Part shown: positions 1 to 64,000 of the stretch, piece after piece
Layout of the letters: each line of letters opens with the position of its first letter
Position numbering within the stretch: position 1 is the first letter of the stretch
Origin: Terriglobus sp. RCC_193
GTDB taxonomy: Bacteria; Acidobacteriota; Terriglobia; Terriglobales; Acidobacteriaceae
Reading direction: 5' to 3'
Assembly: GCF_041355105.1 (NCBI RefSeq)
Contig: NZ_JBFUPK010000001.1
Location: forward strand, 744,001-808,000
Length of the DNA stretch: 64,000 nucleotides
The notes under the pieces: generated by a model
What the model saw: the letters and a program-made list of their open reading frames with translations, nothing else
What the model was told of the DNA's origin: nothing
Database searches by the model: none
Made by a program: the position numbers and the translations under genes

Positions 1-156
1 CACCTTCGGAATTACGACAATGCCTGTGCCGCTTTCAACATGCGTCGCCACAACGATCTTCGTGATGCGGTCGAGCGCGATGACGGCGACTGCAATCAGC
101 AGAAGCCACCATCGCGCATCACGCGACGTCCTGGATTTGGAATGCGTCTCGCTCAA
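1..156 (-). CDS. lspA: Lipoprotein signal peptidase II, partial (N-terminal 52 codons)
   Basis: The reverse-strand frame just downstream of ileS reads a hydrophobic first membrane segment that leads into L-D-R-I-T-K-I-V-V. This is the conserved D-x-x-T-K box of signal peptidase II, the inner-membrane aspartyl protease that removes the signal peptide from prolipoproteins. I place the start at a TTG at 156. An AGGAG lies 9 nt before it and overlaps the end of ileS, and the ileS stop codon is in the same frame 6 nt upstream, so translation cannot begin earlier. There is no in-frame ATG. ileS-lspA is a common bacterial order and the spacing implies translational coupling. The C-terminal part, including the catalytic aspartates, lies outside the window. 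Confidence 0.82.
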   Translation of the reverse strand, partial: MSETHSKSRTSRDARWWLLLIAVAVIALDRITKIVVATHVESGTGIVVIPKV

Positions 157-162
157 GAACGT

Positions 163-3027
163 CTACTCCTGTGCGTAAGGTTGAAAGCTAATTTTCTCCA
201 GCGCATCCGCACACCGTGCGCACACCGTGGGATAGCGGCCTTCGCTGCCAACATCATCGGTGTAGCGCCAGCAGCGTTCGCAGCGCGTTCCTTCAGCCTT
301 TACAAAACGAACCTGCAACGGCGCGTTCTCTATCTGCTTCAGGACAACCTGCGACACGCCAAACAGCTCTGGCAATTGGCGCTCGTATTTCGACAGCGCG
401 ACTGCGATTTCACCGCTGGGCACTTCCACTTCAATGCGTGCTTCCAGTGCTTTACCGATCTCCTTCGCTGCACGCGCCGCTTCCAGTACCTTGAGCGCGG
501 CTTCGCGAACGGTGCGGATTTGCGCCATGTCCTTCAGCAGTTCAGACGAAGCAGGGGCGAGATCGGAAGCAGCGGAGAACTCCGCAATATGAACGCTCTT
601 TGCGCGTCCTGATACTTCCGGCAGATATCCCCACACCTCGTCCGCAGTGAAGGAAAGGATGGGAGCGATCAGGCGCACGAGTGTCTCAGTGATCTTCCAT
701 GCCGCTGTCTGCGCACTCAGTCTGCGCGTGTCCTTCGGAGCCAGCGTGTAGAGGCGGTCCTTCAGTACGTCGAGATAGAACGCTGATAGTTCGGAGTTGC
801 CGAACTCATTGAGTGCATGGAAGACGCGATGAAATTCAAAGTTGTCATAGGCGTTTCGAACCTTTTCGACGAGTTCTGAAGTGCGCGCCAGCATGTACTG
901 GTCAAGCGCTTCCATCTCGTTCCACGCCACTTCGTCCGTTGCCGGAACGAAGCCGTCGAGGTTGGCGAGCAGGAAGCGGAAGGTGTTGCGCAGTTTGCGG
1001 TAGATCTCTTCCGCAAGGCGCTTCATCAGCGGTACGGATGCGATGACATCTTCGCGGAAGTCGACGGAGGCAACCCAGAGGCGAACGATGTCGCCGCCGA
1101 GCTCATCCATTACTTTGACCGGATCGACGCCGTTGCCCAGTGACTTCGAGAAAGCGCGGCGCTGTTCATCCAGTGTCCAGCCGGATGTAGCGACGTACTT
1201 GTACGGTGCGACACCGCGGAGAGCCACGGAAGTCAGCAGTGAGGAATGGAACCATCCGCGGTGCTGATCGCCGCCTTCGGTATACATGTCGGCGGGGAAA
1301 CGAAGTTCCGGTTCTGTCTCCAGCACGGCGTGCCATGATGAACCCGACTCGAACCAGACGTCGAGGATGTCCATCTCCTTGCGGAACTCAGCACTGCCGC
1401 ACTTGCACTTTGTACCCGCAGGCAGAAGCTCTTCGGCGCTGTACTTGTACCAGGCGTCGGCGCTCTCCGCTTCAAATTTCTTCACGATGGACGCATTGAT
1501 CGCGGCATCGTTCAGTGGCTCATGACACTTCTGACAGAGGAACACCGCGATGGGCACGCCCCAGATGCGCTGCCTGCTGACGCACCAGTCGGGGCGCGTC
1601 GCAATCATGTTGCTGATGCGCTCCTGGCCCCATGCGGGATCCCATGTGACTTTGGCAATTTCATCCAGTGCGCTCTGGCGGAAGGTGCGGCCGTCGGGCA
1701 TCTGCGTTTCCATGCCGATGAACCACTGCTCCGTGGCGCGATAGATCACCGGTTTGTGGCAGCGCCAGCAGTGCGGATAGCTGTGATGGATTTCGCTTTG
1801 CGACATCAGCGCGCCGCGATCCTTCAGCAATTCGATGATGGGCGCGTTTGCTTTGTGAACGTTGAGGTTGTCGTATTCAGGCAGGCCGTTGCGAAGGCGT
1901 CCTGCCTCGTCCACATCGCAAGCCTGGCTCAGGGCATATTTCCTGCCGGTCGCGAAGTCGTCCGGGCCGTGCGCGGGTGCCGTGTGCACGCCGCCGGTGC
2001 CTTGTTCCGTGGTGACATACTCAGCCATCACGCCGAGGATTTCGCGCGGCAGGAACGGATGCGCAAAGGTGGCGCGTTCCAGCTTTTGTCCGTGGAAACG
2101 AGCGAGGATTTCAAACGCAGGCAACTGCGCCGCAGCACTCAGCGACTCCAGCAGTTCCATCGCAACGATGTATACGTTGCCCTTGCCCCACGTGGCGTTG
2201 TCTTCGGCAATCTGGATGGCCGCGTATTCAAACTCAGGATGAAACGCGATGGCCAGCGATGCAGGCAGGGTCCAGGGTGTCGTCGTCCAGATGAGGCCGA
2301 AGACGCTCAGGTCAGCGAGTGCCGGATCAATCTTTTCCGGTGCAGAGGTCAACGCATATCGCACGTAAACGCTGGGCGAAGTATGCATTTCATATTCGAC
2401 TTCCGCTTCGGCCAATGCGGTTTTGTCGTGCATGCACCAGTACACGGGGCGCAAACCCTTGTAGACGAAATTCTTCTCAAAGAAGGCGTAGAACGTCTCC
2501 AGGATGCGCGCTTCGTAGCCGAAACTCATGGTCAGGTACGGATCATTCCAGCGGCCAAGCACGCCCATGCGGACGAACTGCGACTTTTGCAGATCGACGT
2601 ACTTCTGCGCATATTCGCGACACTGCTGGCGGACGGTCAGTGCGTCCATCTCCAGTTTCCTGCGGCCAAGTTGTTCGTCTACTTTGATCTCAATCGGCAG
2701 GCCGTGGCAGTCCCATCCGGGAACATAGGGAGCGTCGAAGCCAGCCATGGTTTTCGACTTCACAACAAAGTCTTTAATGCACTTGTTCAGCGCATGGCCC
2801 AGGTGGACGGCGCCGTTGGCATACGGCGGGCCGTCATGCAGGATGTACTTTTCGCGGCCTTCGCGGCTTTTGCGAATCTGACCGTAGAGATCGGATTCGT
2901 TCCATCCCTGCAGGCGCGCCGGTTCATTGCCGGGCAGGTTGGCCTTCATGGGGAAGGCGGTTTTGGGCAGGTTCAGCGTATCTTTCAACTGAACGGGCAA
3001 CTGCTGCGGCGTATTCGCCTGATCCAT
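163..3027 (-). CDS. ileS: Isoleucyl-tRNA synthetase
   Basis: This is a class I aminoacyl-tRNA synthetase that charges tRNA-Ile in the cytoplasm. The 954 residues match a full-length bacterial IleS. The HIGH signature appears as HLGH at residues 75-78 and the KMSKS-type loop as A-F-S-K-S near residue 626. A large CP1 editing domain lies between them, with a Cys pair (CQKC, later CKCG) around residues 500-555. The C-terminal zinc finger (CERCW followed by CARC) sits in about the last 45 residues. The ATG at 3027 fits the usual N-terminus. lspA follows within 6 nt. A TACAAT on the minus strand at 3104-3109 could be its -10 element, though the -35 is poor. Confidence 0.97.
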   Translation of the reverse strand: MDQANTPQQLPVQLKDTLNLPKTAFPMKANLPGNEPARLQGWNESDLYGQIRKSREGREKYILHDGPPYANGAVHLGHALNKCIKDFVVKSKTMAGFDAPYVPGWDCHGLPIEIKVDEQLGRRKLEMDALTVRQQCREYAQKYVDLQKSQFVRMGVLGRWNDPYLTMSFGYEARILETFYAFFEKNFVYKGLRPVYWCMHDKTALAEAEVEYEMHTSPSVYVRYALTSAPEKIDPALADLSVFGLIWTTTPWTLPASLAIAFHPEFEYAAIQIAEDNATWGKGNVYIVAMELLESLSAAAQLPAFEILARFHGQKLERATFAHPFLPREILGVMAEYVTTEQGTGGVHTAPAHGPDDFATGRKYALSQACDVDEAGRLRNGLPEYDNLNVHKANAPIIELLKDRGALMSQSEIHHSYPHCWRCHKPVIYRATEQWFIGMETQMPDGRTFRQSALDEIAKVTWDPAWGQERISNMIATRPDWCVSRQRIWGVPIAVFLCQKCHEPLNDAAINASIVKKFEAESADAWYKYSAEELLPAGTKCKCGSAEFRKEMDILDVWFESGSSWHAVLETEPELRFPADMYTEGGDQHRGWFHSSLLTSVALRGVAPYKYVATSGWTLDEQRRAFSKSLGNGVDPVKVMDELGGDIVRLWVASVDFREDVIASVPLMKRLAEEIYRKLRNTFRFLLANLDGFVPATDEVAWNEMEALDQYMLARTSELVEKVRNAYDNFEFHRVFHALNEFGNSELSAFYLDVLKDRLYTLAPKDTRRLSAQTAAWKITETLVRLIAPILSFTADEVWGYLPEVSGRAKSVHIAEFSAASDLAPASSELLKDMAQIRTVREAALKVLEAARAAKEIGKALEARIEVEVPSGEIAVALSKYERQLPELFGVSQVVLKQIENAPLQVRFVKAEGTRCERCWRYTDDVGSEGRYPTVCARCADALEKISFQPYAQE

Positions 3028-3425
3028 CCTGTTCCTCGTGGGCCCCGGCTTTGACGTACCGGCACTTACGGCCAGTCGCTCCCGTCACAGCGCCCAAACT
3101 CTTATTGTAAGCGGTCTTCTGTCATTGCCAGAACAATTGGAACTTCTGCGTTCCACACTTCGTACCTCTGCGTTGTGACTTATGCAGGGTTTCGCGCGTC
3201 AAACAGGTACACGACAGTTGGCGCTGTTGTGTGCCCGGAACCTGACGCCGGGGTATTCGCTTTTGTACAATGCGGACGGAAGCCAAAGACGCCGCACCCT
3301 GGCTTGTGTACTCTGAAATCCGGCACTGTTCGTGAGCCGGAGGATCGAAAAGAATCCGGAGTACGGGCCACAGAAAGTTTTCCGCACGCGGTTTAAGCGT
3401 GCCGAGTGATTGAGATCAAGAGGCG
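3028..3425. other. Divergent intergenic region between ileS and tonB
   Basis: This 398-bp stretch separates two divergent genes. I see no convincing ORF, tRNA or T-box-like leader. It contains one minus-strand TACAAT (3104-3109) that could serve ileS, and a better plus-strand -35/-10 pair (3242-3271) that could serve tonB. The remaining sequence, including the roughly 150-nt tonB leader, shows nothing I can assign. Confidence 0.6.
3242..3271 (+). promoter_or_regulatory. Candidate sigma70-type promoter of tonB
   Basis: CTGACG (3242-3247) and TACAAT (3266-3271) are separated by 18 bp. A start near 3278 would give tonB a leader of about 148 nt. This is pattern recognition only. Confidence 0.45.
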
Positions 3426-4400
3426 ATGGCGACAATACTTCAGGAACCGCCCACCGAACATAGCCGCCGCACCGACGCCGGGCCGAACCTCGGCGAACCG
3501 GAAGAGCTGAAATCCGTCAGCCCATTCGCGTCGCTGGTGCAGAACGTTAAGGACGTCTTCTTTCCGGAGAAGCTTCCACCGCTTGTCCTTGAATCGCAGC
3601 CGATCGCCGTCGATAATCCGATGGACGTCAAGCGCGATCCGAAGTCGACCGCGGTGGCTGTTGTCGTCCACGCGCTTATCTTCCTGCTGATCTGGTACAT
3701 CGGCAAGAAAGTCATCACCGTGGTGGTGGCCAAGAAGCCGCAGATTGCGGACATCACTTTCGACAAACCCGCACCGCAGCCACCCCTGAAGGCTCCTGCA
3801 AAGCAGGCTATGGGCGGCGGCGGCGGAGCGCATGATATCGCTCCGGTGACGCAAGGGCGCCTGCCGAAGTTCGAAGCACATCCGATTGTTCCGCCCTCCA
3901 ATCCGCCGAAGATTGAACCGAAGTTGACGGTCGACCCTGCCATTAACGTGCAGACAAATCTGCACATGACCAACAACAACATGCCGAACCTGGGTATTCC
4001 GAATGCGCCAAATGTTGGCGTGGCGTCGCTGGGTAATGGGAGTGGTGGTGGTCTGGGCAGCGGCAACGGAAATGGCCTTGGACCCGGCAGCGGTGGCAAT
4101 ACCGGTGGTGGCGCGTATCGCATTGGTGGCGATGTTTCCGCTCCTGTGTTGATCTACCAGGTGGATCCGGAGTTCAGTGAAGAGGCTCGCAAGGCGAAGT
4201 TCCAGGGCGAAGTGCTGGTGCACCTGATCGTGGATGCGCAGGGACGGCCTACGAACGTGAAGGTCATTCGTCCGGTAGGTATGGGACTGGATGAAAAGGC
4301 CCGTGAGGCGGTGGCACAGTACAAGTTCCGCCCGGCTCGCAAGGGTGGCCAGGCCGTGCCAGTGGAGTTGAACGTGGCTGTGAACTTCCAGATTTTCTAA
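3426..4400 (+). CDS. tonB: TonB family energy transducer
   Basis: This inner-membrane protein should transmit the ExbB/ExbD proton-motive signal to TonB-dependent outer-membrane receptors. The order is a long cytoplasmic N-terminus (residues 1-73), one transmembrane segment (about 74-94), a Pro-rich periplasmic spacer, an Asn/Gly-rich linker (about 170-232), and a C-terminal TonB domain (about 238-324). The last contains the typical V-D-P-E-F-S-E-E-A-R and Y-K-F-x-P-A segments. An unusually long cytoplasmic tail precedes the anchor, unlike E. coli TonB. No exbB or exbD is adjacent. The start at 3426 has AAGAGG immediately upstream. A perfect-stem terminator follows. Confidence 0.9.
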   Translation: MATILQEPPTEHSRRTDAGPNLGEPEELKSVSPFASLVQNVKDVFFPEKLPPLVLESQPIAVDNPMDVKRDPKSTAVAVVVHALIFLLIWYIGKKVITVVVAKKPQIADITFDKPAPQPPLKAPAKQAMGGGGGAHDIAPVTQGRLPKFEAHPIVPPSNPPKIEPKLTVDPAINVQTNLHMTNNNMPNLGIPNAPNVGVASLGNGSGGGLGSGNGNGLGPGSGGNTGGGAYRIGGDVSAPVLIYQVDPEFSEEARKAKFQGEVLVHLIVDAQGRPTNVKVIRPVGMGLDEKAREAVAQYKFRPARKGGQAVPVELNVAVNFQIF

Positions 4401-4415
4401 CGAACAACTCGCTAC

Positions 4416-4456
4416 AAAGTGAATGCCTGCATCCTTTCGATGCAGGCATTCACTTT
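4416..4456. terminator. Bidirectional terminator between tonB and addA
   Basis: An 18-bp perfect stem (4416-4433 with 4439-4456) surrounds a 5-nt loop. The A-rich left edge and T-rich right edge let it work on both strands, as fits two converging genes. Confidence 0.85.
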
Positions 4457-4466
4457 TGTGATCGTT

Positions 4467-7400
4467 TTACCCGAAGAGTGAATACTGGCCGTCGGTGTTT
4501 GCTTCGCTGGCAGCGATGGGCTGCTCTGGCGTTACGGATGTGGATGTTTCGTACGGCCACCAGATAAGACGATCCATCAGCGGATAGAAAAGTGCCAGGT
4601 GAATTGGCGTATCGGGCGGTAAGGTCAGGCGGCGAACCTCGGCATAGGTACGGAGTTGCCCCTCGTAGGTGGCACGTTCTTCTTCCAGAAAAGCGTTGCG
4701 GGTTGCTTCGGTTTCGTTGGGGCCGGTGCGGTCTCCGGTTTTGAAGTCGATGATCCAGAAGACGTCATCGCCGGGTTGATTCGGTTCGCGACCGGCGAAG
4801 AAACTGCGGTCCAGGCGGATGCGTGTTTCCGAACCGGCCGCGCCGGTATGCCATGCGGATTCGCCGGAAGCAGAGGTGTGAGGTGTCAGAATCCAGCGGC
4901 CCTCCGGGCTTTGCAGTGTGGCCGTCAATGCGCGGAGGACGGTTGCCGAAGCGCGTTCTACTACCGATGGTGGCAGTGAACCTGCACGGAGCGTAGCGCG
5001 GATGGCGGGTTGCCAGGATTGCACGATGTGGAGCAGAGAGTGCGCCGCTTCGGCGACGGTTTCTCCTGTGGTGATGCGCGTCGCCAGTTCGCCGGAGAGG
5101 CGGTCCACAAACGCGTGAATGGCATTGCCGACGGCGCGTGCTCCAAAGGTCCCTGCTGGGCGAGCGAATGGTTGCGTTGCGGGAGTATTGTCCGCATTGG
5201 CGGGCATCGTTGCACGGAGACGTTCTACAGCGTGAACGTCCGACGGCAGACGTTGAATGGTCGGCAGGCGAACTTCACGCGTTGCCGTCGGCGCTGGAAA
5301 TGGGATGAGTTCCGCGGCCGCTGCGAGTGCGAGTAATTCAGCCTCCGCTTCTTCCGCCTGTTCGGCTTCCGTAACGACAGGGATGACCACGTAGTTCTGC
5401 GCGGCTGGCCAGGCTGCCTTCAGGAGCGTACCGGCGCGATTAATGATCTCGCCTTTCTGAGAGAGTTCTGGTGAGGCGAAAAGATGCAGCGAGGTGCGCG
5501 CACGCGTGACGGCGACGTAGAAGAGCCGCTTGATTTCAGCGTAGGTCCGCGCGCGTTTGCGTGTGCGGATGAAGTTCAATAGAGTGCCCGGCTCGCCACC
5601 TTTGCCGGGAAGCGGCGCTATGAGGACGTCGCCGGAACCGTCTTCGCCGCGCGTAGGCATTTCCAGCCATTCCAATGCGGAGTAAGTGTCCCGTGTTGGA
5701 ATGCGATGCAGACCGGGAACGATGACGGTGTCCCATTCAAGCCCCTTGGCGCGGTGAATGGTCATGATGTCGATGGCATCTGGCGCGTTGCCGGAGCGAG
5801 CAAACAAACGATCGAGGCGCCGGTTCAGATGGGGCACGGTGAATGCTTCGCCCTCTGATTCCATCGCGTCGAGAACACGCAGATAATCCGCAGCGTTTTC
5901 ACGTTCCGTGGGCGTCAGGTACAGGTCGCCACCGAGGGAGCGCCATGTGCGTTCCACGCGATCTGCCAGCGATTCCGTGCCGGTATGGCGGAGCGCTCCG
6001 TCCAGAATGTCGAGCGTACGAAGAACCCGGTGTTTTGCATTTTCGGGAAGGTTTTCAGCGCGTTCCCGCAAACGGTGTCGCAGCGATTCTTTGCGGTGTT
6101 CCGGGTGGTCGCCCGCTGCGAGTGTGTGCAGATGAGCGAGTTCGATACCGCACCAGGGGGCACGCAAAAGCGCCAGCCATGCAATGCGGTCCGCAGGATG
6201 CAGCAGGGCGCGTGTGATGGTGACGAGATCGAGAACTTCCTGTTGCTCCGCAAGAGGCTTCAGGTCGACGGCGCGATAGGGGATGCCTGCTCTTTCAAGC
6301 TGCTTGGCAATCTCAATCACGTGGTTGCGTGCGCGCGTCAGGACGGCAGCTTTGAAGGGGAAGTCTTGCGTGTTGCCAGCGTCGATGCGCCGCTGTTTTT
6401 CCTGTAGCCATGTGGCCCGTGCAGACTTGACCACAGCGACGGTTTCGCGGGCTTCGCGGCGGATGGCGAAGCGCCGGTTGCGACGATTTTCTGCGAGGTC
6501 TGAAGAGGTGGGTACTGCCTCGATGGTCCAGTCCATACCTTCGCCCGGCTGTGCTGGATTGGCTGCCGTTGCGTCGTGAAAGACGACATCGCCATCGGCT
6601 GGATGGTCTGCGGGGAAGATGGAGCGAAAGGTCTCATTGAATTGCGAGACGATGTGGCTGCCAGAACGAAAGTTCGTTGTCAGCGGCAGCACCTGGAGAG
6701 GGATATCGCCCAGCCGTGCGTCTGACATGCACTTCTGGAAACGGTCCACGCGCGCCTGGCGGAAGAGGTAGATACTCTGCTTGGGATCGCCGACGAGGAA
6801 GACGGTCTGGCTGCGGCCATCCCATCCGGCGGTGAGTTGTTCCAGAAGGTCGTACTGGCCTGAGGAGGTGTCCTGCATCTCGTCGACGAGCAGGTGGCGA
6901 AGGCGCGTGCCGAAGACTTCGAGCAGACCGCTTTCCTGTGTGTGCAAAGCGGCGCGCGCGGAGAGGGCGACTTCGGTGAAGTCGCAAACCTCTTCACGGG
7001 CGAAGAGCAATTTAAGTTCGACGAGGGCGTGTTCGAGCAACCGGAAAAGCGCTTTGGAAACGCGCCATTGATCTTCCGGATAGGTGGCTTCCGGAGCGAA
7101 CGCCCGGACTGCATCCACACGGCGGAAAAGTTCTTCGCAGGCGATCTCTTCGAGGATGGCTTTGAGTCGATCGGCGTCGTCCTTGAAGAGTTTTGTGCCG
7201 ATGTGATTGATGCTGAATGCAGCGCGGAAACCATCTGCTTTGAGCATGAGGCGTGCGAGGGCCTGCCAGTGTTGAAGATCCTCCAGCGTGCTGCCGGGGC
7301 GATTCTGACGACCAGCACAGGGCAGCAGCGGATTGGGTTCGTCCTTGTAGCCGGGCTCGAAAGCGTGACGCTCCGCGATGTGGGCGATCTCGTCCAGCGT

Positions 7401-8147
7401 GCTGTCTTCGAACCCTTCGCTCGCCTCGGTAAGAGCGGCTTCAATCGTCCGGCGCAGGGATGCGTTCAAGCGTGGAAGTGTGACGTTTTCGAGATGCTCT
7501 TCTGTGAGGCGTTCGCCCAGCGGAATCAGGCTGCCCCACTGGTCGCGGGTGGCAAGCATCTCAGCGAGAACGCGTTCGCAGAAGGGTAAGTCGCCATCGC
7601 GGTGTAGCAGCACGGTTTCAATCGCAGCGTCCAGCACCGCGTCACCGCCACCGAAGCGCATCATTACGGCGTGTGCGGCCTGAAGATAGAACGGTCGTGG
7701 GTCGGCTACGGGGCTGACGGAGGACATGCCGCCGGAGGTGATCGGTAATGCCTGCACGATCATTGCGCAGAGTGAGTCGATGGTGCGGATGTTGAGAAGA
7801 TGCGGGCGGTCGAGAATGCGCCAGCCGCGTTCCCGGTCGCGTTGGAGTGCGGTTTCGGCCAGGTGGTGGGTCAGTCGTGCGAACTCGTCCACTGGCGGTT
7901 CGGTGGCGTTGCTGGCAGAGCGGAGCGCTTTCAGTACACGCTCGACCATCTCGGCGGTGGCTTTGGTGGTGAAGGTGAGGGCAAGGACTTCCGCGGGGTC
8001 GTCTACCGTGCCGAGCAGTTTGAGAAAGCGCTGAATCAGCAGCCCTGTCTTACCTGAACCTGCGGGTGCTTCCACGATGCAGGACGAGGTGATGTCTAAC
8101 GCGGCTTCGCGTTCGCGGAGGTCGGCGATCTCCTGTGAAACGATCAA
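4467..8147 (-). CDS. addA: UvrD/Rep-type helicase-nuclease, AddA-like
   Basis: This is the helicase-nuclease subunit of an AddAB-type complex that resects double-strand breaks for homologous recombination. The 1226 residues contain a Walker A (A-P-A-G-S-G-K-T, 27-34), a DExx box (D-E-M-Q-D-T), motif III (G-D-P-K-Q-S-I-Y), motif V (T-I-H-R-A-K-G-L-E-W) and motif VI (V-T-R-A-R). A C-terminal PD-(D/E)XK nuclease follows, with I-D-F-K-T-G near residue 1130 and Q-L-R-T-Y-A-E a little further on. The start codon overlaps the stop of the preceding AddB-like gene by 4 nt (ATGA), so the two subunits are translationally coupled. Terminated by the hairpin at 4416-4456. Confidence 0.93.
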   Translation of the reverse strand: MIVSQEIADLREREAALDITSSCIVEAPAGSGKTGLLIQRFLKLLGTVDDPAEVLALTFTTKATAEMVERVLKALRSASNATEPPVDEFARLTHHLAETALQRDRERGWRILDRPHLLNIRTIDSLCAMIVQALPITSGGMSSVSPVADPRPFYLQAAHAVMMRFGGGDAVLDAAIETVLLHRDGDLPFCERVLAEMLATRDQWGSLIPLGERLTEEHLENVTLPRLNASLRRTIEAALTEASEGFEDSTLDEIAHIAERHAFEPGYKDEPNPLLPCAGRQNRPGSTLEDLQHWQALARLMLKADGFRAAFSINHIGTKLFKDDADRLKAILEEIACEELFRRVDAVRAFAPEATYPEDQWRVSKALFRLLEHALVELKLLFAREEVCDFTEVALSARAALHTQESGLLEVFGTRLRHLLVDEMQDTSSGQYDLLEQLTAGWDGRSQTVFLVGDPKQSIYLFRQARVDRFQKCMSDARLGDIPLQVLPLTTNFRSGSHIVSQFNETFRSIFPADHPADGDVVFHDATAANPAQPGEGMDWTIEAVPTSSDLAENRRNRRFAIRREARETVAVVKSARATWLQEKQRRIDAGNTQDFPFKAAVLTRARNHVIEIAKQLERAGIPYRAVDLKPLAEQQEVLDLVTITRALLHPADRIAWLALLRAPWCGIELAHLHTLAAGDHPEHRKESLRHRLRERAENLPENAKHRVLRTLDILDGALRHTGTESLADRVERTWRSLGGDLYLTPTERENAADYLRVLDAMESEGEAFTVPHLNRRLDRLFARSGNAPDAIDIMTIHRAKGLEWDTVIVPGLHRIPTRDTYSALEWLEMPTRGEDGSGDVLIAPLPGKGGEPGTLLNFIRTRKRARTYAEIKRLFYVAVTRARTSLHLFASPELSQKGEIINRAGTLLKAAWPAAQNYVVIPVVTEAEQAEEAEAELLALAAAAELIPFPAPTATREVRLPTIQRLPSDVHAVERLRATMPANADNTPATQPFARPAGTFGARAVGNAIHAFVDRLSGELATRITTGETVAEAAHSLLHIVQSWQPAIRATLRAGSLPPSVVERASATVLRALTATLQSPEGRWILTPHTSASGESAWHTGAAGSETRIRLDRSFFAGREPNQPGDDVFWIIDFKTGDRTGPNETEATRNAFLEEERATYEGQLRTYAEVRRLTLPPDTPIHLALFYPLMDRLIWWPYETSTSVTPEQPIAASEANTDGQYSLFG

Positions 8148-10897
8148 GCTGCGCCCTCCTCTTCTGTCTCGTCCAGCAGATCATCATCGGGTTCGAGGCG
8201 TGTTACATCGACGCGGCACAGCAGGCGGCTGGGGCAGCGTTTGCAGGTGGTGAGATAGTCCTTGGGCTCGACGGCGGCCTCGCCGCGTGCGAATGCTTCA
8301 GCAAGTGCGGTCAGGTCGCGCTGCCACTCTTCCATGCGTTCCTGAAAGGTGGGTTCGGAGCGTCGACCTTTTGAGGCCTGCTCGCCGATGAGCGCGCGGT
8401 CGGAGACCATCTCCTCAAAGTTCATGCCAGATTTGCCGACACGAACGCGTCCGAAGGCGATGCCCTGAACATCCGGGATGCCGCTGGCAATGGCGTACAG
8501 CGGAAGTTGGGGGGCGTCGGGGCGGTCGCCGAACCAGTCCTTGCGTTCGGCCGCTCCGGTTTTGTAGTCGATGAGCAGAGTCGCTTCGCTGCCATTCGCA
8601 AGCGGGATGCGGTCGATCCGGTCTACGCGAAGCTGCATGGCAAGCGGGCCGATCCGGGCTTCACCAACCTCGACTTCCATGCCATCGACACGAAATGGTT
8701 TGCGAAGGAATTCAAGGTCGAGCCAGTCGGACAGCAGGCGGTGAAGGCGTTTGCGCTGCACTTCGATGTAGGCGCTGTCCCATCCGGCGGCGGGGCGTGC
8801 GGGAAGCGCCTGCGCAATGCATTCGGCCAGGAGCGTATCGCGCGCTGTGGAACCGTCCGTGTATCGCGTTTTGCTTAGCGTTGATAACTGCTCCTGCGTC
8901 TTGCAGGTAGCCCAGAAGAGCTGAAGTGCTGTGTGAACTTCGTCGCCGCGCTCACCTGCCGAGAGGCCAGCCTCAATGGTTTCCATTTCGCGGGTTTGCA
9001 GGCGATGGAGCGCAAAAGCTCGAAAGCCGCACTGCGCCTGTTCGGTAAGGATTCCAATGCCGCCCGATGCGATGCCGGAAAGCTCGGGAAGCGGGAGCGG
9101 ATCAACGGATTCTTCCAGCGGGATTGAGGTCGGAACGCTGGAAACAGATGCGTTTTCGCGTTGCAGACTGGGAAGCGCGGACACCAGCGGCGATGGGCGC
9201 GATTCTCCTTCCGGGCGGGCGACGGCGTAGCTGAAGCAGGCATTGCCAGTGCTATTGAGGCAGCGCAGCGTTATCTGCCGGGCGGATTCCTCGTTGATGA
9301 GAGCATCCGATCCGGGCATATTCAGCGCGCGTTGCAAGGGGGCCGGAAGCAGCGGACTGGCAGAGGTATGTTGCGGCCATGCTTGTTCGTCGGCGTGGAG
9401 AAACCAGAGGAAGTCGCTGGTGTTGGCGGCGGCTTCGGAAGGTGTCATCACCTGGATCGGCGCGGCGGTGTTTTCCGGAGCGAAGACGGTCTCATGCAGC
9501 GTTGCGGTGAGTGTTTCCAGCCATTCCGCGAAGGTGGTGTGGCCGCCGAGGAGATCGAGTGTTGCGACGCGATCCAGTGCCTCGTTCCAGCGCTGGTGGG
9601 CCTGAAATTCTGTGCTGTTCCAGTCGTTTCCAGGCCAACCCGCGGTTTCCAGCAGCTTGCGAGCGCCGTCGGAGAAGCTGGCAAAACTGTGTGTGGACTG
9701 TGTCCAGGGGGTCGCTGCTCTGGCGAGTTCTTCCAGACGGTGGGAGGTCTCGGGATCTTCTTTGTGAAGAAGACGCTGCGCTTCACGCAGGGTGATGGTG
9801 CCGCTGAGACCGGTTGCGCTGCGAAATTTGCGTGTGTTGCGAAGCGTCCATGCTTCCAGCTCCGCTCCTCGCTCAGGGGATGGAGCAAGGGAAACGAAAG
9901 GGCTGCGGAGGATTGCTCCGGCCTCTTCCACAGAGACTGCGACAGAGCACCAGCGAAGCAACCGCAGAGCGTCCGCGATCATGGGGAGTTGCGGCAGCGG
10001 TCGTCCGGTCGAGAATTCATACGGAGAGTTGCTGTGAGGCTGCGTGACATCTTCCAGCCAGGGGGCAACGGTGGTGCGGAGAGCACGCTCCAGCACGGGG
10101 CGGCATGCCTGCAGATCAGGTGCAATGATGGCGATTTGAGTGGCGGGATGGCTCGTCAGCGTAGCGCTGGCCCACTGGCAACATGCTTCGATTTCTTCAT
10201 GCGGATCGTTACAGCGGACAAGCGTTGGCGGTGCCTGCTGCGGCATGTGTGCGGGAAGATGCTCGATGGCCGCACCCGCATGTTCCAGCGCCTTCAGCAG
10301 AGCTTGCTGGGATGGCAGCAGCGTGTCGAAGCCGTACAGGATGTATTCCTTCTGCGGTATGAGAACGCTGCTGCGGTAGAGATTGCTGAGTTCCGCATCC
10401 AGGTGCGAGGTGGGCAGCAGTTGTTCACTTTGGCAGGCGCTTAGAAAATCGCGATACCAGCCGTGGAACGCTGCCGTGTCTGAGAGTGCGTGTGAGGGCG
10501 TGCGGGCAAAGCTGTCTTCCAGGTCATATGCGCCAAGAAGCCGCAGAGCACGACTGCATTGGCGGGCAACGGAACGCGCGGATTGCAGGCCCAGATCGCC
10601 GGAGGCTTCCAGTACGCGTATCCACAGGGATTGCTCCTGCAGGTTATTCAGCAGGACTGCTGAAACGTGTCCGTGGAGGATGGCGTCGTTCCAGAGCGAG
10701 GAGGTCCAGCCGCTCCAGGAGAAGACGCGCGCCGGTTGCCATGCGGTCAGGCCCTCGGCGCGGCGTTCCGAATCGTAAAGCCGAGTCAGCGTGCGTGCGG
10801 ACCGGACGTTCGGTGTAAGAACAGTCGCACCGCGCAGCATGGCCGCCATCAGTTCGCCGGGGCGGTTTTGTACCAGATTCGCTGCGGCGACTGACAT
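8144..10897 (-). CDS. AddB-like PD-(D/E)XK nuclease with Fe-S cysteines
   Basis: This is the probable partner of the AddA-like helicase. The 917-residue protein has a C-terminal nuclease core (I-D-Y-K-T-G near residue 776, then Q-L-P-L-Y). It also has four cysteines in the pattern of the AddB iron-sulfur staple: one near residue 622 (Q-C-G-F) and C-x2-C-x5-C near 886. The N-terminus lacks the Walker A found in classical AddB and instead starts with a V-L-T-P-N-V-R-S-A-R segment. This resembles the AddB-related 'probable DNA repair protein' family of about 900 residues (TIGR03623, from memory). AAGGAGA directly precedes the ATG, and the upstream MFS gene ends 7 nt before it. Confidence 0.85.
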   Translation of the reverse strand: MSVAAANLVQNRPGELMAAMLRGATVLTPNVRSARTLTRLYDSERRAEGLTAWQPARVFSWSGWTSSLWNDAILHGHVSAVLLNNLQEQSLWIRVLEASGDLGLQSARSVARQCSRALRLLGAYDLEDSFARTPSHALSDTAAFHGWYRDFLSACQSEQLLPTSHLDAELSNLYRSSVLIPQKEYILYGFDTLLPSQQALLKALEHAGAAIEHLPAHMPQQAPPTLVRCNDPHEEIEACCQWASATLTSHPATQIAIIAPDLQACRPVLERALRTTVAPWLEDVTQPHSNSPYEFSTGRPLPQLPMIADALRLLRWCSVAVSVEEAGAILRSPFVSLAPSPERGAELEAWTLRNTRKFRSATGLSGTITLREAQRLLHKEDPETSHRLEELARAATPWTQSTHSFASFSDGARKLLETAGWPGNDWNSTEFQAHQRWNEALDRVATLDLLGGHTTFAEWLETLTATLHETVFAPENTAAPIQVMTPSEAAANTSDFLWFLHADEQAWPQHTSASPLLPAPLQRALNMPGSDALINEESARQITLRCLNSTGNACFSYAVARPEGESRPSPLVSALPSLQRENASVSSVPTSIPLEESVDPLPLPELSGIASGGIGILTEQAQCGFRAFALHRLQTREMETIEAGLSAGERGDEVHTALQLFWATCKTQEQLSTLSKTRYTDGSTARDTLLAECIAQALPARPAAGWDSAYIEVQRKRLHRLLSDWLDLEFLRKPFRVDGMEVEVGEARIGPLAMQLRVDRIDRIPLANGSEATLLIDYKTGAAERKDWFGDRPDAPQLPLYAIASGIPDVQGIAFGRVRVGKSGMNFEEMVSDRALIGEQASKGRRSEPTFQERMEEWQRDLTALAEAFARGEAAVEPKDYLTTCKRCPSRLLCRVDVTRLEPDDDLLDETEEEGAA

Positions 10898-10904
10898 TCT
10901 CCTT

Positions 10905-12080
10905 TTATACGCTTTTTGCCTGTGTGGAAGAGCGGGTAAAAAACGCCAGCAGGATCAACAGAACCAGTCCCGTGAAAGGAATGGCGAGGGCGGTGCGCAG
11001 CGATCCGGTGCTGCGCGAAACCACGCCCAGCAGCAAAGGCAGAATGGCAGCACCGATTCCGGAAAGGGCGATGATGATGCCTGTTTCCCGAGCCGAAGCG
11101 CCGCGATTGAGCATGGACGAGAGGACAAGCGGGAACCATGCGGCAAGGGAGAGCCCGAGTAGAGCAGACAGCAGCGTGATGGACGCTGCGCCGCTGGAAC
11201 GGCTCAAAAGCGCAACCATGGCCATAGCCGCGCTCAGTGTGGCGATAAGGAAGATGCGCTCACGAAGGAACTTCAGCAGCAGGGGTGCGAGTGCTCGACC
11301 GCCGGTGATCCCGATCCAGAGTGCCGTTGCACCCAATGTGCTAATGCGCAGTGTGGCATTGCCGTAGCGCGTGCCAAACGTGGTAATCCATCCGCTGAGG
11401 CATGTCTCGACGCCGCCGTAGAGGAGAAGCATTGCTGCAAAGGACAGGAATGCGGTGCGGGGAAGATGGCTTTCGGTGTGCCGGGTTTGTTGTTGCTCCT
11501 GTAATAGACCGCCGCGAACAGACCACGCAGCCCATGTAAGGACGACGACGAAGAGGATCGTAACAACGCCAAGAACTGTCATTAGTGATGCAGACGACAG
11601 GATGCTTCCCAGAAGGAAAGGGGCGGTGACCGCGCCAAGGCTCCATGTGAAATTGATAAGAGACAGCGCAGAGCTTCGCTGTTCCTGATAACGCTGTGCG
11701 GCCAGCAGGTTCACCGATGTGAGCATCTGCCCTACGCCAAAGCCAAGCGGAACGAGCGCTGCCGCATCCCAGAAAACGCCAGCATGCAGCCCGGCGCAAA
11801 GCGCGAGAAGCAGAAAGCCAGCGGTGGCGGCGGATAATCCACGAACGAGACAGAAGAAAAGGCGGTGCGATGTGGTGATGCCGCCGAAGAACGCCCCGAT
11901 GAACTGCGCTGTAAAAAAGAGGCCGCTGCCAGAGTCGGTGGTGTGGGCGCTGGCGGCGAGAGCCGGAAGAACAGGGCCGAGAAAGACTGTCCCGAATCCG
12001 GAGAGCAGCATGGCTGCGTGAAAAAGGAATGGAGAAGGCTCCGGCGTGTGCCCGGCCGGCACAGCCTGTAATGCAGACAT
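10905..12080 (-). CDS. Major facilitator superfamily transporter
   Basis: A 391-residue integral membrane protein with about 12 hydrophobic segments. G-A-F-F-G-G-I and the following basic loop after segment 2 are typical of MFS signature A, and there is a central hydrophilic loop near residue 195. The substrate is not evident; FHS-type sugar permeases or small drug exporters are possible. The ATG at 12080 has an AGGAGG 5 nt upstream. It is the first gene of an operon with the AddB/AddA-like genes, 7 nt before the second gene. I see no functional reason for that pairing. Confidence 0.82.
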   Translation of the reverse strand: MSALQAVPAGHTPEPSPFLFHAAMLLSGFGTVFLGPVLPALAASAHTTDSGSGLFFTAQFIGAFFGGITTSHRLFFCLVRGLSAATAGFLLLALCAGLHAGVFWDAAALVPLGFGVGQMLTSVNLLAAQRYQEQRSSALSLINFTWSLGAVTAPFLLGSILSSASLMTVLGVVTILFVVVLTWAAWSVRGGLLQEQQQTRHTESHLPRTAFLSFAAMLLLYGGVETCLSGWITTFGTRYGNATLRISTLGATALWIGITGGRALAPLLLKFLRERIFLIATLSAAMAMVALLSRSSGAASITLLSALLGLSLAAWFPLVLSSMLNRGASARETGIIIALSGIGAAILPLLLGVVSRSTGSLRTALAIPFTGLVLLILLAFFTRSSTQAKSV

Positions 12081-12141
12081 GGTTCCTCCTGGCTGGCCGT
12101 CGCCACGGTGGCGCTCGACTGCCTGTTACCTTTTCGCAACG

Positions 12142-12147
12142 TATCAT
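12142..12147 (+). promoter_or_regulatory. -10-like hexamer 7 nt before the SCO start
   Basis: TATCAT ends 7 nt before the ATG at 12155 and there is no Shine-Dalgarno sequence. This is the geometry of a leaderless transcript. No convincing -35 is seen. Confidence 0.35.
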
Positions 12148-12154
12148 GGATGTT

Positions 12155-13054
12155 ATGAAGTGGTTTTTCCGGAATGCTGTATTTGCCGTTGTGCTGATCG
12201 CAGTTTGGGGTCTGGCGGGATGCCGTAAGTCGACGGAGCAGCTCAGCACTACGACGCAGTCCTTCACGATCAAAGGCACCGTGCTGGCCGTGAATCAGGA
12301 AAGAGGCGAACTGACGCTGCAGCATGAAGCTATTCCCGGCTTCATGGAAGCCATGACCATGCCATACAAGCTGGAACGGCCTGAGATGGCGAAGGAGTTT
12401 CATCCCGGCGATATCATCCGTGCGCGTCTGTTGACGGAGAAGGACTCCGACGGCGTGTATCAACACACGCGGCTGAATGAGATTGCCATCCTGGCGCAAA
12501 AGCATCTTGATGTCACTCCGACGGCGAATTATCACGTCCCCGCGAAAGGGGATGCGGTCCCTGATTTTGAAATGACGGATCAGGATGGGAAGGCATTCCG
12601 CTTCGCCTCACTGAAAGGTAAGGCGGTGTTGCTGACGTTCATCTATACGCGCTGCCCCATCGGCGATTACTGCCCGAAGATGAGTCGCAATTTTCAGGCG
12701 ATTCGCAGCATGATGCAGAACGATGCCGCTGTACGCGACCATGTCGATTTTGTTTCGGCTTCGTTTGATCCTGTGTTTGATACACCGAGCGTGTTGCGTA
12801 CCTATGGAAAGAACTATGTTGGCAGTAATGATTTTTCGCATTGGCAGTTTGTTCGTCCAAAGGATGACAAAACACTGAAGGCGATGGAACAGTTTTTCAA
12901 TGTGGGTGCGACGCCGGAGAGCAACGGCAGCCTGACGCATTCACTTTCAACCGTGCTGATTGATCGCGATGGACACGTGGCAGAGTGGTTTCCGGGCAAT
13001 GAATGGAACCCGGCCGATGTCTACGCAAAGATGAAAGCACTTACCGCGAAGTAA
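12155..13054 (+). CDS. Lipoprotein fusing a CusF-like copper domain to an SCO1/SenC domain
   Basis: This periplasmic, lipid-anchored copper chaperone probably helps assemble the Cu-A centre of cytochrome oxidase. Residues 1-22 form a lipoprotein signal ending in L-A-G-C. Next comes a CusF-like domain (about 35-110) with the A-M-T-M-P-Y copper motif, then a thioredoxin-fold SCO domain (about 125-299). The metal cysteines are C167 and C173 in C-P-I-G-D-Y-C, two residues longer than the usual CxxxC spacing, and the conserved His lies in L-T-H-S-L. I prefer the ATG at 12155 because it gives a clean signal and a -10-like hexamer sits 7 nt upstream; the in-frame ATG at 12146 is the alternative. Heme A synthase (ctaA) is encoded 29 kb away. 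Confidence 0.88.
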   Translation: MKWFFRNAVFAVVLIAVWGLAGCRKSTEQLSTTTQSFTIKGTVLAVNQERGELTLQHEAIPGFMEAMTMPYKLERPEMAKEFHPGDIIRARLLTEKDSDGVYQHTRLNEIAILAQKHLDVTPTANYHVPAKGDAVPDFEMTDQDGKAFRFASLKGKAVLLTFIYTRCPIGDYCPKMSRNFQAIRSMMQNDAAVRDHVDFVSASFDPVFDTPSVLRTYGKNYVGSNDFSHWQFVRPKDDKTLKAMEQFFNVGATPESNGSLTHSLSTVLIDRDGHVAEWFPGNEWNPADVYAKMKALTAK

Positions 13055-13108
13055 CGCGCGTCTGTTTTTAACGATCGCAAAGAAGCCCATGAGGAGGGGC
13101 GGAGACAC

Positions 13109-14998
13109 ATGGGTTCTATGGGATCGCTGGGAGGCGGAAGACATCTTCACAATGCGGAACGCACCACACGGAATCATTCTCGAACCATCTCTGCGGAGAT
13201 GACAAAGAAAAAGAAGCTGCCTCCGATGAAGCGTGTGATGCCGGAGGTGATGAAGCTGGTAAAGCCGCGGCTTCCGCTGCTGATCTTCAGCTTTTGTGTT
13301 CTTATCATCAATCGTGTCTGCGGGTTGGTATTGCCGGCTTCCACGCGCTTTCTCATTGACAACGTCATGCGACAACATGAGATGTCGCTATTGCCAAAGA
13401 TCGTTGCGGCCGTAGCAGGGGCTACGATCCTGCAGGGCATTACGACCTATGCGCTGACACAGATGCTGTCCAAGGAAGGGCAGAAGCTGATTGCAGAGAT
13501 GCGCGTGCGGGTGCAGGCGCACATCGGCAAACTTCCTGTGAAGTATTACGATGCAAACCGCTCGGGAGCGCTGGTCGCGCGCATCATGACAGACGTGGAA
13601 GGTGTGCGCAACATCATCGGCACGGGGCTTGTGGATTTTGTCGGCGCGCTGCTGACGGCGGGGCTTTCCTTTCTTTACCTGATGCGGCTGTCGACCGGCA
13701 TGACGTTGCTGAGCTTTGCCATTCTGGGCATGTTTGGATTGGTGATCTTCCGCGCATTTAAGGTAATTCGTCCGATCTTTCGCGAACGCGGCGCCATCAA
13801 CGCAGAGGTGACGGGACGTCTTACAGAATCGCTGGGGGGCGTACGCGTGGTGAAGGGATATCACGCGGAAGCAGCCGAGGCGAAGGTGTTTGCGTCAGGT
13901 GCGGAACGTCTGCTGAAGAATGTGATCAGTTCGTTGACGGCGCAGTCGGTGATGGCTCTCACATCGCAGGTCATGATGGGCGTGGTTGGCGCGCTGATTA
14001 TGTATCTGGGCGCGCGGCAGGTGGCTTCAGGCCACCTCACCACGGGCGGTTATGTTACGTACACCATGTTCCTGACGTTCATGGTGGCTCCGCTGATGAG
14101 CATGGTGAATATCGGCACGCAGCTTACGGAGGCGCTGGCGGGGCTTGATCGTACCGCCGAGATCATGAATGAACGCGATGAAGATGCATCGCCACAGCGG
14201 TCGATCAATCTTGGCCCCATCATCGGCGACGTGATTTTTCAGCATGTTCACTTTGAATATGAGCCCGGCAAGGAGGTGCTGCATGGCATCACCTTTGAAG
14301 CGCAACCCGGTTCTGTAACGGCATTAGTAGGATCGTCCGGCTCGGGCAAATCAACCATCATCTCGCTGGTCTGCGCGTTTCACGATGCGACATCGGGACA
14401 GGTGTTGGTGGACGGGGTGGACCTGTCCGCAGTGCGTTTGAATAGTTTCCGTTCGCAGTTGGGTGTGGTCTTGCAGGAGACGTTCCTCTTCGACGGTACG
14501 ATTCGCGAGAATGTGAAATTCTCGCGGCCCGATGCCACGGAGGAACAGTTCTTAGCGGCTTGCCGCATCGCGCGCGTCGATGAGTTTGCTGAAAACTTTG
14601 CGGAAGGCTACGAAACGATTGTTGGCGAACGCGGCGTGAAGCTGTCGGGCGGTCAGCGGCAGCGTCTCTCCATTGCACGCGCCATCCTTGCCGATCCGCG
14701 CATTCTGATTCTGGATGAAGCGACAAGCTCACTGGATTCCGAGAGCGAAGCGATGATTCAGCAGGGACTGAACCATCTGATGCAGGGCCGCACGACGTTT
14801 GTCATTGCACATCGTCTCAGTACGATTCGCAATGCGAATCAGATTCTTGTTATCGAAGCGGGAAAGATTGTAGAACGCGGCACGCACGCAGAGTTGTATG
14901 TGCTGCACGGGCGTTATCGCGAATTATATGATCGCCAGCATGGGCTGGAGCAGAACCTGTTTCTTGCGCCGGGAGAAGAGCCTGTGCCGGTAGAGTAA
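13109..14998 (+). CDS. ABC transporter, fused permease/ATPase (type I exporter)
   Basis: A 629-residue half-transporter expected to work as a homodimer. The N-terminus is basic and hydrophilic (1-50), followed by a six-helix membrane domain (about 55-345) and an ATPase domain. The ATPase has Walker A (G-S-S-G-S-G-K-S-T near 408), the signature L-S-G-G-Q-R-Q-R, Walker B (I-L-I-L-D-E-A) and the H-loop (I-A-H-R-L-S). It resembles MsbA/LmrA-type lipid or drug exporters; the cargo cannot be read from sequence. A purine-rich GGAGGGGCGGAGA precedes the ATG. It lies 54 nt after the SCO gene in the same direction, without an obvious terminator between. Confidence 0.92.
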   Translation: MGSMGSLGGGRHLHNAERTTRNHSRTISAEMTKKKKLPPMKRVMPEVMKLVKPRLPLLIFSFCVLIINRVCGLVLPASTRFLIDNVMRQHEMSLLPKIVAAVAGATILQGITTYALTQMLSKEGQKLIAEMRVRVQAHIGKLPVKYYDANRSGALVARIMTDVEGVRNIIGTGLVDFVGALLTAGLSFLYLMRLSTGMTLLSFAILGMFGLVIFRAFKVIRPIFRERGAINAEVTGRLTESLGGVRVVKGYHAEAAEAKVFASGAERLLKNVISSLTAQSVMALTSQVMMGVVGALIMYLGARQVASGHLTTGGYVTYTMFLTFMVAPLMSMVNIGTQLTEALAGLDRTAEIMNERDEDASPQRSINLGPIIGDVIFQHVHFEYEPGKEVLHGITFEAQPGSVTALVGSSGSGKSTIISLVCAFHDATSGQVLVDGVDLSAVRLNSFRSQLGVVLQETFLFDGTIRENVKFSRPDATEEQFLAACRIARVDEFAENFAEGYETIVGERGVKLSGGQRQRLSIARAILADPRILILDEATSSLDSESEAMIQQGLNHLMQGRTTFVIAHRLSTIRNANQILVIEAGKIVERGTHAELYVLHGRYRELYDRQHGLEQNLFLAPGEEPVPVE

Positions 14999-15015
14999 CC
15001 AGCACAGGCACTCAT

Positions 15016-17121
15016 TTAGTCGATGGCAAGTTCGCGCAGGATGAAGGCGTAATCCATAGCGATTTCTTTCAGATAGTCATAACGACCCGAAGCTCCGCCA
15101 TGACCTGCATCCATGTTGATGTGGAGCAGCAGCGGGGCTTCGTTGTTGGTCTTCAGTGTGCGCAGTTTCGCCGTGAATTTTGCCGGCTCCCAATACATTA
15201 CCTGCGAATCGTTCAGGCTGGTTTTGATCAGTGTCGCAGGATAGGAACCTGCTGCCAGATTGTCATAGGGTGAGTAGCTGCGCATGTAAGTGAAGGCTTC
15301 GGGTTCATTGGGATTGCCCCATTCTTCGTATTCACCGACAGTTAACGGCAATGATGCATCCAGCATGGTGTTCATCACGTCGACGAATGGGACATGCGAA
15401 AGCACAATGCGGAAGAGGTCGGGACGCAGATTGGCAACTGCACCCATTAACAAGCCGCCCGCACTGCCACCTTCAATGATGACCTTGTCGTCTGCACCGT
15501 AGCCCTGGGCGAGGAGATGTTCCGTGCATGCAATGAAGTCGGTGAAGGTGTTGTGCTTGTGCATCATCTTGCCAGCATCGTGCCATGTGTCACCCAGGTC
15601 ACCGCCGCCACGGATATGTGCGTACGCCATCACAATACCGCGATCCAGCAGCGACAGGCGGCTTGATCCGAAGCCCACCGGCAGTGCATAGCCGTACGAA
15701 CCATAGCCGTAGACATACAGTGGATTGGTGCCGTTTTTATGGAAGGTATCGCGACGATAGACGAGCGAAACGGGGATCTTCACTCCATCGGTTGCAGTGG
15801 CCCAGATGCGTTCCGCGGCGTAACGTGTGCGATCAAATCCGCCGGGCACTTCCTGTTGCTTCAGCAGCGTACTTTCGTTGGTGTTGACGTTGTATTCGTA
15901 CACCGATGCGGGTGTGACAAGTGAGGTATAGCTATAGCGGAAGCTGTCCGCGTCGAAGACACGGTTGACGCTGAGGCCCGCAGAATAAGTTGGTTCGGGG
16001 AAGGCTACCGTCACAGGATTGGCCGCAAGTTTTTCGCCTTCATAGCGGAAGACACGCATGCGATCGAGGCCAAGAACCGTTTCCGATACGATGGCAAAGT
16101 TCTGGAAGACATCGAAATCTTCCAGCGGGACGTCCTTGTCTTCGGGCAGTAGTTCCTGCCAATGATCGCGCGATGGTGTAGACACCGGCGCTACGACCAG
16201 ACGGAAGTTTTTCCCGGCGTCATTGGTGCGGATATAGAAGAAGCCATCGCGGTGATCGGGATAGTATTCCTGATCGTTGATGCGTTCCGCGATGAGCGTG
16301 AATTCTGCTGTCGGCGTTGTTGTATCGACGAACCGATATTCGCTGGTGGTATGTGACCCGGATTCCAGGAAGAGATACTTGCGGTCGCGCGTGCGTCCGA
16401 CGCCAACATTGAAACGTTCATCTTCTTCGTGGAAGACCTGCACATCATCGGGTTGCGCGTCACCGAGCGTATGTCGAAAGACGCGATCCTGGCGTTTGGT
16501 CTGTTCGTCTTCTGTGCTGTAGAAAAGTGTCTTCGAGTCGGCTGCCCATGCAATGGAACCCACGCGCGCCGCAGTATCCGGCAGGTCATTACCAGTGGTG
16601 AGATCGCGGATGTGCAGTGTGTACTGGCGAAAGCCACTGTTATCCGTCGTGTAGGCGAGCAGGGTGCCGGAAGGGCTGACACTAAGTCCACCGAGCGACA
16701 TGAAGGGTTGGCCTTCGGCTAACTTGTTGACGTCGAGAATCACTTCTTCTGTGATGTTCGCATCGTAGCTCTGATCCGATGCTGCGGCGCGACGGCAATA
16801 GATGGGATACTGCAGGCCTTCGACGGTGTGCGTGTAGTAGAAGTAACTGCCGTCGCGATAGGGAACAGAGGTGTCAGTTTCCTTGATGTGCGAGAGCATC
16901 TCGTCGTAAAGCGTCTTCTGCAAGTCCTTCGTGGAGGCCATCACCGCTTCGGTGTAGGCATTTTCGGCTTGAAGATATTCGCGGACTTCCGGCGCATCCT
17001 TTTCACGGAGCCAGAAGTAGTCGTCTTCCAGCGTGGTGTTGTGAATGTGCGTGGGGTGCGGTATGCGCCTGGCAATGGGGGGCCTGGCGTCCTGCGGTGC
17101 GGCGTTCAGAAGGTTGCTCAT
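15016..17121 (-). CDS. S9 family peptidase, oligopeptidase B type
   Basis: This serine peptidase of the prolyl oligopeptidase family should cleave short peptides after basic residues. With no signal peptide it is probably cytoplasmic. The 701-residue protein has an N-terminal beta-propeller and a C-terminal alpha/beta hydrolase. The nucleophile is in G-G-S-A-G-G near 551, the Asp in L-N-D-S near 637 and the His in D-A-G-H-G-G near 672. I place the start at ATG 17121, where the family N-terminus begins and a TATTCT lies 8 nt upstream without a ribosome site. An upstream in-frame start at 17214 would add an atypical 31 residues. It converges with the ABC exporter, 17 nt apart. Confidence 0.92.
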   Translation of the reverse strand: MSNLLNAAPQDARPPIARRIPHPTHIHNTTLEDDYFWLREKDAPEVREYLQAENAYTEAVMASTKDLQKTLYDEMLSHIKETDTSVPYRDGSYFYYTHTVEGLQYPIYCRRAAASDQSYDANITEEVILDVNKLAEGQPFMSLGGLSVSPSGTLLAYTTDNSGFRQYTLHIRDLTTGNDLPDTAARVGSIAWAADSKTLFYSTEDEQTKRQDRVFRHTLGDAQPDDVQVFHEEDERFNVGVGRTRDRKYLFLESGSHTTSEYRFVDTTTPTAEFTLIAERINDQEYYPDHRDGFFYIRTNDAGKNFRLVVAPVSTPSRDHWQELLPEDKDVPLEDFDVFQNFAIVSETVLGLDRMRVFRYEGEKLAANPVTVAFPEPTYSAGLSVNRVFDADSFRYSYTSLVTPASVYEYNVNTNESTLLKQQEVPGGFDRTRYAAERIWATATDGVKIPVSLVYRRDTFHKNGTNPLYVYGYGSYGYALPVGFGSSRLSLLDRGIVMAYAHIRGGGDLGDTWHDAGKMMHKHNTFTDFIACTEHLLAQGYGADDKVIIEGGSAGGLLMGAVANLRPDLFRIVLSHVPFVDVMNTMLDASLPLTVGEYEEWGNPNEPEAFTYMRSYSPYDNLAAGSYPATLIKTSLNDSQVMYWEPAKFTAKLRTLKTNNEAPLLLHINMDAGHGGASGRYDYLKEIAMDYAFILRELAID

Positions 17122-17129
17122 CGTTTTCA

Positions 17130-17135
17130 AGAATA
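17130..17135 (-). promoter_or_regulatory. -10-like hexamer 8 nt before the S9 peptidase start
   Basis: TATTCT lies 8 nt upstream of the ATG at 17121 and no Shine-Dalgarno is present, consistent with a leaderless mRNA. Weak evidence alone. Confidence 0.3.
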
Positions 17136-17270
17136 CGCAACGAGCGCTGTGCTTTCCATGCGACACAGTGGCGTGGTGTGGCGCGGCAACGGCTTTGTGA
17201 TGGATTGCACCCAAAGACCTGAGATTTTGCGCGGGAAACTGCGATGAAGCAGTCCGCAGGGAGGATAACC

Positions 17271-17783
17271 ATGACTATTCGTACGATTGCGCTTTCGGCA
17301 GCATTGTTTGCATGTACCATCCCAGCGGCTTTCGGACAGGCCTTCAGTGATCACGATAAGAGTTTTCTGAAAGATGCCGCAGAAGCGAATCTTGCTGAAA
17401 TCAAGACTGGTGAACTGACCGTGAAGACAACGAAGAATCCAGAGATCAGGACATTTGCCGAGAAGATGATCACGGACCATCGGGCTCTGTACAACGGTAT
17501 GAAGCCAGTGGCGGCCAAGGCCGGTGTAACTTTGCCAACTTCGCCGTCGATTGGCCAGGATGCAACGTATGCCAAGCTGAAGGTGCTTACGGGTGAGACC
17601 TACGACAAAAGCTATGTCAAGTCGATGGTGAGCGATCACCACGAAGACCTGGACAAGATGAAGCAGGAAAATCAGGCCACCAACAATCCGGATATCAAGA
17701 CGCTGACAGAACATGCTTCTTCTGTGATTGCGGAGCATACAAAGATGATTGATGGCATTGCAGGCAAGATGGGACTGCAGTAA
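17271..17783 (+). CDS. DUF4142 family secreted protein
   Basis: A 170-residue exported protein of the ferritin-like DUF4142 family; the biochemical role is unknown. The signal peptide spans residues 1-23 (ending A-A-F-G-Q). The mature part has two helix-rich repeats with the family's E-I-x-T-G-E-L pattern and paired histidines (T-D-H-R near 75, S-D-H-H-E-D near 125) that could bind metal. I chose the ATG at 17271 because GGGAGG lies 6 nt upstream and it starts the signal peptide; the in-frame ATG at 17244 lacks both. It is followed after 101 nt by the TPM gene. Confidence 0.85.
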   Translation: MTIRTIALSAALFACTIPAAFGQAFSDHDKSFLKDAAEANLAEIKTGELTVKTTKNPEIRTFAEKMITDHRALYNGMKPVAAKAGVTLPTSPSIGQDATYAKLKVLTGETYDKSYVKSMVSDHHEDLDKMKQENQATNNPDIKTLTEHASSVIAEHTKMIDGIAGKMGLQ

Positions 17784-17870
17784 ACACTACCTTTTCGATT
17801 GACGACGAGAGGCGGACGTAATTCATGCGCCCGCCTGCTTGTTTATGGAACCATTTGGTCTGCGTCGGCG

Positions 17871-17876
17871 TATCAT
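17871..17876 (+). promoter_or_regulatory. -10-like hexamer 8 nt before the TPM gene
   Basis: TATCAT lies 8 nt before the ATG at 17885, the same hexamer and geometry as before the SCO gene, with no Shine-Dalgarno. A poor -35 limits confidence. Confidence 0.35.
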
Positions 17877-17884
17877 CAACCGTG

Positions 17885-18745
17885 ATGGCTAGACGCTTCC
17901 TGCGGTACTGGGGCTTTGTCGTTGCGGTTGCGCTGATCGGGTGGGTTCTCCCCGCAGTGGCGGAGTCCGTGAAAGACATGCCGATGCCCACGGCATATGT
18001 GAACGACTACGCGGGCGTTCTCAGTGATTCCACGAAATCTGACCTGAACGATCAACTGCGCGCGCTGGATACGCAGGCGCATGCGCAAATGTTTATTGCG
18101 GTCATTCACAAGATTGAAGGCGCTGCTTCTCCTGCGGAATTTGCGAATGATCTGCTGGCAAAGTGGAAGCCGGGACAGAAGGGGCAGGACCGGGGTGTCG
18201 TCCTGGTCCTTGCCGTGGATGACCACAAGTACCAGTTCGAGATCGGGTATGGGCTGGAAGGTATCTTGCCCGACGGCAAGACCGGCGACATTGGCCGCGA
18301 TATGGTTCCTGACCTGAAGGCGGGGAACTATAACGGCGCGCTGCGTACGGCGGTTGGTGAAGTTTCGGATGTGATTGCCAGGGATGCGGGCGTGACTCTT
18401 ACCACCTCGCAGCCTCTACAGACGAATCGCCGCAAACAGCGCAGTTCCGGAAGCCCAATTTCCGGCATTCTTATCTTCCTGGCCATTTTGTTCTTCATCT
18501 TCCTGGCCTCACGCGGTGGCCGTGGCGGCGGCGGTGGGGGACGGTATGGCGGCGGCGGAGGCGGTGGCTTCCTGACGGGGATGATCCTGGGCAACCTGCT
18601 GGGTGGCGGCCGACGTGGCGGCTGGGGTGGTGATGACTCCGGTTGGGGCGGCGGTGGTGGCGGTGGCTGGGGTGGCGGCGGCGGCGGCTTCAGCGGCGGC
18701 GGTGGTGGCAGTTCTGGTGGAGGAGGCGCTGGCGGTAGCTGGTAA
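17885..18745 (+). CDS. TPM domain protein with Gly-rich C-terminus
   Basis: This is a periplasmic TPM (TLP18.3/Psb32/MOLO-1) domain protein, widely found next to LemA but of uncertain function, with proposed envelope or membrane-protein quality-control roles. It has a signal peptide (1-26), a TPM domain (about 35-160, with Y-V-N-D-Y-A-G-V-L and G-Y-G-L-E-G), one transmembrane helix (about 182-200) and an extreme Gly/Trp-rich tail ending G-G-S-W. The 286-residue form starts at ATG 17885. An upstream in-frame ATG (17825) would lengthen the signal's basic region and has a distant GAGGCGG. lemA follows after 55 nt, so the two form the usual pair. Confidence 0.87.
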   Translation: MARRFLRYWGFVVAVALIGWVLPAVAESVKDMPMPTAYVNDYAGVLSDSTKSDLNDQLRALDTQAHAQMFIAVIHKIEGAASPAEFANDLLAKWKPGQKGQDRGVVLVLAVDDHKYQFEIGYGLEGILPDGKTGDIGRDMVPDLKAGNYNGALRTAVGEVSDVIARDAGVTLTTSQPLQTNRRKQRSSGSPISGILIFLAILFFIFLASRGGRGGGGGGRYGGGGGGGFLTGMILGNLLGGGRRGGWGGDDSGWGGGGGGGWGGGGGGFSGGGGGSSGGGGAGGSW

Positions 18746-18800
18746 ACCTATGGCAAAGACATTGGAAGGCAATACAACAGCAGGAACGAACGGGGGAACG

Positions 18801-19373
18801 ATGAAGAAGGGACTGATTGGCATCATTGTGCTGGTGGTTCTGGTTGCGCTGGTGGGGATGAGCTACATCTCCGCACGCAACTCCATAGCAGTGAAGAGCA
18901 ACCAGGTGGATGCGGCGTTCAGCGCCATTGACGTGGACTTGCAGCGCAGGGCAGACCTGATCCCGAACCTGGTGGCCAGCGTGAAGGGCTATGCCAAGGT
19001 GGAGACAGACGTCCTGGCCAAGATTGCCGAGGCTCGCAGCGGCCTGCTGCAGGCGCGCACGCCGGATGAGAAGCTGGCGGCGAACGATCGCCTGTCCGTT
19101 TCGCTGCTGCCGCTGACGCGCATGCAGGAGGCCTATCCGGACCTGAAGAGCAACCAGCAGTTCATGCGGCTGGAGGATGAACTGTCCGGTACAGAAAATC
19201 GCATTGCCGTAACGCGCAAGCGGTACAACGACGCGATTCTGGACTACAACAACACCATTGCGGTGTTCCCGAACAGTCTGTGGGCTTCCATTGCAGGATT
19301 CAAGCCGAAGACGACTTATTACCAGGCTGATCCGGGATCGAAATCTGCGCCGAAGGTGGATTTCGGCAGCTAG
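18801..19373 (+). CDS. lemA: LemA family protein
   Basis: A 190-residue protein with one N-terminal membrane helix (about 4-24) and a helical-bundle domain. It carries the family signature R-R-A-D-L-I-P-N-L-V near residue 50 and F-P-N-S-L near 155. The function is unresolved; the family commonly pairs with TPM/Gly-rich proteins as here. The ATG at 18801 has GGGGGA 5 nt upstream. The longer open frame upstream runs through the Gly-codon repeats of the TPM gene and is not coding. A Rho-independent terminator follows 20 nt after the stop. Confidence 0.93.
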   Translation: MKKGLIGIIVLVVLVALVGMSYISARNSIAVKSNQVDAAFSAIDVDLQRRADLIPNLVASVKGYAKVETDVLAKIAEARSGLLQARTPDEKLAANDRLSVSLLPLTRMQEAYPDLKSNQQFMRLEDELSGTENRIAVTRKRYNDAILDYNNTIAVFPNSLWASIAGFKPKTTYYQADPGSKSAPKVDFGS

Positions 19374-19392
19374 ATCGCGCTATTTGGAGGAG

Positions 19393-19419
19393 AGGCGGGC
19401 TTTCGGGCTCGCCTTTTTC
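19393..19419 (+). terminator. Terminator of the TPM-lemA unit
   Basis: An 8-bp GC-rich stem (19393-19400 with 19407-19414, one G-T pair) and a 6-nt loop are followed by TTTTTC. Confidence 0.8.
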
Positions 19420-19509
19420 TTTGGCTGTCTTCCGGGTATCCGGGGACCCAGGTTGTGGCTTTGAGGAATGCAGGCCCGGGCTTCGCTAGGATGGGATGAG
19501 GAGTATTGG

Positions 19510-19818
19510 ATGGCGCAGTGGGTTCGTTTGTGTGCGGCAGGAGATGCGCCGCAGCCGGGTACCGTGGGGCAGTTTGAAGCGCAGGGCGTGGATGTTTGCC
19601 TGGCAAATATTGGTGGGGAACTGCATGCCCTGGATAACTGGTGCCCGCATCGTCACGGACCTCTTGGAGAAGGCTGGGTGGAGGGGGATCGTGTGGTCTG
19701 TCCCTGGCATGCGTGGGGTTTTGAGGTGAGTACGGGGAATTGCCCGGAAGAAAAGGGCCATGTGGATGTGTTTCCCGTTCGAGTGGATGGGGAGGATGTG
19801 TTGGTCGATCTGGCTTAG
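19510..19818 (+). CDS. Rieske [2Fe-2S] ferredoxin-like protein
   Basis: A 102-residue soluble Rieske protein similar in size to NirD or dioxygenase ferredoxins. The cluster ligands are C45 and H47 (C-P-H-R-H-G) and C64 and H67 (C-P-W-H-A-W). No signal peptide or membrane anchor is visible, so it should be a cytoplasmic electron carrier or regulatory subunit. No oxygenase, nitrite reductase or reductase partner is next to it. The ATG at 19510 has GAGGAG about 8 nt upstream; an upstream in-frame start at 19468 lacks such a site. Confidence 0.9.
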   Translation: MAQWVRLCAAGDAPQPGTVGQFEAQGVDVCLANIGGELHALDNWCPHRHGPLGEGWVEGDRVVCPWHAWGFEVSTGNCPEEKGHVDVFPVRVDGEDVLVDLA

Positions 19819-19864
19819 GTCCTGGCGAGCAACTCGGGTAACACTAAGAGGTATTAGAAATGCC

Positions 19865-19893
19865 GGTTCATCCGCCGGATAAGCGGATGAACC
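19865..19893 (-). terminator. Stem-loop at the end of the amino-sugar operon
   Basis: An 11-bp perfect stem (19865-19875 with 19883-19893) directly abuts the stop codon of the minus-strand fusion gene. The T-run after it is short, so terminator function is probable rather than certain. Confidence 0.6.
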
Positions 19894-22800
19894 CTACTCC
19901 GGCAGATATCCGTAGAGCAGATACTTTTGCCGGGCTTCGCGAAACTTCCAGAGTTCCGGTTCCCACGCAGCCACAATGTCATGCGGATCTTTTCCCGCCG
20001 CAAGCGCCTGGATGGTCGCATCGTTCAGCACCAGCCGTTGGGCTTTTGCCAATTGGAACTGCGTCGGATATTGCGCATGGACCGCAGCCAGCAACTCCGC
20101 GCCCATTGCAGGAGCATCAAGGCGCGTACGATCGGTGGCAGTTGCGCGAACGCCATGAATCTCCTGTCCGGCAAAGGGATATGGCTTGGCCGGAGTGAAC
20201 GTCACCGGCGCAAACGTCACACCCGTTATGGCACGAGCGTTCAGCGTATCGGCCAGCTTCTTCGCTTCGGCATCGGAAGCAATCCATGCAGCACCCACCT
20301 GCTCAAACGCCGCATCCGTTCCGCGTCCAATGGAGAGGTTGGTGATCTCTGCGAACGCAATTCCGGTGTACAGTGTTGCCGCTGACATGCTCTGCAGGTT
20401 GGGCGAAGGATTCACCCACGGCAAACCTGTTTGGTCATACCAAAGTCCGCGCTGCCAGTTCTGCATCTTCACCACACTGAGCTTCACACCAAGCTGCTTC
20501 TCCCCATTGAAGAACCGGGCGAGTTCGCCCATCGTCAGCCCCAGCGACATCGGCTCCTGCATGTAATCGATGTAGCTCTGCGCACCCGCATCGGCAACCG
20601 GGCCCACAACCTGCACACCGCTCGTCATCGCCGGCCGATCCAGCACCACAACCTGCGTGCCTGCCTTCGCCGCCGACTCCATCACGTAACCCATCTCGGT
20701 CTCGTAGGTGTAGAAGCGCGCCGGAACATCCTGCAGGTCGATCAGCACAGCATCCAGCTTCTGCAGGTCTTCCACCTTCGGATAGCGGTCGGCCAGCTTG
20801 GCTCCATACAGCGAGATCACGGGCAGATGCGTTGCTGCATCCGTGGCATTCCCCAGACCTTCCTTGTCCTGGGCACCCAGGATGCCGTGCTCCGGCGCAA
20901 ACAGTGTGGTTAGCTCAATACCGTTGCCGCGCTGCGCATACAGCACGTCGATGGTGCGCTTGCCGGTGCGGTCCAGCCCGGTGTTGTTGGTCAGCAACCC
21001 GATCCGCAGGTGTCCCGGCGTCTTGGCTGGAAGAGCATGTAACGCCTGGAAGTTGGTCCGCTCCAGCACGTCAATGCCGGAGAGCGTCATCTTACCCGGC
21101 AGCGGCTGATCCAACCCCAACGCCCTGGCCGCAGCCGTGGCAATGGTGCCACGCAACGGCGTAATCGGCTTGCGTCCGCGCGGATGCACCGCATTCGCCA
21201 GCAGGATCACATAGCTGTCGCTACGCGGATCCATCCAGACAGACGTACCGGTAAAGCCGGTATGCCCGAAGCTGCCCACGGGATAGATCGTTCCCCGCGG
21301 GCGCGAGTACGGTGAGTCAATATCCCATCCGAACCCACGCAGCCCCTTCGCTCCGGTGGGCTGTTCCGGTTGACACATGAGCTTCAGCGTCTCCTGCTTC
21401 AGGGGGAAGCTGCTCGGGCGTCCCGCCAGCCGATCCAGCAGCGCCTGCGCAAACAGGCTGGTGTCATGCACCGTGGAGAACACCCCGGCATGACCAGCCA
21501 CTCCACCCATCCGCCGAGTCGTGGGGTCATGTACCTCACCCCGCAGCATTCGGTCGTCGTCCATGGGCTTGTCGTCGTTATGGGCGGTGGGTGCAATGCG
21601 CGCACGCATCGCGGCAGTTGTCACGGCAGGGCAGGTGGCAGGTGCAGGTTCCCAGTACAGGTGAGGGCAGTGGGGGGTGAAGTATCCCGTCTCCGTCATC
21701 TTCAACGGCGAAAAAATATGCTTCGCCGCGTAGACGTCCAGCGGCTCACCGCTGATCTTCTCCACAATCGCGCCCAGTGTAATGAAGTTGATGTCGGAAT
21801 ACTTGAAGGTCTTTCCCGGAGGTCCGTACAGGTCCGACTCCATTGCGCGCTTCACGCCTTCGGCCTTGCCGCTCCACGCATCCTTCAGCGACACATCCTC
21901 GCGCAAACCGCTGTAGTGTGTCAGCAACTCGCGGATGGTCACGCTGCTCTTGCCATTGGCCGCAAACTCCGGCAGATACTTCACCACCGGATCATCGAAC
22001 TGCAGCTTGCCCTGTTCATACAACTGCATGATGGCAACTGAAGTCGACATGCACTTAGACAACGACGCCATGTCAAAGATGGTGTCTTCGGTCATTGCCT
22101 CAGTCGCCGGATCTTCCGCGCGATTGCCATACGTCTTCTCGTAGACAATGCGTCCGCTGCTACCAATGGCAACCACGCCTCCGGGCAATAGCTTGTCGTG
22201 CAATGCCTGCGCCATCAGCGTATCGATCTCAGAGAAGTTCGCACTCTGCGCATGCAGTGAAGCGGTGCCAAAAAACACAAGCACCAGCAATGCCGCAACA
22301 CTCTTCGCACGAGGCTTACCCATGAGGCTGAAGAGTGATCCCACAACAAACGTCACAACCGAGCCAAGCAGCACATACCAGGTGAATGCAATGTCAGACA
22401 GGGAGAAGCCTCCAATGTGAATGGGAGAGATGGGAAGTATCTTCGGCAGATACAGCGCAAGGTTGAAGGCGAACCCGGCAATCATGCCAATCGTCGCTCC
22501 AAACTGTGTTGCATAACGCGTCAGGGTGCCCAGCAGAAAGACGCCGAGCAACGCACCATATGCAACCGATGCAATGGACAATCCCATCTCGACCACGTGC
22601 CCCTTACCGCCGACCTTCACCGAATAGATAGCAATTGCCACCAACACCACGGCCCAAATGAGCGTGGCCGTGCGCGAAAGCAGATTGCGTTTTGCATCCG
22701 ATGCATTCGGCCGCAGTTTCATGTAGAAGTCCACGATGGTTGTGGACGACAGGGAATTTAACGCTGCGGACAGGTTCGACATCGCCGCTGCAAGAATGGC

Positions 22801-23799
22801 CGCGATCAACAATCCCGCAACACCTGTTGGCATCTGCTGCACGATGAATGCGGGGAAGAGGCGATCAGAACCATGCACCGTGAGAAGCGCCGGATGCTGA
22901 CCATAGAACACATACAGGCCCGCGCCAATCAGCAGGAACAGCGTGAACTGCAGAAACACAACGCCGCCACTGGCCAACAGTGAGACACGCGCCTCACGCA
23001 GATTCTTTGCAGCAAGCAGTCGCTGCACCATCAACTGATCGGTACCGTGCGAAGCCATTGTCAGGAATGCGCCGCCAATCACACCAGCCCAGAACGTGTA
23101 ATTCGAGGTCAGGTTCACGGTGAAGTCGAATAGCTGCAACTTATGCGCTGCGCTGGTGACGGCATGAACCGTAGCCCATCCGCCGTCTACCTTTGCACCC
23201 AGCGTGAACAGGGCGATGATGGTTCCGGCGATGTAGAGGAACATTTGCACCACGTCGGTCCAGATGACCGCCGCCATGCCACCTTCAAACGTATACGCAA
23301 GCGTCAACATGCTGATGATGACAATGCTGGCAATGTCATTTGTGCCAATCGCAATCCCCACAACAATGCTGACGGCATAGACACGCACGCCTTCTGCTGC
23401 CGCACGCGTCAACAGAAAGAGTCCCGCAGTAACCTTATGCAGCACCGGCCCGAAGCGGCGATCAATGAGTTGATACGCGGTGAACAACTCACCATCAAAG
23501 TAGCGCGGCAGAAACAGGATGCAGATCAGCAATCGCCCGATCATGTAGCCGAACACAAGCTGCAGAAAGGTAAAGTTGCCGCCAAAGGCAATGCCCGGCA
23601 CGCTGATGATGGTCAGCGTACTGGTTTCCGCGGACACGATGGAGAGCGCTATGGCCCACCACGGCACACTGCGTGCTGCAAGAAAGTACGACGACAACGA
23701 TGTGTCTGTAGGCTTACGGAAGCGCAGGCCAAACAGGGTAATCGCAATCAGGTAAAGGACAATCAGTCCCAGATCGAAGGCATGAAGCCGCGTCGGCAT
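19894..23799 (-). CDS. Sodium:solute symporter / serine hydrolase / NamZ exo-muramidase fusion
   Basis: One uninterrupted 1301-codon frame holds three protein families. Residues 1-492 are an SSS (SLC5-like) symporter with about 13 membrane helices and the H-G-T-D-Q-L-M-V-Q-R motif. Residues 493-518 look exactly like a signal peptide (M-G-K-P-R-A-K, hydrophobic core, H-A-Q-S). Residues about 520-900 are a class C beta-lactamase-like hydrolase with S-L-S-K, Y-S-D and H-T-G motifs. Residues about 905-1301 match DUF1343/NamZ, an exo-beta-N-acetylmuramidase. An internal ATG at 22323 has no ribosome site, so separate translation is not indicated. The embedded helix would put both enzymes outside the cytoplasmic face. 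The first codon (23799) follows nagA by 28 nt with AAGG upstream. In B. subtilis, similar hydrolase and NamZ genes are neighbours in a MurNAc operon. Confidence 0.88.
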   Translation of the reverse strand: MPTRLHAFDLGLIVLYLIAITLFGLRFRKPTDTSLSSYFLAARSVPWWAIALSIVSAETSTLTIISVPGIAFGGNFTFLQLVFGYMIGRLLICILFLPRYFDGELFTAYQLIDRRFGPVLHKVTAGLFLLTRAAAEGVRVYAVSIVVGIAIGTNDIASIVIISMLTLAYTFEGGMAAVIWTDVVQMFLYIAGTIIALFTLGAKVDGGWATVHAVTSAAHKLQLFDFTVNLTSNYTFWAGVIGGAFLTMASHGTDQLMVQRLLAAKNLREARVSLLASGGVVFLQFTLFLLIGAGLYVFYGQHPALLTVHGSDRLFPAFIVQQMPTGVAGLLIAAILAAAMSNLSAALNSLSSTTIVDFYMKLRPNASDAKRNLLSRTATLIWAVVLVAIAIYSVKVGGKGHVVEMGLSIASVAYGALLGVFLLGTLTRYATQFGATIGMIAGFAFNLALYLPKILPISPIHIGGFSLSDIAFTWYVLLGSVVTFVVGSLFSLMGKPRAKSVAALLVLVFFGTASLHAQSANFSEIDTLMAQALHDKLLPGGVVAIGSSGRIVYEKTYGNRAEDPATEAMTEDTIFDMASLSKCMSTSVAIMQLYEQGKLQFDDPVVKYLPEFAANGKSSVTIRELLTHYSGLREDVSLKDAWSGKAEGVKRAMESDLYGPPGKTFKYSDINFITLGAIVEKISGEPLDVYAAKHIFSPLKMTETGYFTPHCPHLYWEPAPATCPAVTTAAMRARIAPTAHNDDKPMDDDRMLRGEVHDPTTRRMGGVAGHAGVFSTVHDTSLFAQALLDRLAGRPSSFPLKQETLKLMCQPEQPTGAKGLRGFGWDIDSPYSRPRGTIYPVGSFGHTGFTGTSVWMDPRSDSYVILLANAVHPRGRKPITPLRGTIATAAARALGLDQPLPGKMTLSGIDVLERTNFQALHALPAKTPGHLRIGLLTNNTGLDRTGKRTIDVLYAQRGNGIELTTLFAPEHGILGAQDKEGLGNATDAATHLPVISLYGAKLADRYPKVEDLQKLDAVLIDLQDVPARFYTYETEMGYVMESAAKAGTQVVVLDRPAMTSGVQVVGPVADAGAQSYIDYMQEPMSLGLTMGELARFFNGEKQLGVKLSVVKMQNWQRGLWYDQTGLPWVNPSPNLQSMSAATLYTGIAFAEITNLSIGRGTDAAFEQVGAAWIASDAEAKKLADTLNARAITGVTFAPVTFTPAKPYPFAGQEIHGVRATATDRTRLDAPAMGAELLAAVHAQYPTQFQLAKAQRLVLNDATIQALAAGKDPHDIVAAWEPELWKFREARQKYLLYGYLPE

Positions 23800-23827
23800 G
23801 CCTTCGAGTCTACAGGCGTTATCGCTG

Positions 23828-24991
23828 TTACAGAACCTCTCCGCGCAGGATGGTTCCCACGCGGCTTCCTGCGGCGTTGAAGACATTGAAACTGGCCGCA
23901 GCTTCGTCCAAAGGCAGGTGCAGCATCTGCTTGGGATTGCGTGAGGCCAGGCGGACGGCTGTATCCAGCCCGCATCCAGTGAATGTCTGCACGTTGGCCA
24001 CGGCACGGTCCATCGTCAGCACCGACCCTGCAAGCACGCCTGAGTACATGGCAACGCCGTCCTTCACCTGAACGTTCATGTCGCCCAGCAGGTACTCGCC
24101 GTCGGGCATGCCGGTGGCGGCCATGCCGTCTGTGACCAGCATGGCGCGCTCCTCACCCTTCATGCGGAACCATAGACGGACGGCCTCTGGTGTGGTGTGA
24201 ATGCCGTCGCAGATCAACTCCGCATACAAATCCTTCGTGTCCAGCACAACGCCCAGCATGCCCGGTTCACGTTGAGTCAGTCCGCGCATCGCGTTGAAGG
24301 TGTGCGTGGCGCTAACCGCGCCCGCCGCAATGCCTGCACGCGCCTGCCTGGCCACAGCATCGCTATGTCCCAGGCTGATGCGGACACCTTGCTGACTTGC
24401 GTGCGCAATCATCTCCTCTGCATCGGGCAATTCAGGGGCAACGGTCATGAGTTTGATATGACCGCGTGCTGCGTCCTGAAAACGATCGAAGAGGATGACA
24501 GAGGGTCTCTCCAGCAACTCCGGATTATGTACGCCGCGTTTTTCATGCGAAAGGAACGGCCCTTCCAGGTGGATTCCGAGGATCTCTGCACCGTGCTCCG
24601 ATGCAGCAGATTCAATCGCATTTGCGATGGCTTCCAGTGCATGGAGCGTGTGATCCACGCCAGCGGTGACCGTTGTCGCAAGGAACTGCGTGGTGCCGTA
24701 GCGTGCAAGCGTGCGTGCCACCGTATCAATGGCTTCCGGCGTGCCTTCCATCACATCGCGTCCACCCGCGCCATGCACGTGAACATCAAAGAATCCAGCG
24801 CTGAGCGTTGCATCCGGAAGATACAGCGCGCCGTCCGGCAACACGTCGTGTTTCAGCGAGGTCACCTGTTGCACCTTGCCACCTTCCAGAATCAGCAGCG
24901 GATCATGGATAACCGAGTGCGGCGTAATCAGCGTTTTCGCTGCGATGGCTTTCGGGCGTGTGCCGGATGCGAGTTTTGTTTCGTCAGTCAT
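23828..24991 (-). CDS. nagA: N-acetylglucosamine-6-phosphate deacetylase
   Basis: This enzyme removes acetate from GlcNAc-6-P to give glucosamine-6-P, the entry of amino sugars into glycolysis or wall synthesis. The 387-residue amidohydrolase has the metal-binding H71-x-H73 (D-V-H-V-H-G), a metal-ligand E in L-E-G-P-F-L, histidines in S-L-G-H-S and T-H-T-F-N-A-M, and the catalytic Asp in V-T-D-G-M-A. It overlaps the upstream hexosaminidase by 4 nt (ATGA) and lies 28 nt before the symporter fusion. It thus sits between the enzyme releasing GlcNAc and the putative importer. No nagB or GlcNAc kinase is nearby. Confidence 0.95.
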   Translation of the reverse strand: MTDETKLASGTRPKAIAAKTLITPHSVIHDPLLILEGGKVQQVTSLKHDVLPDGALYLPDATLSAGFFDVHVHGAGGRDVMEGTPEAIDTVARTLARYGTTQFLATTVTAGVDHTLHALEAIANAIESAASEHGAEILGIHLEGPFLSHEKRGVHNPELLERPSVILFDRFQDAARGHIKLMTVAPELPDAEEMIAHASQQGVRISLGHSDAVARQARAGIAAGAVSATHTFNAMRGLTQREPGMLGVVLDTKDLYAELICDGIHTTPEAVRLWFRMKGEERAMLVTDGMAATGMPDGEYLLGDMNVQVKDGVAMYSGVLAGSVLTMDRAVANVQTFTGCGLDTAVRLASRNPKQMLHLPLDEAAASFNVFNAAGSRVGTILRGEVL

Positions 24992-27102
24992 TGCGGAGCT
25001 CCAGGCGCAGGCGGCGCGGGCAGTCCAATCTCAGATGCCGGAGGAATGGTTTGCGTGCGGTCCCACTGCCGTTGCGCGGAACGCACTTTATCAATGCGGC
25101 TGAGCCATGTGTTCAGCGTGTAGTCATACCGTGCAAGGTTATTGCGAAGGAAGTAGGGGCGATTGCTTTTTAACCATGCGGCCTCATACAGATCGCGCAT
25201 CAGTGAATACTGGTTGCGCAAATCCTGCAACTTGCCATTTACGGCATTGATGTCATTCAGATCGCGCGATACTTCTGTGCGGCTGTCTTTGTCTTTCGCC
25301 GTCTGCAGGCGATAGGCATTGCTATATGTCGTTGCCATCTCGTCGGTCAGTTGAAACTTCAGTCCAATCAAATCCATGCGCCGCGCACCCAGTTCCATGG
25401 CATCCAGGGCATCCTGTTCGCGCAGTGTTGCAGCGTTACGGGCCTGTGCCATCAGCACAATCGCCTGTTCCGCATGCATGCGCAGTTCGTGCAGATACGG
25501 TCGAATCTTAGGCGCGTAAATCTGGCCGTCCGCACTCCACGGATCAATCCAGAACAACAGGTCAGAAGCATCGCTTGTCTTGAAGCCGTTCTTCAACACA
25601 GCATGCGCAGCCATCAACTCTTTCTGCGCTTCATTGACCTTGCCGGTTGCATCGCCGTGGAACACCTGCGCAAAGCTGTCCTGAAATTGCGGGATGGAGC
25701 TTTCACCCTTGTGCCATGCGGCCTGCGCACCAAACAGCAGGGCATACCAGTTGTTGTTGAACAACGCTTCGCCATCGTCTTCCCATAGCGTGTTCAGCTG
25801 CCCGGTGCAACCGCTGGCCTGTCCCTGCGCGGTGAATTGCTGAATGTTCGGTAGAGCATTGTTGAAGTTGGGCCACACGCGGCTCCAGTTGTTCACTCCC
25901 GGCGCCACCCAGCATTCCATCCCGGCGTCGGTATACGGCTTAATCCACGGAGCAAAACTGGTATGCGGGTTGTATTCCCAACCCACGGCAATCGTCTGTT
26001 GTTTGAAGTCCTGCGGCAGCGTTTTCAGCAACGCAGGCTCCTTCATGGCAATGTCGCCCCAGAAAAGAAAGCGGCGATTCAGTGGCTTCAGCGCGGCGAC
26101 GGTCTTCTGCAGATAGTCCAGGTACACAGGCCCAAGTCCCTGCGCATCCACTGCTGCTTTTGTCTGCCCCTTGCCCAGCTCCACCGTTTCATCTGCGCCT
26201 ATGTGCAGAAGTGGCGAAGGATAATCCGCAGCAAGCTCGCTGTACATGCGTTTTGTCAGTTCAACGGAGCCAGGCTGTCCCGGCGCCAGTACATGCCCAT
26301 GTGGCGTCTCGGCCAGCGGCGCATACATCTCCTGGTTCAGCATGTAATGCAGATGGCCAAACGCTTCCTGCTCAGGGATGACGGTGATGTGATATTGCGC
26401 AGCGTAGGCAACCAGTTCGCGTGCCTGCTCCGGTGTAATGGAGCCTCCGGGCGGCGCGGCCAGCGGCTCACTGCGATACTGCATTGTGTTCTCAAAGTAC
26501 GGCGAATAGACATTCACCTTGTACGACGCCAGCTTACGGATCAACTCCTTCTGAAACGCAAGGGTCGGCACCGGCCCGCGCGAAAGATCATCATGCAGGC
26601 CGCGATACTTCATCGCTGGCCAATCGCGGATGCTGGCCGTTTGCAAGGTTGCCGTGTTGCCACTGCCACTGACGAGTTGCTTCGCTGTCATTGCGCCATA
26701 GAACACGCCGGTAGACGTCGCGGCCACAACACTGATGCCCGATGCATCGGGAACAATGGCATACCCCTCTTCCTGCATCTCGGGCGACCATGCAATATGT
26801 GCGGAACTCAGCGCCTGCCTGCCTGCGTCGCTGCCAGAGCGCAGTAACGTGATGTGCGCCGAACCGGATGTCGTAACCACAATGTTGCTGTCACGTAGCT
26901 GGCGCGTGAGTTCGTTCACCGCAAAGGTGTCGTCCGCATTGCACGCGGAGCAGATAATGCTGACACCCTGCGAAAGAGGAATCGTGCGAACAGCGTTGGC
27001 CTCGCGCGGCGTAGGGATCAGCGCCATCTGCGAGAAAGCCGTGACACTGAACATCAAGGTGCAGGGGAAAGACAGGCGGCGCAACTTTGGGGCAAGGGCC
27101 AT
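24988..27102 (-). CDS. Secreted glycoside hydrolase family 20 beta-N-acetylhexosaminidase
   Basis: This enzyme should release terminal beta-GlcNAc/GalNAc by substrate-assisted catalysis. The 704-residue protein has a signal peptide (about 1-25, ending A-F-S-Q), an N-terminal GH20b alpha/beta domain (about 30-165) and the TIM barrel. The catalytic pair is D304-E305 in H-I-G-A-D-E-T. A long helical C-terminal region (about 500-690) follows. Its stop overlaps the nagA start. TAGTTT 6 nt before the ATG might mark an internal promoter, but the 28-nt gap to the upstream lyase-like gene argues for one operon. Natural substrates could be peptidoglycan fragments, chitin oligomers or glycosaminoglycans. 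Confidence 0.9.
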   Translation of the reverse strand: MALAPKLRRLSFPCTLMFSVTAFSQMALIPTPREANAVRTIPLSQGVSIICSACNADDTFAVNELTRQLRDSNIVVTTSGSAHITLLRSGSDAGRQALSSAHIAWSPEMQEEGYAIVPDASGISVVAATSTGVFYGAMTAKQLVSGSGNTATLQTASIRDWPAMKYRGLHDDLSRGPVPTLAFQKELIRKLASYKVNVYSPYFENTMQYRSEPLAAPPGGSITPEQARELVAYAAQYHITVIPEQEAFGHLHYMLNQEMYAPLAETPHGHVLAPGQPGSVELTKRMYSELAADYPSPLLHIGADETVELGKGQTKAAVDAQGLGPVYLDYLQKTVAALKPLNRRFLFWGDIAMKEPALLKTLPQDFKQQTIAVGWEYNPHTSFAPWIKPYTDAGMECWVAPGVNNWSRVWPNFNNALPNIQQFTAQGQASGCTGQLNTLWEDDGEALFNNNWYALLFGAQAAWHKGESSIPQFQDSFAQVFHGDATGKVNEAQKELMAAHAVLKNGFKTSDASDLLFWIDPWSADGQIYAPKIRPYLHELRMHAEQAIVLMAQARNAATLREQDALDAMELGARRMDLIGLKFQLTDEMATTYSNAYRLQTAKDKDSRTEVSRDLNDINAVNGKLQDLRNQYSLMRDLYEAAWLKSNRPYFLRNNLARYDYTLNTWLSRIDKVRSAQRQWDRTQTIPPASEIGLPAPPAPGAPQ

Positions 27103-27130
27103 GCAAACAAACTAAATGATTTGGCAGCCT

Positions 27131-28339
27131 TCAAGCAGGAGGACGTACCGTCCAGAGTGCGGGCTGCCGCATGGGAAACGTTCGCAGCAACTCTGGCTTC
27201 TTCGGTTTTATGGGCAAACGCTTCCACAACGCAATGTATTCCGAACGGCTGTATGCACGCCCTGCAAGCAGAAGACTCGGCTGTCGCACGGGCCAGTCCG
27301 TGAAGTGTTCCGCGTCCGAGGGAAATTTCCATGCGCCACGGTTCAGCAGCACCGGAAACAGCCATGCTGCTGCCGATCGCATGCCGCGTCCATCCTGCAG
27401 ATTGAAGTCCCACAGACGATCCAACGGCGAAGAAACCGCCTCGCATGTCATCGACAGGCAATCCAGCGTGAAGATGGAGGCGGCATAAGCATCGGGGCCA
27501 TGGAGTTCCAGGGGGAACTGACCATCAAGATTCATTTCGCGCAGCAACTTGTCGCGGAAGCGATGCAGGCAATCCAGTTGCAGTGCGCCATTGCGTGTGA
27601 AGCGCGCCATCTCCGCGGCTTGCAGCGTCCAGCAAATGGCGGTGCGATCCTTCATCTCGCGTGCAATGAAGCCCGGTTTGCTCTCGTTCATCCATGTAGC
27701 GAAGTCGGTAAACCATTGGCGCAGAGCGGCAGCTTCCTCGTCCGTTGCCGCGCCATTGTAGGCGCATAGAAACGCAGCGCAGCGAGCCGTTTCCGCGAGC
27801 ATCACGGTGTCTTCGATACCGCGATAACTGCCGTTTGTGGAAGGCGGAATGCAGGCGGCATGGTCGAGATTCGGTTCCATGCGGGTATCGGCGTTGATAA
27901 ACCAGGCACGCAGATGATTTAAGGCATGCTGTGCATACTTCGCTTCTGATGTGAGCCGCCACGCAGCAACACAGGCCGCCACCGTGCCATTCATCTGGAC
28001 CAGCGCATCGCGATGCTGAGAAAACGCCGCGGGGTTGGAGTACCCAGGGCGATGTTCAAAGTGATCGTCCCCTGTGGCGAACCACTCAGTGTCCTCCGAA
28101 AAATACACATGAGGACTTGCCAGCTTCTTAGGCGCAGGCAGAGACGTAATGGTCTGCGGCGGCAGTCTGAGAGCTTCGGCTGCGGCGGCAAGAATGTTGT
28201 CGCGATCGTATTCCGCGACATTGAAATGAAGGTTCTCTACGGATTGGCTCCGCATTCTCAGCGAATATGCGCAACCGGCGGCGGCCATTCCGGTGAGGAA
28301 CGTACGGCGGGAGAGCGCAATGCGAGAGTGGGGGAGCAT
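27131..28339 (-). CDS. Tat-exported alginate lyase/heparinase-like protein
   Basis: A 402-residue protein with a twin-arginine signal (S-R-R-T-F-L-T-G at about 9-16) followed by an all-helical domain resembling the (alpha/alpha)6 barrel of alginate lyase (PF05426) proteins. Supporting segments are M-N-G-T-V-A-A-C-V-A-A-W, T-N-G-S-Y-R-G-I-E-D-T and W-F-T-D-F-A-T-W. The polysaccharide is not predictable; the neighbouring GH20 and NagA suggest an amino-sugar polymer rather than alginate. I chose ATG 28339 so that the Tat signal lies near the N-terminus; an in-frame TTG at 28372 is possible. It is the first gene of the four-gene amino-sugar operon. Confidence 0.7.
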   Translation of the reverse strand: MLPHSRIALSRRTFLTGMAAAGCAYSLRMRSQSVENLHFNVAEYDRDNILAAAAEALRLPPQTITSLPAPKKLASPHVYFSEDTEWFATGDDHFEHRPGYSNPAAFSQHRDALVQMNGTVAACVAAWRLTSEAKYAQHALNHLRAWFINADTRMEPNLDHAACIPPSTNGSYRGIEDTVMLAETARCAAFLCAYNGAATDEEAAALRQWFTDFATWMNESKPGFIAREMKDRTAICWTLQAAEMARFTRNGALQLDCLHRFRDKLLREMNLDGQFPLELHGPDAYAASIFTLDCLSMTCEAVSSPLDRLWDFNLQDGRGMRSAAAWLFPVLLNRGAWKFPSDAEHFTDWPVRQPSLLLAGRAYSRSEYIALWKRLPIKPKKPELLRTFPMRQPALWTVRPPA

Positions 28340-28515
28340 GGTGCCGACGAGCCTATCACCTTCGCGAGCCAATAGGCGGCGACTCAGCTATTTCTGACGC
28401 TTACACGTCTCAATCCGAAAGGTTTGCAGCTAAACCACGATATGCGAGCATCCGCGACACCGCCTCTGCTAGCATCGTTCCAACCGCCTTTCCAGGAGCC
28501 GGCAGACCAGCCCCT

Positions 28516-29475
28516 ATGCCGTTCATCACGCCGCAGGAAAACGCAAGCGAACCCGTGCCGGCGGAGGCAGCGGAAAAGCTCAGTAAGCTCAGTGAAGCAC
28601 CTGGCGAGCGAGAGCTTTGGCCCGATCCGGTGGAGGGCGGCTCCGCGGCACAATTTATGGAACTGCTGCGTTATCTGACACAGACAGACGTGCATACCTA
28701 CGCCTTTTCTGTCGCCGCTAACGTGATCCTGTCGCTGTTCCCATTTATCGTTCTGTTGCTCACGCTGTCGCGCAATGTTTTCCATTCGCAGCAGATGGCG
28801 AATGTTGTCGGCGAACTGATGCACAGCTACCTGCCAACAGGGCAGGACTTCGTGATGCGCAACATGAATCTGCTGGCCCATCCTCACAAGGGCGTGCAGA
28901 TCTTCTCGGTGATCATGTTGTTCGTCAGCAGCACGGGCGTGTTTCTGCCGCTGGAAGTGGCTTTGAACAACGTGTGGCGAGCTCCAAAGAACCGCAGTTA
29001 TCTTGGTAACCAGGTTGTTTCGCTGGGACTGGCAGTCTCTGTTGGCCTGCTTGCCATGTTTTCGGTGGCCATGTCGACGGCGCAGAAAGCCGTACTCGGT
29101 TTCGTGTTCTTTGGCCATACCAACAACGTGTTTTACACCGCACTGTCGAGCGGGTTTCTCAGCGTTGTGGCCACCATCAGTTCCATTGGCATCTTTTTCC
29201 TGATCTACTGGATTCTGCCCAATCGCAAAATTCCCGCAAGGGCTGTACTTCCAACGGCGATTGTGACGGGATTGCTCTGGGAAGGGGCAAAGTATCTGTA
29301 TATCTTCACTTTGCCGCATCTCGATCTTGAAAATGTCTACGGACCGTTTTACATCTCGGTGGGTCTGATGCTCTGGGCATTTCTGAGCGGCCTGCTGCTG
29401 CTGGCGGGGGCACATTTCTCTGCAACACGGTACGCAATGCGTGTGGCTGCTCTGCAGGCACGGAAGGAGTCGTAA
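28516..29475 (+). CDS. YihY/virulence factor BrkB family membrane protein
   Basis: A 319-residue inner-membrane protein of the YihY family (often annotated ribonuclease BN or BrkB, though the nuclease assignment is known to be wrong). About 50 hydrophilic N-terminal residues precede six hydrophobic segments. The conserved S-L-F-P-F-I, P-N-R-K-I-P and Y-G-P-F-Y-I-S-V-G-L motifs are present. The function of the family is unknown. The nearest AGGAG is 17 nt before the ATG, so the start is less certain. The phosphatase gene begins 3 nt after the stop and its ribosome site lies inside this gene, so the two are coupled. Confidence 0.85.
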   Translation: MPFITPQENASEPVPAEAAEKLSKLSEAPGERELWPDPVEGGSAAQFMELLRYLTQTDVHTYAFSVAANVILSLFPFIVLLLTLSRNVFHSQQMANVVGELMHSYLPTGQDFVMRNMNLLAHPHKGVQIFSVIMLFVSSTGVFLPLEVALNNVWRAPKNRSYLGNQVVSLGLAVSVGLLAMFSVAMSTAQKAVLGFVFFGHTNNVFYTALSSGFLSVVATISSIGIFFLIYWILPNRKIPARAVLPTAIVTGLLWEGAKYLYIFTLPHLDLENVYGPFYISVGLMLWAFLSGLLLLAGAHFSATRYAMRVAALQARKES

Positions 29476-29478
29476 GGC

Positions 29479-31701
29479 ATGCCGCTGATCCTTCGTCCGC
29501 GCCAGCAGAACAGCATGTCTGACCCGCTCTACGCCACCACGAGCGCGCCTCTCTCTGCAAATGTTTCGCATTTTCCTTTGTATCTGCGGATCCTGTGGGG
29601 TATCACTGCGCTGCTGATCGTTCTGGCATTTCTTCCGGGGACATTGGGTGATCGGACATTTCTTCTTCGTTGGGGTGCACTGGCTGTCACGCTGATTGTG
29701 ACCGTGCCTTACCTATACCGCGCGACGAAACACGGCTTGCTGTGGCGGCTGAGAAACAAGCTGATTCTTACCTACCTGCTGATTGGTCTCACGCCGGTCG
29801 TGCTTTTCTGCACGCTGGTGTTCCTCTCTGCCTATGTGGCGGCAGGGCAGTTTGCGGTCCATCTGGCATCGCAACATCTGCAGCTCCAACTGGACAACAT
29901 GGGTACCAGCGATGCGGGCTTCGCATTTTCTCTTGCGCACCGCGTGGAACAGGGAGCAACAGCCGCCGATCTGGGACAGGGGAGAGATGAGGGGCGGACT
30001 CAGAGCACTGCTGCAGGGGGGCGCGCCGCTACCACAACCACTCCGAAGCCTGTGGGACAGCCCGCAGGAGCAACGCCGTCCCAGGTTGCGCGTCCTCCGG
30101 GACTTCGACAGCGTTCGGTGTACCTGGATGATCAGGAGATAGAGTTTCGCGATTTCATGGGCAATGCGCGCAGTCCCATGCGCCTGTCGCCGTGGATTAA
30201 ACAACGTCGCGGCGGACAGCTCAAAGTCTTCGCGGAAGACGGCGGTGTCTTGTACATGGCCGTGGTGGATCGCGTGGCCGCGGGTAAAGACCACATGATC
30301 ACCGTGATTGGAAGCATGCCTGTTACGCAACCGCTGCTCTCCAACGTGGCCAAGGGGCTGGGACAGGTGACGTTGCTGCCTGGGGTGGTGGAAGATGCGG
30401 CATCCGGCAGCGTGCGTTCCAACACAAAGCAGCAGCGGCTTGCCGGTGGCGTGCGCCCGACGTCTGTCAACCTGCTGGATTACCAGGTGGTGTTTCGCTC
30501 GCGGCTGCCGGTCCTGAACTGGGAAGGTGGCGAGATACGACCGGTGCCTCTGGTCGTCACTTCGCGCCCCTCTGTGCTTTTCCAGCAGCTCTTTGGCGCG
30601 GGTCTAACCAACTCCATTACCGACGCAGTTCGGTTCTCCTTCATCGCAGTCTGCATCATCTTCGCGTTGCTGGAGATATTTGCGTTCTACGTTGCCATGC
30701 GCCTGACGCGCTCCATGACCAGCTCAGTGGAAGACCTGTATGCGGCAACGCTTTCCATTGACAGTGGCGACCTGTCGCATCGCATCCATGTGCAGCAGGA
30801 CGACCAGCTTGCAGACCTGGGACGATCGTTTAATCGTATGGCGTGGTCGCTGGGCCGGCTGATTGAAGAGCAGAAGGAAAAGGAGCGCATGCAGAGTGAA
30901 CTCAGCATTGCGCATGAGGTGCAGGCCAACCTCTTTCCGCATTCGCTTTCCGGTATCCCATCACTGCAGCTTCATGGCCTCAGCCGCCCGGCTCGCACGG
31001 TTTCCGGCGATTACTATGACTTCCTGATCTTTCATGACGATCCGGATCAGCCCAGGAAAGTCACTGGCATGGGGCTGGCGCTTGGCGATATCAGCGGCAA
31101 AGGCATCTCTGCAGCGTTGCTGATGTCGACGCTTCATGCGGCCGTGCGTGCCTATCGTTTTGCCAGCGAAGAGCTGTTCGCCGAAGAAGCCCGCAGCGTC
31201 ACGCATCAGCTGTCGCTGGAATGCGGAGAACTCTTTGAATCGCCTGCACGTATCCTGGCGCTTCTCAATCGCCATCTCTACCGTTCGACGCAGCCGGAAA
31301 AGTACGCGACGCTGTTCCTCTCGCACTATGACGACCGCAGCGGACGCCTCACGTATTCCAATGCGGGGCAGCTTCCGCCCTTTGTGATGAAGCCGGATGG
31401 CAGCGTACGCGCACTTGATAAGGGTGGCACCGTGGTCGGCCTGATGGATGGTATGCGCTACGACCAGGAGACCGTGCAGTTAGAAAGCGGCGACCTGCTC
31501 ATTGCGTATTCCGATGGTGTGACCGAGCCGGAAAATGATTTCGGCGAGTTTGGCGAAGACCGCCTGTTGGATGTGGTCCGCGCCAACCGTGATCAGCCGC
31601 TGGAAGTCATCTCAACCGAAGTGATGGCAGCGCTGGACGCATGGATCGGTGGCGCCGAACAGCCGGACGACATCACCCTGGTGTTGGCGCGCAAGGTTTA
31701 G
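29479..31701 (+). CDS. Membrane-anchored SpoIIE-type PP2C serine phosphatase with HAMP
   Basis: A 740-residue sensor phosphatase expected to dephosphorylate an anti-sigma antagonist or another phosphoprotein. Membrane segments lie in the first 130 residues and near 385-405. An extracytoplasmic sensing region between them contains a low-complexity Gly/Thr/Pro stretch (about 165-205). A HAMP domain (about 408-462) and a short coiled coil lead to the catalytic domain (about 480-740), with S-G-D-Y-Y-D near 507, the metal aspartate in L-G-D-I-S-G-K-G and a C-terminal Q-P-D-D-I-T. AAGGAG inside the end of the YihY gene serves the ATG at 29479. No anti-sigma factor, STAS protein or RsbW-like kinase is adjacent. 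Confidence 0.9.
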   Translation: MPLILRPRQQNSMSDPLYATTSAPLSANVSHFPLYLRILWGITALLIVLAFLPGTLGDRTFLLRWGALAVTLIVTVPYLYRATKHGLLWRLRNKLILTYLLIGLTPVVLFCTLVFLSAYVAAGQFAVHLASQHLQLQLDNMGTSDAGFAFSLAHRVEQGATAADLGQGRDEGRTQSTAAGGRAATTTTPKPVGQPAGATPSQVARPPGLRQRSVYLDDQEIEFRDFMGNARSPMRLSPWIKQRRGGQLKVFAEDGGVLYMAVVDRVAAGKDHMITVIGSMPVTQPLLSNVAKGLGQVTLLPGVVEDAASGSVRSNTKQQRLAGGVRPTSVNLLDYQVVFRSRLPVLNWEGGEIRPVPLVVTSRPSVLFQQLFGAGLTNSITDAVRFSFIAVCIIFALLEIFAFYVAMRLTRSMTSSVEDLYAATLSIDSGDLSHRIHVQQDDQLADLGRSFNRMAWSLGRLIEEQKEKERMQSELSIAHEVQANLFPHSLSGIPSLQLHGLSRPARTVSGDYYDFLIFHDDPDQPRKVTGMGLALGDISGKGISAALLMSTLHAAVRAYRFASEELFAEEARSVTHQLSLECGELFESPARILALLNRHLYRSTQPEKYATLFLSHYDDRSGRLTYSNAGQLPPFVMKPDGSVRALDKGGTVVGLMDGMRYDQETVQLESGDLLIAYSDGVTEPENDFGEFGEDRLLDVVRANRDQPLEVISTEVMAALDAWIGGAEQPDDITLVLARKV

Positions 31702-31777
31702 ATCAGACCGCAGCATCGCGCGGGATGTTTCGTAATCAAGTGCCATTGAGAGTACCGCTCGTGTTACCTGCTCAACT

Positions 31778-31812
31778 GTCAATATTGACTGGTTTATACG
31801 AGTTTTTACCGT
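31778..31812 (+). promoter_or_regulatory. Candidate promoter and palindromic operator of the PAP2 gene
   Basis: TTGACT (31785-31790) and TACCGT (31807-31812) are 16 bp apart. A perfect 12-bp palindrome GTCAATATTGAC (31778-31789) overlaps the -35 element, a typical repressor or activator position. Confidence 0.4.
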
Positions 31813-31885
31813 GTTAGACTCCGCGTCGAAAGTCGATTCGCAGCGTTTTCGTCAAATGTTTTTTTTGACACAGGAGTTTTCCCTC

Positions 31886-32710
31886 GTGCGATTGAATCTT
31901 TACAAAACAGCATTTCTGTCAGTCTTCGCGGTAAGTTTGGGGAGCGCACTTCCAACAGCAGCGCAAAGCGCCCCGGCGCCGAAAGTCACGGACCCACATT
32001 TCAAGCTTGCTCCCGGATACCTGCCGCCGAAAGAGCTGCCGAACAGCCTTGATCTGCTCGGGCCGCCGCCTGCTGCTGGAAGCGCTGCATTGGCTCGCGA
32101 CGAGGAAGCAAGGACAGCAACCATTCCGCTCCGCGGCACACCGCGCGACGAATTGGCACGACTGGATGCAGACCTGAGGTTCCCGCAGCCTGCGAAGAAC
32201 TTTTCCTGTGCGATGGGCATGGCAATCAACGAGAAAACCACGCCGCACCTCTATCGTCTGATGGAACGAGTTCTCACGGATGCAGGCTTGTCCACCTATG
32301 GCGTCAAGAACACTTACAACCGGACACGTCCGTTCGTTGTTCATGATGAAGGCACCTGCTTTCCAGAACAGGAACCGTTGTTACGCAATGACGGCTCCTA
32401 TCCTTCCGGCCATACTGCAGTCGGTTGGGCATGGGCGCTTGTGCTGGCTGAGATCAATCCCGACCGCGAGAATATCTTGTTGAAGCGCGGGATCGAATTT
32501 GGTCAAAGCCGCGTGATCTGCGATGCACATTGGCAAAGCGACGTCGATGCTGGACGGATCATGGGGGCCGCAACAGTCGCCCGTTTACACGCGAATCCGG
32601 AATTTCGTGCTGACGTCAGGGCTGCGATCAAAGAGGTCAAGGCAGCGCAGACAAAGGGAGCTGCGCAACTGAACTGCGCAACGGAAGAAGCGGCTCTGGC
32701 GATCCACTAA
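31886..32710 (+). CDS. Secreted class A (PhoN-type) acid phosphatase, PAP2 superfamily
   Basis: This periplasmic non-specific phosphomonoesterase has the complete three-part phosphatase signature: K-N-T-Y-N-R-T-R-P, P-S-G-H-T and S-R-V-I-C-D-A-H-W-Q-S-D. I place the start at GTG 31886. CAGGAG lies 9 nt upstream, and this start gives a good signal peptide (residues 1-27, ending T-A-A-Q-S). The open frame extends upstream to an ATG at 31811, but that extension looks non-coding. The mature protein is about 247 residues, normal for the family. It stands alone between SpoIIE-type and MscS genes and may scavenge phosphate; polyphosphate kinase lies 6 kb away. Confidence 0.92.
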   Translation: MRLNLYKTAFLSVFAVSLGSALPTAAQSAPAPKVTDPHFKLAPGYLPPKELPNSLDLLGPPPAAGSAALARDEEARTATIPLRGTPRDELARLDADLRFPQPAKNFSCAMGMAINEKTTPHLYRLMERVLTDAGLSTYGVKNTYNRTRPFVVHDEGTCFPEQEPLLRNDGSYPSGHTAVGWAWALVLAEINPDRENILLKRGIEFGQSRVICDAHWQSDVDAGRIMGAATVARLHANPEFRADVRAAIKEVKAAQTKGAAQLNCATEEAALAIH

Positions 32711-32755
32711 AGCTTCCGGATACCGGGACTAGAGAGTTGCCCAAATCAGCGATTC

Positions 32756-32789
32756 GTGGGAGCAGCAGATTTCATCCTGCCGCTCCCAC
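32756..32789. terminator. Stem-loop between the PAP2 and mscS genes
   Basis: A 13-nt arm pair (32756-32768 with 32777-32789, one mismatch) lies between converging genes. No clear T-run follows, so termination is inferred from strength and place. Confidence 0.55.
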
Positions 32790-32802
32790 ACTCTTGGAAA
32801 CG

Positions 32803-33768
32803 CTAGTTTCCCGTGATCGAAACAGGAGGCTGCGCCAATGTCGGATCGCCCTTCGCCTGCATGACAACCGTGCTGGTGGTTGGAAGGCCCAGCGGGATGC
32901 CTTCTTTATCAAATGCCAGCAGCACCCTGCGCCGAAGCGCGCGAAGGATGGGGTCTTTCTTGTTTGCCTTGACGCGAATGTTGACGGGGTAAATCACCTC
33001 GCGCCCATTGATCTTGTCCACACCGAGGATGTCCGGATCGGCAATGGCAACATCCTGAAACTCATCATCCTTCCGCACTTCCATGGCGACTGTCTTGAGC
33101 ACGGCCATCACCCGGTCTGGATCGGCGGATGCATCCACTGCCACATTCAGGGTTGCAACGGAATACTCTCGCGAGAGATTGGACACGGTTGCGATCTGCG
33201 AATTCGGAATAAAGTTCAGGGTGCCATCGCCGGATCGCAACGTTGTCGAGCGAAGCGTCAGGTCCTCCACCGTTCCGGTCAACCCGGCGATCGTAACCAC
33301 GTCGCCCACGTTGAACTGGTCTTCCACCAGGATGAAGACGCCGTTCAACATGTCTTTGAACATGCTCTGCGCGCCAAAAGAAATACCCAGGCCCACCACA
33401 CCGGCGGAAGCCAGAAGCGGCTTCAGGTCAATGTTGAACAACTGCAGGATCTGCAGCAGGGCAATGAAGCCGATCAGGCCATAGCAAGTGGCGCGCAGGA
33501 TCGCCGCCATTGTCCGTAACTGCGATGCCCGCTGGGTTCCGGGATACGCGTCGGCAATGCGGCGCATGCGCTTCACAAAAAACGTGACGATGTACTGAAG
33601 CACAAACGCCATCAGCAGGATGACGACGAGTTTCGGCACGTCAGAGCGAACGAAGTCCACAATGTCGGCGTGCCAGCTCTGTCCCAGATCGTGGAACGTT
33701 TCCGGAGGATGGGACTCTGCCGGTTGCTTGGTGGCAGCCGCCAGGAGAAGAGCGAAAAGAGGCATCAT
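32803..33768 (-). CDS. Small-conductance mechanosensitive channel, MscS family
   Basis: A 321-residue inner-membrane channel that should open on hypo-osmotic shock. An N-terminal hydrophobic or signal-like segment is followed by helices near 55-75 and 100-125. The pore-lining TM3 reads L-A-S-A-G-V-V-G-L-G-I-S-F-G-A-Q and is followed by the beta domain (F-N-V-G-D-V-V, V-E-D-L-T-L-R-S-T) and a cytoplasmic C-terminal domain. I place the start at ATG 33768, the first of two adjacent ATGs, with AAGGAC 8 nt upstream; the open frame extends 38 codons further into a region where the next gene's promoter lies. Confidence 0.9.
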   Translation of the reverse strand: MMPLFALLLAAATKQPAESHPPETFHDLGQSWHADIVDFVRSDVPKLVVILLMAFVLQYIVTFFVKRMRRIADAYPGTQRASQLRTMAAILRATCYGLIGFIALLQILQLFNIDLKPLLASAGVVGLGISFGAQSMFKDMLNGVFILVEDQFNVGDVVTIAGLTGTVEDLTLRSTTLRSGDGTLNFIPNSQIATVSNLSREYSVATLNVAVDASADPDRVMAVLKTVAMEVRKDDEFQDVAIADPDILGVDKINGREVIYPVNIRVKANKKDPILRALRRRVLLAFDKEGIPLGLPTTSTVVMQAKGDPTLAQPPVSITGN

Positions 33769-33784
33769 GCTCAAAATGTCCTTC

Positions 33785-33812
33785 TTGCGGCAGATGCCGC
33801 CGGGGGTACAAT
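33785..33812 (+). promoter_or_regulatory. Candidate promoter of the small coiled-coil gene pair
   Basis: TTGCGG (33785-33790) and TACAAT (33807-33812) are separated by 16 bp on the plus strand, implying a leader of about 88 nt to the ATG at 33907. Confidence 0.4.
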
Positions 33813-33906
33813 CAGGCCAAACCAGCAACCCTGATCTCTTTAAGAATGGCGCACAGACCCGGGCGCTGCAACCTATTCGCATACTCCCGCAGGAGAGGGT
33901 GTCCCT

Positions 33907-34293
33907 ATGACGATAACGGCACGGCTGCTCTTGTTCGGATGCGTGGCTGCATTCTCTGTTCCGGTTGCGGCGCAGAGCAACAGTAATCCTGCGAATGCAA
34001 CGGGCAATCCTGGCACGGCTTACAACCCTGCCAACCCTGCCAATTCAGGGCTGCCGCGCAGCACCGTGGATGAAAACGGATTAGACCTGGACCCCGCCGT
34101 GGTTCATCGCCGGGATGAAGTTCGCAAACTGGAGCGAAAGAAGCGTATGGTGGACAACGCCAATCGGCTGCTGGCTCTGACGCAACAGCTTCGAGCGGAT
34201 CTTCAGGGGCGCGAAGCAACCCCGGAGGACCAGAAACGACTCGATGAGATTGCCCGGCTGGCGCGCCAGGTGAAGGACCAGATGCGCAACTAG
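33907..34293 (+). CDS. Small secreted coiled-coil protein (first of a tandem pair)
   Basis: I do not recognise a family. The 128-residue product has a signal peptide (1-23, ending V-A-A-Q-S), an Asn/Pro-rich spacer (24-58) and a charged helical region (about 65-128) with heptad-like spacing. It ends in I-A-R-L-A-R-Q-V-K-D-Q-M-R. GGAGAGG precedes the ATG by about 8 nt, so expression looks real. The next gene, 21 nt downstream, encodes a related helical C-terminus. The two probably arose by duplication and may form a periplasmic hetero-coil. Confidence 0.75.
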   Translation: MTITARLLLFGCVAAFSVPVAAQSNSNPANATGNPGTAYNPANPANSGLPRSTVDENGLDLDPAVVHRRDEVRKLERKKRMVDNANRLLALTQQLRADLQGREATPEDQKRLDEIARLARQVKDQMRN

Positions 34294-34314
34294 CACGCGC
34301 ACCTGGGGGACCGC

Positions 34315-34674
34315 ATGACGACGAAGATGTGCCGCCGTTACGGACCATTGTGTGGATGGTGTGGGATGTTGAGGTACATTCATTTCGCAGCATTTGCTGT
34401 GGGTGTATTGATTACCGTTTCGATGAACTCGGCCCGCGCGCAGAACATCGAAACGGTCGCAATGAAAAAAATGGCAAATTCACAGGCGCAATTGGCTGCA
34501 ACCGATCGCCAGAAGAAGATGCTTGCGGACGCCGAGGAGCTTCTGGCGAAGGCGCAGCAATTGAAAGTCGCAGTGGATCAGACCCGCAAGGATGAACTCT
34601 CCATTGAGGTCATCCGGCAGGCAGATGAAATTGAGAAGCTGGCAAAGTCCGTAAAAAACCGGATGCGGCAGTAG
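34315..34674 (+). CDS. Small secreted coiled-coil protein (second of a tandem pair)
   Basis: The 119-residue product has a long basic N-region, a hydrophobic signal segment (about 18-43, ending A-R-A-Q) and a charged helix. Its C-terminus, I-E-K-L-A-K-S-V-K-N-R-M-R-Q, aligns with the end of the preceding protein. K-K-M-L-A-D-A-E-E-L-L likewise aligns with K-R-M-V-D-N-A-N-R-L-L. It lacks the Asn/Pro-rich spacer. GGGGGA lies 5 nt before ATG 34315; an in-frame ATG at 34366 would give a shorter signal peptide. The gene ends 3 nt before the stop of the converging subtilase gene, with no terminator between. Function unknown. Confidence 0.72.
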   Translation: MTTKMCRRYGPLCGWCGMLRYIHFAAFAVGVLITVSMNSARAQNIETVAMKKMANSQAQLAATDRQKKMLADAEELLAKAQQLKVAVDQTRKDELSIEVIRQADEIEKLAKSVKNRMRQ

Positions 34675-34677
34675 GCA

Positions 34678-36222
34678 TCACGGTTTGTAAGCCAGTGCAG
34701 TTGCTGCATTCACCACGCCATACGGCATCGTTGCCGTTGGCACGGCGGATGCGCGCACTGCCGCAACAATGGTGGCGGCATTCCAGTCCGGATGCGTCGC
34801 CTTCACCAGTGCCACTACACCTGCCACCAGCGGTGCGGATGCACTCGTGCCAATGGCCTGCATGTATCCGATGTGCCCAAGATTAAAGCAGCCGAAGGAG
34901 CGTCCGCTGACAGCGGGCAAGCCATCGGTTGTATTGGGTAAGCCTGTCGCGCATGCTCCCCGCACCCATCCTGAAATGGCATAGTTGCCTCCCTGCGGAT
35001 AGCTCCCACCGGGTGCTGCAACAGCGTTTAAAGGCGCGCCGTAGTTGCTGTAATACGGCACGGTCACCAGTCCGGCCGCACACGCATCCCCTGCAATCAG
35101 GTCTTCCGCACAATCCGGGTTCGTTGAGGCGACTGCCGCCAATACATCGCGCGACTGTGCCGGATAGGAAACATAGCGTGTATTAGCAAAGTTGAACGCA
35201 TCATTGCCTGCCGCAGCCACCAGTATCGCCCCTGCTTCGCTGGCTGCATGGGTCACGCGGTCAAAACTCGCTTTCAATCCCGCCGCATCACCGCTATACA
35301 GATCCAGCGTCACGGCCATACTCAACACAATGACGTCTGCCTTTTGAGCAATCGCATCATCAATGCCCTGAAGCACCCACGACAGCATTCCGGAGGGCTG
35401 ACCATTCGTACATTGTTCTGTCGTGGTCGATCCTGCTCCCGGCAGCCGTTGCAGCACCTTCACATTCAGGAGTGATGCCCCCGGCGCAACACCCACGGTC
35501 AATCCGGTGGTACTCCCGGCAGCACCTGCGGCCAGCGACGCCACCCACGTTCCGTGGCCACTCTGATCCTGCGGCGACCCATCATCGCAGGCGCTGGGTT
35601 GCTGCGTCTGGTCAATCTCGCTGATGTTCAGCAGAAGATTCGGCGCAATGTCCGGGTGCGTACGGTCCACGCCACTGTCCAGCACCGCAATGCGCACACC
35701 CTTGCCTGTGGACGTGGCCCACGGACCTGTCGCCGAGCCACCGGCAATGCCACCGCCCACCACGCGCACCGCCCACCCCTGCGGCGAGTTGGTATAGAAC
35801 GTGTCCGGGCCATCCGACGGCATAGCGAGTGTTGGCGCAGAGGCATGCACGGACGGCGCATTGACCTGGTTCGCATCCGTGGCGCGTACCTGCAACTGGC
35901 TCGCCGTGACAGGACGATCTTCCACCACGTACTCAACATTCGGATCTCTTCGCAACGTCGATTCTGAGGCTGCCGTGCCGCTCACCACAGCGGCTCCAAA
36001 GCGTGCGTGCTTGCGCAGCATCCATCCACCGGCTCGCTGCGCCATGCTGTCCGCGTCTGCCGGTATCGTGCCGTCGCGATACACCACCAGCATCTTGCGT
36101 TGCGCCGTTGCAGCCAGGGGTGAGACCGTTTGTGCGGTCACCGCAGGTAAAAGCCATGCGGCCAGCATCAACGTCATCAGGGCAGAAGGGATCGCCCGGC
36201 GCAAACCGGTTCTAACGGACAT
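34678..36222 (-). CDS. Secreted subtilisin-like serine protease (S8)
   Basis: A 514-residue exported protease with a signal peptide (1-30), an I9-type propeptide (about 42-105, ending in V-E-Y-V-V-E-D-R-P-V) and an S8 catalytic domain. The triad is Asp in A-V-L-D-S-G-V-D, His in G-H-G-T-W-V-A and Ser in G-T-S-A-S-A-P. The oxyanion Asn is in A-A-A-G-N-D. Extra cysteines in the C-terminal half could form disulfides. GAGG sits 5 nt before the ATG at 36222. It likely digests extracellular protein; nothing nearby suggests a specific target. Confidence 0.93.
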   Translation of the reverse strand: MSVRTGLRRAIPSALMTLMLAAWLLPAVTAQTVSPLAATAQRKMLVVYRDGTIPADADSMAQRAGGWMLRKHARFGAAVVSGTAASESTLRRDPNVEYVVEDRPVTASQLQVRATDANQVNAPSVHASAPTLAMPSDGPDTFYTNSPQGWAVRVVGGGIAGGSATGPWATSTGKGVRIAVLDSGVDRTHPDIAPNLLLNISEIDQTQQPSACDDGSPQDQSGHGTWVASLAAGAAGSTTGLTVGVAPGASLLNVKVLQRLPGAGSTTTEQCTNGQPSGMLSWVLQGIDDAIAQKADVIVLSMAVTLDLYSGDAAGLKASFDRVTHAASEAGAILVAAAGNDAFNFANTRYVSYPAQSRDVLAAVASTNPDCAEDLIAGDACAAGLVTVPYYSNYGAPLNAVAAPGGSYPQGGNYAISGWVRGACATGLPNTTDGLPAVSGRSFGCFNLGHIGYMQAIGTSASAPLVAGVVALVKATHPDWNAATIVAAVRASAVPTATMPYGVVNAATALAYKP

Positions 36223-36315
36223 GGTGCCTCGCTGTTCAGGGTCAATACTGTGTCAGAAACAGCCACGGCCGTTTCACATTGCGACACTGCCCTTATCGGC
36301 CAACGATTTCCACGC

Positions 36316-36346
36316 TTGAGCGCGCGTCGCCCAACAGCAGTACAAT
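36316..36346 (+). promoter_or_regulatory. Candidate promoter of the fused E1 gene
   Basis: TTGAGC (36316-36321) and TACAAT (36341-36346) with a long 19-bp spacer. The -10 is good and the spacing is marginal. Confidence 0.35.
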
Positions 36347-36401
36347 CAACAGGGAACGTTGTGCCCTCGCGCCGGCGATCCGCTGATTCCAGCAGGTAAG
36401 G

Positions 36402-38591
36402 ATGGCAGGCCGGAAAGCGATGGCAACACGCGCGAACGCACCACTCAAGTCTTCACAGAGCGCACTCGGATCGCTCTTGCCGGAACAGCTGATTCATTTC
36501 TTCCGCCTGATGTACCTTTCGCGGAAGACAGATGATCGCGAAATCCTGCTCAAACGCCAGCAGAAGATATTCTTCCAGATCTCCTGCGCGGGCCATGAAG
36601 CGCTCCTCGTCGCCGCAGGCCTCTCACTGAAGCCGGGTTACGACTGGTTCTTCCCCTACTATCGCGATCGCGCATTCGCCCTTGCCGTCGGCCAGACGGT
36701 GAAGGATCAGCTTCTGCAGGCGGTCGGAGCAGACGATCCCGGCAGCGGTGGCCGCCAAATGCCGTCGCACTGGACCTCCAAACCGCTGCGCCTCATGTCA
36801 CCCTCTTCCGCCACGGCCACGCAGCTTCTCCACGCCGTCGGCTGTGCTGAGGCAGGTCGCTACTTCAGCCACCATCCAGAGACTGCAAAAGGGAACTACG
36901 GCCCCGGCGACTATCGCGCTTTCAAAGACGTTGACTTCCACGCCGACGAAGTGGTGTACACCTCGGTGGGTGAAGGCTCCACATCGCAGGGCGAGTTCTG
37001 GGAAGCGCTGAACACCGCGTCCAACGCCAAGCTTCCCGTGTTGTTTGTGGTGGAGGACAACGGCTATGCCATCTCCACGCCGGTTGAGGCGAACACGCCC
37101 GGCGGCAACATCTCGCGCCTCGTGGCAAACTTCCCCAACTTCCATTTCGCGGAAATCGACGGCACCGATCCCATTGCCAGCTATGAGGCAATGCAGGAAG
37201 CAGTTGCGTACTGCCGCAGCGGCAAAGGCCCGGCGTTTGTTCACGGCCACGTCGTCCGTCCGTACTCGCATGCGCTTTCCGATGACGAGCGCTGGTATCG
37301 TCATCCCTCAGAACTGGAAGCCGACGCTCTCCGCGACCCCATCCTGAAGACCGAGGCGCTGCTGCTGCGCGAAGGCATCCTCACGGAAGAGCAGCTTCAA
37401 CGGCTTAAGAAAGAGGTGGACGACGAAGTCCGCCACGCTGCCGATGAAGCTCTGGCCGCGCCGCTGCCGAAGATTGAGAACATCACGAAGCATGTCTATT
37501 CAGAAGACCTGCTTCCCACGGAGAGCGTCTTCTCCACCGTGCCCAAGCCAGTTGACGGTGTCGACCGCACCATCGCGGATCTCATCAACAGCACCCTGCA
37601 TTACGAGATGGCGCGTGACGAACGCATCGTCATCTTCGGTGAAGACGTAGCCGACGCCACGCGCGATCTGCACTTGAAATCCGGTGAACTCAAAGGCAAG
37701 GGCGGCGTCTTCAAGATCACTGCTGGCCTGCAGACCGACTTCGGTTCGGACCGTGTCTTCAACTCGCCGCTTGCAGAAGCAAACATCGTGGGACGCGCCA
37801 TTGGCATGGCCGCACGCGGCCTGAAGCCGGTCGTTGAAATTCAGTTCTTCGATTACATCTGGCCCGCCGTGCACCAGATGCGTAATGAGCTCTCGAACTT
37901 CCGGTGGCGCTCCAACGGCAACCACTCTGCTCCGTTGGTTATCCGCGTTCCCATCGGTGGCTACCTGACCGGCGGTTCCATTTATCACTCGCAGTCGGGC
38001 GAAAGCATCTTCACGCACACGCCGGGTATCCGCGTCGTCATGCCGTCTTCCGCGCAGGATTTTGCAGGTCTGCTGCGTACCGCCATTCGTTGCGATGACC
38101 CGGTCCTGTTCCTGGAACACAAGCGTCTTTACCGCGAATCTTACGGCCGCGGCCCCAACCCAGGCCCGGAATACATGATTCCGTTTGGCAAAGCGAAGAC
38201 GATTAAGTCCGGTTCCGATCTCACCGTTGTCACCTATGGCGCAGTTGTGCCGCGTGCATTGCAGGCCGCACAGAAACTGGAACGCGAGAAAGGCATCTCG
38301 GCAGAGATCATTGATCTCCGTTCGCTCTCACCGTATGACTTTGAGGCCATCGCCGAAAGCGTCCGCAAGACCAACCGTGTCATCGTTGCCCACGAAGACA
38401 TGCGTAGTTGGGGCTTTGGCGCGGAACTCGCCGCACGCATCAGCGACGAACTCTTCCACGACCTCGACGCGCCTGTGCGCCGCGTAGCGGGTATGGACAC
38501 CTTTGTGGCCTACCAGCCGATTCTGGAAGATGTGATCCTGCCGCAGCCGGAACACATCTACGCAGCCATGGTCGATCTGGCCGCTTTCTAA
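36402..38591 (+). CDS. 2-oxoacid dehydrogenase E1, alpha and beta subunits fused
   Basis: This thiamine-diphosphate enzyme decarboxylates a 2-oxoacid (branched-chain or pyruvate) and passes the acyl group to a lipoyl-E2. In 729 residues it joins an alpha-type half (about 1-370; TPP motif [10 protein letters not shown] ending V-V-E-D-N-G-Y) and a beta-type half (about 385-729; [15 protein letters not shown]-terminal P-x-D-T-F-V-A). Such fusions are known in Bacteroidetes and Acidobacteria. No E2 or E3 gene is adjacent, so the substrate is not set by context. The ATG at 36420 is an alternative start with a GGAAAG before it. Confidence 0.93.
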
Positions 38592-38598
38592 AAGACAT

Positions 38599-38642
38599 AA
38601 GACAAGCCGTGGAGCATACGCTCAGGGACGGCTTGTCTTTTT
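38599..38642. terminator. Terminator between the E1 and ppk genes
   Basis: A 12-bp perfect stem (38599-38610 with 38628-38639) is followed by TTTT on the plus strand and mirrored by A-runs for the minus strand. The ppk stop codon (38622-38624) lies in the loop. Confidence 0.85.
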
Positions 38643-40970
38643 GCTCGTTGAAGATTTGCGCGCAGCCGACGTCTTCTTCGCAACTGTCGTTGCCTTCTTG
38701 ACAGCAGCTTTCTTCGCTGGTGTCTTGCTCGCTATTTGCACAACCGGCTTTGCCTTTGCAGCAGGCATCGCGGAAGACGCAGAGTCAGGCCAGGGCAGTG
38801 CCGCCAGTTCCATCAAACGTTCCTGCGCATTCACAGGGCGAGCGCCCAGCGGAGGCCGCGTATAACTGCCGTCCTCCTGCAGAAACCGCGCCTTCACCGT
38901 GTCCGCAAGATAGGTCTCCAGAATCTCGTGCCGCAGACGTTTTTTCAGGTCCGGCTGCGTGACGGGGTATACCGCTTCGCATCGCTCAAACAGGTTGCGT
39001 GGCATCCAGTCCGCGGAGCCGCAGTAAACCTCGGTATGGTCGTTGGCGCCTCCGTTGTCGCTTGTGCTGCCATTCTGGAACCAGTAGATGCGGCTGTGTT
39101 CCAGGAAACGCCCAACAATGGAACGCACACGAATGCGTTCGCTCAACTTGCGCACGCCGGGACGCAGTGCGCACATGCCTCGGACGATGAGGTCAATCTC
39201 CACGCCAGCCTGTGAAGCGGCATACAACGCGCGAACAGTGTTGCCATCCAGCAGCGCATTCATCTTTGCAATGATGCGCGCGGGACGGCCTGCACGCGCG
39301 TGCTGTGCCTCGCGTTCAATCAGGTGCAGAATGTCCGTGGCCAGCGTAACGGGCGCCACCAGCAGCGGCCGGAAGTTTTCATTCTGCGCGTCGGCAGTCA
39401 GGTAATTGAAAACCTTCTGCACAGCAGAGGTGACCGCTTCGTTCGCCGTCAGCAAACTCACATCGGTATAAAAGCGTGCGGTAATGGAGTTGTAATTTCC
39501 CGTACCCAGATGCGCATAGCGGCGTGTAACACCATCGGGATCACGACGCACCAGCAGCGCCAGTTTCGCGTGCGTCTTCAGGCCAACGATGCCGTGAAAC
39601 ACCTGCACACCCGCGTCTTCCAGCGTGCGCGCCCAGCGGATGTTGGAGTCTTCGTCGAAGCGCGCCATCAGCTCCACCACCACTGTTACATCCGTGGCCT
39701 GCGCCGCATCCAGCAGTGCCTGGAATAGCGGTGAGTCGCGCGACGTTCGATACAGCGTCTGCTTAATGGACATGACTCGCTCGTCTTCCGTGCCTGCTTC
39801 AATAAATTTCTCGACGGTGCGGAACGAGTCGAACGGATGGTGCAGCAGGATGTCACGATTGCGAATGGTGTCAAACAGGCAGCCCGGGCGTCCATCCTGT
39901 AGCGGGGGTGGTACGAATTCTCGTCCGGCAAAACGTGAGAACTTAAGGTCGGCACGGTCGACGGCGCTGTAGACCTCCATCAACCGCGTAAGGTTAACCG
40001 GTTCGTCAACCCGGAAGACCTGCCAGCGATCCAGCTCGAAGTTGACGCGAAGCTGATCGATCAACTCCTCATCCGCTCCTGCTGAAATCTCCAATCGCAC
40101 CGCATCGCCTTTGCGGCGATTGTGAAGCTCCGCACGCACACTCTCCAGCAGTGAGCGCGATTCTTCTTCCTGTAGATACAGATTGCTGTTGCGCGTTACA
40201 CGGAAGGGCGATCGCGCAAGGATTTCGTATCCGGGAAAGAGCCTCTGCGTGCGCTCTTCAATCAGTTCGTGCAGGAAGAGAAATCGATACGTCCCTTCCT
40301 GAGAGGGCAGGCGAATCAACCGTGGCAACATACGCGGCACGGTCACCACGCCCAGCGTGCTGCCTCCCAACGAACGTTTGTCGCGCTTATTTCCTTTGCG
40401 GCGCAGCAGCAATCCAATGCATAACGCTTTGTTCAACACACGCGGAAACGGATGTGTCGGATCAATCGTGACCGGCGTCAGCAGGGGATCGACTTCACGC
40501 TCATAAAACTCCGCGGCGTGGCGCAGGGCTTCGTCATCCAGTTGCTTCCAGGAAACGATATCGATGCCCGCTTTACGCAATGAGGGCAACAAATCGCGCG
40601 TCCAGCAGGAGTATTGTTCCCGGCTGAAACGATGCAGATGATCGGCCAGTTGATCCAATCGTTCCTGCTCTGTAAGACCGTCATCATCATCGCCGGATGG
40701 CTGCTGATAGCCGTCTTCAATACGCTGCAGGATACCGGCCACGCGGACTTCAATGAACTCATCCAGATTGGAAGCCGTAATCGCAAGAAACTTCACGCGC
40801 TCCAGCAACGGATTGGTGGTGTCCTGTGCCTCTTCCAGAACGCGGCTGTTAAACCGCAACCAGGATTCGTCGCGATTGAAGAAGGAATGGCGCGGCTGGA
40901 TGCTATGGGCGGATGTTGCGCTTCCGCTACGAGTGGCAGCGGGTTTTCCTTTGCGTGCAGGTGTTGGCAT
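38622..40970 (-). CDS. ppk1: Polyphosphate kinase 1 with Lys/Ala-rich tail
   Basis: This enzyme polymerises the ATP gamma-phosphate into polyphosphate. The 782-residue protein has the PPK N-domain (F-F-N-R-D-E-S-W-L-R-F-N at about 30), a head domain and two PLD-like catalytic domains. The autophosphorylated His is in G-L-K-T-H-A-K near 466 and a second catalytic His is in F-L-E-H-S-R near 624. The last 45 or so residues are an extra tail of Lys, Ala, Thr and Ser, with repeated A-K-K-x and T-S-x-K-K units. It is absent from E. coli PPK and resembles histone H1 or AlgP C-termini. The terminator hairpin overlaps the 3' end. Confidence 0.95.
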   Translation of the reverse strand: MPTPARKGKPAATRSGSATSAHSIQPRHSFFNRDESWLRFNSRVLEEAQDTTNPLLERVKFLAITASNLDEFIEVRVAGILQRIEDGYQQPSGDDDDGLTEQERLDQLADHLHRFSREQYSCWTRDLLPSLRKAGIDIVSWKQLDDEALRHAAEFYEREVDPLLTPVTIDPTHPFPRVLNKALCIGLLLRRKGNKRDKRSLGGSTLGVVTVPRMLPRLIRLPSQEGTYRFLFLHELIEERTQRLFPGYEILARSPFRVTRNSNLYLQEEESRSLLESVRAELHNRRKGDAVRLEISAGADEELIDQLRVNFELDRWQVFRVDEPVNLTRLMEVYSAVDRADLKFSRFAGREFVPPPLQDGRPGCLFDTIRNRDILLHHPFDSFRTVEKFIEAGTEDERVMSIKQTLYRTSRDSPLFQALLDAAQATDVTVVVELMARFDEDSNIRWARTLEDAGVQVFHGIVGLKTHAKLALLVRRDPDGVTRRYAHLGTGNYNSITARFYTDVSLLTANEAVTSAVQKVFNYLTADAQNENFRPLLVAPVTLATDILHLIEREAQHARAGRPARIIAKMNALLDGNTVRALYAASQAGVEIDLIVRGMCALRPGVRKLSERIRVRSIVGRFLEHSRIYWFQNGSTSDNGGANDHTEVYCGSADWMPRNLFERCEAVYPVTQPDLKKRLRHEILETYLADTVKARFLQEDGSYTRPPLGARPVNAQERLMELAALPWPDSASSAMPAAKAKPVVQIASKTPAKKAAVKKATTVAKKTSAARKSSTSKKTSRP

Positions 40971-41079
40971 GTGTCTCTTGTGTTAGATGCGGTTATGCTG
41001 CGCAAGGCTATCAGAGATGTGTGAACGAACCCGGAATATCACGCAACGTCCAACCGGAATGCGTGTTTCAGAGTCTATA

Positions 41080-41105
41080 GAAAGAAACACTAAGACGTTT
41101 CTTTC
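41080..41105 (+). promoter_or_regulatory. Inverted repeat 17 nt upstream of the LEA-like gene
   Basis: GAAAGAAAC (41080-41088) and GTTTCTTTC (41097-41105) form a perfect 9-bp inverted repeat with an 8-nt spacer, ending 17 nt before the ATG. It could be an operator or an mRNA hairpin next to the ribosome site. Confidence 0.45.
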
Positions 41106-41122
41106 ATAAAGGGAGTGGCAAG

Positions 41123-41476
41123 ATGATGCGACAGACAGGATTTGCAGTGTTGGCTTTAGGGGCGGTGGTTTCCGCGGGCAGTCTCATGGCGCAGACCGCC
41201 AGGCAGGATCTGAAGGATGCCGGTCATGACACGGTAAAGGCAACTAAAAACACCGGACACGCCATCGCCAAGGGCACCGAGACCGGCTACGACAAGACCA
41301 AGGAAGGCACCGTAAAAGCAGCTCATGCAACAGAGCACGGCACCAAAGTTGCCGCGCATAAGACCAAGGAAGGCACAGTGAAAGCTGCCGACGCCACGGC
41401 ACATGGCACCAAGGTCGCTGCGCACAAGACCAAGACAGGCACCGAAAAGATGGTCGACAAGGTCGACGGCAAGTAG
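41123..41476 (+). CDS. Secreted LEA-like protein of 11-residue repeats
   Basis: The 117-residue product has a signal peptide (1-24, ending L-M-A-Q) and a highly charged Lys/Thr/Ala/His-rich mature part with no aromatic residue except one Tyr. Residues 57-111 are five contiguous 11-residue units with the pattern [D/H]-x-T-x-x-G-T-x-x-A-A. Units 1-2 and 3-4 form a near-identical 22-residue pair. Eleven-residue Lys/Ala/Thr/Gly repeats are the hallmark of group 3 LEA proteins, which are disordered in water and protect on drying. GGGAG lies 7 nt before the ATG and a strong terminator follows, so it is a single-gene unit. A nucleoid or polyphosphate-binding role cannot be excluded, but the signal peptide argues for the periplasm. 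Confidence 0.75.
   Translation: MMRQTGFAVLALGAVVSAGSLMAQTARQDLKDAGHDTVKATKNTGHAIAKGTETGYDKTKEGTVKAAHATEHGTKVAAHKTKEGTVKAADATAHGTKVAAHKTKTGTEKMVDKVDGK
41291..41422 (+). repeat. Two tandem 66-bp coding repeats
   Basis: Positions 41291-41356 and 41357-41422 encode the near-identical 22-residue blocks of the LEA-like protein. They differ at only a few residues (D/H, H/D and E/A changes), suggesting recent duplication. Confidence 0.75.
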
Positions 41477-41493
41477 GACCTTATCGGAACACA

Positions 41494-41527
41494 GAAAAGC
41501 GGGGATGTCTCAGCGTCCCCGCTTTTC
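41494..41527. terminator. Bidirectional terminator between the LEA-like gene and ctaA
   Basis: A 12-bp perfect stem (41494-41505 with 41516-41527) carries AAAA on its left and TTTT on its right edge, usable by both converging genes. Confidence 0.85.
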
Positions 41528-41542
41528 ATTTCTGCGCGTTCG

Positions 41543-42478
41543 CTATGTGGTGGAAGGCTCGGCAAGGAATAGCGGAACACTGATGCCAATGAGCGAAATC
41601 CAGAACAAATCTGCACCCAACAGATGGAGCACCTGGATCCACGTCGGTGCCAGCATCAACACATCGGCAACGCCAATCAACATCTGCAACGCAAGATTTG
41701 CGAAGAGCAGATTCGCCGCAGGGCCAGCGTTGTTCTGCTTGAGGCGTTTCGCCAGCAGCAGCGTAGCGGCAACAATCAGCAGGGAAGCCGCGGGATGCAT
41801 CCAGCGCATACGGATCAGCAACGGCGAATCCGCAGCGAAATCGGCTGCAATGGCGGCTTGAAGCGAGTGCGATGGGAAGATCGTATCCGCCAGTGCTGCC
41901 ACCGAACCTGCAGCACCCGTAATGAGAACAGCCGCAATCGTCAGCAACGATGCCTGTCGCAGCGGTTTGTTGTAGGCCGCGGCCTTCACATTCCCCAGCA
42001 GAACAGCAACGGCAGTGGTCGCCGCCAGCAGGATCATCGTGTTCGTGAAGTGGATGGATTGTACGAACACCCGCATATTCGACGTGTTGTTTTCAACGTA
42101 ATGGCCCAGCACCAGCACCGCGCCCAGAAGCGCTTCCAGTATCAGAAAAACGAGCGACCACACCGCAGCTTTGCGTGCGGGATGCTGCTTCGGTGTAGCC
42201 AGGAATGTCCATGCTGTCAGGACAAAGAACATGGTGCCTGAGATGCCGGTCAGCGACCGGTGCATGAACTCAATGACCGTGGCCAGCCGCTGGAAGTGAG
42301 GGAGTACTTCACCATTACACAGCGGCCAATGAGCGCCGCAGCCCGCACCGGAAGACGTGGCCCGTACCACCGCTCCCTGCAAAACCACCACTACAAAAAG
42401 CGCAAGCGTAGCCCACGCCCACAGACGCACTCCCTTCAAAGAGTGTGTCTGGCTGGGCGTGGCAACGGCGGTATGCAT
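41543..42478 (-). CDS. ctaA: Heme A synthase (COX15/CtaA)
   Basis: This inner-membrane enzyme oxidises the methyl group of heme O to give heme A for aa3-type cytochrome oxidases. The 311-residue protein has eight hydrophobic segments. Heme-ligand histidines sit in F-M-H-R-S-L-T-G, S-I-H-F-T-N, R-W-M-H-P-A and V-L-H-L-L-G-A-D. A CtaA-type cysteine pair lies in the first external loop (G-C-G-A-H-W-P-L-C). It is the last gene of a minus-strand run Uma2-proC-ctaA, 26 nt after proC. No ctaB or oxidase subunit is in the window; the SCO lipoprotein at 12 kb belongs to the same assembly route. Confidence 0.93.
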   Translation of the reverse strand: MHTAVATPSQTHSLKGVRLWAWATLALFVVVVLQGAVVRATSSGAGCGAHWPLCNGEVLPHFQRLATVIEFMHRSLTGISGTMFFVLTAWTFLATPKQHPARKAAVWSLVFLILEALLGAVLVLGHYVENNTSNMRVFVQSIHFTNTMILLAATTAVAVLLGNVKAAAYNKPLRQASLLTIAAVLITGAAGSVAALADTIFPSHSLQAAIAADFAADSPLLIRMRWMHPAASLLIVAATLLLAKRLKQNNAGPAANLLFANLALQMLIGVADVLMLAPTWIQVLHLLGADLFWISLIGISVPLFLAEPSTT

Positions 42479-42504
42479 AGTTCGTTTCCCTAACTAAATG
42501 TTGT

Positions 42505-43362
42505 TTATCCTGCAGCAAGTTCTTTCGCGCGTTGCGTCGCGCGCTTCACAGCTTTAATCAGCGTCACGCGCAGACCGCCTTCTTCCAGTTCAAGAATGCC
42601 GTCCACCGTGCAACCGGCCGGCGTGGTGACCGCGTCTTTTAGCAGGGCAGGATGGTAGCCGGTTTCCAGCACCATACGTGCAGAGCCGAACGTCGTCTGA
42701 GCAGCAAGTAGTGTTGCGATATCGCGCGGCAGGCCAACGTTGACACCCGCTTCGGCCAGCGCCTCAATGATGATGTAAATGAACGCGGGACCGGAGCCAG
42801 AGAGACCGGTGACGGCATCCATGTGTTTTTCATCCACCACCACGGTGCGGCCAACGGTTCCGAAGATGCGCTGCGCAATGCCAAGCTGATCTTCCGACAC
42901 AAAGCGTCCGCGGCAAAGCGCCGTAATGCCCGCACCCAGCATCGCCGGGGTGTTCGGCATGGAACGCACCACGGGAATCTCGATGCCGGCAGCATCTTCA
43001 ATTGCCGAGGTCTTCACCGAAGCTGCAAACGACACCAGCATCTTCTGCGGTGTCAGTACCGGCCGAATCTGCTCAATCAATGCCGGAACCTGGATCGGCT
43101 TGACGCCCAGCAGGATCACGTCTGCCTGCTTCGCCGCTTCCAGATTGTCCGTGATGACCTCTACGCTGTACTGCGCGGACAGAGCGTGGGCACGTTCCGG
43201 ATGGGCAACCGTGGCGATGATCTGCTCCGCGTGCAGCAGGTTGTTTTTCAGGAAGGCCTGCAGAAGAATGCCGCCCATCTTGCCGGTGCCCAGGATAGCC
43301 ACCTTGACGCCGGGCATGGCTGCGGGGGGCTGCGTGTTTTCGTATTCCAGTTCTGTGCTCAT
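42505..43362 (-). CDS. proC: Pyrroline-5-carboxylate reductase
   Basis: This enzyme catalyses the last step of proline synthesis, NAD(P)H-dependent reduction of pyrroline-5-carboxylate. The 285-residue protein has a Rossmann motif (A-I-L-G-T-G-K-M-G-G at about 23-32), V-K-P in the nucleotide domain, M-P-N-T-P and the C-terminal signature S-G-S-G-P-A-F with T-x-P-A-G-C-T. Its N-terminus is about 18 residues longer than usual. The start overlaps the Uma2 stop by 4 nt (ATGA), indicating coupled translation. Confidence 0.95.
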   Translation of the reverse strand: MSTELEYENTQPPAAMPGVKVAILGTGKMGGILLQAFLKNNLLHAEQIIATVAHPERAHALSAQYSVEVITDNLEAAKQADVILLGVKPIQVPALIEQIRPVLTPQKMLVSFAASVKTSAIEDAAGIEIPVVRSMPNTPAMLGAGITALCRGRFVSEDQLGIAQRIFGTVGRTVVVDEKHMDAVTGLSGSGPAFIYIIIEALAEAGVNVGLPRDIATLLAAQTTFGSARMVLETGYHPALLKDAVTTPAGCTVDGILELEEGGLRVTLIKAVKRATQRAKELAAG

Positions 43363-43889
43363 GCGTTCAGTTCATCCAGTGCTGCAAAAAGAGAGTTGAC
43401 GTCTACAGAGTGTTCGGTGCCTGCGATGGGCAGAATGTTGTTCTGCGCGTGATGAAGACCATCGCGATTAAAGAAGTAAGCTGCGCGACGTACAGGATCG
43501 ATCAACCAGATGTTTGGTACGCCCATTTCGCGGTAATCAGACAGGACAGCTTCCGCACGGGAAAGGCGATCTTCCGGGGAAAGAATTTCAATGCAAACCA
43601 CCGGCGGCGTTACGGCTACCTGTTCGCGTTTGATATCGCGTGAAACCGCTGCAACATCACAAATACGAATCCGATAAGGTGAAACACGAATACGCAATTC
43701 GCTGCACGGGACGAGCCCGGTCGTAGACATATGTTGAAGGAACCAGGAACTTAGTAGAACCTGAAGATGGCCGTGATCGAATTCGCCCAAGTTTCTTTCC
43801 TCAATGTGGCCGTCGACGAAATCGACGTCAGGGCTGTAGGACGTGTGAAGATACTGCTCGATTGTCATCAGCGCGGGTGCGGTCGCCAT
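43359..43889 (-). CDS. Uma2 family (DUF820) putative endonuclease
   Basis: A 176-residue protein of the Uma2/DUF820 family, predicted restriction-endonuclease-like nucleases of unknown target. Typical segments are D-F-V-D-G-H-I-E-E-R-N, R-I-C-D-V-A-A-V (active-site Asp), C-I-E-I-L-S-P-E-D-R (E-x-hydrophobic-S replacing E-x-K) and G-V-P-N-I-W-L-I-D-P. The family is abundant in cyanobacteria and soil bacteria and often scattered singly. It overlaps proC by 4 nt, which looks opportunistic rather than functional. Confidence 0.88.
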   Translation of the reverse strand: MATAPALMTIEQYLHTSYSPDVDFVDGHIEERNLGEFDHGHLQVLLSSWFLQHMSTTGLVPCSELRIRVSPYRIRICDVAAVSRDIKREQVAVTPPVVCIEILSPEDRLSRAEAVLSDYREMGVPNIWLIDPVRRAAYFFNRDGLHHAQNNILPIAGTEHSVDVNSLFAALDELNA

Positions 43890-43966
43890 CGAAAGTCTCC
43901 TCTCTTACAAGAGTAACGCCAGCCGGTGAATACCGGCTGGCGTTTGTGTGCGGTGATCGTTGCCGG

Positions 43967-45589
43967 CTATTTGGTGGGAACGCTCTGATCCGCAAAAGAG
44001 CTCTCCGGGTACCATTCCGGTCGCGGTCCGTTGGCCACTCGTGTGGTGAGCTGTCCCAGGACTACCGTGAACTGTGCCGCGGCTACCTTGTCGACAGGCT
44101 GTTGCAGGTCATCGCTGGGCTTGTGATAGCGGGTTTTGACCCAATCCATGAAGACTTTCTGTTCGGGCGAATCCGGTGTCCAGCCGAACTTGAAGGCCAG
44201 CGCCGGAATGCCCTGCTTCACAAAGTTCACCTGGTCGGAACGGACAAAGCGGTTCTCATCCGGCTGCTTGTCAAACTGAACTTCCGCATCGTTCAACTGG
44301 AAGGCAGCGCGGGCATCATTACCAAGCGTGCTCTCGCCCAGCCCCTGCACCTCGATAAACCGCAGCGGAAAGAGCGGCAGATACATGTCCATGTTCAGGT
44401 CGGCCACCACGTCCTTCTTGGGAACGGTGGGCTTGGTGGCAAAATAGGCAGAACCAAGTTCGCCCAACTCTTCACCCGCAAGTGCAATGAACAGAATCGA
44501 CCGCTTCGGATGCGGATACTTCGCCATCAGCTTGGCGCATTCCATCACGGAAGCCGAGCCGGAAGCATTGTCCATAGCGCCGTTGTAGAGGCTGTCACCA
44601 TTCACAGGACGACCAATGCCCAGGTGGTCCAGATGCGCACTGACCACCACATATTCCTTCTTCAGCTTCGCGTCAGAACCTTCCAGCAGGCCAATCACGT
44701 TGGACATGTGGACCGGCGTGCCCTTGCTGATCGTCGTCCTGGCTTCCAGCGTGCCGGGCAGTGCAAAGTGCGGCAGCGTCTCGCCGGCATTCGCCAGTTT
44801 GCGCAACTCTTCGTAGCTGTGGCCGCTGCCTTCAAACAACTTCTCGGCGGCACTGTAGGCAATCGTCGCGCTCACCTGCAAACCCTTCATGCTGTTCAGC
44901 GCAGGATCTTCGAACAGAAGACGTGCGCCGCCCGCACGGGCCGGGCCGTTCGCGTTGTTCTGCGGTGGTGCAGGTGCCAGCGAAATCATACCCACCGCAC
45001 CAGCCGCCGCAAGCTGTTTCCAGCGCTGATCGTTGCCGCGAGCATACGCGCGTTGCGGCCCTTGCAGGTTGATCGGCGGTGCATTGAAAAAGACAACCAC
45101 CTTGCCCTTTACGTCTGCACCGGCGAAGTCGTCGATATGCTTCTTCGGAATGCGCAGACCATAGCCAATGAAGACCATTGGAGCATTCGAGATCGAGGTG
45201 TTCTCTGTGCCGGGAGCCAGTGTCGCATCGGTGCCAATAGGAAAGTCGACGGTCTTGCCGTTAACATTCACGCGGAAGAACGAAGCGGCCGTATCAATGG
45301 ACGTGGGTACAAGCGCAAATGACTGCTGATAACCGTTGGTACCCGCAGGCTTCAATCCAATCGATTTGAACTGCTCTTCCACGTACGCGACAGCCTTTTC
45401 GTAGCCCGGAGTTCCAGCGCGACGGCCTTCCAGCTTGTCATCTGCAAGATACGAGACATGCGCCCACCATGCATCGGCAGGGCCGGACCAGTCCTTGCGT
45501 TCACTCAGCAGGGGAATCTGCGCGGAGGCCGCAAGCGAGGCGAACGAAAAGCAGAGCAGCGTAGCGGCAAGCCGCGATAGACGACGCAT
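43967..45589 (-). CDS. Secreted M28 zinc aminopeptidase with PA-domain insert
   Basis: A 540-residue exported metallopeptidase. The signal peptide (1-23, ending A-S-A-Q) is followed by an N-terminal segment, a PA-like insert (about 125-300) and the M28 catalytic core. Zinc ligands and catalytic residues are visible in S-A-H-L-D-H-L-G, G-A-M-D-N-A-S-G, A-G-E-E-L-G, L-N-M-D-M and Y-H-K-P-S-D-D. I chose ATG 45589 because AGGAG lies 10 nt upstream and it begins the signal; an earlier in-frame start (45688) lies in non-coding sequence. It probably trims extracellular peptides alongside the M24 and S8 enzymes. Confidence 0.92.
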   Translation of the reverse strand: MRRLSRLAATLLCFSFASLAASAQIPLLSERKDWSGPADAWWAHVSYLADDKLEGRRAGTPGYEKAVAYVEEQFKSIGLKPAGTNGYQQSFALVPTSIDTAASFFRVNVNGKTVDFPIGTDATLAPGTENTSISNAPMVFIGYGLRIPKKHIDDFAGADVKGKVVVFFNAPPINLQGPQRAYARGNDQRWKQLAAAGAVGMISLAPAPPQNNANGPARAGGARLLFEDPALNSMKGLQVSATIAYSAAEKLFEGSGHSYEELRKLANAGETLPHFALPGTLEARTTISKGTPVHMSNVIGLLEGSDAKLKKEYVVVSAHLDHLGIGRPVNGDSLYNGAMDNASGSASVMECAKLMAKYPHPKRSILFIALAGEELGELGSAYFATKPTVPKKDVVADLNMDMYLPLFPLRFIEVQGLGESTLGNDARAAFQLNDAEVQFDKQPDENRFVRSDQVNFVKQGIPALAFKFGWTPDSPEQKVFMDWVKTRYHKPSDDLQQPVDKVAAAQFTVVLGQLTTRVANGPRPEWYPESSFADQSVPTK

Positions 45590-45708
45590 GGGCAGAGAAC
45601 TCCTGCGGGAATTGGGTGTCAGTGGCTTCCATACTAACGTGCTCAGGGGGTTTCGGGGGAAAGCCGATGGGCAGGTCACCCGCCGCATACTTCGCAGGAG
45701 ATGAAGTA

Positions 45709-45731
45709 AAGGCCCGGCATCGCCGGGCCTT
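45709..45731. terminator. Stem-loop downstream of murA
   Basis: A 10-bp perfect, very GC-rich stem (45709-45718 with 45722-45731) and 3-nt loop lie 21 nt after the murA stop. The T-run is imperfect. Confidence 0.6.
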
Positions 45732-45752
45732 CTACGTTGCTAGTTTTGCTGC

Positions 45753-47039
45753 CTATCGTTTACTGAAGACCTCGCCCATACGGCGAATCTGCGCGCCCAC
45801 ACCGCGAAGCTTTTCTTCAATACGCTCGTAGCCACGGTCAATGTGGTACACGCGATCCAGGATGGTTTCGCCATCGGCAATCAGTGCGGCCAGCACCAAC
45901 GACGCTGAAGCGCGAAGATCGCTGCACATTACTGCGGCGGACTGTAACGGCGTGCGGCCGCGAACGGTTGCGGTGCGGCCTTCCACACGGATGTTCGCTC
46001 CCATGCGCGACAGCTCCGGCACGTGCATGAAACGGTTTTCGAAGATGTTTTCCGTAATGATGCTGGTGCCTTCCGCCTGCGTTGCCAGCGCCATGTACTG
46101 CGCCTGCATGTCGGTGGGGAAGCCCGGATACTCCACGGTGGTAATGTCCGCGGCCTTCAGCGATCCACGGCCTTCGCTGCGTACGCGAATGTTGTCCTTG
46201 CCCACATCCATACGCACGCCGCACTCTTCCAGCTTGGCAATCACAGCGCCCAGATGCGCGGGGTTCAGCGAATCCACATTCAGATCGCCACCGGAGATCG
46301 CTCCGGCAATGAGGAATGTGCCTGCTTCAATGCGATCCGGATTGATACGATGGCGTACGCCATGCAGCTTCGACACACCTTTCACGCGGATGGTGGACGT
46401 GCCTGCGCCTTCAATCTGCGCACCCATGCCGATCAGCATCTCGGCCAGGTCAGTTACTTCCGGTTCCTGCGCGCAGTTTTCCATCACGGTTTCGCCGTCG
46501 GCCAGGGTCGCTGCCATCAACAGGTCTTCCGTACCGGTGACGGTAATCTTGTCAAAGGAGATATGCGCACCGTGCAGTCGATCCGCCTTGGCTTCAATGT
46601 AGCCATACTCCTGCGTGATCTTCGCGCCCATCAGTTCCAGACCCTTCAGGTGCAGGTCAATGGGGCGGTCGCCGATGGAGCATCCGCCGGGCAGCGCCAC
46701 GCGAGCAATGCCGGCACGTGCCACCAGCGGTCCAAGCACCAGCGACGACGCGCGCATGGTCTTCACAATCTCGTACTTGGCTTCCGGATCGGACAGCACA
46801 GCGCACTGGATCGTGGTGCGATGCTGCGCGCGGCCATAGCCCAGCTCCACATGCGCGCCCATGCTTTCCAGCAGCTTGCGTTCGGTCTCAATGTCGCGGA
46901 CCTGGGGAATGTTTTCAAGAACCACTTCTTCTTCTGTAAGGATGGCCGCAGCCATGCACGGAAGAGCCGAGTTCTTTGCGCCGGAAACCTTGATGGTGCC
47001 AAGCAACGGATTGCCACCACGGACAACAAACTTATCCAT
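45753..47039 (-). CDS. murA: UDP-N-acetylglucosamine 1-carboxyvinyltransferase
   Basis: This enzyme catalyses the first committed step of peptidoglycan synthesis, transfer of enolpyruvate from PEP to UDP-GlcNAc. The 428-residue EPSP-synthase fold has the K-N-S/A-A-L-P motif near 22-27, R-A-S at 96-98, and the fosfomycin-target cysteine C120 in L-P-G-G-C-S-I-G. C120 is intact, so sensitivity to fosfomycin at the target is expected. TAGACT sits 7 nt before the ATG with no Shine-Dalgarno, suggesting a leaderless mRNA. It is divergent from a GT-C-like membrane protein. Confidence 0.96.
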
Positions 47040-47046
47040 GTACTTA

Positions 47047-47052
47047 AGTCTA
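47047..47052 (-). promoter_or_regulatory. -10-like hexamer 7 nt before murA
   Basis: TAGACT lies 7 nt upstream of the murA ATG (47039) and there is no ribosome site. It fits a leaderless start, with a poor -35. Confidence 0.35.
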
Positions 47053-47098
47053 CGGAAGACTTGTCAGGTTTGCAGGTTATCGGGAGAGGTTCCTTTTT

Positions 47099-48697
47099 AT
47101 GTTGAAATCCTTCGGCCGGACGGAAAGCCATCGTCCGGAGCACACGGGGTTGCCAGCCCCGCAGAGGCTTCTCACCCCGGTCATGATTGGCGCATATCTG
47201 ACGGCAGTGGCCGTGACGTTGGTGATCGTCCTCCTGCACGCACCCCACTTCAGCTACACCCTGGATGATCCGTATATCCATCTGGCGCTGGCCCAGAACA
47301 TCGCAGCGGGCCATTACGGCATCAATCCGGGCGAAACCACGTCTCCATCTTCGAGTGTCTTGTGGCCGTTGCTGCTCGCCCCTTTGAGTCGCACAGTGGT
47401 CGGCGAATGGGTGCCGCTGGTACTGAACATGGTGTTTTCACTGGGGACCTGCATCCTTCTGGGGCGCTGGCTGGAACCTCGATTGCGATCTGCCGGATTC
47501 GGCAACCTGCCCATCGCCGGGTTCGCCATCTGCCTGGTGCTGGCTGCCAATATGCCGGGGCTAACCATGACTGGAATGGAACATTCCTTCCAGGTCTTGT
47601 TAGTTGTTGCATGTGTCATCGCAATCTTCCACGGATATGAAGGTGATTCGATTCCGTGGCCATATCTCGCCGCCGCCGCACTCGCCCCAGCCGTCCGCTA
47701 CGAGAACGTGGTGTACACCGGATCGGTTTGCGCGGTGCTGCTGTTCAAGCGTCGCTACGGCGCAGCCCTGACTGTTTTTGCGGTCAGCCTGCTGCCTCTC
47801 ATCGGATTAGGACTCTTTCTTCACGCACACGGCCTGCCACCTTTTCCCAATTCCGTCATGGCGAAAGGCGGCATGCACGCCAGCGGTGGCGACACAGGCG
47901 GCCTTGCCCACCTTGCGGAGCTGACTGTTGAGAACGCGAAGGGCTTATTTCTCCGACCGTCGCGTCGCGTGATCTTTGGGTGCCTGGTGGCGATTGCAAC
48001 ATCCTGCATATATCTGCGGCGACGCTACGCGATGTGGCCCATGATGACAGTCCTGTTGGCAGCGGTTGCAATGGCTCTCGTCGGACCGTACGACTGGTTC
48101 TTCCGTTACGACGTCGCACTCCGCATCTTCGTTCTGCTTCTCGCGTTGGGACTGCTGTTTCACGCCATGAAAGGGCAGAGGCTGCTTGCGCCTGTGGTAT
48201 GGCTCCTTGCGCTGCTGAGTGCCGTGGCCTTTGTGCCCCCGCTCTTGGGATCGCCGGGAGGCTCCCTTGAAATCGCGCGGCAGCAATATGAAATGCATCG
48301 CTTCGTGCAGCAGCTGGGCTCAGAAAACGTTGCGGTAAACGACCTCGGCTGGGTCAGTTTGAACGCCCGCGGAAAGTTCTACATCCTTGACTTGATCGGG
48401 CTGGCCAACCTCGAAACCCTGCGCGAGGCAAATCGTGATACAGCATGGCTGGATCGCGTCACCAGGGAACACAACGTTGGGCTTGTCATGATCTACGCCT
48501 CATGGTTTGACGATCCTCCGCCAGGTTGGATCAAGCTCGGCGTACTGCATCAATCGCCGCAACGCTTTGACAGCCCGATCGCCACCATCGGCGTGGATTT
48601 CTATGCGACCTCGCCCGCTGCGGCGCGGCGTTTGCAGCCGCAGTTTGAGGCATTCCGCAGAACACTGCCAGCCCACACATGGATTGCGGAGAAATGA
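47099..48697 (+). CDS. Polytopic membrane protein, GT-C glycosyltransferase-like
   Basis: A 532-residue protein with about 11 membrane segments and a C-terminal extracytoplasmic domain (about 400-532). The first external loop carries L-D56-D57-P-Y-I-H, followed by N-P-G-E-T-T-S-P-S-S-S-V-L-W. This resembles the acidic first loop of GT-C lipid-phosphosugar transferases (ArnT/PMT type). Donor and acceptor are unknown; modification of lipid A, wall or surface glycans is possible. GGAGAGG is 8 nt before the ATG. It is divergent from murA with only 59 nt between. Confidence 0.7.
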   Translation: MLKSFGRTESHRPEHTGLPAPQRLLTPVMIGAYLTAVAVTLVIVLLHAPHFSYTLDDPYIHLALAQNIAAGHYGINPGETTSPSSSVLWPLLLAPLSRTVVGEWVPLVLNMVFSLGTCILLGRWLEPRLRSAGFGNLPIAGFAICLVLAANMPGLTMTGMEHSFQVLLVVACVIAIFHGYEGDSIPWPYLAAAALAPAVRYENVVYTGSVCAVLLFKRRYGAALTVFAVSLLPLIGLGLFLHAHGLPPFPNSVMAKGGMHASGGDTGGLAHLAELTVENAKGLFLRPSRRVIFGCLVAIATSCIYLRRRYAMWPMMTVLLAAVAMALVGPYDWFFRYDVALRIFVLLLALGLLFHAMKGQRLLAPVVWLLALLSAVAFVPPLLGSPGGSLEIARQQYEMHRFVQQLGSENVAVNDLGWVSLNARGKFYILDLIGLANLETLREANRDTAWLDRVTREHNVGLVMIYASWFDDPPPGWIKLGVLHQSPQRFDSPIATIGVDFYATSPAAARRLQPQFEAFRRTLPAHTWIAEK

Positions 48698-48700
48698 GCA

Positions 48701-48725
48701 GAGCGCGGCACTCGCTGCCGCGCTC
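48701..48725. terminator. Stem-loop after the GT-C-like gene
   Basis: A 10-bp perfect stem (48701-48710 with 48716-48725) lies 3 nt after the stop codon. No T-run follows. Confidence 0.5.
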
Positions 48726-48745
48726 GCACCACGTTATGGGTTGGC

Positions 48746-49150
48746 TTAAGCGCCAGTTTTAGCGCCGTGGCGATGCATCTGCCGCATGGTCTTCAACTGC
48801 TGCATCTGTTCCGGTGTCAACACGCCAGACAGCTCCGTCTGGGTGTTTTGCTGAACCTGGCGTCGTTGATCTTTCTTCTGGTCAGCCGTCAGGGTCGTGT
48901 CGCTACGAAGCGCCTTCATCTTCTGCTGGCGTTCGGCCAGAATGGGTTCCAGTTTCGCCGTCTGGTCCTGCGACAAGCCAAGCTTCTTACCCATCTTCAG
49001 CGCAACTTTATGCGGGTTATGCGCGCGATGGTGATGCTTGTGTGTTACCTGCGTTTATAGTGCAGAGGTCTGCGGTGCAGCGGCCTGCGCGAAGGCGGCT
49101 GTTTCTGTAAACGAGAGAAGAAGGGCAGAGGTGAGGACGATCTGTTTCAT
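48746..49150 (-). pseudogene. Spy/CpxP-like periplasmic protein interrupted by an in-frame TAA
   Basis: Reading from ATG 49150, with AAGGA 9-13 nt upstream, gives a clean signal peptide (M-K-Q-I-V-L-T-S-A-L-L-L-S ending A-F-A-Q) and ten more residues, then TAA at 49055-49057. The same frame continues without another stop for 102 codons. That part encodes a His-rich segment (H-K-H-H-H-R-A-H) and an amphipathic helical body with L-x-L-T-A-D-Q-K-K and L-T-P-E-Q-M-Q-Q-L, as in Spy-type chaperones. Signal and body therefore belong to one gene split by a single nonsense codon. A fragment could restart at ATG 48994, but it would lack an export signal. A sequencing error, a true mutation or stop readthrough are the options. 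Confidence 0.8.
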
Positions 49151-49348
49151 CACGGGTTACTCCTTACAAGAGCGGCAAACATCAGCATTCGCTCTGCAGG
49201 TACAAACACCCCCGTACGCAATCGTTGCGCGCAACTTTTTGCCACGACTGCTGGTGCGAACGCCACTTGCTGATATCTTGTTGTTACTCAAACATTTCTG
49301 CAGGGAAGCGCCATCGCGTCATACGACCCGGCGCGAAGGAGAATCTTC

Positions 49349-50638
49349 ATGAACCGCCGCCATTTTCTCTCGCAAGCCGCATTGGCTGCAGCTTCCACTT
49401 CGTTGATGGCGGAAGCACAGCGCCCCGAGACACAGGCTCCTGTGAAGGGTCCCCTGCCGCCATCTATCGCGGCTCTTCCCAACCGCAAGGCAGAAGCAAC
49501 GCCTATCACCGTGGCGGAACGCGGCGAACGCATCGCCCGCGCGCAGGAGTTGATGGCGCGGCAGGGACTCGCCGGTGTATTGCTCGCAGGTGGAACGTCC
49601 ATGGTGTATTTCACCGGCATCCGCAGCGGCAACAGCGAACGCATGTTCGCGTTTGTCATCCCCGTTAAAGGCGCGGCATTTCTCGTCTGCCCGTCGTTTG
49701 AAGAGGACCGCATGCGCGAGCGTCTCGATACCATCCCGGGCGGCCAGAACGTGCGCATCTACACATGGCACGAAGATGAAAGTCCTTTCGCTCTGGTGGG
49801 CAAAGGATTGGCGGACGCCGGTCTGCGCACCGGCAAGCTTGGCATCGAAGAGAAGACACCCTACATCTACGCATCGGAAATTGCAAAAGCAAATCCGAAT
49901 CTGCAAGTGGTGGATGGAACGCCGATCACCGCTGGTTGCCGCCGGATCAAGACAAAGCACGAACTGGATCTGCTGACGCTGGCGAATCAGGTGACGCTCT
50001 CTGTGTATGAGGCAGCGTGGAAGGCCGGTCACCCCGGTATGAACACCGCAGACTTCAGCGCGCTGATGGGCGCAGCGTACGTCAAGAGTGGATTCCCCGG
50101 CTTCTCAAGCTGCGAAACAGGCATCTACAGCGCACTTCCGCATGGCTCCATCAAGCCGCAGGTCATCAAGGAAAACGATATCGTTCTCATCGACGACGGC
50201 TGCACCGTGGAAGGCTACGCCGCGGACATCTCGCGGACATTCGTCTACGGCACACCCTCCGACAAGATGAAGCGCGTCTTCGACACGGTGCACAAGGCGC
50301 AGGCTGCCGCGCGCGATGCCGCCAAGTCAGGCAATGAATGCCAGGCCGTGGACAAGGCCGCGCGAGACATCATCACCGCTGCCGGTTTCGGCCCGGATTA
50401 CAAGACGTTCACACATCGCCTCGGCCACGGTATCGGCATGGACGGCCACGAATGGCCTTACCTTGTACGCGGCAATAAGACCATCCTCGAAACAGGCATG
50501 TGCTTCAGCGACGAACCCGGCATCTACCTTCCAAACGAGTTCGGTGTCCGCCTTGAGGACTGCATGCATATCACACCGGGCGGCGGTGTTCTCTTCACGC
50601 CGCAGAGTCCGTCTCTGACGGAGCCATTTTCGGTCTGA
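49349..50638 (+). CDS. Tat-exported M24 (Xaa-Pro) peptidase
   Basis: A 429-residue creatinase/aminopeptidase P-type metallopeptidase. It has a twin-arginine-like signal (N-R-R-H-F-L-S-Q at 2-9), a creatinase N-domain (about 50-200) and a pita-bread catalytic domain. The dinuclear metal ligands are in I-D-D-G-C, A-D-I-S-R, H-R-L-G-H-G-I-G, D-E-P-G-I-Y and R-L-E-D-C. A good AAGGAG lies 8 nt before the ATG. It probably removes N-terminal residues before proline from peptides outside the cytoplasm, complementing the secreted M28 and S8 enzymes. Confidence 0.93.
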   Translation: MNRRHFLSQAALAAASTSLMAEAQRPETQAPVKGPLPPSIAALPNRKAEATPITVAERGERIARAQELMARQGLAGVLLAGGTSMVYFTGIRSGNSERMFAFVIPVKGAAFLVCPSFEEDRMRERLDTIPGGQNVRIYTWHEDESPFALVGKGLADAGLRTGKLGIEEKTPYIYASEIAKANPNLQVVDGTPITAGCRRIKTKHELDLLTLANQVTLSVYEAAWKAGHPGMNTADFSALMGAAYVKSGFPGFSSCETGIYSALPHGSIKPQVIKENDIVLIDDGCTVEGYAADISRTFVYGTPSDKMKRVFDTVHKAQAAARDAAKSGNECQAVDKAARDIITAAGFGPDYKTFTHRLGHGIGMDGHEWPYLVRGNKTILETGMCFSDEPGIYLPNEFGVRLEDCMHITPGGGVLFTPQSPSLTEPFSV

Positions 50639-50705
50639 CAATAAGTCGGGTCCGAAAACGGGAAGGGTGCTTTCCCGCAGCCCTTTGGCGTAGGCTTGTC
50701 CGTGC

Positions 50706-52556
50706 ATGATAATCACGTACATGCGCCGCCTTGTGCCGCGAACCTTTTTTGCCCAGCTTGTACTCGGAATTATCCTTGCGCAAACACTTGTGCTCGGCGG
50801 ATATCTCTATTACGTCGTCGCTACTACCAGACAGGTATCGCGCAAGAACCTGGAAGCACGCATCTCCAGCCAGATTGACCGACTGGCCGCTGCCTGTACC
50901 GAACGGATTCGGCGCAGTGATTACGAGGCCCTCCATGAGCTCCTGGAGTTGGCAGAGATCGCGCCCAGCATCCAGTCCACGCGGTTAACGGACCTTGCTG
51001 GCAACACCGTCGCTGCCAGCAAGGGCGGCATGAATCGCGAACTGGACGAGCAGGAACGGAAAATTCTTCCTACCGTTACCGGGCAGCACATCTTCCGTGC
51101 GAAAAGCGGCCAGGTGGAGGCCGTCACACCGCTGCTGGAAAATGGCAAACCCGTAGCTCTGCTGTGGTTGGAGCCTAACCCGGTTTCCGCAACCAACACG
51201 GTCAGTCCGATTGTCCGCATGGCGCTCATGTATGGTGCACTGGCGCTTCTGGCCAACCTGTTGCCCATCTTCCTGATCGTTCGCCGCATGACAAAGCCTA
51301 TTCGGACGTTGAGCCTGGCGACGCACCGCGTATTACGTGGCACCCTGCCCAATCCTGAGTTTCCATTACCCGTCTCGGTACAAAATGAAGCCGGCGTATT
51401 GACGGAAAACTTCAACACCATGGTCCGTGAACTGGAAGAGCAGCGCAGCGGCCTGCTGGAAACACTGGCATTGCTCGACTCCATGCTGGGCAACGCGCCC
51501 ATCGGATTTGCCTTTCTGGATGCGAACTTTCAGATTGTGCGCCAGAACGACTTCTTCTCCGTCATGTTCGGCACGCAGGACGCGGATGGCGGCGTCCTGG
51601 CCGGTTCTTTAGCCGCAGACGTAAGGGCCCGCGTCGCAGAGGTTTTTAAAACAGGGCAGGGCATTCGTAATCTTGAACTGCGGAATGGGCGCGAGGACTC
51701 GCCGCGTGCCTGGTTGATGCAGTTCTATCCGGTGCGAACCTCCACGGAAAATGTGCGCTGGGTAGGCGTCGTCTGCAGCGAAATCACAGAACGCCTGAAG
51801 GCCGAAGAGACGCTGCGGCGCACCGAAAAGCTGGCCGCTGCAGGTCGCCTGGCAGCCAGCGTGGCGCATGAGATCAATAACCCGCTGGAATCCGTCACGA
51901 ACCTGCTCTACATCCTTCGCCATCATCAGCCGATGGATGTCAGCGCGCTGGGATTCATCGAGATGGCGCAGGAAGAACTCACACGCGTAGCGCAGGTAAC
52001 GCAACAGACGCTGCGTTTCTATCGGCAATCGGTCTCACGAGCCCGGGTCGATCTGAATGAGATTGTGGATTCAGTATTCGCGCTTTACCAGCCACGTCTG
52101 CTGCGTGCCAACATCAACGTCCTGCGCGAAAGTCGTGGCGACGTCTCCCTTGTCTGTTTTGCCGGGGAAATGCGGCAGCTTCTGGCAAATCTGGTGGCCA
52201 ACTCGCTGGACGCCATGTCAGGTGGAGGAACGCTGTCCATCCGTATACGCCGCACGGCAATTGCTTCCAATGGTCTGCTGCTGACGGTCGCAGACACGGG
52301 ACATGGCATGTCGGTGGAGACCGCGCGCAAGGTCTTCGAAGCCTTCTTCACCACCAAGCATGCAACCGGCACAGGACTCGGCCTCTGGGTAAGTGAAGAG
52401 ATCATTCGCAAACATCGGGGTTCCGTACGTCTCCGCACCCGCGAAGGCGAGCATTCCGGCACCTGTTTCTTCATGTTCTTTCCAGACGTGTCGGCAGAGG
52501 CGTGGAGCGACGGCGAACTGGATAGCTCTGCATCCGACGCTGTCCCAGTGAGCTAG
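50706..52556 (+). CDS. Membrane sensor histidine kinase with HAMP and PAS
   Basis: A 616-residue two-component kinase. TM1 lies at about 15-38, an extracytoplasmic sensor at about 40-165 and TM2 at about 172-195. HAMP (about 196-250), PAS (about 258-370), the phospho-acceptor domain with H388 in A-H-E-I-N-N-P-L, and the ATPase with N-box (L-V-A-N-S-L-D-A-M), D-T-G-H-G and G-T-G-L-G-L complete it. No response regulator is adjacent, so it is an orphan. The ATG at 50721 is an alternative start; neither has a strong ribosome site. A perfect palindromic hairpin follows the gene. Confidence 0.93.
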   Translation: MIITYMRRLVPRTFFAQLVLGIILAQTLVLGGYLYYVVATTRQVSRKNLEARISSQIDRLAAACTERIRRSDYEALHELLELAEIAPSIQSTRLTDLAGNTVAASKGGMNRELDEQERKILPTVTGQHIFRAKSGQVEAVTPLLENGKPVALLWLEPNPVSATNTVSPIVRMALMYGALALLANLLPIFLIVRRMTKPIRTLSLATHRVLRGTLPNPEFPLPVSVQNEAGVLTENFNTMVRELEEQRSGLLETLALLDSMLGNAPIGFAFLDANFQIVRQNDFFSVMFGTQDADGGVLAGSLAADVRARVAEVFKTGQGIRNLELRNGREDSPRAWLMQFYPVRTSTENVRWVGVVCSEITERLKAEETLRRTEKLAAAGRLAASVAHEINNPLESVTNLLYILRHHQPMDVSALGFIEMAQEELTRVAQVTQQTLRFYRQSVSRARVDLNEIVDSVFALYQPRLLRANINVLRESRGDVSLVCFAGEMRQLLANLVANSLDAMSGGGTLSIRIRRTAIASNGLLLTVADTGHGMSVETARKVFEAFFTTKHATGTGLGLWVSEEIIRKHRGSVRLRTREGEHSGTCFFMFFPDVSAEAWSDGELDSSASDAVPVS

Positions 52557-52577
52557 AATCCACCTCAGGACAGAACG

Positions 52578-52601
52578 AAGGGCCAGCAAATGCTGGCCCT
52601 T
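52578..52601. terminator. Palindromic stem-loop between kinase and murQ genes
   Basis: A perfect 11-bp stem (52578-52588 with 52591-52601) and 2-nt nominal loop sit between converging genes. T-runs are short. Confidence 0.6.
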
Positions 52602-52625
52602 ACGTCGTAAATAGAAAGTCTTACT

Positions 52626-53585
52626 TTAAAGATCGAGCGGTGCATTTTCAATCGCGCGACGAACATTGCCATCTGACTTCTGCAGTCGGCGAACGGCTTC
52701 CATCTTATCGACGCTCGCCTTCAGCATCACCACCGCAATCGGAATGGACTTGCCGGCGGATTTGATGGTGCGAATCGCTGTTTCCCGATCGACGCCGGTA
52801 ACGCGCTGCAGCACATTGATGCCGCGTTCCACCAGCTTTTCGTTCTTCATGTGCACGTTCACCATCAGGTTGTCGTACACATATCCAAGCCGGGTCATCG
52901 CTCCGGTCGTGATCATGTTCGTGATCATCTTTTGCGCGGTGGATGCCTTCAGGCGAGTGGACCCGCTGATGACTTCCGGCCCCACTTCGGCCACCATGCA
53001 GATATCGGCTGCATCTGCCAGTCGCGTCCCCTGATTGCAGACAATTGCCGCGGTCTGGGCGCCACGCAGGCGCGCATATTCCACCGCGCCCACGACATAT
53101 GGAGTACGCCCGGACGCAGAGATGCCGATCACAATGTCTTTCCGGGTGGGGCGTCGCTTGGCAATGTCGCGCTGGCCCATATCAGGCGAGTCTTCATTCA
53201 CATCCGCAGCGCTGGCCAGTGCCTTGGGGCCGCCGCACATGATGTACTGCACCTGCGCGGGTTGCGTGGAGAAGGTGGCTGGACATTCCGCCGCATCCAG
53301 CGAAGCAATGCGTCCAGACGAACCGGCACCCACGTAGATGAGCCGACCGCCATCGCGAAGACAGCGCGCCACCACGTCGATAACCTGCGCAATCTCCGGG
53401 AGTGCCTTCTTCACCGCTGCGGCGACTTTTGCATCTTCCGCATTGATGATGCGTGCGATCTCAAGAGCCGACTTGGTGTCGAACCCCTCAGAAGCTTCGT
53501 TTTGCCGCTCGGTGGCCAGGGAGCGGATGCCCTGCTTATCTTGCAGGGCCGTATTGTTCTGTTCTTCGATCATGAGTGCAGGCAT
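52626..53585 (-). CDS. murQ: N-acetylmuramic acid 6-phosphate etherase
   Basis: This cytoplasmic SIS-domain lyase splits the lactyl ether of MurNAc-6-P to give GlcNAc-6-P, the substrate of NagA. The 319-residue protein has the N-terminal L-x-T-E-R-x-N-E segment, the sugar-phosphate site G-A-G-S-S-G-R-I, the catalytic Glu in D-A-A-E-C-P-A-T-F and S-A-S-G-R-T-P-Y. It stands apart from the amino-sugar operon at 20-28 kb and is divergent from lepB. No murR-type regulator or MurNAc/anhydroMurNAc kinase is next to it. The ATG at 53573 is an alternative start. Confidence 0.95.
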   Translation of the reverse strand: MPALMIEEQNNTALQDKQGIRSLATERQNEASEGFDTKSALEIARIINAEDAKVAAAVKKALPEIAQVIDVVARCLRDGGRLIYVGAGSSGRIASLDAAECPATFSTQPAQVQYIMCGGPKALASAADVNEDSPDMGQRDIAKRRPTRKDIVIGISASGRTPYVVGAVEYARLRGAQTAAIVCNQGTRLADAADICMVAEVGPEVISGSTRLKASTAQKMITNMITTGAMTRLGYVYDNLMVNVHMKNEKLVERGINVLQRVTGVDRETAIRTIKSAGKSIPIAVVMLKASVDKMEAVRRLQKSDGNVRRAIENAPLDL

Positions 53586-53727
53586 GGATCTTCTGTGTCC
53601 TTCGCCATCGTCATTCTAGTCCAAGCTATTTCGATGCCGGGAAAATCCTTTCAGATATCTGCTGGAATCGCTCCAGAACTGTGACTATTGTGTCATCTCG
53701 CCCGTCTTATACAGTAGTAGAAGGGCA

Positions 53728-54285
53728 ATGAACGACACAGAGCAGCAGAACGTGGAAGAGACAACTCCGGTACGCAAAGCCGTCTCCTGGGCATGGTTGA
53801 GAGACGTATTAGCCTCCGTTGCAGTCTCAGTTTTTATCATTCTGTTTCTGTACCAACCCGTCCGCGTGGAAGGCACCAGCATGGTGCCCATGTTGCAGGA
53901 CCAGGATCGCCTGTTCATTAACAAGCTTGCCTATCACGTGGGAGAGATCCATCCCAGCGATGTGGTCGTCTTCCACTATCCCCGCGACCTCACCAAAAGT
54001 TATATCAAACGGGTCATTGCGCTTCCCGGCGACCGTTTGCGCATCGAGCATGGCCGCGTGTTCGTGAACGACAGGTTACTCAAGGAATCGTACGTCCCCT
54101 TGCGATTCGCAGATGAGCGCTCGCAGCCGGAGATGACCGTTCCGGCGAACGAATACTTTGTCATGGGCGATCACCGTTCCATCTCCTCGGACAGCCGCGA
54201 CTTCGGCCCCGTGGACCGCACCCTGATTTACGGCAAGGCCAGCTTCGTCTATTGGCCCTTCGATCAGGCTGGCGTCGTTCACTAA
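53728..54285 (+). CDS. lepB: Signal peptidase I
   Basis: This membrane protease cuts signal peptides from Sec and Tat substrates. The 185-residue form is short and has a single N-terminal anchor (about 24-43). The catalytic Ser is S51 in E-G-T-S-M-V-P-M and the general-base Lys is K94 in Y-I-K-R-V-I-A-L-P-G-D. Box E (M-G-D-H-R-S-I-S-S-D-S-R) is complete. GAAGGGCA precedes the ATG. It is divergent from murQ. The many exported proteins in this window would be its clients, and the left-edge lspA provides the lipoprotein counterpart. Confidence 0.95.
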   Translation: MNDTEQQNVEETTPVRKAVSWAWLRDVLASVAVSVFIILFLYQPVRVEGTSMVPMLQDQDRLFINKLAYHVGEIHPSDVVVFHYPRDLTKSYIKRVIALPGDRLRIEHGRVFVNDRLLKESYVPLRFADERSQPEMTVPANEYFVMGDHRSISSDSRDFGPVDRTLIYGKASFVYWPFDQAGVVH

Positions 54286-54294
54286 AGTTCATTC

Positions 54295-54325
54295 GCGTGG
54301 GGAACCACGCAGGGAACACCCCTGC
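54295..54325 (+). terminator. Two small stem-loops after lepB
   Basis: A 6-bp stem (54295-54300 with 54305-54310) overlaps by two bases a second 6-bp stem (54309-54314 with 54320-54325), so they are mutually exclusive. No T-run follows the second. A terminator or processing signal is possible. Confidence 0.35.
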
Positions 54326-54417
54326 ACATAAATTCATTTTCACAGGCCACGCTTCCGCGGTTCTCACAGAAAATTCCATCAATGGCTTTCTGCCAGTGGA
54401 GTTTCTCCCTTTTGAAG

Positions 54418-54546
54418 ATGATTCGTAGCAGCATCCTTGCACTTCTTGCCGTTCTCGTTCTTACCGTTGCCGGAACTGTCGCTTCTGCCCAGCCGCGCCA
54501 TCACCGTCATCACCGCGTCCATCACACTTATCGTCACGCACGCTAA
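54418..54546 (+). CDS. Secreted His/Arg-rich mini-protein, 42 residues
   Basis: A short frame starting at ATG 54418 encodes a model signal peptide (M-I-R-S-S-I-L-A-L-L-A-V-L, ending A-S-A-Q at 23-26). It is followed by a mature peptide of about 16 residues of which seven are His and five Arg, with one Tyr. The clean signal peptide with an A-x-A site is the main evidence that it is real; no good Shine-Dalgarno is close (GGAG is 16 nt away). It may bind Cu, Zn or Ni, or polyanions. No named family is recognised. Confidence 0.55.
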   Translation: MIRSSILALLAVLVLTVAGTVASAQPRHHRHHRVHHTYRHAR

Positions 54547-54566
54547 TCGAGCCGGGTTTTGGGACT

Positions 54567-54592
54567 GTCATCCTGAGCAAAGCGAAGGATCT
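54567..54592 (+). repeat. Dispersed intergenic repeat, copy 1
   Basis: GTCATCCTGAGCAAAGCGAA continuing GGATCT matches the GTCATYCTGAGCGnAGCGAAGrAT element seen again at 56789 and 60353, all on the plus strand and all between genes. Confidence 0.75.
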
Positions 54593-54610
54593 CCACCCAG
54601 GCTTATTTTG

Positions 54611-54670
54611 TCGCAAATGCAAATGCCTTCCAGCCAAAATATGCAGGCTGGAAGGCATTTGCATTTGCGA
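54611..54670. repeat. Perfect 25-bp inverted repeat
   Basis: Arms 54611-54635 and 54646-54670 are exact complements with a 10-nt loop. It lies 17 nt past the tpiA stop codon and downstream of the mini-protein. Each arm contains a doubled GCAAAT/ATTTGC. No T-run follows on either strand, so it is either an unusual terminator or a mobile hairpin element. Confidence 0.8.
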
Positions 54671-54687
54671 GAGAACAGTGTCGGGAC

Positions 54688-55449
54688 TCAATACTTCGTG
54701 TGAACGATCTTCGCAAAACAGGCCGGATCAAGGCTCGCGCCACCCACCAGAAGCCCGTCGATATCCGGTTGCGTCAATAATGCAGCGCTGTTTTCCGGCT
54801 TCACAGAACCACCGTAAAGAATGCGGGCATTGTTCGCAATCTCGGCGTTAAAGACCCATTCCAGTTGTGAACGGATGATACTGTGTACCTCATTTGCAAT
54901 CTCAGGTGATGCCGTCGATCCTGTGCCGATAGCCCAAACCGGCTCATAGGCAATCACAATCTGCGTGGCATTTTCTGCAGGAATGTTGGACAGCGCGGCG
55001 CCCATCTGCGCCATGATGATGTCGCGCGTAAATCCGCCCTGCCGATCCACCAGTTGCTCACCCAGGCAAAGCACCGGAATCAGATCGTGCACGATGGCGG
55101 CCTTGATCTTCAGGTTCACGTGTTCATACGTCTCGTTGGCGTACAGACGGCGCTCGGAATGGCCCAGCAGCACATGTGTTGCGCCAATGCTGGTGAGCAT
55201 GTTCGGCGAAGTCTGGCCGGTGTACGGACCTTCGTTGAGCCAGTGCATCGTCTGCGCACCCGCGCGCAGATGCGTGCCGCGTACGCGGTCAATCACGGTA
55301 GAAAGCGACGTCGCCGTCGGAAAGATGATGATCTCGTCCCGTTCATGGTCGTGGACCTTGGGCAGAAACGCATTCAGAAACTCCAGCGATTCGCGTGGAG
55401 TCTTGTACATCTTCCAGTTGCCGGCAATGATCTTCTTGCGTGTAGACAC
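54688..55449 (-). CDS. tpiA: Triosephosphate isomerase
   Basis: This glycolytic enzyme interconverts dihydroxyacetone phosphate and glyceraldehyde-3-phosphate. The 253-residue TIM barrel has the N-terminal G-N-W-K-M with catalytic Lys13, H-S-E-R-R with the catalytic His, and A-Y-E-P-V-W-A-I-G-T-G with the catalytic Glu and the flexible lid. Y-G-G-S-V-K follows near the C-terminus. I place the start at GTG 55449, which has GGAGAG about 9 nt upstream and gives the normal length. The open frame extends to 55509 but that part overlaps an intergenic hairpin. It is the second gene of a pgk-tpiA unit. Confidence 0.95.
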   Translation of the reverse strand: MSTRKKIIAGNWKMYKTPRESLEFLNAFLPKVHDHERDEIIIFPTATSLSTVIDRVRGTHLRAGAQTMHWLNEGPYTGQTSPNMLTSIGATHVLLGHSERRLYANETYEHVNLKIKAAIVHDLIPVLCLGEQLVDRQGGFTRDIIMAQMGAALSNIPAENATQIVIAYEPVWAIGTGSTASPEIANEVHSIIRSQLEWVFNAEIANNARILYGGSVKPENSAALLTQPDIDGLLVGGASLDPACFAKIVHTKY

Positions 55450-55484
55450 TCGAGTGTTCTCTCCGTAAAGCAGCTTGCATGATA

Positions 55485-55510
55485 GGTGGCGAAAGGCATC
55501 TTTCGCCACC
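55485..55510 (-). promoter_or_regulatory. Stem-loop in the pgk-tpiA intergenic region
   Basis: An 11-bp perfect stem (55485-55495 with 55500-55510) and 4-nt loop lie 8 nt after the pgk stop. Without a T-run it may be an mRNA processing or stability element that sets the pgk to tpiA ratio. Confidence 0.5.
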
Positions 55511-55518
55511 CTGTACGG

Positions 55519-56733
55519 TTACTTCTGTGTAAGTGCCGCTACTCCGGGAAGCGTTTTGCCTTCCAGAAACTCCAGGGAAGCGCCGCCACCGGTGGAGATA
55601 TGCGTGATCTTGTCGGTCACGCCCGCCATGTGTGCGGCCGAAACGGAATCGCCCCCACCGACGATGCTCGTAGCATCCATGTTGTCCGCCACAGCATGGG
55701 CAACCGTCATGGTGCCCTTCGCAAACGCAGGCATCTCAAACACGCCCATCGGCCCATTCCACACGATCGTGCGCGCTTCCTTGATCTCATCGGTGAACAG
55801 CTTGATCGACTTCGGGCCAATGTCCAGCGCCATCAGGTCAGCAGGGAAATCACCCGTACCGTCAAAGAGTTCCGTCTTCGCATCGGGTGCAAACTTGTCC
55901 GCCAGAATGTGATCGACGGGCAGCAGGAACTTCACACCCTTCTCTTCGGCCTTCTTCAACGCAGCGGCAGCCACATCAATCTTGTCGGCCTCCAGCAGGC
56001 TCTTGCCGGTCTTTTGTCCCCGCGCATTCAGGAACGTATAGGCCATGCCGCCGCCCACAATGATGGCATCCACCTTGTTCAGCAGGTTGTCGATGACTTC
56101 AATCTTGTCGCTGACCTTTGCTCCACCAATGATGGCCACAAAAGGCTTATCGGGCGATTCCAGCGCCTTACCCAGATAGTTAAGTTCCTTATCCATCAAC
56201 AGGCCGCTGGCCGATTGCTTCACAAAATGCGTAATGCCTTCCGTCGATGCATGCGCGCGATGCGCCGCGCCAAACGCATCGTTGACGTAAATATCCGCCA
56301 GCGATGCCAGCTTCTTTGCAAATGCCGGATCGTTCTTTTCCTCTTCCTTGTGAAAGCGAAGATTCTCCAGCAGCAGCGCCTGTCCCTGCTCCAGTTTGTC
56401 CACCAGCTCTTCGGCAATCTCGCCCACGCAGTCCGGCGAGAAAGCCACATTGCGCGAAGCGCCCAGGTCCGCATCCAGCAGCATACGCAGGCGATCCACC
56501 ACCGGCCGCAGACTCATCGTCTCCACGCGCTCGCCCTTGGGACGTCCAAGATGCGCCGCAAGAATCAGCCGAGCCTTATGCCGCAGCGCATATTCAATCG
56601 TAGGAAGCGTCTCGCGAATACGCGTGTCATCCAGAATTTCACCGCCATCCTTGGAAAGCGGAACATTGAAGTCGACGCGCAGAAAAACGCGCTTGCCGTG
56701 GAGATCGAGGTCGCGGATCGAAAGCGTTGCCAT
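55519..56733 (-). CDS. pgk: Phosphoglycerate kinase
   Basis: This glycolytic enzyme transfers phosphate from 1,3-bisphosphoglycerate to ADP. The 404-residue protein has the N-terminal R-V-D-F-N-V-P signature, substrate-binding arginines (H-L-G-R-P-K-G), G-G-A-K-V-S-D-K and the C-terminal G-G-G-D-S-V and T-G-G-G-A-S-L-E. It heads the pgk-tpiA pair; no gap gene is present. A TACACT lies 6 nt before the ATG and there is no ribosome site, so the transcript may be leaderless, notable for such a highly expressed gene. Confidence 0.97.
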
Positions 56734-56739
56734 AACGCT

Positions 56740-56745
56740 AGTGTA
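56740..56745 (-). promoter_or_regulatory. -10-like hexamer 6 nt before pgk
   Basis: TACACT is separated by 6 nt from the pgk ATG, so transcription would start at or near the first codon. The -35 is weak. Confidence 0.4.
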
Positions 56746-56788
56746 GCGTTTCGTCTACTTCGTTGTTGCCATCTCGGCTTTTCAAATC

Positions 56789-56825
56789 GTCATCCTGAGC
56801 GAAGCGCAGCGAAGTCGAAGGACCT
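56789..56825 (+). repeat. Dispersed intergenic repeat, copy 2
   Basis: GTCATCCTGAGCGAAGCGCA followed by GCGAAGTCGAAGGACCT is an expanded copy of the element at 54567, with an extra GCGAAG unit. It lies between pgk and htrA. Confidence 0.7.
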
Positions 56826-56909
56826 GCTTTCCTCTCCTACGCCTACAACGTCGCGGGAAAGCAAAGGGCCGGCACGAAGCCAGCCCCTTGTCACGGCGTT
56901 AATGGAAGA

Positions 56910-58487
56910 TTAACCCGCGTTTGGCGTCACCACGCGATAGCTGGCGCCACCGTTGGACCACACCAGCAACAGCACATTTTTGCCATTGGGCGCGGCCTTG
57001 ATATTGCTTGCCACCTGGTCTGCGGAAGTGGTCGGCTTACGGTTCACTTCCATGATCACGTCACCCGGTTGCAGCCCCGCATCTTCCGCGGGCGACCCCG
57101 GACGAACCTGCGCCACCGCTGCCCCGTTCACGCTGGCTGGGATGTTCATCTGCTGACGGATGTCCGGCGTGAGGTCGCTCATAGCAACACCCAACTTGCC
57201 GCTGTTGCCCTGCTTTCCGTTGCTGTCGCCATCATTGGCGGCAACTTCCTTGTCCTTGTTGTATTCACCCAGAGTCACATTCACACTCTGGTGCTGGCCA
57301 CTGCGATTGATGCCCAGGTCAATCTTCGTTCCCGGCGTCATCTGCGCCACATTCACCTGCAACGCGCTGCCATTCTCCACCGGCTTGCCGTTGATGCTCG
57401 TGATGACATCGCCGTTCTTCATGCCAGCATTCGCAGCAGGCGAACCCGGCGTCACCTGCGACACAATCGCCCCCAACGCATCTGTCAGGTTAAAGAACTG
57501 CGCATTCTCCGGCGTCACATCGTTCATCGCAATGCCCAGATAGCCATGGTGCACCGCACCTGTTTTGATGATCTGGTCAGCAATCGCCTTGGCTGTCGAA
57601 GACGGGATCGCAAAGCTCGCACCCGCAAAGCTGCCGCTGTTCGTCGCAATCATCTGGTTAATGCCGACCAGTTCGCCATGCGCATTCACCAGCGGACCAC
57701 CACTGTTGCCGGGGTTCACCGCAGCATCCGTCTGAATCAAACCACCCGGCGTACGTGCATCGCCTGACATGGGGGAACGATTCACCGCTGACACAATGCC
57801 GCGTGTCACGCTGAACTGCAGCACGCCAAACGGACTGCCAAACGCCAGCACCGTCTGTCCCGGCTGTAGCTTCCCGCTGTCGCCCCACGAGATCGCAGGC
57901 AGATCATGCGCGTCCACCTTGATCACGGCAATATCCGTCAGCTTATCCGTACCCAGCACCTTGCCGTTCAGCACGCGGCGATCATGCAGCGTCACCTTGA
58001 TCTGCGTTGCGCCCTCCACCACATGGTTGTTCGTGATGATGTAGCCGTCCGACGAAATGATCACGCCCGAACCCACACCATGACGCAGCGGCTGCTGCTG
58101 CGGCTGCATGCGGCCCTGTCCACGGCCACCACCTAAGCCAAAGAACTGGCGTAGCTGCGGAGGAATCTGCGACGGATCGATCTGCTGCTGTGCCTGACCA
58201 TCGTTATTGTCGTCCTCCTCCTCCTCGCCTCCTCGACTGGTAACGGCGACATTGACCACGGCAGGCGTCACTCGCGCAGCCAGGCGTTCCATATCCTGAT
58301 CCAACGCGGAAAGGGAAGACACGCTCTGGTCATCCAGCGCAGCAGCGGTCACCGCGCCGGCATGCACACCACCCATGCCATGAAAAGCCATCGCAGAACC
58401 CAGCACCGCAACAGCGGCAAGCGATCCAGGCAGAGCAAAGCGGCGAACTTTTTTCTTGTCTACTAAGGAATTAGTTGTTGCGGACAT
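56910..58487 (-). CDS. Periplasmic Do-type serine protease with two PDZ domains
   Basis: This HtrA/DegP-like protease should degrade misfolded envelope proteins. The 525-residue form has a basic N-terminus and a hydrophobic signal or anchor (about 17-45). An acidic, Asn/Gln-rich insert (about 88-135) precedes the trypsin-like domain with H155, D185 and S262 (G-N-S-G-G-P). Two PDZ domains follow (about 325-420 and 440-520). I place the start at ATG 58487, with GGAGAAG 9 nt upstream; the longer frame to 58541 runs into blaR1. It follows blaR1 by 32 nt, and codons 4-9 contain a copy of the candidate BlaI operator. Confidence 0.93.
   Translation of the reverse strand: MSATTNSLVDKKKVRRFALPGSLAAVAVLGSAMAFHGMGGVHAGAVTAAALDDQSVSSLSALDQDMERLAARVTPAVVNVAVTSRGGEEEEDDNNDGQAQQQIDPSQIPPQLRQFFGLGGGRGQGRMQPQQQPLRHGVGSGVIISSDGYIITNNHVVEGATQIKVTLHDRRVLNGKVLGTDKLTDIAVIKVDAHDLPAISWGDSGKLQPGQTVLAFGSPFGVLQFSVTRGIVSAVNRSPMSGDARTPGGLIQTDAAVNPGNSGGPLVNAHGELVGINQMIATNSGSFAGASFAIPSSTAKAIADQIIKTGAVHHGYLGIAMNDVTPENAQFFNLTDALGAIVSQVTPGSPAANAGMKNGDVITSINGKPVENGSALQVNVAQMTPGTKIDLGINRSGQHQSVNVTLGEYNKDKEVAANDGDSNGKQGNSGKLGVAMSDLTPDIRQQMNIPASVNGAAVAQVRPGSPAEDAGLQPGDVIMEVNRKPTTSADQVASNIKAAPNGKNVLLLVWSNGGASYRVVTPNAG
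58461..58476. promoter_or_regulatory. Candidate BlaI operator inside the start of the htrA gene
   Basis: TACTAAGGAATTAGTT, with inverted ACTAA/TTAGT halves around GGAA, is identical in all 16 bases to the element upstream of blaI (60279-60294). Here it overlaps codons 4-9 of the protease gene. Confidence 0.6.
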
Positions 58488-58519
58488 AGTGTTTCTTCTC
58501 CGGGTAACGTTGGTTGGAA

Positions 58520-59839
58520 CTACAACTCGATGAGCAGCCATCCGCCGCGAACGGGGACGGCCACGTAGGGCTGAATAAACTCGGTGGTAATGAAGCGTGG
58601 CTGCTGCATATCGTCCTGCGTCGCCGTGTCGATCATGCGCGGCCCACGTGTTGCAGTCGTTGCCGTGCGAAGCAGACGCGGCGCATTCGTCTTCGGTGCA
58701 AGAGTCGCATTTGCTTCATGCTTCACCGCTGTTTGTTTCACCGCATGACGCGCAGACTTGCGCACTAGCGGGACTTCAAACGCAGCAGGAACCATGCGCC
58801 CTTCCGGTGCGGCTGCCACACTCTTCTGGTGATACAGCTCAATCGCCTTGGCTGGCGTCGTTACCGCCACCTCAGGCTGAATAATCTCAGCAGGGGCCAC
58901 ACGAATCAATCGCGGCACACGGCTCAAACCAGCAGACGCTGCCAACAGGGCAAACGCAGCCATACTGCACGCCGCAGCAGACTGCCTGCGAGACCATCCT
59001 GCCACCGGCTCACGCAGCAGCGCATGTACTCGCTGCGCCAGTTCTGATTTGCGTCCCAGCGCCGCCAGGGCCAGCCGCAACCCATTCTGCTGCATCCGCT
59101 GTTCCGCCATGCGCGTCAGCGAAGCGGCATACGCCAGTGGCTGCGCAGTCGATGCAACCACTGCCGCATCACACGCCAGTTCACGCTGCTCGGCAATGCG
59201 ACGATTCAGCCACAGCAGCGCCGGATTCAGCGGCATCAGAACCAGCCCAATCTGTAACGCAAGATTGATCCAGTCATCGCGACGGCGCAGATGCTCGCAT
59301 TCATGTGCGGCAATCTGGCGCAGTTCATCCGGAGACAGCGAAGGTACAAGCCATTCCGGCAATAGCAACACTGGCCGAAAGAATCCCAGCACCGCCGGCG
59401 AACTCACCTGGGAAGAAGAGCAAAGGACCGCGCGGCGATTCCCCGCCGTAAAGATGTTCATTGCTTCTACTGCAATCGGCGTCGCATCGCGACGAACCTG
59501 TCGCAGATGCATCCATGCCATGCCAAGACTGATCGCTCGGAACAGCGAAGTCACCAGCCAAACCGCTGCCACCGCCACTGCAAACCACGGTGCCATGCGG
59601 ATCGCGGCAGGCGAGGCCTGCGGTGCCATTGCCGCCACATGCATCGGCATATGCAGCAGGGGAAGCACAGTCGCCGCCGCAAATACGGCCAGCAAAATAC
59701 TATGACGCAGCGCCGCGGAAGCCTTCGGCATCAACCGCAGCAGGGCCACCGCCAGCAACGACAGCGCAAGCCCCTGCCACAGGCTCGCAGCCCACGATGT
59801 CGCCATCACAGAAGAGATGTGTGCCAACACAGGAGTCAT
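58520..59839 (-). CDS. BlaR1-like M56 membrane metallopeptidase
   Basis: A 439-residue integral membrane zinc protease that would relay an envelope signal by inactivating its BlaI partner. Membrane segments lie at about 12-37, 45-70, 82-105 and near 290-305. The zinc site is H179-E-C-E-H183 with a downstream E-L-A-C-D. The C-terminal domain of about 130 residues is Pro/Ala/Thr/Arg-rich and has no penicillin-binding serine motif, so beta-lactams are probably not the signal. It overlaps blaI by 4 nt (ATGA) and is followed by the protease gene. Confidence 0.9.
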   Translation of the reverse strand: MTPVLAHISSVMATSWAASLWQGLALSLLAVALLRLMPKASAALRHSILLAVFAAATVLPLLHMPMHVAAMAPQASPAAIRMAPWFAVAVAAVWLVTSLFRAISLGMAWMHLRQVRRDATPIAVEAMNIFTAGNRRAVLCSSSQVSSPAVLGFFRPVLLLPEWLVPSLSPDELRQIAAHECEHLRRRDDWINLALQIGLVLMPLNPALLWLNRRIAEQRELACDAAVVASTAQPLAYAASLTRMAEQRMQQNGLRLALAALGRKSELAQRVHALLREPVAGWSRRQSAAACSMAAFALLAASAGLSRVPRLIRVAPAEIIQPEVAVTTPAKAIELYHQKSVAAAPEGRMVPAAFEVPLVRKSARHAVKQTAVKHEANATLAPKTNAPRLLRTATTATRGPRMIDTATQDDMQQPRFITTEFIQPYVAVPVRGGWLLIEL

Positions 59840-60255
59840 TCCGCATCCTCCTGTTCCGCACCGCGTTTCGCAGCAGCGGCTTCTGCTTCGGCAATGGCCT
59901 GTTTCAACTTGTCCAGTTCATCGCGGCTCACATCGACATCGCCCAGCAGGGCCAGCATCAGCCGTTCGCGACTGTTGCCAAAGAAGCGATGCATCACATG
60001 CCGAACTTCGCTCTGCTGCGCATCCTGCTCGGCAACGGTAGCGGTATAGACAAACGCGCGTCCCTCCTGCCGATGCTCCACATATCCCTTGGTCTCCAGA
60101 ATGCGGATCGTGGTCAGAACAGACGTATACGCCAGCCGCTGCGCCTCCGGCATGGCAGAAACCAGGTCCTGCACTGAGCATTCGCCCATCTGCCAAAGCA
60201 GGCGCATCAGCCTCAGTTCGGCTTCGGTCAACGTATTGGAGCGATTCCTCGGCAT
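59836..60255 (-). CDS. BlaI/MecI family transcriptional repressor
   Basis: A 139-residue winged-helix repressor with N-terminal T-E-A-E-L-R-L-M-R-L-L-W, recognition region L-A-Y-T-S-V-L-T-T-I-R-I-L-E-T-K-G and the wing H-R-Q-E-G-R-A-F-V-Y. The C-terminal dimer helices are Ala/Glu-rich. It is the first gene of blaI-blaR1-htrA. A 16-bp partly palindromic box lies 24 nt before its start and overlaps a likely -10, as for autorepression. The inducing signal is unknown. Confidence 0.92.
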   Translation of the reverse strand: MPRNRSNTLTEAELRLMRLLWQMGECSVQDLVSAMPEAQRLAYTSVLTTIRILETKGYVEHRQEGRAFVYTATVAEQDAQQSEVRHVMHRFFGNSRERLMLALLGDVDVSRDELDKLKQAIAEAEAAAAKRGAEQEDAE

Positions 60256-60278
60256 GCGTCCTATTGTGATGGACGAGG

Positions 60279-60294
60279 TACTAAGGAATTAGTT
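60279..60294. promoter_or_regulatory. Candidate BlaI operator upstream of blaI
   Basis: TACTAAGGAATTAGTT lies 24-39 nt upstream of the blaI ATG. On the minus strand it overlaps TAACTA, a possible -10. An identical copy occurs at the start of the htrA gene two genes downstream. Confidence 0.65.
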
Positions 60295-60352
60295 AGCAGG
60301 CGTGAATTGCTGAAAATTGCTGCTCCAGCGAAATCACATGCTCTCCAAGACC

Positions 60353-60379
60353 GTCATTCTGAGCGCAGCGAAGAATCCC
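60353..60379 (+). repeat. Dispersed intergenic repeat, copy 3
   Basis: GTCATTCTGAGCGCAGCGAA followed by GAATCCC is the third copy of the element at 54567 and 56789. Confidence 0.75.
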
Positions 60380-60484
60380 GACGAACCCTCATCCCGCCAA
60401 GATCGCCACAAGCTTCCAGCCTCAAACCCAGAACCAGCTTCGCAAGGCGAAGCTCCAACGCGCAAAGCGCGTCTTCTTTGAAGG

Positions 60485-60504
60485 GGCACGGCTTCAGCCG
60501 TGCC
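60485..60504. repeat. GGCACGGC-TTCA-GCCGTGCC hairpin element
   Basis: An 8-bp perfect stem with TTCA loop, flanked by AAGG and ATAAAA. It looks like a small repetitive hairpin element, not a terminator of any adjacent gene. Confidence 0.6.
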
Positions 60505-60749
60505 ATAAAACCCAAACCAAGAAAACTGCGCGGCCAAAAAGACAAACAGGAGCATGAAACAAACCCCGCGCACCCACAGAAGACCATGGCTGGCACCACG
60601 CCGAAGGCGTCAGAACCTGTCAAGCCCCCAAACCACCCAACCCGAACAAACCAAAAGAAATGGAGTTGGCAGGTTATTTCCACCAAACCACTAAAATAGA
60701 AACAGAACAGAAAAGGGCCACGCAAAGCGCGGCCCTAACCCTTTTAAAA

Positions 60750-60829
60750 AGACGATTTTACCCCTAACCCCAACAGGCAGACGATTTTACAGCCACCAAA
60801 ACCCTAACCCCAATCAAAAGACGATTTTA
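60750..60829 (+). repeat. Three direct repeats of AGACGATTTTA
   Basis: Exact 11-bp copies start at 60750, 60779 and 60819 (spacing 29 and 40 bp). CCCTAACC-type blocks occur near each. No coding or promoter role is apparent. Confidence 0.75.
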
Positions 60830-60861
60830 GAAAAATAGGGGGAAGGGGGAGGGTACAGGAA

Positions 60862-61851
60862 TCAGTGGTTTGCCAGCTTGTCCAGATGGCGGAATCCGCC
60901 CGTAATCGCAAACATGATGGCGAAGAGCAGCCCGTTATAGGCCGCATGAACCACAGAGCTTGCGGCAACTGAGTTGTAACGGATGCGGACGTAAGTCAGT
61001 CCACCGCCGACAATCCACAACACGCCCACCGCATTCCATGCCCATCCAAGTTGTGCCGCGTGCATAGCGGCAAACAGTCCGCTGGTTACAACACCGCTCA
61101 GGATCATGCTCCGCTGCGACAGCCCACTGGTCGATCGCCACCACTCGCGCGCCTCATCGGTCTTTGGCAGTGCAATCCAGTCAAAGAAGATGGCAAAGCC
61201 GCGCAATAGAAAGCCGCGGAAGAAGACTTCTTCACAGACAGGAGCCACAAACGTGCCGAAGATGGCGATGATCCAAAGCGTCGACGGCTGCTTGAAGAAC
61301 GCATCCACCGGCATCTCCTTGGGCAGCGTCAGCAGACTTTCCAGCGCCTGCGCCACAACACTCAAGGCGATGCCGATGCCGATGAGCTGCGGCACATGCT
61401 CTTTCATCGCCGCCGGGTTCCAGTGGATCACCTGGCCGAATGACCGTTGCCAGAAGCGTGGGAACGCAATGTAAGCGATGCCGTAGGTGATGAGGAAGGT
61501 GAACGCCTCAATCAGGATGCTGGCTCGAGGCACAGCCGCAGAGTTGACGTTCAGGTTAGCGTGCGTGACGACACCGACTAACCCGATGAACACCGACACG
61601 CCAAAGAGCACCAGAACGCCAATGCAGAGCAGGGCAGCGGAATAACCCAGGTTGGGCTGGCGCGGCTGATGCGTCAGCAGATCCTGAGGCACATCGTCCG
61701 AGAGACGGGTGAACGCCGGGTTCGGGAATGCATCGGAATGCTGTGCGGAAGCGGAAGATGCCTCATCGGTTTGCGAGCGGATGACGAAGTGGTCTTCCGG
61801 ACGGAAGCCATCATGCGCAACGCTGGGTTCATTCGGTTGAGGTTCCGTCAC
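60862..61851 (-). CDS. CPBP family intramembrane metalloprotease
   Basis: A 329-residue membrane protein of the CPBP (CAAX protease and bacteriocin-processing, Rce1-like) family. A hydrophilic N-terminal tail (about 1-70) precedes eight hydrophobic segments. Catalytic motifs are E-E-V-F-F-R-G, the His in F-A-A-M-H-A-A, and V-V-H-A-A-Y-N. The substrate is unknown. The start overlaps the uvrA stop by 4 nt (ATGA), so it is co-translated with uvrA, most likely a positional convenience. Confidence 0.9.
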   Translation of the reverse strand: MTEPQPNEPSVAHDGFRPEDHFVIRSQTDEASSASAQHSDAFPNPAFTRLSDDVPQDLLTHQPRQPNLGYSAALLCIGVLVLFGVSVFIGLVGVVTHANLNVNSAAVPRASILIEAFTFLITYGIAYIAFPRFWQRSFGQVIHWNPAAMKEHVPQLIGIGIALSVVAQALESLLTLPKEMPVDAFFKQPSTLWIIAIFGTFVAPVCEEVFFRGFLLRGFAIFFDWIALPKTDEAREWWRSTSGLSQRSMILSGVVTSGLFAAMHAAQLGWAWNAVGVLWIVGGGLTYVRIRYNSVAASSVVHAAYNGLLFAIMFAITGGFRHLDKLANH

Positions 61852-64000
61852 TCGGCTTTCTTCCTTGTCGTCTTTATAGTTGACTTCGCGGCAGTTTTGG
61901 CAGCGGCTTTCTTGGCCTTGCTCTTCTCGGCAGACTTCTTCGCTGCGGCCTTGCGGCGTGCAGCACGTTCTTCCGCGGAGGGCGCGAACTTGGTCGGGTT
62001 TGCTACTTCGGTCTTCACCACCACTGGTTCCACATAAGCTGGTGCAGCCGCGCGCTCGCTGCCCGGGCGCCCACGGTACAGCTTGGCCAGGAACTGCCCG
62101 GTGTGCGACGCAGCCACCTTGCTCACCCGCTCCGGTGTACCGGACGCCACCACAGTACCGCCACCCGAACCGCCCTCAGGCCCCATATCGATCAGGTAAT
62201 CCGCGTTGCGGATCACATCGAGATTGTGCTCGATCACAAGAACAGAATTGCCAAGATCGACAAGCTTTTGCAGCACTTCCAGCAGCTTGCGCACATCGTC
62301 GAAGTGCAGGCCTGTCGTTGGCTCATCCAGCAGGTAAAGTGTGCGTCCCGTCTGGCGCTTGGAGAGTTCCTTCGCCAGCTTCATGCGCTGTGCTTCGCCA
62401 CCGCTGAGCGTCGTTGCCGACTGGCCAAGGTGAATATATCCAAGGCCAACATCCACCAGCGTCTGTAGCTTCTGCTTGATGTTAGGAATATCGCCAAGCA
62501 CATCCAGCGCATCGGAGATGGACAGGTCCAGAATGTCTGCAATGGAATAGCCGTTGAGCTTCACCGACAACGTTTCCTGGTTGTAGCGACGGCCATTGCA
62601 GACCTCGCACAGGACGTAAACATCCGGCAGGAAGTTCATCTCGATACGCCGCTGTCCATCGCCCTGGCAAGCCTCGCAGCGTCCACCCTGCACGTTGAAG
62701 GAGAAGCGCCCGGACTTGTAGCCACGCTCACGTGACTCGGGCAGCATGGCGAAGTAGTCGCGGATCTGCGTGAACACGCCGGTATACGTCGCCGGGTTAG
62801 AGCGCGGCGTACGCCCAATCGGCGACTGGTCGATCTCGACGGCCTTATCGATCTGCTCAATGCCGGTGATGCGGTTGTGCGGTTGTGGCTCTTCCTTGCT
62901 GCGGTAGAGATGCTTCGCCAGCGAGCGGTACAGGGTGTCGTTGACCAACGTACTCTTGCCGCTGCCACTGACACCGGTGATAACCACGAGAGCCCCGAGT
63001 GGGAAGCCGACGGTAACGTTCTTCAGGTTGTGTCCGCGCGCAGCGTGGACGACGATCTCCTTGCCGCTGAGAGCGCGGGGAGCGTCGTTGCTGCGGATAT
63101 CGATCTCGCCGGAGATGTACTTGCCGGTGACAGATTCGGTATTCGCTGCAATCTGCGCCGGTGTGCCAGCGCCGATGAGGTAGCCGCCGTTCTTGCCCGC
63201 ACCGGGACCAAGGTCGAGGACGTAGTCGGCCTTGCGGATGGTGTCTTCATCGTGCTCTACGACGAGGACGGTATTGCCAAGGTCGCGCAGGTTCTCCATC
63301 GCGGCGATGAGCTTCATGTTGTCGCGCTGGTGGAGGCCGATGCTGGGTTCGTCCAGTACGTAGAGCACGCCGCGCAGGCGCGATCCAATCTGTGTGGCCA
63401 GACGGATGCGCTGGCCTTCGCCGCCGCTGAGTGTTGCGGCGCTGCGGTTGAGCGAGAGGTAGTTGAGGCCGACAGCGTTAAGGAACTCAAGGCGCTCGAT
63501 CACTTCCTTCTGCAGGCGGTCGGCAATGAGCTTCTCGCGTCCTGTGAAGTGGAAGGTCTTCGCCTTCTGCATGGCCTCGTCCAGTGCGAGCGACGTGAAG
63601 TCGCTAATAGACTGCCTATCGACCTTAACGGCGAGCGATTCCGGGCGTAGGCGTTTGCCGCCGCAGGCAGGGCATTCCGTCGCGGACATGTACTGCATGT
63701 AGTACTCGCGGAAGGTATCGGACTTGGACTCTTCCAGCGTGTCGCGGAGGTAGCCGAAGATGCCATGGAAGCCGGTACGCCCGGCTTCGGCGCGCGGCGG
63801 CCCATAGAGCAGCAGCTTCTGGTGGGCTTCGGAGAGGTCCTCGAATGGCACCTTCAGGTTGATCTTGTTCTTGTCTGCAAAGAGTTTGATAAGTCGGAGC
63901 AAGTAGGCCGAACCAGAGCCAGGTCCCATCGCGCCATCGAGTAGTGGCTTCGACCAATCGGTGATGGTCTTGCCGGGGTCGAAGTCGTAGATACTGCCGA
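61848..64000 (-). CDS. uvrA: Excinuclease ABC subunit A, partial, with Lys/Ala-rich tail
   Basis: This is the DNA-damage recognition ATPase of nucleotide excision repair. The window holds the C-terminal 717 codons; the frame is open to 64000 and the N-terminus lies beyond. Visible are a zinc module (C-P-A-C-G-G-K-R-L), the first ABC signature (L-S-G-G-E-G-Q-R) with V-L-D-E-P-S-I-G-L-H, a second Walker A (G-V-S-G-S-G-K-S-T), a second zinc module (C-E-A-C-Q-G-D-G to C-E-V-C-N-G) and the second signature (L-S-G-G-E-A-Q-R). The last 45 or so residues form an extra Lys/Ala-rich tail like that of the polyphosphate kinase here. Confidence 0.96.
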   Translation of the reverse strand, partial: GSIYDFDPGKTITDWSKPLLDGAMGPGSGSAYLLRLIKLFADKNKINLKVPFEDLSEAHQKLLLYGPPRAEAGRTGFHGIFGYLRDTLEESKSDTFREYYMQYMSATECPACGGKRLRPESLAVKVDRQSISDFTSLALDEAMQKAKTFHFTGREKLIADRLQKEVIERLEFLNAVGLNYLSLNRSAATLSGGEGQRIRLATQIGSRLRGVLYVLDEPSIGLHQRDNMKLIAAMENLRDLGNTVLVVEHDEDTIRKADYVLDLGPGAGKNGGYLIGAGTPAQIAANTESVTGKYISGEIDIRSNDAPRALSGKEIVVHAARGHNLKNVTVGFPLGALVVITGVSGSGKSTLVNDTLYRSLAKHLYRSKEEPQPHNRITGIEQIDKAVEIDQSPIGRTPRSNPATYTGVFTQIRDYFAMLPESRERGYKSGRFSFNVQGGRCEACQGDGQRRIEMNFLPDVYVLCEVCNGRRYNQETLSVKLNGYSIADILDLSISDALDVLGDIPNIKQKLQTLVDVGLGYIHLGQSATTLSGGEAQRMKLAKELSKRQTGRTLYLLDEPTTGLHFDDVRKLLEVLQKLVDLGNSVLVIEHNLDVIRNADYLIDMGPEGGSGGGTVVASGTPERVSKVAASHTGQFLAKLYRGRPGSERAAAPAYVEPVVVKTEVANPTKFAPSAEERAARRKAAAKKSAEKSKAKKAAAKTAAKSTIKTTRKKAE

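Follow-up and report, generated by a model that had tools for sequence, protein, structure and literature searches.

The closest described pathway is the MurNAc salvage of Bacillus subtilis, encoded by the murQRP-amiE-nagZ-ybbC(namZ) cluster (PMC5061867). There, an amidase and NamZ act on wall fragments outside the cytoplasm, and uptake and MurQ follow. Similar steps are proposed here for Terriglobus, but the B. subtilis proteins are separate and the importer is the PTS protein MurP, whereas in Terriglobus the importer (a sodium:solute symporter, SSF), the hydrolase and NamZ lie in one chain. The link to the Bacillus operons, in which the first-pass annotation had named the hydrolase and NamZ genes as separate neighbors, is supported (amiE-nagZ-namZ). 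The only named non-PTS MurNAc importer that was found, MurT of Tannerella, is related to NagX and not to SSF (PMC9007349), and was dropped on that account as a relative of the symporter. The best match to the SSF part in both sequence and fold is SiaT of Proteus mirabilis (5nv9/5nva), a protein of 13 transmembrane helices (TM) that begins in the periplasm and ends in the cytoplasm (PMC5931594). SiaT has no fused enzymes, and its Neu5Ac-binding residues Arg135 and Gln82 are not conserved in the Terriglobus SSF. Transporter domains with additional C-terminal domains are found in the SSS-domain sensor kinases CbrA and MxtR (PMC7918813); there, the additions serve in signalling on the cytoplasmic side, whereas Terriglobus has hydrolases that follow a signal peptide. 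Two-module AmiE-NamZ proteins of Acidobacteriota and in Cupriavidus/Burkholderia records show the same enzymes in the same order (~35-50% identity), and those of Acidobacteriota are secreted with their own signal peptide, without a transporter. In the polyprotein FbcH (cytochrome b/c1) of Bradyrhizobium japonicum, a cleavable internal signal sequence links a polytopic membrane protein with a periplasmic part, but FbcH provides respiratory complex subunits and is unrelated in sequence and function.

The window, that is, the whole stretch of 64,000 nucleotides of Terriglobus sp. RCC_193 that was analysed, contains the following frame and parts:

19894..23799, minus strand: whole ORF of 1301 aa, SSF transporter - internal signal peptide - S12 hydrolase (AmiE-like) - NamZ
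22321..23799, minus strand: sodium:solute symporter module, residues 1-493, 13 predicted TM (PF00474, TIGR00813, AlphaFold2, SiaT match)
22249..22320, minus strand: signal peptide inside the chain, residues 494-517, GKPRAKSVAALLVLVFFGTASLHA, with A517/Q518 as a possible SPase I site (AlphaFold2 helix, comparison of fused junctions)
21172..22224, minus strand: Beta-lactamase/S12 domain, AmiE/PBP4B-like, residues 526-876, with SxxK S579-K582, Y667-S-D669 and H846-T-G
19912..21003, minus strand: NamZ exo-beta-N-acetylmuramidase module (NamZ_N + NamZ_C), residues 933-1296, with Glu970 in PEHG

The frame is read from the ATG at 23799-23797 to the stop at 19896-19894 and stays open for 1301 codons. 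Four Pfam matches, all far above the gathering scores, cover it: SSF at residues 38-442 (E 1e-42), Beta-lactamase (PF00144) at 526-876 (E 2e-61), and, from the NamZ models PF07075 and PF20732, NamZ_N at 933-1138 (E 5e-69) and NamZ_C at 1143-1296 (E 3e-38). A single ORF with three complete modules, as described in the first-pass annotation, is borne out; its coordinates were right, and the strand, which it left unstated, is the minus one.

The search for this architecture across relatives, in which the frames were read around each match, returned the same fusion. The in-frame SSF-hydrolase junction is present in 46 genomes of three genera of soil bacteria (Terriglobus, Edaphobacter/Granulicella and relatives). 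In detail, Terriglobus contributes 13 genomes, two with MAG frameshifts elsewhere, the Edaphobacter/Granulicella group g36 carries the join in 28/28 examined, one with a frameshift, and group g38 in 5/5. Within the named collection, further fused genes are those of T. roseus DSM 18391, Granulicella mallensis, G. rosea, G. paludicola, Edaphobacter lichenicola, E. aggregans and Bryocella elongata. A whole group of genera is characterised by this fusion. Frameshifts do occur in some MAG copies (G004, G014, G154), as would be expected if an assembly or sequencing error had joined two genes. However, the same in-frame join recurs in dozens of species, complete isolate chromosomes included, and both chance and error are ruled out because orthologues share it; the residual probability of an error is negligible. 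The objection raised at first, a frameshift or missed stop near 22300-22330, likewise fails against seven same-genus genomes with stop-free full-length frames (72-96% identity), one of them a complete chromosome, that of T. roseus DSM 18391.

Split but adjacent SSF and enzyme genes are found in T. albidus and relatives, Acidipila, Silvibacterium and Paracidobacterium, and more distant relatives have a two-enzyme gene with its own signal peptide and without a fused transporter. No three-module copy was found in the plasmid collection searched. Long frames in G125, G258, G491, G371 and G404 were rejected as fusions, being spurious upstream extensions. Two contigs titled Rhodanobacteraceae and Verrucomicrobia (L155, L138) carry Granulicella-like fused genes and probably belong to mis-binned or mis-named MAGs.

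The tree of the enzyme part (107 rows) requires a minimum of two changes, with the fusion gained once at the root of the fused group and lost once, in the lineage of T. albidus, and a careful tree of 40 rows agrees on one gain and one reversal. The split T. albidus lineage is nested inside the fused group (Terriglobus node 99/99), and forcing all fused rows of the 40-row tree into one clade was rejected (AU p 0.03). According to these trees, the fusion was gained once, in the common ancestor of the fused genera, and reversed once, in T. albidus. Its source was adjacent genes: in split relatives the SSF lies directly upstream of the secreted two-enzyme gene, some pairs overlap (ATGA), and in three genomes (G035, G134, G289) one in-frame stop codon separates the two genes, so that one point mutation could have created the fusion. 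The SSF and enzyme genes of T. albidus (G008, likewise G002) are now separated by a TIGR03435/DUF3738 gene (L034:9404-10219, also in L035), inserted exactly where these relatives split the fused gene.

A signal-peptide-like helix had been placed exactly between the transporter and the two enzymes, and the model agrees: in the window, a KPRAK n-region is followed by an AlphaFold helix at residues 498-515 and a possible cleavage site at A517/Q518. Fused genes share a basic n-region, a short h-region and an A-x-A/Q-type site, with variation among individual genes; n-, h- and c-regions together with an SPase I-like site are found at the junction. Net charge is at least +2 at all 80 junctions (80/80), and the hydrophobic core has an uncharged span with a median of 16. 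A-x-A occurs in 67/80 junctions against 49.8 +/- 3.9 after shuffling, and the mean score of the junction by position weight matrix (PWM) is 3.74 against 1.17 for shuffled sequences, with 0/300 shuffles reaching the observed mean. For the cleavage site this local shuffle test alone is informative: a whole-protein signal-peptidase PWM scan ranked the junction first in 40/79 only and did not single it out, because the conserved SSF helix end scores equally. The junction helix is the original signal peptide of the enzymes, retained from a once separate secreted protein.

An ATG ahead of the internal h-region is found in 21/81 fused genes versus 28/33 split genes, and 32/81 fused genes have no ATG, GTG or TTG at that position. 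Since the start codon is mostly lost, separate initiation cannot be general, and the chain is generally made whole. In the window and its closest relatives the internal ATG exists, as M493 (22323-22321). It had been described as having no ribosome site and indeed has no Shine-Dalgarno match, though this says little because only 1/43 SSF starts has one. If the enzymes were made mainly from this internal start, in a frame that merely lacks a stop, two proteins would result; split relatives start at this very position, and independent initiation is common among overlapping genes. Set against this are the 32 fused genes with no common start codon, the low ATG count, the missing Shine-Dalgarno at M493, and the fact that no stop codons arise across the clade despite a long and variable linker. 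Two separately initiated proteins are thus improbable.

The linker to the first enzyme is very short in most Terriglobus, at a few residues, and reaches several tens in other cases. In four linkers, those of L109 (G158), L107 (G179), L080 (G237) and L036 (G006), phrases such as VILSEAEGPA, VILRAAENLSS and AQSKDPE occur, which resemble a dispersed palindromic repeat that has been inserted in frame and translated.

The SSF part belongs to the SSS family (TC 2.A.21), with 146.6 bits for PF00474 (cut-off 22.8) and 222 for TIGR00813 (cut-off 184). Its AlphaFold2 model (mean pLDDT 78.8) shows a LeuT-type fold of 13 TM (TM0-TM12) plus the helix 498-515, and the best PDB match is SiaT 5nva/5nv9 (TM-score 0.87/0.86). 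With such a fold and its C-terminus inside, the internal signal should start in the cytoplasm and send the enzymes to the periplasm. The return of the enzymes to the periplasm by the extra helix, suggested at the outset, is in this way supported by the predicted topology. Ser60, Thr63, Asp182 and one Na2 serine of SiaT align with S60, T63, D182 and S341 of the SSF part, and the pairing of Asp182 and Ser341 with SiaT Asp182 and Ser342 is only suggestive of Na+-coupled uptake. The SiaT-type Neu5Ac site is absent (Arg135 replaced by A135, Gln82 by V82). The SSF may carry MurNAc, and the identity of the substrate is the weakest link of the interpretation.

The enzyme half is modelled with a pLDDT of 89.8 and matches the NamZ-type structures 4k05/4jja and S12 esterases. 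Ser579, Lys582, YSD and HTG of the S12 domain are invariant in 39 homologues. The best enzyme-family NCBIfam model for this domain is PBP4B (E 7e-38), which stays below the equivalog cut-off (NF002968, 130.5 bits vs 385). From its context, namely the fusion to NamZ and a GH3-S12-NamZ ORF in G347, the domain is probably an AmiE-like MurNAc-L-alanine amidase. NamZ_N and NamZ_C both score above cut-off, and the PEHG glutamate (Glu970), which we take to be catalytic, is invariant; the module would release MurNAc from non-reducing ends.

The sequences themselves show the single frame, its conservation, its single origin, the retention of the signal peptide and the loss of start codons; the topology (by the SiaT fold), the activities of the enzymes, the substrate and the cleavage are inferred, as follows. 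One mRNA frame would give one chain, whose SSF part would cross the membrane 13 times and end in the cytoplasm, and the internal signal peptide of the once separate secreted AmiE-NamZ protein would send the remaining chain to the periplasm. Signal peptidase I would cut at the A-x-A site and leave importer and periplasmic enzyme at 1:1, which would make the gene product a polyprotein. The S12 domain most likely strips the stem peptide from MurNAc, NamZ would release MurNAc from glycan fragments and GH20 would release GlcNAc, and the Na+-coupled SSF would take up the amino sugar so freed, to be processed by a kinase, MurQ and NagA. The explanation as a whole, that is, one chain, an internal signal, salvage enzymes and an SPase I cut, is given a probability of roughly 0.6.

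The first-pass annotation had instead tethered the enzyme to the transporter. The helix would then be an uncut 14th TM, and AmiE-NamZ would stay on the importer and hand over the freed sugar. The single chain kept across at least three genera is in line with this, as is the internal segment, which slightly exceeds free signal peptides in length and hydrophobicity (median h-region hydrophobicity 3.01 vs 2.77, p 0.001), which slightly favours anchoring. Strict A-x-A is also missing at 13/80 junctions, and the cleavage-site score is weaker in fused genes (mean 3.74 vs a median of 8.1 in free homologues). On the contrary, A-x-A is kept above the shuffled expectation, the linker varies from a few residues to several tens, which is odd for a selected geometry, and the T. 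albidus lineage has gone back to a separate, normal secreted enzyme. The SPase-I-like site above chance and the reverted enzyme make cleavage at least as likely as a tether, and a permanent tether is a tentative reading. Given a single chain, cleavage is moderately favoured, and anchoring of the enzymes to the importer is the less probable of the two outcomes. A stable uncut machine, with amidase and glycosidase at the outer mouth of the symporter passing wall sugar straight to uptake, is rather unlikely; no description of such a design was found in the literature for any secondary transporter. In either case, an importer and the enzymes probably feeding it are made together as one chain, then cut apart or kept joined, and the question can be addressed in the culturable T. 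roseus and T. albidus. As a natural example, the locus shows clearly how a polytopic transporter can be followed by an internal signal peptide that has been retained, with one origin and one reversal.

Upstream of the fused gene, and farther away in the window, genes of amino-sugar metabolism and an alginate-lyase-family gene are found:

23828..24991, minus strand: NagA, GlcNAc-6-phosphate deacetylase, next gene upstream (TIGR00221 above cut-off)
24988..27102, minus strand: GH20 beta-N-acetylhexosaminidase, overlapping the nagA start (PF00728/PF02838), kept in relatives
27131..28372, minus strand: alginate-lyase-family protein (PF05426), heading the gene row
52626..53585, minus strand: MurQ, MurNAc-6-phosphate etherase, 29 kb away (TIGR00274 330 bits, cut-off 302)

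The nagA gene is kept upstream of the fused gene in many relatives, and the alginate-lyase-family gene is at the head of the row only in the nearest Terriglobus genomes. The genome carries a second murQ at another locus, and the operon of the fused gene has none. In relatives, BadF kinase genes of the NagK-like type (NagK nearest, below cut-off) stand beside the SSF. In another part of the phylum, in G347, one ORF of 1349 aa (L242:3676-7725) consists of GH3 (NagZ-type), S12 and NamZ, with an SSF gene upstream in the same locus (L242:58-1944). The GH20/NagA operon, MurQ, the kinase and permease neighbors and the NagZ-AmiE-NamZ fusion point to peptidoglycan amino-sugar salvage as the role of the fused gene.

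NagA and GH20 would suit either sugar, GlcNAc or MurNAc. With the fusion being real, the imported substrate may still be GlcNAc or another amino sugar, so that enzyme and importer would share a salvage route but act on different sugars, and this applies to the cut and the tethered form alike. The operon partners NagA and GH20, the kinases nearest NagK (below cut-off) and the distance of 29 kb to MurQ agree with such a substrate. Against it, the fused gene is the MurNAc-releasing one, and this has happened twice, with different SSF types: a second SSF-S12-NamZ join, independent and in frame and with a different SSF subtype, is present in G052 (L058:1036-5187), in a single MAG where an internal ATG (MKKKSH) is a possible start. 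Import of GlcNAc or another amino sugar is possible, if the less probable choice. With MurNAc as substrate, the SSF importer, physically linked to the MurNAc-freeing enzymes, would be a candidate answer to PTS-free MurNAc import.

Several further arrangements were observed. The ORF of G347 unites the counterparts of all three enzymes that the Bacillus MurNAc cluster has outside the cytoplasm. Frames of ~980-1130 aa with GH3 and S12 parts and without NamZ are present in G515, G390, G397, G374, G424, G334 and G349, and such frames occur in several families. A second, diverged S12 gene (~30-37% identity), often divergently adjacent to the two-enzyme gene in this family, is found in L044, L045, L047, L050 and L052-L055. 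In other Acidobacteriota (L043, L046, L182, L189, L195), an APC-family amino-acid permease gene directly adjoins the SSF, and perhaps serves for amino acids freed by the amidase.
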